Virus record (IMG/VR): IMGVR_UViG_3300045135_001688
Coordinates: 1 to 21,636 of that record
Strand: one strand, 5' to 3'
Origin: a virus
Length of the DNA: 21,636 nt
In this document: positions 1-21,636 of the stretch, piece after piece
Position numbering within the stretch: the stretch's first letter is position 1
Layout of the letters: the number at the start of each line of letters is the position of its first letter
Notes under the pieces: generated by a model
Seen by the model: only the letters and a program-made list of their open reading frames with translations
Told to the model about the DNA's origin: nothing
Database searches by the model: none
Made by a program: the position numbers and the translations under genes

Positions 1-1
1 A

Positions 2-55
2 GACGAATTTCGGGACGGCGTTATTCGTATCCCTCTCGAATCAAGGAACCCATAG
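2..55 (+). CDS. C-terminal end of an upstream phage gene (partial)
   Basis: The frame starting at base 2 is open from the left edge to a TAG at 53-55 and reads DEFRDGVIRIPLESRNP. The mix of residues looks like real coding sequence, and the stop lies just before the AGGAG of the next gene, as expected in this compact operon. The rest of the gene is outside the window, so the product cannot be named; given what follows it is probably a virion structural protein. The assignment is inference from an open frame and spacing. Confidence 0.5.
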   Translation, partial: DEFRDGVIRIPLESRNP

Positions 56-64
56 GAGATTATT

Positions 65-511
65 ATGGCAATTACTCAAGCTGTATGCAACAGTTTCAAA
101 GTGGAAATCCTTAAAGGCCTACATGATTTTACGGCTACGACAGGGAACACTTTTAAACTAGCGCTATACGATTCAGAAGCAACATTAAATAAATCAACAA
201 CTGCATTTTCAGGAACCGATGAAGTTGCAAACTCAGGAACATATTCAGAAGGTGGAGGGGCGTTAACATCTGTTACTCCTGCTTTATCTACAGACACTGC
301 TGTTTGTGACTTTGCTGATATATCCTTTACAAGTGCAACTATTTCAGCACAAGCTGCTGTTATTTATAATAGTTCAACTGTATCTGGTTTAACTACAAAC
401 GCATCTGTTTGTGTATTAGACTTTGGCGGTGTTAAATCTTCAACTTCAGGAACATTTACAATTACGTTTCCTGCTGCTGAAGCAACTGCTGCAATTCTAA
501 GGATCGCATAA
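65..511 (+). CDS. Phage virion structural protein, unknown role
   Basis: 148 aa, with a good Shine-Dalgarno (AGGAG at 54-58) before the ATG. The composition is rich in Thr, Ser, Ala and Gly with alternating hydrophobic and small residues, typical of beta-rich phage head or tail proteins; there is no signal peptide or membrane segment. The N-terminus (AITQAVCNSFKVEILKG) and a following 'TFKLALYDS' stretch match my recollection of a hypothetical virion protein encoded beside tail genes in uncultured marine phages. It is followed 11 bases later by the W-rich repeat protein, so it is probably co-transcribed and tail-associated. No catalytic motif is visible. The virion role is inferred from composition and context. 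Confidence 0.6.
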   Translation: MAITQAVCNSFKVEILKGLHDFTATTGNTFKLALYDSEATLNKSTTAFSGTDEVANSGTYSEGGGALTSVTPALSTDTAVCDFADISFTSATISAQAAVIYNSSTVSGLTTNASVCVLDFGGVKSSTSGTFTITFPAAEATAAILRIA

Positions 512-522
512 GGAGATAAATT

Positions 523-1653
523 ATGACTACCCCACTTACAGGATGGGGGCGGTCAACCTGGAACAATGGTGCTTGGAACCAAGGTGGTACTGTTGACGCC
601 ACAGGTGTTAGCCTCACATCCAGTGTTAATGATGTTGGTCTAGTATTAGATATTGATGTCACTCTTACGGGAGTGAGTGCTACCACAAGCACGACCATTC
701 AAATTAGAGAAGGTTGGAATCGAGGATTAAATGTTAGTGATGCCAATCTTACCAGTTTTGGTTGGGGCAACGGTGCGTGGGGCAACGGTAATAACACTGT
801 TTCCGTAACTGGTATTGGTCTTACTTCTTCTTTAGGAGAAGAGAGCATAACAGGAACCGCAAGTATTACTCTACCAAGTGTAGCTTTAACAAGTAGCACA
901 GGAACCGCTGTTGCGACTGGTATTGCAGTTGCTACACCAACAGGTAATCAATTAACAGCATCTTTAGGCACGGAGACAGTTGCTACTGATCAAAATATTT
1001 CCGTAACTGGTATTGGCATGACATCTTCTTTAGGAGATGAGTCAACCTCAGTTACAAAAACAACTGGTTGGAACCGTGATACAGACATTAACACAGGAGA
1101 TGCAATTGGATGGGGCAATCAACAATGGGGTGCAACAGGCCTTTCTCAAGCACTTACAGGGCAAGCTTTAACAGCTTCTTTAGGAACAGAAACAGTCGCT
1201 ACTGATCAAATTTTATCCGTAACTGGCGTTGCAACAACTTCATCTATAGGTACTTTCTCAATATCAGGGGATTCACAGGTAACTGTTGTCGCTGCAAGTG
1301 AACCAGAACTTGATATTTTTGTTGGAACAGCAGAATCTTCTATAGGAAAAACAGCTTTCCCTACTGGAAATCAATTAAGTGCTTCGCTTGGCACTGTTTT
1401 AACATCTATTGAATTAACTGGTTTAGGTATGACTTCATCATTAGGTGAAGAAACACAAGAAACCATTTATACGGCTCCTAGTGTTTCTGCTACTTCGTCC
1501 GTTGGATCGCCTACTATATCAGGAAGTTCTACTTTGACAGTGACTGGCGTTTCTGCTACAAGTAATACAGGAAATTTACAAGGCACTTTTTGGAGTGCTG
1601 TAGACGACTCAAACAGCGATATAAGTTGGACCGAAGTTCATAAAGCTGCATAA
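523..1653 (+). CDS. Repeat-containing phage tail protein (W-G and 'LTSSLG' repeats)
   Basis: 376 aa with AGGAG upstream (511-515). The protein is built from tandem beta-type repeats of about 18-25 residues around the core V-x-L/M-T-S-S-L-G, broken by three tryptophan-rich linkers (GWGRSTWNNGAWNQG near the start, FGWGNGAWGNG near residue 80, IGWGNQQWGATG near residue 190). The repeat LTASLGTETVATDQ occurs twice. Repeats are nearly identical in DNA as well: the same 18 bases lie at 801-818 and 999-1016. Such Trp-Gly plus LTSSLG proteins are familiar next to tail fibre genes in marine phages, where they are thought to be virion surface proteins. No enzymatic domain is visible. Repeat number could vary by recombination. 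The fibre or adhesin role is inferred. Confidence 0.65.
   Translation: MTTPLTGWGRSTWNNGAWNQGGTVDATGVSLTSSVNDVGLVLDIDVTLTGVSATTSTTIQIREGWNRGLNVSDANLTSFGWGNGAWGNGNNTVSVTGIGLTSSLGEESITGTASITLPSVALTSSTGTAVATGIAVATPTGNQLTASLGTETVATDQNISVTGIGMTSSLGDESTSVTKTTGWNRDTDINTGDAIGWGNQQWGATGLSQALTGQALTASLGTETVATDQILSVTGVATTSSIGTFSISGDSQVTVVAASEPELDIFVGTAESSIGKTAFPTGNQLSASLGTVLTSIELTGLGMTSSLGEETQETIYTAPSVSATSSVGSPTISGSSTLTVTGVSATSNTGNLQGTFWSAVDDSNSDISWTEVHKAA
801..1226 (+). repeat. Near-identical DNA repeats inside the tail repeat gene
   Basis: TTCCGTAACTGGTATTGG occurs at 801-818 and 999-1016, with a shorter third copy (TCCGTAACTGG) at 1216-1226. A companion unit encoding ETVATDQ appears near 973-992 and 1189-1208 with few differences. 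The repeats stay in frame and encode the LTSSLG modules, so they fit recent intragenic duplication or gene conversion rather than a mobile element. Confidence 0.6.
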
Positions 1654-1687
1654 AAGTTTTGACAAACTTTATTTTTAACACTAAAAA
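1653..1687 (+). promoter_or_regulatory. Possible promoter or AT-rich hairpin before the tail fibre gene
   Basis: A perfect -35 hexamer TTGACA lies at 1659-1664, 17 bases before TAAAAA (1682-1687), which matches 4 of 6 of the -10 consensus. The -35 box is also the loop region of an inverted repeat, AAAGTTT (1653-1659) and AAACTTT (1664-1670), followed by ATTTTT. It could therefore instead be a weak terminator or transcript-end structure of the upstream gene. The stem is almost all A-T, which argues against a strong terminator. The sequence alone does not decide between the two. Confidence 0.3.
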
Positions 1688-1703
1688 TTATATAGGAGAT
1701 TAA

Positions 1704-2996
1704 ATGAGTTCAACATATTCAACAAGTTTGAGAATAGAGCTTCAAGCTACTGGTGCAAATTCAGGAACTTGGGGAACTATTACGAACAACAACTTTTCAC
1801 AATCATTAGAATTTGCAATCGCTGGTGTGGTAAATGTTGCATGTGGCGACGCTGCTGTAACAACTTTAACAAATGCAGATGGTCCACAATCACAGGCAAA
1901 TAACCAAGCAAGAAACGCACATATAAGACTTACAGGCGCTCATGGTGCAGTAAGAATAGCTCAGTTTCCAGCTACTCAAAAAGTTTATTTAATTACAAAC
2001 GCTACAACAGATTCAGGATCTTCTGGTCCTTATGCAATGACTTGTCGTTTAGGAGCTTCAGGTAATACAATTTCAATAGCTAACGGCACAACTAGACTTG
2101 TTTCAACAGATGGAACAAACTGGTATGATGTTTTTTCTTTAGCTGGTTCAATAGACCTACAAGGTCAAGAATTAATTTTAGATGCTGATGCAGATACAAG
2201 TTTAACTGCTGATACAGATGACCAAATAGATATTAAAATTGCAAACATTGATGTTGCAAATGTTACTACAGCTAATTCAGGTGATTTAGTAATTACTAAT
2301 GCTGTTCAAGATAAAGATATAGCTTTTAAAGGTGATGATGGCGGAGGAGCCATTACTGCTTTAAGTTTAGATATGTCTGATGCAGGTAAAGCTACCTTTA
2401 ATGGTGTAGTAAACGCTGACGCAGGTGTTACTATCGACAATATTACAATTGATGGAACAGAGATAGATTTATCATCTGGCGATTTAACTTTAGATGTTGC
2501 AGGTGATATTATTTTAGACGCGGGTGGTAACAACTGGTCTTTTAAAAGTGGAGGCACGGAAATAGCTGCCTTTAATAATGCTAGTAATAATTTAGAAATA
2601 GAAACAAAAGTATCTGATGCTGATTTATTAATAAAAGGTAGTGATGGTGGTTCTGGTATTACAGCGTGTACTTTTGATATGTCTGCTGCAGGTAAAGCTA
2701 CGTTTAATGATGATGTAGTTGCATTTTCAGATGAAAGATTAAAAAGTAATATTGAAACTATACCAAATGCACTTGATAAAGTTTTAAAAATGAGAGGTGT
2801 AAATTTCGAAAAGAACGGACACAAGAGCATGGGTGTGATTGCACAAGAGGTACAAAAAATTATTCCTGAAGTTGTTTCAACTGAGATGAAAGACGGAGAG
2901 GAGTATCTTGGAGTTGCATATCCTAATATGGTCGGTGTTCTAATAGAAGCTATAAAGGATTTACAAAATCAAGTTAATGAATTAAAGAAAGGATAA
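1704..2996 (+). CDS. Phage tail fibre/spike with C-terminal S74 self-cleaving chaperone domain
   Basis: 430 aa, AGGAGAT just upstream. The N-terminal third (STSLRIELQATGANSGTWG onward) is the usual tail-attachment style of marine phage fibres. The middle holds Asp/Gly-rich beta modules, including a duplicated unit at about residues 203-233 and 307-335 (each ending DMS-x-AGKATFN). The C-terminus is an intramolecular chaperone of the peptidase S74/endosialidase type: SDERLKSNI with Ser342 and Lys347 as the expected Ser-Lys dyad, then GVIAQEVQKIIPEVV and a terminal helix. In this family the chaperone directs trimer folding and then releases itself by cutting just before the Ser, which here would leave a 341-residue fibre and an 89-residue fragment. 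It probably acts in host recognition; the receptor is unknown. Confidence 0.88.
   Translation: MSSTYSTSLRIELQATGANSGTWGTITNNNFSQSLEFAIAGVVNVACGDAAVTTLTNADGPQSQANNQARNAHIRLTGAHGAVRIAQFPATQKVYLITNATTDSGSSGPYAMTCRLGASGNTISIANGTTRLVSTDGTNWYDVFSLAGSIDLQGQELILDADADTSLTADTDDQIDIKIANIDVANVTTANSGDLVITNAVQDKDIAFKGDDGGGAITALSLDMSDAGKATFNGVVNADAGVTIDNITIDGTEIDLSSGDLTLDVAGDIILDAGGNNWSFKSGGTEIAAFNNASNNLEIETKVSDADLLIKGSDGGSGITACTFDMSAAGKATFNDDVVAFSDERLKSNIETIPNALDKVLKMRGVNFEKNGHKSMGVIAQEVQKIIPEVVSTEMKDGEEYLGVAYPNMVGVLIEAIKDLQNQVNELKKG
2370..2709 (+). repeat. Duplicated module within the tail fibre gene
   Basis: The 34-base segments at 2370-2403 and 2676-2709 differ at only two positions and encode DMSDAGKATFN and DMSAAGKATFN. 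The surrounding residues (FKGDDGGGAIT and IKGSDGGSGIT) are similar too, so the duplicated unit is about 30 residues. It looks like an intragenic duplication of a fibre shaft module. Confidence 0.6.
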
Positions 2997-2999
2997 ATT

Positions 3000-4064
3000 A
3001 TGGCAGTCCCTTCAAGTGGAGCAGTATCAATACAAGATCTTGTAGATGAGTTTGGAGGTTCCGCTCCTCACGCTATGAGTGAATACTACCGTGGAGGTAG
3101 TGAAGTTCCTAACGTTCCAGCTAACAGTGGCGTTCCTACTTCAGGGACACTCGCATTATCAGATTTTTATGGTGCAGTTGACGCTGTATTTATTGTTGGA
3201 ACTGGCGGTACAATAACAACTTCTGGTGATTATAAAATTCATACATTTACAAGTTCAGGAACATTTGAAGTTACTACACTGGGTAATTCAGCAGGTTCTA
3301 ACACTGTGGAATATCTAGTAGTCGCTGGCGGTGGCGGTGGCGGTGCAGATCACGGTGGCGGTGGCGGTGCAGGGGGAATGAGACATAATTTTCCAAGCCC
3401 AGCTACAGGAGGCCTTTCTGTATCAGCTACAACCTATCCTATAACTGTAGGTGGCGGTGGAGCCAATAATAATAACGGAAGAAGCACTGCGAGCCAAGGT
3501 TCTAATGGAGCCAATTCAGTTTTTTCATCAATAACTTCAGCTGGTGGCGGCGGAGGTAATACTTTTAATAATAGAGGTTCAACAGCTAAATCAGGTGGGT
3601 CAGGAGGAGGTTCTTCTCGTCGTGCCCCTGGTGGAGCAGGAAATACCCCTCCAGTAACTCCCTCACAAGGAAACAATGGTGGCACAACTTCCCCACAAGC
3701 ACCTCCTTCAGGAGCGGCAGGTGGCGGTGGTCACGGCGCAGTAGGAGGAGTAAATAGTGGTGCTGTTGGTGGTACTGGCGGCACTGGAACAAATTTATCT
3801 ATTACAGGAAGTTCAGTAGGTTACGCTGGCGGTGGCGCAGGATCAGGTCAAAGCGGCGGTGGTTCTGCACCCCCAATAGGTGGTGGTGGAGTAGGATCAG
3901 GAGGTCCTCCTAGTTCAGGCCCTACATCTACTGCTGGCGCCAATGGAAGAGGTGGCGGTGGCGGTGGAGGTGCAGGAGACGGTGGCGGTGCTCCAGGTCC
4001 AGGCCCTTCTCATGGTAGTTCTGGTGGAGACGGTGTAGTAATAGTTAGGTACAAATATCAATAG
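3000..4064 (+). CDS. Glycine-rich phage tail protein (putative adhesin)
   Basis: 354 aa, starting 3 bases after the fibre stop with AAAGGA as ribosome binding site. Residues 1-60 form a small conserved N-terminal part (SGAVSIQDLVDEFGG ... LALSDFYGA). Then comes a beta entry segment (IHTFTSSGTFEVTT, VEYLVVAGGGGGG), and the rest is a Gly/Ser/Pro-rich stretch ending GDGVVIVRYKYQ. This arrangement is the glycine-rich domain of many marine phage tail proteins. Gly-rich tracts of this sort may pack as polyglycine-II helices, as known for the gp38-type adhesins of T-even-like phages. The position after the S74 fibre suggests a receptor-binding tip. The GGTGGCGGT codon tracts are prone to length changes, which could vary the tip. 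It is also a conceivable substrate for the downstream hydroxylases, which is speculation. Confidence 0.75.
   Translation: MAVPSSGAVSIQDLVDEFGGSAPHAMSEYYRGGSEVPNVPANSGVPTSGTLALSDFYGAVDAVFIVGTGGTITTSGDYKIHTFTSSGTFEVTTLGNSAGSNTVEYLVVAGGGGGGADHGGGGGAGGMRHNFPSPATGGLSVSATTYPITVGGGGANNNNGRSTASQGSNGANSVFSSITSAGGGGGNTFNNRGSTAKSGGSGGGSSRRAPGGAGNTPPVTPSQGNNGGTTSPQAPPSGAAGGGGHGAVGGVNSGAVGGTGGTGTNLSITGSSVGYAGGGAGSGQSGGGSAPPIGGGGVGSGGPPSSGPTSTAGANGRGGGGGGGAGDGGGAPGPGPSHGSSGGDGVVIVRYKYQ
3325..3372 (+). repeat. GGTGGC simple-sequence tracts coding for poly-glycine
   Basis: Two runs of alternating GGT/GGC codons are separated by the codons for Ala-Asp-His. Similar short tracts recur near 3950-3990. Each repeat unit is a multiple of three, so slippage would change tract length without breaking the frame. 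Confidence 0.6.
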
Positions 4065-4072
4065 GATTAAAT

Positions 4073-4543
4073 ATGGCTTATTTTGCTCGTTTAGATGATG
4101 ATAATAATGTTCTAGAAGTTCTTTCAGTTTCTCAGTCTGATGTTGATGCTAATGGTGGCGATTTATCAACTCAAGCTGAACAATGGGTTTCAGACAATAT
4201 AAAATTAGGAACTTATAAACAAACATTTAAAGATGGCTCTCATAGAGGGAAATACGCTGGAATTACAAATATCTATAAATCAGACATAGATAAGTTTGTC
4301 CCTGCACAACCTTGGGATAGTTGGGTTTTAAATAATAATGGGTGGTGGGAACCTCCAATTGCTTTTCCTAATAGTTTTGCTTTACCAACAGATCCAGTTA
4401 AAACCATCACGGTAGATTACACCATTTGGGATGAATCACGTAACACTTTTGTAACTTTAAATTTAGTTCCTGATTTTAGTGTAAGTGATAGTTTTTACTG
4501 GGATGACTCAGCTAATCCAAAAGTGTGGGTTAAAATTACTTAA
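4073..4543 (+). CDS. Tail-associated phage protein, cyanophage/pelagiphage type
   Basis: 156 aa with AGGA 6 bases before the ATG. Its layout matches a hypothetical protein common beside tail fibre genes in marine phages: MAYFARLDDDNNVLEVL-type start, a KYAGI segment, then PAQPWDSWVLNNNGWWEPP. The W-D-S-W and N-G-W-W-E-P-P motif at about residues 82-100 is characteristic. It is probably a small structural or fibre-assembly protein, since its homologs sit in structural modules; no enzymatic motif is visible. It is the last virion gene before the oxygenase run. The function is inferred from context. Confidence 0.65.
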   Translation: MAYFARLDDDNNVLEVLSVSQSDVDANGGDLSTQAEQWVSDNIKLGTYKQTFKDGSHRGKYAGITNIYKSDIDKFVPAQPWDSWVLNNNGWWEPPIAFPNSFALPTDPVKTITVDYTIWDESRNTFVTLNLVPDFSVSDSFYWDDSANPKVWVKIT

Positions 4544-4603
4544 CTATTTGTTTGCAGCCATAGTAAAATATGGTATGGGAGAAAGAAAAAAAGAAATTAT
4601 AGA

Positions 4604-5221
4604 GTGAATATTGAAATAGGATATTGGTTGTTCCAAAAAAAACTACCTCATCATATTTGTGATGATATTATTAAGTATGGGCTTTCACAAAAAGAATCTA
4701 TAGCATGGGTAGGGGAAGAAGAAATTCAACCAGAGAATAAAGAAGCAGTCGAGAAAGTACAAACACAAAGAAATTCAAATGTTGTTTGGTTACAACAAAG
4801 ATGGTTATACAGATATATACATCCTTTTATAAGAGATGCAAACCAAGCAGCGGGATGGAACTTTCAATGGGATTTTACTGAATCATGTCAATTTACAAAA
4901 TATAAACTTAATCAATTTTATCATTGGCATTGTGATTCCTTCACTAAACCTTATGATTGTCCTGGAAAACCAGAACATGGAAAAATAAGAAAATTATCAG
5001 CTGTAATATCTTTATCTGATGATGATGAGTATGAAGGTGGAGATTTTCAATTTGATTTTAGAAACTCTGATAAAGGAAAAAATGTTAAAAGTGTTAGAGA
5101 GTTTAGAAAAAAAGGAAGTGTAATTGTTTTCCCTTCTTTTATTTACCATAGAGTTACCCCTGTAACAAAAGGAACACGTTATAGTTTAGTGACTTGGAAT
5201 TTAGGATACCCTTATGTTTAA
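4604..5221 (+). CDS. 2OG-Fe(II) oxygenase, PKHD/prolyl-hydroxylase-like
   Basis: 205 aa with a GTG start. The frame is open back to the previous stop but holds no ATG, so GTG at 4604 is the first usable start; its ribosome binding site is weak. The double-stranded beta-helix core is clear: HWHCD with His109 and Asp111 as metal ligands, then LSAVISLSDDDEYEGGDF, IVFPSFIYHRV with His182 as the third ligand, and Arg192 in TRYSLV for the 2-oxoglutarate carboxylate. This HxD...H...R set and the YEGGDF/FPSFIYHRVTPV wording are those of PKHD-type hydroxylases. The expected reaction is 2-oxoglutarate plus O2-dependent hydroxylation; the substrate is unknown. The next gene starts inside its last codons (8-base overlap), so they are translationally coupled. 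Confidence 0.85.
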   Translation: MNIEIGYWLFQKKLPHHICDDIIKYGLSQKESIAWVGEEEIQPENKEAVEKVQTQRNSNVVWLQQRWLYRYIHPFIRDANQAAGWNFQWDFTESCQFTKYKLNQFYHWHCDSFTKPYDCPGKPEHGKIRKLSAVISLSDDDEYEGGDFQFDFRNSDKGKNVKSVREFRKKGSVIVFPSFIYHRVTPVTKGTRYSLVTWNLGYPYV

Positions 5222-5879
5222 AGATAAAAAATATGCTGTAGTAAAAAAAATGATACCTAAAGAGGTAGCAAATTTTCTTCATCACTATCTTTTAAGAAAA
5301 AGACAAACTGTTAAATTTTTAATGGATAATGACTGGTTTTCTCCGTTTGATCAAACATGGGGATCATGGAATGATGCGCAAATGCCAAATACATATTCTC
5401 ATTATTCTGATATGGCTATGGAAACTTTATTAGAAAGAGTAAAATTCCCTGCAGAGAGATCTACAGGATTAAGATTAGTTGAAACATATTCTTACGTACG
5501 TGTTTACAAACAAGGTGATATTTTACATCGACATAAAGATAGACCTTCTTGTGAAATTTCATGTACTTTAAATCTTGGTGGTGATGAATGGCCTATATAT
5601 TTAGATCCTACTGGACAGTCTAGTGTTTTACACGGAAGCGAGACAACAACAGTTCTTAAATCAAATCCAAATAAAGGAACTAAAATAGTACTTAGACCAG
5701 GAGATGGATTAATTTATAGTGGTTGTGATTTAGAACATTGGAGGGAACCTTTTGATGGATTAGAATGTTCTCAAGTATTTTTACATTACAATAATTTAGA
5801 TGGAAATTTTCAAAATAAAAATAGTTTTGATAATCGTCCTATGTTGGGTCTTCCATCTTCATTTAAAGGAGGTAATTAA
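5214..5879 (+). CDS. 2OG-Fe(II) oxygenase family protein
   Basis: 221 aa, overlapping the preceding hydroxylase gene by 8 bases. The core shows YVRVYKQGDILHRHKDRPSC with His107 and Asp109 as the HxD pair, followed by ISCTLNLGGDEWPIYLD, LRPGDGLIYSG and a distal His175 in CDLEHWREPFDG. Arg177, two residues after the distal His, or a residue in the next strand could bind 2-oxoglutarate. The wording resembles the small 2OG oxygenases often seen in cyanophage genomes. Residues 1-85 contain an HHYLLRKRQ-like helix and are not recognised. It belongs to a different sequence type from both its neighbours, so this run is not a simple tandem duplication. The substrate is unknown. The 3' end encodes the ribosome binding site of the next gene. 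Confidence 0.75.
   Translation: MFKDKKYAVVKKMIPKEVANFLHHYLLRKRQTVKFLMDNDWFSPFDQTWGSWNDAQMPNTYSHYSDMAMETLLERVKFPAERSTGLRLVETYSYVRVYKQGDILHRHKDRPSCEISCTLNLGGDEWPIYLDPTGQSSVLHGSETTTVLKSNPNKGTKIVLRPGDGLIYSGCDLEHWREPFDGLECSQVFLHYNNLDGNFQNKNSFDNRPMLGLPSSFKGGN
5865..5873 (+). promoter_or_regulatory. Perfect Shine-Dalgarno before the degenerate oxygenase
   Basis: AAAGGAGGT lies 5 bases before the ATG at 5879, inside the last codons of the preceding gene. It is the strongest ribosome binding site in the oxygenase run and argues that the downstream protein is made in quantity although its catalytic residues look altered. Confidence 0.75.
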
Positions 5880-6505
5880 TGACCATATATGATGTTTTTC
5901 CCAAAACAATTAAAACCGTGGATTTAGATATTTTAAAAAATAAAAAAACTAAAGAAGATCTTGATAAAATTTTAAAAGAACAAGATTATTTATGGAATAA
6001 TGATTACAGAGAGTATGGTCATTACAGCGGAAATCAATATGTTTTAGATAAACCTGAACTAAAAGATTTAAAAAAAGAAATTGCTTTTAAAGTTCTTGAA
6101 TTTGGAATTAAAGATTATGGCCATGATTTAAAAGCTATTAGGGTAATTTCTTCTTGGACACACGAAGTTGGAACTGATCAATTTATACCAGCTCAAAGAC
6201 ACGCTAATAGTTATATTTCAGGTTGTGTTTATTTAAAAGATGGTCCAACAATATGTTTTACAGATAATGAAGATGGAAATAAAATGTTTAACTTTTCTCC
6301 TTTAATACACCAGCCAGAAAGATTTCCTAGATCGTGGAAAAATTTTTGTATGAAACCAAAAGCTGGAATGCTTATAATGTTTCCCTCTAATTTATTTTAC
6401 GCTATTGAAAAAAACAAATCGAAAGAAGAAAAATATTTTATGTCTTTCAATACATTACCTGTTGGTTCTTTAGGAACGTTTGGAAGTTTATTACATATTA
6501 AGTAA
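5879..6505 (+). CDS. Degenerate 2OG-Fe(II) oxygenase-like protein, metal ligands altered
   Basis: 208 aa; its ATG overlaps the previous stop (TAATG). The C-terminal half aligns by eye with the oxygenases at 6509, 8028 and 12990: RHANSYISGCVYLKDGP corresponds to their HxHxxxxLSGxxYL segment, and GMLIMFPSNLFYAIE to their FPSWLxH segment. The first His of the pair is replaced (Gln106 where paralogs have His; His108 kept), and the distal His is Tyr174 where paralogs have His. The 2-oxoglutarate-binding Arg is Lys185. With two of three expected ligands missing it is probably not a standard Fe/2OG enzyme. It could bind a partner or ligand, or use another chemistry. The fold is inferred from motif spacing; the loss of ligands is directly visible. 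Confidence 0.65.
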   Translation: MTIYDVFPKTIKTVDLDILKNKKTKEDLDKILKEQDYLWNNDYREYGHYSGNQYVLDKPELKDLKKEIAFKVLEFGIKDYGHDLKAIRVISSWTHEVGTDQFIPAQRHANSYISGCVYLKDGPTICFTDNEDGNKMFNFSPLIHQPERFPRSWKNFCMKPKAGMLIMFPSNLFYAIEKNKSKEEKYFMSFNTLPVGSLGTFGSLLHIK

Positions 6506-6508
6506 TAA

Positions 6509-7141
6509 ATGGAGCATCCTGATCCTTTTATAATATCTACTTTTTTTAATGTTTCAAAAAATGGTCGTTTTACTACGCCAGAGTTAAATTTACACAACGG
6601 TGGAAAAATTAGAACATGGTTTCCATTATCGATTTATGAAACTCACACAGTTGATTGGAAAAAAATTCCTGATTATCAAGAAAAAATATTTAAACCTAAC
6701 ATCAATGTTTTTACATCTCCTTTTTTTAATTCTTTGCGTATTAATATTCTTAATCATTCTAAAGAATTTTTAAAACAATTGGGGTACGATGATAATTTTT
6801 GTGACTCTTCATATATTAAAAATATGACTTGTGAAATTACACATAAAGGACATACAGAAAATCGTCATACTCATTCAGAATCTTTGTTAACTGGAGAATA
6901 TTATTTAAAATCACATCCAAACGATAAATTAAGATTTTATCCTTATCAAGATATAAAACCTCTTGTTCATTCTGTTAATGAATTATCATATGAATACGCA
7001 ACATATGAATGCCGTCTTGGAACTTTGTTATTTTTTTTAGGCAGCGCAATACACCAAAGCCTCCCTCAACAAGAGGAGGAAAAAATAACAATTAAATTTA
7101 ATGTTGCGAGTGATCCTATTTTAGATAAATTTATCGAATGA
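6509..7141 (+). CDS. 2OG-Fe(II) oxygenase family protein (HxH...H type)
   Basis: 210 aa, starting 3 bases after the previous stop, without a clear Shine-Dalgarno, which suggests re-initiation. The core has NRHTHSESLLTGEYYL with His120 and His122, then LGTLLFFLGSAIHQS with His182 as the distal ligand. The usual Arg of the last strand is Lys192 in EEKITIKFN. This pattern is that of the putative 2OG oxygenase family whose hallmark is HxHxxSxLSGxYYL followed by FPSxLxH and RxSxSFN. Residues 1-110 include a WFPLSIYE start-like segment typical of the family near residue 38, so the first 35 residues are an extension. Arg-to-Lys raises a question about 2-oxoglutarate affinity. Substrate unknown. The next gene begins within the stop (ATGA). 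Confidence 0.72.
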   Translation: MEHPDPFIISTFFNVSKNGRFTTPELNLHNGGKIRTWFPLSIYETHTVDWKKIPDYQEKIFKPNINVFTSPFFNSLRINILNHSKEFLKQLGYDDNFCDSSYIKNMTCEITHKGHTENRHTHSESLLTGEYYLKSHPNDKLRFYPYQDIKPLVHSVNELSYEYATYECRLGTLLFFLGSAIHQSLPQQEEEKITIKFNVASDPILDKFIE

Positions 7142-7494
7142 TTATAGACATATCTATGAATTACTTATCAAAATTACCTTATGAAGATTCTAATTTTGAA
7201 AATGTAAAAATACATTATGGTAAATTAAAAGCTGTAGCTTTAAAATCTAATGCCTCTGCATTTGTTACTTCTGGTAAAATAACAATTTTTACTATTGAAC
7301 CGCCAGAAGGTGAGAAACGAAATGAAATTGAATTATCATCCCCTAGTGCTGAAATCAAAAACTCTACTGCTAAAACAATATTTTTTATTTTAGATGATTC
7401 ATTTTTAATACCAGAAAAAGACACAGATATAGTGTTTGAGGTAATCAAAGGTATAAAACCTTGTCAAGAAAACAATTATAAAAAGATTACTTGA
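7138..7494 (+). CDS. Unknown 118-aa protein coupled to the oxygenase run
   Basis: The ATG overlaps the stop of the preceding oxygenase gene (ATGA), a sign of translational coupling. The protein is beta-rich, with short alternating hydrophobic strands (KLKAVALKS, KITIFTIEPP, KTIFFILDDSF, DIVFEVIKG), and ends with a charged tail. There is no HxD, no Cys cluster, no signal peptide and no membrane helix. The spacing of strands could suit a small beta-sandwich or a cupin-like barrel, but no ligand residues are visible. I do not recognise it. Its position at the end of four oxygenase-type genes suggests an accessory or substrate role, or simply a structural protein. Confidence 0.5.
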   Translation: MIIDISMNYLSKLPYEDSNFENVKIHYGKLKAVALKSNASAFVTSGKITIFTIEPPEGEKRNEIELSSPSAEIKNSTAKTIFFILDDSFLIPEKDTDIVFEVIKGIKPCQENNYKKIT

Positions 7495-7555
7495 TAATTA
7501 TGACAGACGTGTTTAAATTAGATCTCACCCAAAAATTACAAATCAAGGAGATATT

Positions 7556-7789
7556 ATGGAAAATCAAGAAGTATTGAAGGCTATAGCTACCCTTGCTGAT
7601 AAGGTGAGCAGGTACCACGAACGTTTATTAGCAGTGGAAAGAGACAATGAAAGACTACAGAAAGAATTATTAGAACATAAAAATATACCACACATTCATA
7701 CTGTTGAGGGTAAGCCACATAACTCCAATGCGACTGTTATGGTAACTGGGTTAGATTCTGAAATGGAATGTGAAGCTTGTAGCGCCTAA
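7556..7789 (+). CDS. Small coiled-coil protein with His-rich centre and C-terminal CxxC
   Basis: 77 aa with AAGGAG 8 bases before the ATG. Residues 7-42 form a likely coiled coil (heptad-like LADKVSRYHERLLAVERDNERLQKELL, split over that range). This is followed by His41, His46, His48 and His55 and a short tail with Cys72 and Cys75 (C-E-A-C). The Cys pair plus histidines could bind a metal, though a single CxxC is weak evidence. It has no signal peptide. It is the last gene of the + block and ends directly against the convergent operon. The function is not recognised. Confidence 0.55.
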   Translation: MENQEVLKAIATLADKVSRYHERLLAVERDNERLQKELLEHKNIPHIHTVEGKPHNSNATVMVTGLDSEMECEACSA

Positions 7790-7803
7790 TTACTCAGGCG
7801 TTT
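7783..7803. terminator. Small hairpin at the convergent gene ends
   Basis: CGCCT at 7783-7787 pairs with AGGCG at 7796-7800 around an 8-base loop that holds both stop codons. On the + strand it is followed by TTT. The stem is short (5 bp plus a possible G-U and A-U pair) and the T-run is brief, so it is a weak terminator candidate for the + transcript. On the - strand there is no T-run. Confidence 0.35.
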
Positions 7804-8041
7804 CACCTAACATATCTGCTAAAGAAGGAGCAAATACTTTTACATCTCTTCTTACTTTTTCGACAGTAGTAGATGTACTAGGATTATCAATATCTGCTTG
7901 CATGGCAGCTTCTGATTCATACTCTTGACCTGTATCGATGTTTGTAAGGGTCGTTTCTGTTTTTACTTTGTAATGCGGAATTCTTCTACCATCCTCAGTC
8001 GTAATATGACCTAGTAGTTCAGCAGGTTCAACTATCGGCAT
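7790..8041 (-). CDS. Small conserved marine-phage protein, unknown role
   Basis: 83 aa; GGAG lies 8 bases before the ATG, and the gene overlaps the end of the upstream oxygenase gene by 14 bases. The sequence (LLGHITTEDGRRIPHYKV, TNIDTGQEYESEAAMQADI, VRRDVKVFAPSLADMLG) matches a small hypothetical protein that I recognise as recurrent in uncultured marine phages near structural genes. It is acidic and Thr-rich, without membrane segments or catalytic motifs. It is probably a virion or assembly protein; this rests on context only. It ends the leftward operon. Confidence 0.6.
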   Translation of the reverse strand: MPIVEPAELLGHITTEDGRRIPHYKVKTETTLTNIDTGQEYESEAAMQADIDNPSTSTTVEKVRRDVKVFAPSLADMLGETPE

Positions 8042-8621
8042 CTTCGTTTCTCCAATTTATGTTAAAACTGATGATGACTCTATCTTCATCAGAATTATTT
8101 ATTTGTACTTCATGTTGTAACCAAGATGGGAAAAAAATCAAGGAATTCTCTTTGGGCTCCCATTGTACGCTATGAGCGAGGTGTATAGAGGCTTTTTCTG
8201 TTTTTGGGGGGGATAGTACCTCTGACTGTGGTTTAGGCTCTAGAAACACGATATTTCCACACTTTTTAGGAGCTTTTAAATAAAATACCCCTGATAAGTA
8301 GTTATATGGGTGTGTGTGCACGTTATTTCGTGAACCAGGAGGATTTATCATACCCCACATTCCTGTTATCTCAGGATTGTAATTATCTTGAACATCCATG
8401 TGATTAAAACAATCTTTTGCATATTTAAGAATATCATCAACTAAAGGTTTAAATTTTTTTATATTGTGTATTTCATCATCGCTATGCCAACCACCAATAT
8501 TAGACCGTGGCATACCTTTTTTATCATTCTCTCTTATTTGATAAATGTTGTCGACTAAATGCTCGTGGCCCTTTAATTGTAAAGAAAAAACAGGTGTAAT
8601 AAATAAAGAGTGAAGACTAAT
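8028..8621 (-). CDS. 2OG-Fe(II) oxygenase family protein, non-canonical start
   Basis: About 197 aa if begun at ATT 8621 (or CTG at 8624). The first ATG in frame is at 8513 (161 aa), but the 36 codons upstream read SLHSLFITPVFSLQL ... IRENDKKG, which is the conserved N-terminus of this oxygenase family, and they contain no ATG, GTG or TTG. The likely start lies in TGATT, overlapping the TGA of the upstream gene, with AAAGGA about 8 bases before it. The core has NNVHTHPYNYLSGVFYLKAP (His102 and His104 in the long form), FFPSWLQHEV (His170) and DRVIISFN (Arg181): a complete HxH...H...R set. Alternatively the start ATG was mutated or misassembled (TGATG to TGATT). Substrate unknown. Confidence 0.78.
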   Translation of the reverse strand: MSLHSLFITPVFSLQLKGHEHLVDNIYQIRENDKKGMPRSNIGGWHSDDEIHNIKKFKPLVDDILKYAKDCFNHMDVQDNYNPEITGMWGMINPPGSRNNVHTHPYNYLSGVFYLKAPKKCGNIVFLEPKPQSEVLSPPKTEKASIHLAHSVQWEPKENSLIFFPSWLQHEVQINNSDEDRVIISFNINWRNEDADS

Positions 8622-8983
8622 CAGAGTTGTCCTTTTGTGATCTCCATAAAACTAGCTATAACATGCACTTGATTAGCTGCGTTAGCTTGAACTTTCATAA
8701 CATCACTTTCTTGTAAAACTAATGGTTGTGTTAATAATTCTGTTGTTGTGTTTGTAGCAACACTTTTTGCTTTAAATACTTCAAATGTAGCCGATGATCT
8801 AACAACCTCCACATCTAATAATGTTGTGCTACCTGAATCATTACAAACTAAAATAGATTTTACCACCGCTGTTGTGGGTGGTACGGGAGGTGTTGCGCCA
8901 GCATCGGCTGTTGGCACTGTAATCAAAGTTGTTAGGTCTGTCGTAGTAACATCTAACATTGCGCTTTTAAATGTATTAGCCAA
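8621..8983 (-). CDS. Phage virion-type protein, TTG start
   Basis: 120 aa, beginning at TTG 8983 (MANTFKSAMLDV) with a strong GGAGG 9 bases upstream; no ATG is available nearby. The sequence (LITVPTADAG, AVVKSILVCNDSGSTTLLDVEVV, LQESDVMKVQANAANQVHVIASFMEI) is a beta-sandwich-like protein of a type common in phage structural modules, where it is thought to be a small decorating or tail protein. It overlaps the 55-aa gene upstream by 8 bases, and its stop overlaps the ATT start of the oxygenase downstream, so three genes are tightly coupled. There is no enzymatic motif. Confidence 0.65.
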   Translation of the reverse strand: MANTFKSAMLDVTTTDLTTLITVPTADAGATPPVPPTTAVVKSILVCNDSGSTTLLDVEVVRSSATFEVFKAKSVATNTTTELLTQPLVLQESDVMKVQANAANQVHVIASFMEITKGQL

Positions 8984-9143
8984 GGAAAAATGCCTCCGAT
9001 TCTGATTCTTCTTTTAAGTCTTGTTGAAAATTTGTATTTAATAAAAGAATGATTTGATCTAATAAGTTTACCATCTGATCAAATTGAGTTGCACTATACT
9101 CTGGTGTAGCGTTTGGTAATCTTGTTATATTTATTTTAGCCAT
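8976..9143 (-). CDS. Small 55-aa conserved marine-phage protein
   Basis: Reading the - strand from ATG 9143 to TAA 8976 gives 55 aa that start MAKINITRLPNATPEYSAT and continue QFDQMVNLLDQIILLLNTNF, ending EAFFLG. The amphipathic helix (VNLLDQIILLLN) and the TRLPNATPEYSA start match a tiny protein that I recognise as recurrent upstream of the MANTFK-type protein in marine phages. It fills the gap between the oxygenase and the 120-aa gene and overlaps the latter by 8 bases; its 3' end carries the GGAGG of that gene. Likely a structural or assembly accessory. Function unknown. Confidence 0.65.
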   Translation of the reverse strand: MAKINITRLPNATPEYSATQFDQMVNLLDQIILLLNTNFQQDLKEESESEAFFLG

Positions 9144-9164
9144 TTTTTTATATTAAACTATATT

Positions 9165-9665
9165 TTAACCAGGGAAAAGCACATTTGTGTTAAAAGCAAT
9201 TATTGTTTTTCTGTCTCCCTTTTGTATCGTAGGTGATTTATGAGGCAGGAAAGCAGGGAAACTTAATATATCTCCTTCTTTACAATCAACTTCAAAATTT
9301 TTAAATTGAGTTGAGAACCCTTCTGAACACTCTAAAAAATAAACATTAGAAAAATTAGATCCTACATGTGTATGCCAACTGTGAGCACCACTCTCAGTAT
9401 ATTGTTGAAACCAAAAATTATCAATTTCAACGTTAGGAGCACCCAACTGTGATGCCATATTATCTAAATGTTTTTTTACAGCTTCAAAAAAAATAAATCT
9501 ATATTCCCTATGCATATCTACAGGTAAGTTCCAATCAGTGTGGTATAGTTTACATTTTTCAGTATGTATTGGATTATTAGGAATTAAGTTGATTTGATCT
9601 AAAAGAGTTTTTTTTATTTTGTCATGATTTTCAATATTCGTCTTGAAAATAAAGTTATTCATCAT
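9165..9665 (-). CDS. 2OG-Fe(II) oxygenase family protein (HxH...H...R)
   Basis: 166 aa. Two ATGs lie in tandem (9665 and 9662). GGAG directly abuts the first, so the second may be used; the TGA of the upstream 614-aa gene overlaps them. The core has SGAHSWHTHVGSNFSNVYFLE with His98 and His100, EGDILSFPAFLPHKSP with His142, and DRKTIIAFN with Arg152, a complete set for iron and 2-oxoglutarate. The N-terminal 80 residues differ from the paralogs at 8028 and 12990, so this is a distinct subfamily. It lies directly behind the 614-aa virion gene and is translationally coupled to it. Substrate unknown; virion protein is one possibility. Confidence 0.77.
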   Translation of the reverse strand: MMNNFIFKTNIENHDKIKKTLLDQINLIPNNPIHTEKCKLYHTDWNLPVDMHREYRFIFFEAVKKHLDNMASQLGAPNVEIDNFWFQQYTESGAHSWHTHVGSNFSNVYFLECSEGFSTQFKNFEVDCKEGDILSFPAFLPHKSPTIQKGDRKTIIAFNTNVLFPG

Positions 9666-11506
9666 CTCCTTCCATCAGGTCTAAGTTGTATTTTTGTTGA
9701 TCCAAGTCTCCAAGGTGTATCGTCTACAGTATTTGTTTCATATTTAATTTTCACTGCTCTACCTCTCCCTCTTACATCAATTTTCTCTGTTGTGCTACTG
9801 ATAGTTCCTGATGTAGATACAGTATCTGAGGATTGTGGATATTGTTCCAAGGTTAATGTAGCCGTCATATTATTAGCTAAATTATCAAAATCAGGCACTA
9901 ACTTACTCACAGACATTAATTCATCACCATCTGCAATTTCTACTGAACCTGTTTGTAAGAAGGCAGAAATAGCAGTGCCATCTGCTTGGTTGTTACCAGT
10001 CTCTTGTTCGTAAACATATGAAGCACCAGCAGTTAATCCAAGTATAGTAGATACATTGGCCGTTAAACTAGCATTATACTCTGTAGCTATTGGTAATTCA
10101 TACACATAAGCACCAAGCCACGTGGTTCTACCAAGACTAATCGTGTACCATGTATTCTCTAGATAATTATAAGCAACGCCTCTGTCTATTTGTGTTGCAT
10201 TAGTAGAAGGATAATACCAAATAATTTCGTTAAATGATGTATTGAGTCCTACCGCAATGTCATTCTTGTTGGTATAACTTAAATTATCAAAAACAAAATC
10301 TTGCACCGAACACGGCATTTTTTTGACAACACCATCATACATATAAAACGCATCATCTGACATCCAATAGGCTCTACCATTTACTTCTATTGCCGCATGT
10401 TGTGCTATTAAACCACAGTTTGCACCAAGTTGTCTAAGACCAAAAGTAAACGGCGTGCCGACAAATTGAATACCATGTAGTGATGTATCTGTCCAAACAA
10501 GTATTTGACCTGATGATTTAACAGCCCCCATAATTCTTGAACCATCCGATATACGAAGTGAACCCGCTTCATTTGTTGCTACGGGTGTATAGTCTGTTGC
10601 GTCTTCTCTATCAGAAAATCTAAAAAATAAATCATCTTGCGTTGAAGTGTCTGCTATTGTTGTTTCAGTGCCAAAAATTAATAAATGTCTTGTATCCGTA
10701 GATACCAAACTAAATCTTGAAGCTGTTGGAGCATTAGATAAAGCTGTAGCTCTAACACCTGTTCCACTTGAAGTATCCCAAATAAAAGTGCCACCGTTTA
10801 AAACAGTAGCTATCAAATCTTCACCAAAATTATCTAATGACCATTGACGAGCCGATAAAACAACATTTGAGGAAGATCTAGCAGTTCCCCATGTGCTTGC
10901 GCTCCATGTTTCGGTTCCCCATCCATAGCCATATGTTGACGTGGCAGGTCCTGTGGTTATTTGATACTTAGCATTACCCGATCCTCCACCACCTGATGTA
11001 GAACCAGAAGCGGTATCTGTATGTGTTACGGTGTAAACACTTGCACTTGTTACTGATGTAACTTCAAACTCTTGATTCATATCTAAACCATCTATTGTTG
11101 AAAAAGAATCAAAGGTAACAAAATCACCAACTGCAGCGCCATGCGCAGCATCAGCTACGGACACTGTAGTTGTCCCATTTGTCGTAAAAGGATTTGTCAA
11201 TGAAGCTGTCTCTCTAATTGGTGTAACATCATAAACAGCGCCTTCAGTGTAAATATATAATTTTCTATCAGTGCCTAAAGCAAGATACCTTATTCCATCT
11301 AAGCCAACCCAACTATGTGTATCACGGACCACGCCCACAATCGTTTTGTTTGGATTAGGTAAATAGGACCAACCACCCCATCTTTCAGGTTTTCCATAGT
11401 GAAAACGTACAAAATCTGAATCTGTATATTTTCTTTGATCCCCTGCTGAGTAAGCGGTATCTTGTTTATCAATGCCTGGTTGGAACTTTAAATCTACTAA
11501 TTTCAT
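9662..11506 (-). CDS. Large virion/tail structural protein
   Basis: 614 aa. The opening MKLVDLKFQPGIDKQDT and then YTDSDFVRFHYGKPERWGGW is a recurrent N-terminus of a phage virion protein in marine podovirus-like genomes. Repeated short beta units (GLDGIRYLALGTDRKLYIYT, FGEDLIATVLNGGTFIWD, GQILVWTDTSLHGIQFVG, NEIIWYYPS) suggest a beta-propeller-like body, as in tail hub or DNA-stabilisation proteins of the P22 gp10 kind; this comparison is by style and not established. No membrane segment or enzymatic motif is visible. There is no clear Shine-Dalgarno before ATG 11506. Its stop is shared with the start of the oxygenase behind it. Confidence 0.7.
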   Translation of the reverse strand: MKLVDLKFQPGIDKQDTAYSAGDQRKYTDSDFVRFHYGKPERWGGWSYLPNPNKTIVGVVRDTHSWVGLDGIRYLALGTDRKLYIYTEGAVYDVTPIRETASLTNPFTTNGTTTVSVADAAHGAAVGDFVTFDSFSTIDGLDMNQEFEVTSVTSASVYTVTHTDTASGSTSGGGGSGNAKYQITTGPATSTYGYGWGTETWSASTWGTARSSSNVVLSARQWSLDNFGEDLIATVLNGGTFIWDTSSGTGVRATALSNAPTASRFSLVSTDTRHLLIFGTETTIADTSTQDDLFFRFSDREDATDYTPVATNEAGSLRISDGSRIMGAVKSSGQILVWTDTSLHGIQFVGTPFTFGLRQLGANCGLIAQHAAIEVNGRAYWMSDDAFYMYDGVVKKMPCSVQDFVFDNLSYTNKNDIAVGLNTSFNEIIWYYPSTNATQIDRGVAYNYLENTWYTISLGRTTWLGAYVYELPIATEYNASLTANVSTILGLTAGASYVYEQETGNNQADGTAISAFLQTGSVEIADGDELMSVSKLVPDFDNLANNMTATLTLEQYPQSSDTVSTSGTISSTTEKIDVRGRGRAVKIKYETNTVDDTPWRLGSTKIQLRPDGRR

Positions 11507-11522
11507 GTCGCAGTATACTAAA

Positions 11523-12311
11523 TTATTTATTGTTTTGTGGCAAGAATTGAGTACCTACATTACCTTTAAACGTATAGTTACCATAATGTGTCATGCCGCT
11601 GGCAATATCTGCATATATTTTACCACCTATTTTTTGCCACAGTCTACAAAAAGCGTAGTCTTCTGATAAATATCTTTTGGTGTCTGGCTCTATTATTGTG
11701 TCAAAAAAAGCGTAATTCCACTCGGACGTGTCATGATAATTGAAGGTTTTGTCATGTGGAGCACCGATGTGTTGATCTGGTATAAATTTTAAATTGGGAT
11801 AAGCTAAAGCCATTTTTTTAAATACACCTCTCTTAATTAACATAAATCCTGTAGCACCATCCAATACTTCAATAAAACCTTTTTTAACCATTATTTTTTT
11901 AGGATCTTTAACATTTAAATTATATTGCAACGAAGCTGCGTGTAGTTCGTCTTCTGATATGTTTGGATTTTCCTGTGCTCTTCTTTTCACTTTTGTCCAA
12001 TCAATTGTTTTACGAGGATACACACCTGTCACCACATCCTCATCTAAATCTAACATACGAAATACTGATTCAGGATTAAAAGCAATATCAGCATCAATAA
12101 ATAAAAGATGTGTGTATTGTGGTTCATCCATAAATAATTGCACCAATGTATTACGAGCTCTTGTAATTAATGACTCATTGCCAATTGTGCCAAATTGTAA
12201 TTCTATTTTTTTAGTGGCTGCTAATGCTGTTAGTTGTAAAACGCTTTTAAAATAATCAGCAGTAATCATGCCTCCATAACACGGGGTACCAATAAAAATT
12301 TTATGCGTCAC
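11523..12311 (-). CDS. GT-A type glycosyltransferase
   Basis: 262 aa, GTG start overlapping the end of the upstream small gene by 11 bases. Motifs of a nucleotide-sugar-dependent GT-A fold are visible: IFIGTPCYGG at residues 5-14, GNESLITRARN at 44-54 (a nucleotide-binding style seen in phage enzymes), and FIDADIAFNP at 71-80 with Asp73-x-Asp75 as the DxD that binds the metal and sugar nucleotide. SEDYAFCRLWQKIGGKIY near the C-terminus is a typical acceptor-side acidic motif, followed by THYG. Such proteins are common in cyanophages and other marine phages. Acceptor unknown: virion protein, modified DNA base or host surface glycan. Sitting in the oxygenase operon, it could act on hydroxylated residues (inference). 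Confidence 0.8.
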   Translation of the reverse strand: MTHKIFIGTPCYGGMITADYFKSVLQLTALAATKKIELQFGTIGNESLITRARNTLVQLFMDEPQYTHLLFIDADIAFNPESVFRMLDLDEDVVTGVYPRKTIDWTKVKRRAQENPNISEDELHAASLQYNLNVKDPKKIMVKKGFIEVLDGATGFMLIKRGVFKKMALAYPNLKFIPDQHIGAPHDKTFNYHDTSEWNYAFFDTIIEPDTKRYLSEDYAFCRLWQKIGGKIYADIASGMTHYGNYTFKGNVGTQFLPQNNK

Positions 12312-12576
12312 TATAACTTACTGTTAAATATTCTATTTTCTTTACCCACCCTTTCGGTATGGCAATAGCACCGCCGCCTGATACTTCCTCTTTGTCTTTG
12401 CTATAGGAGCGCATAATAATTATTTTTTCTGGACCATTATGAACCATCCATCCTACTTCTTGACACACGGCTAACGGAGCATCCATCACTTCTTTTATGT
12501 CAAGCCAACCTGTCTCTGTATCACGAGCATCAAACCACGTCACACGAACCATTGGCACTTTATTAATATCAATCAT
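12301..12576 (-). CDS. Small conserved phage protein, unknown role
   Basis: 91 aa; its ATG overlaps the upstream cupin-like gene by 8 bases. The sequence VRVTWFDARDTETGWLDIKEV followed by VGWMVHNGPEKIIIMRSY and IAIPKGWVKKIEYL matches a small hypothetical protein found repeatedly in marine phage genomes. It looks like a compact beta domain, possibly a small barrel; no catalytic residues are apparent. It joins the oxygenases to the glycosyltransferase in one operon. Function not recognised. Confidence 0.6.
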   Translation of the reverse strand: MIDINKVPMVRVTWFDARDTETGWLDIKEVMDAPLAVCQEVGWMVHNGPEKIIIMRSYSKDKEEVSGGGAIAIPKGWVKKIEYLTVSYSDA

Positions 12577-12997
12577 AGCTCATAGATATGCCAACTCTTG
12601 GACATAAAGGTATTACATTGTGTTTAATTCCCTTTGGAATAAATAACAAATCACCAGAATTTAAAATTATAATTTTTTCATCTATCATCCATTTTGTCGA
12701 ACCTTGACATTGCCAAAAATAAACATCCATGCTGTCTGTATGCTCTCCAAAAGTCGGTGCTTTAGTGGTCAGATTACAATACAAATGTGCAATTTTTAAG
12801 TCTAAAACATCTAACACTTTTTTTACTCTTGGTAGATAATTAATATCATGGGTAACAAAAAAACCATTAGGCGATGATTCTTTTACAAATAAATTTTTAT
12901 TTTTTGAATTATCATAATCATGTATTGCTTCCTCCCACGTAACAATATCTACATCAAATTTTTCTTTAAGTATGGGAACTTTATTGAAGTTATTCAT
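12569..12997 (-). CDS. Cupin/JmjC-like Fe(II)/2OG dioxygenase
   Basis: 142 aa, overlapping the preceding oxygenase gene by 8 bases. The sequence FGEHTDSMDVYFWQCQGSTK then WMI, followed by ILNSGDLLFIPKGIKHNVIP, is the signature of the cupin-4/JmjC group: His86-x-Asp88 and His126 as metal ligands, the DVYFWQCQGSTKW strand pattern, and GD-x-LFIPKG before the last His. Ribosomal oxygenases and JmjC hydroxylases share this layout and act on proteins. At 142 aa it is a minimal domain, shorter than typical ribosomal oxygenases. A metal-binding cupin of another activity is possible. It is a different family from the HxH-type oxygenases around it, so several kinds of oxygenase were gathered here. Confidence 0.72.
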   Translation of the reverse strand: MNNFNKVPILKEKFDVDIVTWEEAIHDYDNSKNKNLFVKESSPNGFFVTHDINYLPRVKKVLDVLDLKIAHLYCNLTTKAPTFGEHTDSMDVYFWQCQGSTKWMIDEKIIILNSGDLLFIPKGIKHNVIPLCPRVGISMSYD

Positions 12998-13652
12998 TAA
13001 TAGGTTCTTTTTTCTTTAAATGTAAATTAAAAGAAACAGAGCGTCGCTCCTCATTTTGTGTTCTAAATGGATAGACACCATGTGATAACCAAGAAGGAAA
13101 AAGATAAATTGCTCCAACTTCAGGGGTTGCTTGATGTTTATGTCCACTAAAAGTTGCAGCTTGACCACACTGCCAAACTATATCTCCTACACAAGGATAG
13201 TGATCTTCTTTTGCATACTCTTCTTTTAAACTAGGAGGCACACGTAAATAAATTACACCTGATAATTCTCCTTGGTGCACATGAAAAGGATTAAAGTCTC
13301 CAGCCCACTGGCTCACGGCCCACATAGATTCAACAACCATAGAACCTACAAACATAGGCGATATTGTATCCGTGGCTGGAGGTATAGAAATATATTGTTT
13401 TACTATTTGACCAATGGCATCTATCAAAGGTTTGAATTTAGTGCTCCCTAAATCTTCAGTAGGATAACGAACTTCTTGTTTAACGTTACCAGCTAAATTC
13501 ATTGAATGATCATACTCTTTTGATAATTTTTTATCATTTAATAACTCGGTGGCTCTATCATCAAGAATCTTAATTAAATTATCAGGCAATTTACCCTGTA
13601 ATATTGTAGGACCAAAAGGTCTTATAGCGTGAAAATCTACTTTAGTTGACAT
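12990..13652 (-). CDS. 2OG-Fe(II) oxygenase family protein (HxH...H...R)
   Basis: 220 aa, first gene of the leftward operon, with AAAGGA 6 bases before the ATG. The core has NPFHVHQGELSGVIYLRVPP with His124 and His126, then AIYLFPSWLSHGVYPF with His191, and EERRSVSFNL with Arg203/204: the complete hallmark of the putative 2OG oxygenase family with HxHxxxxLSG and FPSWLxH. A roughly 25-residue insertion (KEEYAKEDHYPCVGDIVWQ) separates the two halves. The N-terminus (FGPTILQGKLPDNLIKIL) is the usual start of the family. It is the paralog closest in motif wording to the gene at 8028. Substrate unknown. Confidence 0.8.
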   Translation of the reverse strand: MSTKVDFHAIRPFGPTILQGKLPDNLIKILDDRATELLNDKKLSKEYDHSMNLAGNVKQEVRYPTEDLGSTKFKPLIDAIGQIVKQYISIPPATDTISPMFVGSMVVESMWAVSQWAGDFNPFHVHQGELSGVIYLRVPPSLKEEYAKEDHYPCVGDIVWQCGQAATFSGHKHQATPEVGAIYLFPSWLSHGVYPFRTQNEERRSVSFNLHLKKKEPINE

Positions 13653-13666
13653 GCTATTCCTTTCTA

Positions 13667-13695
13667 TTCATAAATATCTATTGTCATATAGCAAA
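13667..13695 (-). promoter_or_regulatory. Possible promoter of the leftward operon
   Basis: On the - strand TTTGCT (13695-13690) lies 17 bases before TATGAA (13672-13667), giving a fair but not strong sigma70-like match, 15 bases before the ATG at 13652. It uses one arm of the palindrome as its -35 box, which would couple both promoters. This is weak evidence. Confidence 0.3.
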
Positions 13696-13709
13696 TATTT
13701 GCCTATAAA
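13681..13709 (+). promoter_or_regulatory. Sigma70-like promoter of the rightward internal-virion operon
   Basis: TTGTCA (13681-13686, 5 of 6 to consensus) is followed after exactly 17 bases by TATAAA (13704-13709, 5 of 6). It lies in the only intergenic gap over 100 bases and about 80 bases before the ATG at 13793, oriented towards it. A host sigma70-type polymerase would be expected to use it. Confidence 0.6.
13687..13707. promoter_or_regulatory. Palindromic operator candidate in the promoter spacer
   Basis: GCAAATATTTGC at 13691-13702 is a perfect 12-bp palindrome located between the -35 and -10 boxes, and the flanking TATA on each side continues the symmetry with a one-base offset. A dimeric regulator bound here would block the rightward promoter and the possible leftward one. 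No regulator gene is seen in the window. Confidence 0.45.
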
Positions 13710-13792
13710 TATAGAATTAAATAGGCTTATTTATCCAAGGCCAGCCTCCTTGCCTATAACAATCACATAAATTGCAATTTATTTAGGAGATT

Positions 13793-14842
13793 ATGCTAAA
13801 AGGATTAAAAGGAATATTAGAAAAAGGACTGCAAATAGCAGCACCATTTATTGGTAATGCAATTATACCAGGTGGTTTTGGAGCAACATTAGGATCAGGT
13901 ATTGCTTCATTACTTACAGGTAACAAACCAAAAGACGCTTTGCTATCAGCAGGTGCTACATATTTAAGTGGTATAGGTAATCCACAAGGAAGCCCTTTAA
14001 GTAGGGTGTTAAACTTTGGACAAAAAGGTCCAGCCCAAACTGTCGTATCTAAAAAACCTATTGGTGGCGGTTTTTCTTTCTCTAATCCAGACAATCCAAA
14101 TTTTACAGATTATAAAATACCAGGCACTGAAAAATCTACCGCGTCTAATATTATAGATGCAATTATGAAACAAAGAGGAACAGAGAAAGATCCTAAACCT
14201 TCTTTCTTTGCACAAGGTCTATCAACAGGACTACCAGCATACTTATCTTACCTCGCGGCAAAAGAAGATAGAGACAAAGCAAACGTTCCTGATGCAAGTA
14301 AATACATGAGTGCAACAGACAAATTTTATGGTGGACAATTTGCAAGACCACCAGAGGAATTACGTATTGGCAATTTAACACCAACCTACGCGGCAGCAGG
14401 AGGTATGATGGGAAGAGAACCAGTAAATGGTTTAAAATCCATGGAACAACAACCAATTCAATACTCTGCAGCAACAGGTCAAGGAGTGATGGGTTTAGCA
14501 AAAGGCGGAGCAATAGATATTAAAGAATTAGAAACATTAATGGAAGATGGCAACATGTCTTACGAAGAAGCTATGGATTATCTAAAAAGCATACAAGGTA
14601 AAGCAATGGGTGGTAAAGTATTTCCAAGAAAAACAGGTCAAATAGAGGGACCTGGTACAAAGACAAGTGATTCAATTCCTGCAATGTTAAGTGACGGCGA
14701 GTTTGTACAACGAACAGATGCTGTTAACGGTGCAGGTGTAATGATGGGTGCTAAAAATGCAAAAGAAGCAAGAGAAAAAGGTGCAGACTTTATGTATGCG
14801 CTACAAGATAAACTTGCTAAAATGGGTCAGAGAGTAGCTTAA
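13793..14842 (+). CDS. Putative internal virion protein
   Basis: 349 aa with AGGAG 5 bases before the ATG. The N-terminus is amphipathic and glycine-rich (LKGLKGILEKGLQIAAPFIGN), suggesting membrane affinity. The middle carries FFAQGLSTGLPAYLSYL. The C-terminal third has repeated Gly-Gly patches (AAAGGMMG, LAKGGAID, AMGGKVF) and a conserved block GPGTKTSDSIPAMLSDGEFV near residues 286-305 that recurs in marine phage virion proteins. Homologs sit in the structural module just before large internal proteins, so a role in the ejected or internal virion complex is inferred. Starts the rightward operon. Confidence 0.6.
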   Translation: MLKGLKGILEKGLQIAAPFIGNAIIPGGFGATLGSGIASLLTGNKPKDALLSAGATYLSGIGNPQGSPLSRVLNFGQKGPAQTVVSKKPIGGGFSFSNPDNPNFTDYKIPGTEKSTASNIIDAIMKQRGTEKDPKPSFFAQGLSTGLPAYLSYLAAKEDRDKANVPDASKYMSATDKFYGGQFARPPEELRIGNLTPTYAAAGGMMGREPVNGLKSMEQQPIQYSAATGQGVMGLAKGGAIDIKELETLMEDGNMSYEEAMDYLKSIQGKAMGGKVFPRKTGQIEGPGTKTSDSIPAMLSDGEFVQRTDAVNGAGVMMGAKNAKEAREKGADFMYALQDKLAKMGQRVA

Positions 14843-15894
14843 TGGTAGCACAAACATCAACACAAATATCTAGAGAAGCACCATTTTTAGAAGACTATAG
14901 AAGGCGACTTCTGGACTCTGTATTCGCTCCTCAAGAACGTTATAAAGAAGGAGACACACTTCCTCCAGGCGCAAAGGTTGGCGATCCTATTCCAGGCACA
15001 GGAGGATTAGCAAGTCAACGAATACCACAGTTCCAACGAGGTATTGCAGGATTTGCTCCAACAGAAGCAGCAGCCTTTTCAGAAGCATCAAGACAAATGG
15101 GTATTGACCCTACAACAGGACAAAGAACAGGCGTAGCATCTTTTGAACCTTTTATACAACAAGCACAACAAGGACTCACATCTGCGATGGGCACCACAGC
15201 TTTAGGGATACCATCATTACAAGCGGCACAACAACAATTTGATCCGACGACAGCTAGAACTTCTGATTTCATGAATCAGTATCAAGCAGATGTTACACAA
15301 GAGGCATTAAAACAATTAGACGAACAAGCGGCAAAAGCTCAAGCAAATCTTGCAAGTCAAGCACAAAAAGCAGGTGCGTTTGGCGGTGCAAGGTTCGGTG
15401 TACAAGAAGCAGAGCTCGCAAAAAATTTACAAGATATAAAATCAAGAAGAGTGTTTGAGGATTTATCAAGGAACTTTATGCAAGCGCAACAAGCGGCAAT
15501 CGGCACAAGTGAATCAGCAAGAGCAAGAGAGTTACAAGCTGCTCCTGTATATGGTCAACTTGGTCAAACAGCAGGAACACAAGCACTTGGCTTTGGTAAT
15601 CTTGGTGCACAACAATTTGGTTTAGGACAACAAGGTATTCAATCATTACTAGGTGTTGGTCAAACTCAACGTACAAGAGATCAAGCGCTCGCTGATGAAC
15701 AATTTAGATTCCAAACTGCACAGGGTCTTGAGCCAAGACAAAGAATACAATTTGCTTCTGATATATTGGCAGGACAACCGTCCGTACAACAATCTATCAG
15801 TCAACAGCCAATACCATATACTAATCCATTAGCAGCAGCGGTCGGAGGAGGTCTAGCGGGTCTCGGAGGACTTGGTGCGTTCTACAGTCAGTAG
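14842..15894 (+). CDS. Putative internal virion protein, Gln/Ala-rich
   Basis: 350 aa; the start overlaps the previous stop (TAATG). The central portion (MNQYQADVTQEALKQLDEQA then QAQKAGAFGGARFGVQEAEL) is a helical motif I recognise from internal virion proteins of podovirus-like phages, and the rest is rich in Gln and Ala with likely long helices. The C-terminus is hydrophobic and glycine-rich (NPLAAAVGGGLAGLGGLGAF), which could insert in a membrane during DNA ejection. There is no enzymatic motif. Function is inferred from operon position and composition. Confidence 0.62.
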   Translation: MVAQTSTQISREAPFLEDYRRRLLDSVFAPQERYKEGDTLPPGAKVGDPIPGTGGLASQRIPQFQRGIAGFAPTEAAAFSEASRQMGIDPTTGQRTGVASFEPFIQQAQQGLTSAMGTTALGIPSLQAAQQQFDPTTARTSDFMNQYQADVTQEALKQLDEQAAKAQANLASQAQKAGAFGGARFGVQEAELAKNLQDIKSRRVFEDLSRNFMQAQQAAIGTSESARARELQAAPVYGQLGQTAGTQALGFGNLGAQQFGLGQQGIQSLLGVGQTQRTRDQALADEQFRFQTAQGLEPRQRIQFASDILAGQPSVQQSISQQPIPYTNPLAAAVGGGLAGLGGLGAFYSQ

Positions 15895-15899
15895 GTCAC

Positions 15900-17600
15900 A
15901 TGGTAGCTAGTATTTTTGATAGACCGATGTTCAGAGGGCAACAACCCTTGATGCCTGAAGATACAGGTGAAAGAGTAAAGCCAAAAATATCCGTAGTAGA
16001 GGCGCAAGAAGGTGTAATTTCGTATCCACAATCACGGATCACGGAACCTTTAGGAACTTCTCCAGGAAGTCTTATGGAGGCGGCAGCACAATTTGCTAGT
16101 CAAGTTGATCCTGCAGCTTATAAAGCAGCGGCAGAACAGCTCATGCCAACTAGATCAACAGCAGACATTGCAGCAGAATATGATGCACTTTACGCTGACG
16201 AGCCTGCAGAGGCTCCTGATTATGGTTTTGAAAAGAATTTAGCACTTGCTAGAGCAGGTCTTGCGTTAATGCAACCAACACCTGGAGGTGTCATGGCTCC
16301 TTCGATTGCAAGAGCGGGCGATGCGTTTATTCAAGACGTTGCGGCAATACGAGGTAAAGAGAGAGAAGCGAAAGCACTTGCTCGTGAAGAACAACAAGAA
16401 GCAGATAGAGCGAGAAGACAATATATTTTAGAAACAAAAGAAGCATCTGAGACCGCTTCAAAAGCATTACAATCACAATTAATCATGGAGGCTTTTCAAT
16501 TTAATCTTGGAGAAGATAAACGTACAACAGAATATATGCGTGACTTAAATAAATTATTTTACAATTATCAGTACGACACTGATCAAGAAGCAATGAAAAG
16601 ACATTTTGAATTGTTAAAAGATCAATACAATAAAGAAGGTGAAGTTTTATACGATCAAGAAACAGGTAAGTTTGCAATGGGTTATGTGCAAGAAAATGCG
16701 CAAGGTGTTCCTATTCCATATTTCCCTGTTAACGATAACGGTGTATTTAAGTATGTGGCTAGACCTGAAGCTATTATCACTAACTTTACATTAAATAACA
16801 AAGGTGACTTTGATCCTGGTGCAAAAGTAATCATGGACCTTGCATCAAGAATAAACAACTCAAAACAAAACTTAAAGTTTATTAGAGAGGTTCAACAATC
16901 AATCATGTTAGATCCTGGCATCATCGGTATACCTGGTCTATTCCAAAGATTTACACAAAGTGTTGGATCAACAGCATTTGATATTATTGACGCAATGAAA
17001 TCCAAAGGTGTTATTGACCAAAAATCATATGATAAACAAGTTAATAGAATTGAAAATAGTGTTATTAGTCACTTAAAACAAAACTACGTTACATACAATG
17101 AAAAAGGTGACAAAAATGCAAACAATTTTTCAACAGCTGCAGGTGAAGGATCTGACGAGTATGAAATTTACAGAACATTCTTTAATCCTGCAATACCAAA
17201 GAACGAAGTTAAATTAAATTCAATTTATTATGCTCTTGCAAGATCACGTAAGGACACGGGTCGATTAAACGTTGATGATATAAACAATGCAAAAGAGTCA
17301 TTAAATATTTACGGCTTAGCAGGTTCTGATGCAATCAGAGCATCATTAGAAGTTGTATATGAAGAGATTGAAGCAAAACTAAAATCTGATTTATTACAAA
17401 TGCCAGAGGGGTATGATAATTTAATATCAGACATTCCTTATAACTCTTTTATTGGTCAGACTGCTGGTCAAGATATATTTATAAGTTCAACACAAGTACA
17501 GGATGAGTACACACCAAGTTCAGGTAGTTCTACTATAGTATCAGGAAATGATGGCACAGGTGGAGCTCCAGGATTTGATGAAACATTAGGAGCAAATTAA
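15900..17600 (+). CDS. Putative internal virion protein with coiled coil
   Basis: 566 aa, starting 5 bases after the previous stop with a weak ribosome binding site. Residues 1-100 are low in structure and Ala-rich. Residues about 110-190 (NLALARAGLALMQPTPGG, then IRGKEREAKALAREEQQEA and on) form a helix followed by a strongly charged coiled coil. The C-terminal half is globular with no recognised motif, and the tail is Ser/Gly-rich. The style is that of large pelagiphage virion proteins in the ejectosome region. It is followed without any gap by the 971-aa gene. Role inferred. Confidence 0.6.
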   Translation: MVASIFDRPMFRGQQPLMPEDTGERVKPKISVVEAQEGVISYPQSRITEPLGTSPGSLMEAAAQFASQVDPAAYKAAAEQLMPTRSTADIAAEYDALYADEPAEAPDYGFEKNLALARAGLALMQPTPGGVMAPSIARAGDAFIQDVAAIRGKEREAKALAREEQQEADRARRQYILETKEASETASKALQSQLIMEAFQFNLGEDKRTTEYMRDLNKLFYNYQYDTDQEAMKRHFELLKDQYNKEGEVLYDQETGKFAMGYVQENAQGVPIPYFPVNDNGVFKYVARPEAIITNFTLNNKGDFDPGAKVIMDLASRINNSKQNLKFIREVQQSIMLDPGIIGIPGLFQRFTQSVGSTAFDIIDAMKSKGVIDQKSYDKQVNRIENSVISHLKQNYVTYNEKGDKNANNFSTAAGEGSDEYEIYRTFFNPAIPKNEVKLNSIYYALARSRKDTGRLNVDDINNAKESLNIYGLAGSDAIRASLEVVYEEIEAKLKSDLLQMPEGYDNLISDIPYNSFIGQTAGQDIFISSTQVQDEYTPSSGSSTIVSGNDGTGGAPGFDETLGAN

Positions 17601-20516
17601 ATGGTAGATACTAATGACATGAATCCAGTAGGTTACACAACCGTTGTTATTGAGCCAAGTAGAACAGGTTTAAAATATCCTCTGTATATGAAAGTAGAAG
17701 AAACCGTTGAAGATAAACCAGCGATGACAAAAGAGGGAATCTTTGTGCCGCGAAACGATATTGAAACACAGAACGTTGTAAACTTTGTTAATAAGAGTAG
17801 AGAAAAAGAAAAGTTAAGTCCAATTGGCACTGACACTTATTTAGCAAATCAAGATAACTTTGTTAAATATGCCATCGGTCAATATAAAATTACGGAAGAG
17901 GGAAAAAGATCTACTGATCCTATTAACTATTACGGAAATAAATTTCAAAAATACATGGACAAACTTAAAGAAGAAAATCCAACAAGTGATTTTACAGGGT
18001 TCGATGTATTTAGAAGACCAGCAGACTTTGCTTTTTCAAAACTTGTCAGTGGAGCGGAAACAGTTTCTGATTATTTACCAATAGAAAAAGGTGACTTTGC
18101 ATTAGGTGGCGAACTTCTCGGATCGTTGCCCGCGATGGCAATGGAAGCATCTGCGGCTATGCCTGGCGTAGCAAAAGTTCCAGGGTCAGTATATAGAAAA
18201 GTAATGGGTGGCGGCGCAGGTGTCGTAACAGGTTCAGCACTTGGACGTGCAGGTGGAACAGCTGTTTATGATTTTATAAATGATATGATTAGAGCAACGC
18301 AAGGTATCGACAATCCTTCTGATGCAACTGATCCAGGTATGCAAGCACTGGTTGAAATGAGAAACAGTGCTATGTTTACGACGATGGCAGCGGGACTAGG
18401 ACCTGCTTTCACAGCGGCAAGACCTGTTGTTGGTAAAATTTTAGGCCTTGGTCAAGATGCTTCTCCAATGTCAGCTTTAGCAGAAAAATACGGCATACCG
18501 ATTGGTATTTCTATTGCGGCAACAGGGCAAAACTTAGGTTCGGCAGCTAAAACTTTTGGTAAAGTTGTTGGTGTATTTCCTTTGATTGGTACGTTGATGA
18601 AAGAAAGACAACTTAGATCTTTAATAAAAACAAAACAAGCAATTGGAAAACAAGCAGAGATGATTGGTGATCCAACAGAGTTTTATAGAGCACAGTATAA
18701 ATTAATGAGCAAACGTGAAAAAGCAAATTTCATGAAAGATTTAAGGGCTAATGGATTCAACTCTTTAGACGAAGCAATTGAGGCAGAAATAAGATTAAAT
18801 GGTTTTGCACCTATTCAACACATGACTGATGTTGGTATGTTTATGCACAAAGCTGCAGAAGATAGATACAGAAGATTTTCCTATGTTAACGACTTGTTGT
18901 ACAAAAGTTTTGAAAACATTTCTGGGAAAATATCTAAACCTTTTATTGCTACACAAAATACAAAAAATGTTGGTAAATTATTACAAGATAGAATTAATCA
19001 ATATAAAACAACGCTTGATGATGGTTTTACACAATATTCTCCAGCGTTAAATGAAGTAGAAGACTTTATTGTTAATACTTTAGGTAGACTTCCTCAATAC
19101 ATAACACCACTTCAATTAAGAGGATTTCAACGAACACTAAATAATTTGTACGGCAAAATGAAAGCAGACACAGGAATGGTTAACTTTGCTGGATCTGACG
19201 TTTTAGCAGAAGCAAGAAAAGCATTAACAACAGACTTAAATAACTTCGCTGGATGGCGACAAGGTTTATCACCTGAAGAGATGATCGCCGCTGAATCTGC
19301 AAAGAAAGCATTGCTTCGAGCAAACTCTGTCTTTGCTAAAATGTCTCCTTTGTACAAAAGCCCAGAGGCAAAAAAGTTTAAATTAATTGATGAGAATATG
19401 TTCTCCGCTGGGCCTGAGCTACCTGGTTGGAATTATTCTGACGAACTATTTAATATTGTCATGAAAAATAAAATGACACCACAAGCAGCTGTAGATTTAA
19501 AAGAATTAATTGGTGAAGCAGCTTATGATTCTGTTGTTAGAACATGGTTAGATCAAGGATTTAAAAATGCGCTTCGTACGAATAGTGCTATCGATATTGT
19601 TGAACAAATACCAATGGGAGCAGGTAGAACAAAAACAGTGCAAGTTACTGACTACGCAATTGATCCTGATAAATTTTTACGAAACATTGGATACGGTGAA
19701 CCAGGGTTTGATAAAATGTTAGAGTTGACTGGTAGAAACGCTAAAGTTGTCAGAGAAAATATTGAACAACTTGTAGAACTAGCTAGAAAAATAGAACAAG
19801 CAGACATACCTGAAGCATTTAGACTTATTCAAAGACGTTTTGCCTTAGGTGGTGTTCGCTCAGGTATTAAAACATTCTCTTTTGGCGCAGCAGCTGGTGT
19901 TGGCGGTGCGGCAGCATTTGGACCAACGCCTGTTATCGCAGGTTTGTTAGCAAGATTTACAGGTGACTTCTTATCATCACCTGATGTGTTAAAAAGATAT
20001 TCACAAATAATAGATGAGAATGCATCACAAACTGTAAAGCGAACAGCTTTTGCAAACATCATGAAAGATTTTTATAAAACGATAACAGGAACTGATCGCA
20101 TGAGCGAGTTTCCTGATGAGTTTAAAACATACGAAGGTGTTATTGAGAATCCTGAAGGTTTCATGGATTGGCTTCTTGGCACAGGGTATCAAGATTCTAT
20201 GGATACGGCAGGTAATGCTGGCGCAGCGAACGACTATGAAAACTTACGTTACAACGAATCTGAAAAATTAAATCTAGCTTCTTATGTTCAAAATCAAGTA
20301 GAGGAAAGTGAAGCAGATAATATTATTGCAGCGCAAGGGGCACCGACACAACCTGTTGATGTGCCAATGCCAGACGTTCCTAGCATGGGTAATGAAAATA
20401 TTATGGCGGCAGGTTCTCCGTTGATCGCGAACCCCCGACCAATGAACAAGGACCAACGAGCAGCGTTAGCATCAGGTGATATAGATGCAGCGTTAGCATT
20501 GAGAGGACAAGGATAA
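17601..20516 (+). CDS. Large internal virion (ejection) protein
   Basis: 971 aa, the largest protein of the window, starting directly after the previous stop. It alternates polar helical regions with hydrophobic Gly/Ala-rich segments at about residues 168-222 (GELLGSLPAMAMEAS, GGGAGVVTGSALGRAGG), 296-333 and 756-790 (FGAAAGVGGAAAFGPTPVIA). This resembles large podovirus internal proteins (T7 gp16-like by size and position, not by recognised sequence) that enter the host envelope with the DNA. No lysozyme or transglycosylase motif is evident. The C-terminus is Pro/Met-rich. Assignment rests on size, composition and order. Confidence 0.6.
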   Translation: MVDTNDMNPVGYTTVVIEPSRTGLKYPLYMKVEETVEDKPAMTKEGIFVPRNDIETQNVVNFVNKSREKEKLSPIGTDTYLANQDNFVKYAIGQYKITEEGKRSTDPINYYGNKFQKYMDKLKEENPTSDFTGFDVFRRPADFAFSKLVSGAETVSDYLPIEKGDFALGGELLGSLPAMAMEASAAMPGVAKVPGSVYRKVMGGGAGVVTGSALGRAGGTAVYDFINDMIRATQGIDNPSDATDPGMQALVEMRNSAMFTTMAAGLGPAFTAARPVVGKILGLGQDASPMSALAEKYGIPIGISIAATGQNLGSAAKTFGKVVGVFPLIGTLMKERQLRSLIKTKQAIGKQAEMIGDPTEFYRAQYKLMSKREKANFMKDLRANGFNSLDEAIEAEIRLNGFAPIQHMTDVGMFMHKAAEDRYRRFSYVNDLLYKSFENISGKISKPFIATQNTKNVGKLLQDRINQYKTTLDDGFTQYSPALNEVEDFIVNTLGRLPQYITPLQLRGFQRTLNNLYGKMKADTGMVNFAGSDVLAEARKALTTDLNNFAGWRQGLSPEEMIAAESAKKALLRANSVFAKMSPLYKSPEAKKFKLIDENMFSAGPELPGWNYSDELFNIVMKNKMTPQAAVDLKELIGEAAYDSVVRTWLDQGFKNALRTNSAIDIVEQIPMGAGRTKTVQVTDYAIDPDKFLRNIGYGEPGFDKMLELTGRNAKVVRENIEQLVELARKIEQADIPEAFRLIQRRFALGGVRSGIKTFSFGAAAGVGGAAAFGPTPVIAGLLARFTGDFLSSPDVLKRYSQIIDENASQTVKRTAFANIMKDFYKTITGTDRMSEFPDEFKTYEGVIENPEGFMDWLLGTGYQDSMDTAGNAGAANDYENLRYNESEKLNLASYVQNQVEESEADNIIAAQGAPTQPVDVPMPDVPSMGNENIMAAGSPLIANPRPMNKDQRAALASGDIDAALALRGQG

Positions 20517-21475
20517 TGCCAGGACCAGGACTAAGCAGTATACTTCAGAGCAAGTTTAAAAAAAGTGTTGCGAAAGCTAGATCAAAAGGAATTGACTCAA
20601 GAAAACGAAAAACAAAAGATAGAATAAAAGAACAAAAACAAAAAATAGATCAAATTCGACAAAGTGATACAGACAACAGAAGTAAATTTCTTCAACAACA
20701 GGGTGGTATACAAAATCTTTCTAACCTATTAAAAAAACAACAAGAAGAAACATTACGTGATTCTATTGAAAGTAGTTTTGGAAAAGGTGTTGTAAGAAAA
20801 TCAGATTTTCTTGGTCGTGATCCACAAGGATTTCTTGGTTTATTTGGACCAGAAACAATAGCAGCTACAACAATTAATCCTTATTCAGGAGAAAGAATTA
20901 CTACATCAAAAGCAAGAGAAGGTTTAACAACTCCCGAGTATAGTCAATTCATGAGTAATTTATATGATATAAATCCTGAGCTAGGTTATGAAACTTTTGT
21001 ACCTGGTCCCATGAAACTAATAAATAAAGGAATGGAACTTGCAGCACCTTTTCCGTTAAAACTTTTAGCAAGCACAATGGAAGGTGGTAAAGATATTGCT
21101 GATTATTTTAGTGGCAAAGCACGTCAAGTGGGAACAGACCTGAGTGATCAAATGAAAAGATATTATGAAGGCATAAGAAGTTTAAATCCTTTTGAAGAAA
21201 AACCTGTAGTTGAAGATCCTACTGTAGAATTTCTTGGAAACATAAATCCAAGAGTGTCTCCTCAAGAAGATTTTATAATTCCTGCTAATTTTCAAAAAGA
21301 AACCATTCCTGTTAACAAGAACATAGGTATGAATTATAACATAGCAAATGTGCCTTTTGATTATTTTACAAATAAACGAAAAGGTCAGTTCTTAAACTTT
21401 AATGAGGGAGGCCTTGCATCATTAAATGATCCAAACTACAATATGTTGATGAATGCAAGTAACTTTGGGTTTTAA
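20516..21475 (+). CDS. Basic virion-associated protein, unknown role
   Basis: 319 aa, overlapping the previous stop (TAATG). Residues 10-75 are very basic and coiled-coil-like (KFKKSVAKARSKGIDSRKRK, then KEQKQKIDQIRQ), which suggests binding of DNA or of an acidic partner in the virion. The C-terminus has the short FNEGGLASLNDPNYNMLMNA motif, a Gly-Gly tag of a kind I recall from several marine phage virion proteins. It is otherwise unrecognised. It lies in the internal-virion operon, so a packaged or ejected protein is likely. Confidence 0.55.
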   Translation: MPGPGLSSILQSKFKKSVAKARSKGIDSRKRKTKDRIKEQKQKIDQIRQSDTDNRSKFLQQQGGIQNLSNLLKKQQEETLRDSIESSFGKGVVRKSDFLGRDPQGFLGLFGPETIAATTINPYSGERITTSKAREGLTTPEYSQFMSNLYDINPELGYETFVPGPMKLINKGMELAAPFPLKLLASTMEGGKDIADYFSGKARQVGTDLSDQMKRYYEGIRSLNPFEEKPVVEDPTVEFLGNINPRVSPQEDFIIPANFQKETIPVNKNIGMNYNIANVPFDYFTNKRKGQFLNFNEGGLASLNDPNYNMLMNASNFGF

Positions 21476-21477
21476 TT

Positions 21478-21636
21478 ATGGAAAATAGTTTGAAGAATAT
21501 TATTTGGTTCGGTTTGATACTCGTCGCCGCTGGTACGACTTACGGAATGTTGTCACAACGTGTACAAGCACTTGAGTCAAAGTCAGCCCAACTAGAAGCA
21601 ATAATATTACAAGACATCCCAGAAATAAAAGAACGA
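21478..21636 (+). CDS. N-terminal part of a small membrane/coiled-coil protein (partial)
   Basis: The frame opens at ATG 21478, 2 bases after the previous stop, and runs off the right edge after 53 codons. Residues 8-24 (IIWFGLILVAAGTTYGM) form one likely membrane helix or signal anchor, followed by a coiled coil (LSQRVQALESKSAQLEAII). This layout is common in phage lysis accessory proteins such as spanin or holin-like proteins, and in small virion membrane proteins. The missing C-terminus prevents a choice. Confidence 0.5.
   Translation, partial: MENSLKNIIWFGLILVAAGTTYGMLSQRVQALESKSAQLEAIILQDIPEIKER

Follow-up and report, generated by a model that had tools for sequence, protein, structure and literature searches.

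Fixed anchors and exchangeable slots: clustered oxygenase-fold genes in the tail module of a marine podovirus-like phage lineage

Genes for 2OG oxygenases are among the commonest unexplained genes of marine phages, and the DNA considered here raises the question why eight of them should stand within 9 kb of a single genome, and whether they serve a common purpose. The window, that is the whole stretch of 21,636 nucleotides analysed (IMG/VR record IMGVR_UViG_3300045135_001688), represents part of a genome from a marine podovirus-like lineage whose relationship to the HTVC023P-type pelagiphages is distant; its virion protein is 40-45% identical to that of this phage group, and a DNA-level search of phage records returned no near relative of the window.

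Eight oxygenase-fold genes and their neighbours

Inspecting the eight open reading frames which the original prediction had assigned to the oxygenase fold, we found all of them present and their division into families correct. They are given here with their neighbours (coordinates in the window, strand, description).

1704..2996, +, tail fibre with a Peptidase_S74 (intramolecular chaperone) end (PF13884, 59 bits; many tail-fibre PHROGs)
3000..4064, +, glycine-rich fibre-like protein (PF21722 Gly_rich_2, 58 bits; phrog_2295)
4073..4543, +, phrog_7759 protein, travelling with the Gly-rich fibre and oxygenases
4604..5221, +, ox1, PKHD-type 2OG oxygenase, HxD...H...R (PF13640, 64 bits, 2.4e-17; phrog_61)
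5214..5879, +, ox2, member of the marine-phage 'ferrochelatase' family with a predicted 2OG-oxygenase fold (phrog_2954)
5879..6505, +, ox3, PF13759 protein with lost metal ligands (54 bits; QHYK at the triad)
6509..7141, +, ox4, PF13759 oxygenase (29 bits), cargo, no close relative found
8028..8513, -, ox5, PF13759 oxygenase (88 bits), conserved anchor
8621..8983, -, small conserved tail-module protein (phrog_1276), conserved in relatives
9165..9665, -, ox6, PF13759 oxygenase (31 bits), single-gene cargo at the virion-protein/phrog_1276 junction
9662..11506, -, virion 'stabilisation' protein (phrog_3287), overlapping ox6 at the start/stop
11523..12311, -, candidate glycosyltransferase with a GT-A fold (phrog_1574; AF2 78.7, structure matches)
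12301..12576, -, 91-aa protein (phrog_25889), conserved in relatives
12569..12997, -, ox7, short JmjC_2/cupin oxygenase (PF08007, 8.4e-10), cargo in the ox8/12301 junction
12990..13652, -, ox8, PF13759 oxygenase (67 bits), conserved anchor

Seven of the eight proteins score above the gathering cut-off of curated oxygenase or JmjC/cupin models (PF13759 five times, PF13640 and PF08007 once each), and for ox2, which has no Pfam match, the predicted structure is that of a 2OG oxygenase. Alignment places the metal ligands together with the 2OG-binding Arg or Lys in ox1 (triad HDHR, with PiuC-like PDB matches), ox4, ox5, ox6 and ox8, while ox7 carries a motif readable as HTD...H. Since plausible ligands are kept in seven of the eight, the metal site is not missing from most members, an outcome that would have spoken against the prediction. 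The exception is ox3, where the triad is absent (Q-x-H...Y...K), as it also is in its sole ortholog, found at locus L094 (dN/dS 0.14, a single pair); because the iron ligands are lost in both, ox3 probably is a pseudoenzyme. The short ox7 matches the JmjC_2 profile (38.7 bits against a cut-off of 22); with 142 aa, compared to about 370-410 aa of the matched ROX structures, it does not correspond to a full-length multi-domain ribosomal oxygenase (YcfD/ROX). For ox5 (E 1.7e-14 against the PF13759 structures 3bvc and 2rg4), the true start probably lies further upstream, near 8621, at a non-ATG codon (ATT).

Anchors, slots and cargo among the relatives

The density of these genes is not due to chance: in two long relatives (60 kb and 49 kb) all eight oxygenases are confined to 9.1-9.5 kb of the tail module (p<=1.5e-5 and p<=7.5e-5, respectively, against uniform placement), and a comparison group, terminase neighbourhoods from another pelagiphage group, contains only three oxygenases in 503 kb. 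That the cluster is an assembly chimera can be ruled out, because the gene order around two of the oxygenases recurs in dozens of contigs. It should be noted, however, that it is the architecture which is conserved and not the exact content; the number of oxygenases per 9 kb ranges from 1 to 10 across 47 independent loci.

Two genes, ox5 and ox8, hold fixed positions in this architecture across the 47 independent relatives and are kept in most loci; between these anchors lie the GT-A-fold gene, the gene of the virion 'stabilisation' protein and a small tail-module gene. Each junction within this core, and likewise the interval that reaches to the fibre genes, forms a slot, where single oxygenase genes enter, leave or replace one another. 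Gene-precise empty sites exist in relatives for ox6 (junction 9660/9144) as well as for ox7, and a gene 81% identical to ox6 occupies the same junction in a sister lineage, where the flanking genes are 57% and 44% identical; no orthologs of ox4 and ox7 were seen at an identity of at least 45% among the relatives. Based on our own iterated HMMs, which define all cluster sizes and cargo fractions given here, the oxygenases of the 47 loci fall into 90 clusters at 45% identity and make up 168 of the 262 cargo ORFs, the slots further containing Carbam_trans, Sulfotransfer, weak GT9, DUF6445 and DUF6065 genes, hence carbamoyl-, sulfo- and glycosyltransferase-like types. The motif H-x-[DHE]...H...[RK] is found in 904 of the 932 oxygenase calls against 47 of 700 other ORFs. 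PF13640 matches 48 and PF13759 40 of the 90 cluster representatives (the two counts may overlap), and some clusters have no Pfam match at all; a PDB search with a cargo protein of cluster 5 gave no match, and hhalign profile-profile comparison between the cluster alignments gave no informative signal, even for the structurally confirmed ox2.

The anchor oxygenases are under strong purifying selection. The residues HHHR are present in 55/55 aligned orthologs of ox5 and 68/68 of ox8, and their dN/dS values (0.10 and 0.13) are near those of the virion genes (0.09-0.13). Oxygenases likewise adjoin tail genes in the isolates HTVC023P, HTVC027P, HTVC033P and 023Pt_psg01, three of them at the HTVC033P locus. 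The location beside tail genes can, however, be the mark of a recombination hotspot and not of a tail substrate.

The 'ferrochelatase' family, the Gly-rich fibre and the GT-A-fold gene

The PHROG label of ox2 is 'ferrochelatase', an identity (HemH) which we reject: neither Pfam nor NCBIfam gives a ferrochelatase profile match for ox2, Pfam gives none for HTVC023P gp67, HTVC033P gp58 and S-PM2p234, and the AlphaFold (AF2) model of ox2 (pLDDT 85.9, pTM 0.84) has a predicted 2OG-oxygenase fold. P4H, MINA53 and PHD2 form the top Foldseek rows, 2OG oxygenase structures align with Z 14-15.6 over about 160-182 residues, and H107, D109 and H175 (HxD...HWR) are invariant in 54 homologs; a PDB search with the ox2 profile yielded only weak Tet-like matches (E 0.3-0.6). 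Judged by predicted structure, the marine phage 'ferrochelatases', from S-PM2 onward, are oxygenases, and this fold removes the basis of published heme and iron interpretations. Oxygenase-like proteins also stand under the PHROG labels 'DNA endonuclease V' and 'minor coat protein', and oxygenase counts taken from annotation are therefore too low.

Both ox1 and ox2 follow the gene of the Gly-rich fibre-like protein (46% Gly over 80 residues), and this unit recurs in other phages: the block from the fibre through phrog_7759, ox1, ox2 and ox3 is present in L094 at a different position, and the order Gly-rich gene, (phrog_7759), two oxygenases and ox2 returns in other loci. Gly-rich ORFs lie close to 49 of the 56 independent ox2 loci (on the same strand in 46 of these 49); shared location and habitat act as confounders of this association, which lacks significance in the fibre-N set. 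The Gly-rich protein may be regarded as a candidate substrate of ox1 and ox2. Prolyl hydroxylation of this fibre as a specific claim was dropped, because fibres accompanied by ox2 showed no difference in proline content from the others.

The predicted structure of the 11523..12311 protein combines a GT-A fold with a DxD motif. It aligns with GT-A proteins at Z 12-18 (best 18.1 for STIV A197 and 16.9 for the human LH3 GT-like domain), and D73xD75, E217 D218 and H242 are invariant; Pfam GT8 and GT2 remain below cut-off for this protein. Its closest match among the collagen enzymes is segment 294-519 of LH3, which we take to be a non-catalytic accessory domain.

Proposed role and known systems

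The original prediction read the cluster as a dedicated modification programme. A dedicated module fits the fixed anchors, the GT-A-fold gene, the tail-module location and the hydroxyl-acting transferases in the cargo; our data do not support activity of every member (see ox3) or any specific substrate. The reading we prefer, at a probability of about 0.48, is a late, tail-module toolkit which hydroxylates and then decorates, including hydroxylation of virion tail or fibre proteins and some capping. The Fe(II)/2OG enzymes would hydroxylate side chains of these proteins during assembly, and the glycosyltransferase would then cap some of the hydroxyls, a step which carbamoyl- or sulfotransferases would carry out in relatives. 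With another oxygenase set, the surface that contacts the receptor would be chemically different, and this would account for the fast turnover of oxygenases; gene swapping in the relatives probably serves to change tail or cell-surface molecules chemically. We would rank virion tail proteins first as targets and host surface polymers as less likely; the targets of several cargo oxygenases may have nothing to do with either. A more elaborate version, which we consider doubtful, is an array of cassettes for post-translational modification with a fixed hydroxylase-glycosyltransferase core, exchangeable hydroxylases and capping transferases, and the conserved pseudoenzyme as scaffold or specificity subunit; if true, the receptor-binding tail would be diversified in chemistry rather than in sequence.

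Among the other explanations, it is conceivable, if rather unlikely, that during infection the enzymes act on glycans of the host envelope or on proteins of its surface (LPS, S-layer, pili), blocking superinfection or freeing progeny from receptors, with siting by the fibre genes due to fibre/receptor co-evolution. Lipids and sugars are among the molecules that 2OG enzymes can hydroxylate, and glycans or small molecules are the normal targets of cargo of the sulfo-, carbamoyl- and GT9-like (heptosyltransferase-like) types; but the anchors track virion genes, and start/stop overlap with virion genes and the late-module position suggest expression at assembly, late for superinfection exclusion. 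Gain and loss gene by gene at the junctions, together with the very high oxygenase diversity, would also suit a selfish accretion of common moron cargo at permissive sites with no shared purpose; this we hold to be quite improbable, as most loci retain the anchors, on which purifying selection is strong, and one fold superfamily dominates the cargo.

Enzymes of DNA or RNA modification or repair (AlkB or TET/JBP-like) do exist among the 2OG oxygenases, several of the families seen here carry the PHROG name 'DNA endonuclease V', and a DNA-repair role has been proposed (PMC9146016); the eight proteins of the window, however, show no AlkB or Tet_JBP match (PF13532, PF12851) over the Pfam cut-off, and their genes sit in the tail module away from replication genes, making this very unlikely. 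Metabolic reprogramming, where a large number of 2OG oxygenases would reduce 2-oxoglutarate or serve as a signal of nitrogen status, was put forward for cyanophages (PMC3037559), yet drawdown of a pool needs neither 90 divergent families nor tail-module placement nor swappable slots, and leaves the conserved non-catalytic member unexplained; we judge it highly improbable here. A heme/iron module, in which oxygenases and a ferrochelatase would together make use of host iron, follows the annotation of the ox2 family and the readings in PMC9599517 and PMC11561400, and is hardly credible once that partner has a predicted 2OG-oxygenase fold with invariant HxD...H.

Instead of generic metabolic roles, the conserved core with its slots offers a concrete and testable hypothesis, namely modification of the virion or of a surface; ox5, ox8, the GT-A gene and ox2 with the Gly-rich fibre should be prioritised. 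Phage oxygenase clusters as such were already known (Wittmers et al. 2022, PMC9599517); what the present analysis adds is the slot architecture with its two anchors, and the recognition of the 'ferrochelatase' family as predicted oxygenases. The HTVC023P-type pelagiphages of that study similarly contain several non-orthologous 2OG oxygenases and the ox2 family close together, but the present lineage reaches up to 10 per 9 kb, fixed anchors and slots are not described in the available part of the paper, and the 'ferrochelatase' partner is here read as an oxygenase. One or two 2OG oxygenases, as initially assumed, is too low an expectation for marine phages, since T4-like cyanophages commonly have 1-5 and S-SZBM1 nine (PMC9602691, PMC9146016). 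Cyanophage S-SCSM1 has 24 (PMC9602691), likewise numerous, of the PF13640 and PF13759 families and of no assigned function, but spread over 229 kb (about 0.1/kb), in contrast to eight in 9 kb of the window. The same family as ox5 (PF13759) includes 3bvc and 2rg4, bacterial proteins without assigned function. The collagen-type pathway (LH3, ColGalT1, mimivirus R699), whose members are among the best solved matches of the GT-A gene, also joins an oxygenase with a GT-A-fold protein; here the genes are separate, identity is 10-15% and the matched LH3 segment may be non-catalytic, so that the likeness to collagen hydroxylation and glycosylation is an analogy only.

Oxygenase genes and lineage of the window

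All eight open reading frames named in the original prediction are present in the window, a linear virus record of 21.6 kb, and seven of them bear out the proposed oxygenase pattern above the Pfam cut-off, ox2 being without Pfam match.

3000-4064, plus strand: Gly-rich fibre
4073-4543, plus strand: phrog_7759 protein
4604, plus strand: oxygenase gene ox1
5214, plus strand: ox2
5879, plus strand: ox3
6509, plus strand: ox4
8028, minus strand: ox5, anchor (fixed in relatives)
8621-8983, minus strand: phrog_1276 gene
9165, minus strand: ox6
9662-11506, minus strand: virion protein (phrog_3287)
11523-12311, minus strand: GT-A glycosyltransferase gene
12301-12576, minus strand: 12301 gene
12569, minus strand: ox7
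12990, minus strand: ox8, anchor

A DNA-level search revealed no near relative of the window among sequenced phages. The virion protein of HTVC023P, HTVC027P, 023Pt_psg01 and DSL-LC04 shares 40-45% identity with that of the window, and with the compared regions of these phages a pair of longer relatives, one of 60 kb and one of 49 kb, has 11-18 genes in common at about 40% identity; judged by these similarities, the window therefore belongs to a marine podovirus-like lineage, distant kin of HTVC023P-type pelagiphages.

Counted in the relatives with our own HMMs, which call some clusters lacking a Pfam match, oxygenases number 1 to 10 per 9 kb across loci (8 in the window) and form 90 clusters at 45% identity. 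The oxygenase motif occurs in 904/932 HMM calls versus 47/700 other ORFs, which counts against profile drift. Nearly all of 390 aligned PF13640/PF13759-type sequences keep H-x-H/D...H...R/K, and so do the anchors (55/55 and 68/68 aligned orthologs). At this site ox3 reads Q-x-H...Y...K; its only ortholog, in locus L094, is 88% identical with the same ligand loss (dN/dS 0.14, one pair), and ox3 is probably a pseudoenzyme still under selection. A second oxygenase cluster (minus strand; L123:9042-9662, L136:9877-10497, L035:9468-10088) carries a degenerate site, H-x-H...F...F, and is possibly another pseudoenzyme.

Gene order, slots and exchange

Gene order was obtained by tblastn of the window genes on 141 loci and slots, junctions with exchangeable cargo, were analysed on 47 independent loci. 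Relatives share the order ox8, 12301 gene, GT-A gene, virion protein, phrog_1276, ox5, with slots between these genes and beyond ox5; start and stop codons overlap where genes of the cluster meet. Without cargo, the virion protein/phrog_1276 junction measures 163 bp; a single oxygenase brings it to about 590-680 bp (ox6 makes it 682 bp in the window), and some of these junctions are longer with other cargo. Both ox6 and ox7 are gene-precisely absent from relatives (window 9660 joins 9144, and 12972 joins 12576), and the 12301/GT junction, empty in the window, holds at least one gene in relatives. Oxygenases make up 168 of the 262 cargo ORFs, the commonest cargo cluster without Pfam match having an invariant HxD...H...R; other cargo includes DUF6065, a Nod-type carbamoyltransferase, a sulfotransferase, DUF6445 and a weak GT9-like gene. 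DUF6065 (phrog_7084) leads the non-oxygenase cargo with 21 copies in slots (e.g. L039:6066-6848). An ORF of 118 aa without family match (window 7138-7494) also lies near variable oxygenases in several relatives.

In a sister lineage, a gene 81% identical to ox6 directly follows the virion protein, versus 57% for the virion protein and 44% for the GT gene, a case of horizontal transfer to one and the same junction. The Gly-rich fibre, the phrog_7759 protein, ox1, ox2 and ox3 form a block that is 84-93% identical between the window and L094; in L094 it shares its strand with the GT gene and lies upstream of it, in the window it lies beyond ox5. The 5' coding starts of ox7 and the 12301 gene are similar over about 26 bp (...AATAAAGT.CC...; window 12560-12580 and 12970-12997), and this imperfect repeat at the cassette boundary could guide insertion. 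The ox5 frame is open upstream (window 8513-8621, minus strand), conserved to the phrog_1276 stop, with isoleucine in the window at the point where relatives have methionine, which suggests a non-ATG (ATT) start; the short ox5 ORF is also seen in about half of the orthologs.

The ox2 family and misleading labels

PHROG names ox2 'ferrochelatase'. Its family, however, keeps H107, D109, H175, W176 and R177 invariant (54 aligned sequences), an oxygenase fold is predicted and no ferrochelatase profile matched any member tested, which together rule this identity out. The AlphaFold model (pLDDT 85.9, pTM 0.84) is closest to solved structures of a bacterial prolyl hydroxylase, MINA53 and PHD2; VIA-align gives SnoN, P3H1, PHD2, P4H and PF13759 structures at Z 14.1-15.6, a tie from which the substrate cannot be read. 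The family, found by tblastn in 156 phage records, many labelled ferrochelatase, takes in HTVC023P gp67, HTVC033P gp58 and S-PM2p234; the latter is T4-GC615, which a listing of 2010 names 'Hyp. with ferrochetalase domain' (PMC3037559). In the ACG-2014f 'ferrochelatase', an ox2-like domain is joined to a PF13640 domain. Since the ox2 family is not ferrochelatase, the co-occurrence of ferrochelatase and 2OG oxygenases in published accounts (PMC9599517; PMC11561400) is most likely that of two oxygenase families. A search for a correction of the label found none in the literature partly covered.

Other labels are probably misnomers too: among the 90 representatives of the oxygenase clusters, PHROG 274 and 2297 ('DNA endonuclease V', 'DNA endonuclease') hit 48 and 17, and phrog_1644 ('minor coat protein') hits six as well as one DUF6445 protein. 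A 023Pt_psg01 CDS named DNA endonuclease V, without Pfam match, scores as oxygenase by our own HMM.

Gly-rich ORFs lie in the examined flanks of 49/56 independent ox2 loci, on the same strand in 46 of the 49, and another oxygenase adjoins ox2 in 72/80 loci. Loci with ox2 more often carry a Gly-rich ORF in the S74-fibre-centred set (10/10 vs 16/33 without; p=0.003, confounded by common location and habitat) and in the window's lineage (4/8 vs 1/21; p=0.013, confounded by common location); in the fibre-N-terminus set the association was not significant.

Proposed virion tail modification and known systems

The anchors are under purifying selection like virion genes, are restricted to the tail module, are co-oriented with the virion and GT-A genes and are ringed by exchangeable enzymes. 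For this arrangement the best explanation is that virion tail proteins are modified, the anchor oxygenases acting together with exchangeable hydroxylases and transferases; host surface modification ranks next. The families imply a chemistry of 2OG, O2 and Fe; substrates, timing and phenotype are inferred.

The GT-A fold of the 11523-12311 protein is predicted with pLDDT 78.7, its family keeping DxD, an ED pair and a late His. The model matches STIV A197 at Z 18.1, followed by LH3, Mnn9, mimivirus R699 and ColGalT1. The LH3 match spans residues 294-519, which we take to be the accessory GT domain and not the catalytic one, so that the parallel with collagen enzymes is only suggestive.

In the literature partly covered, we found no earlier account of slots, of the anchor pair, of transferases as cargo or of the pseudoenzyme. 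Several 2OG oxygenases per phage are already known, the roles put forward being nitrogen signalling, DNA repair or iron (PMC9599517; PMC9602691; PMC9146016; PMC3037559).
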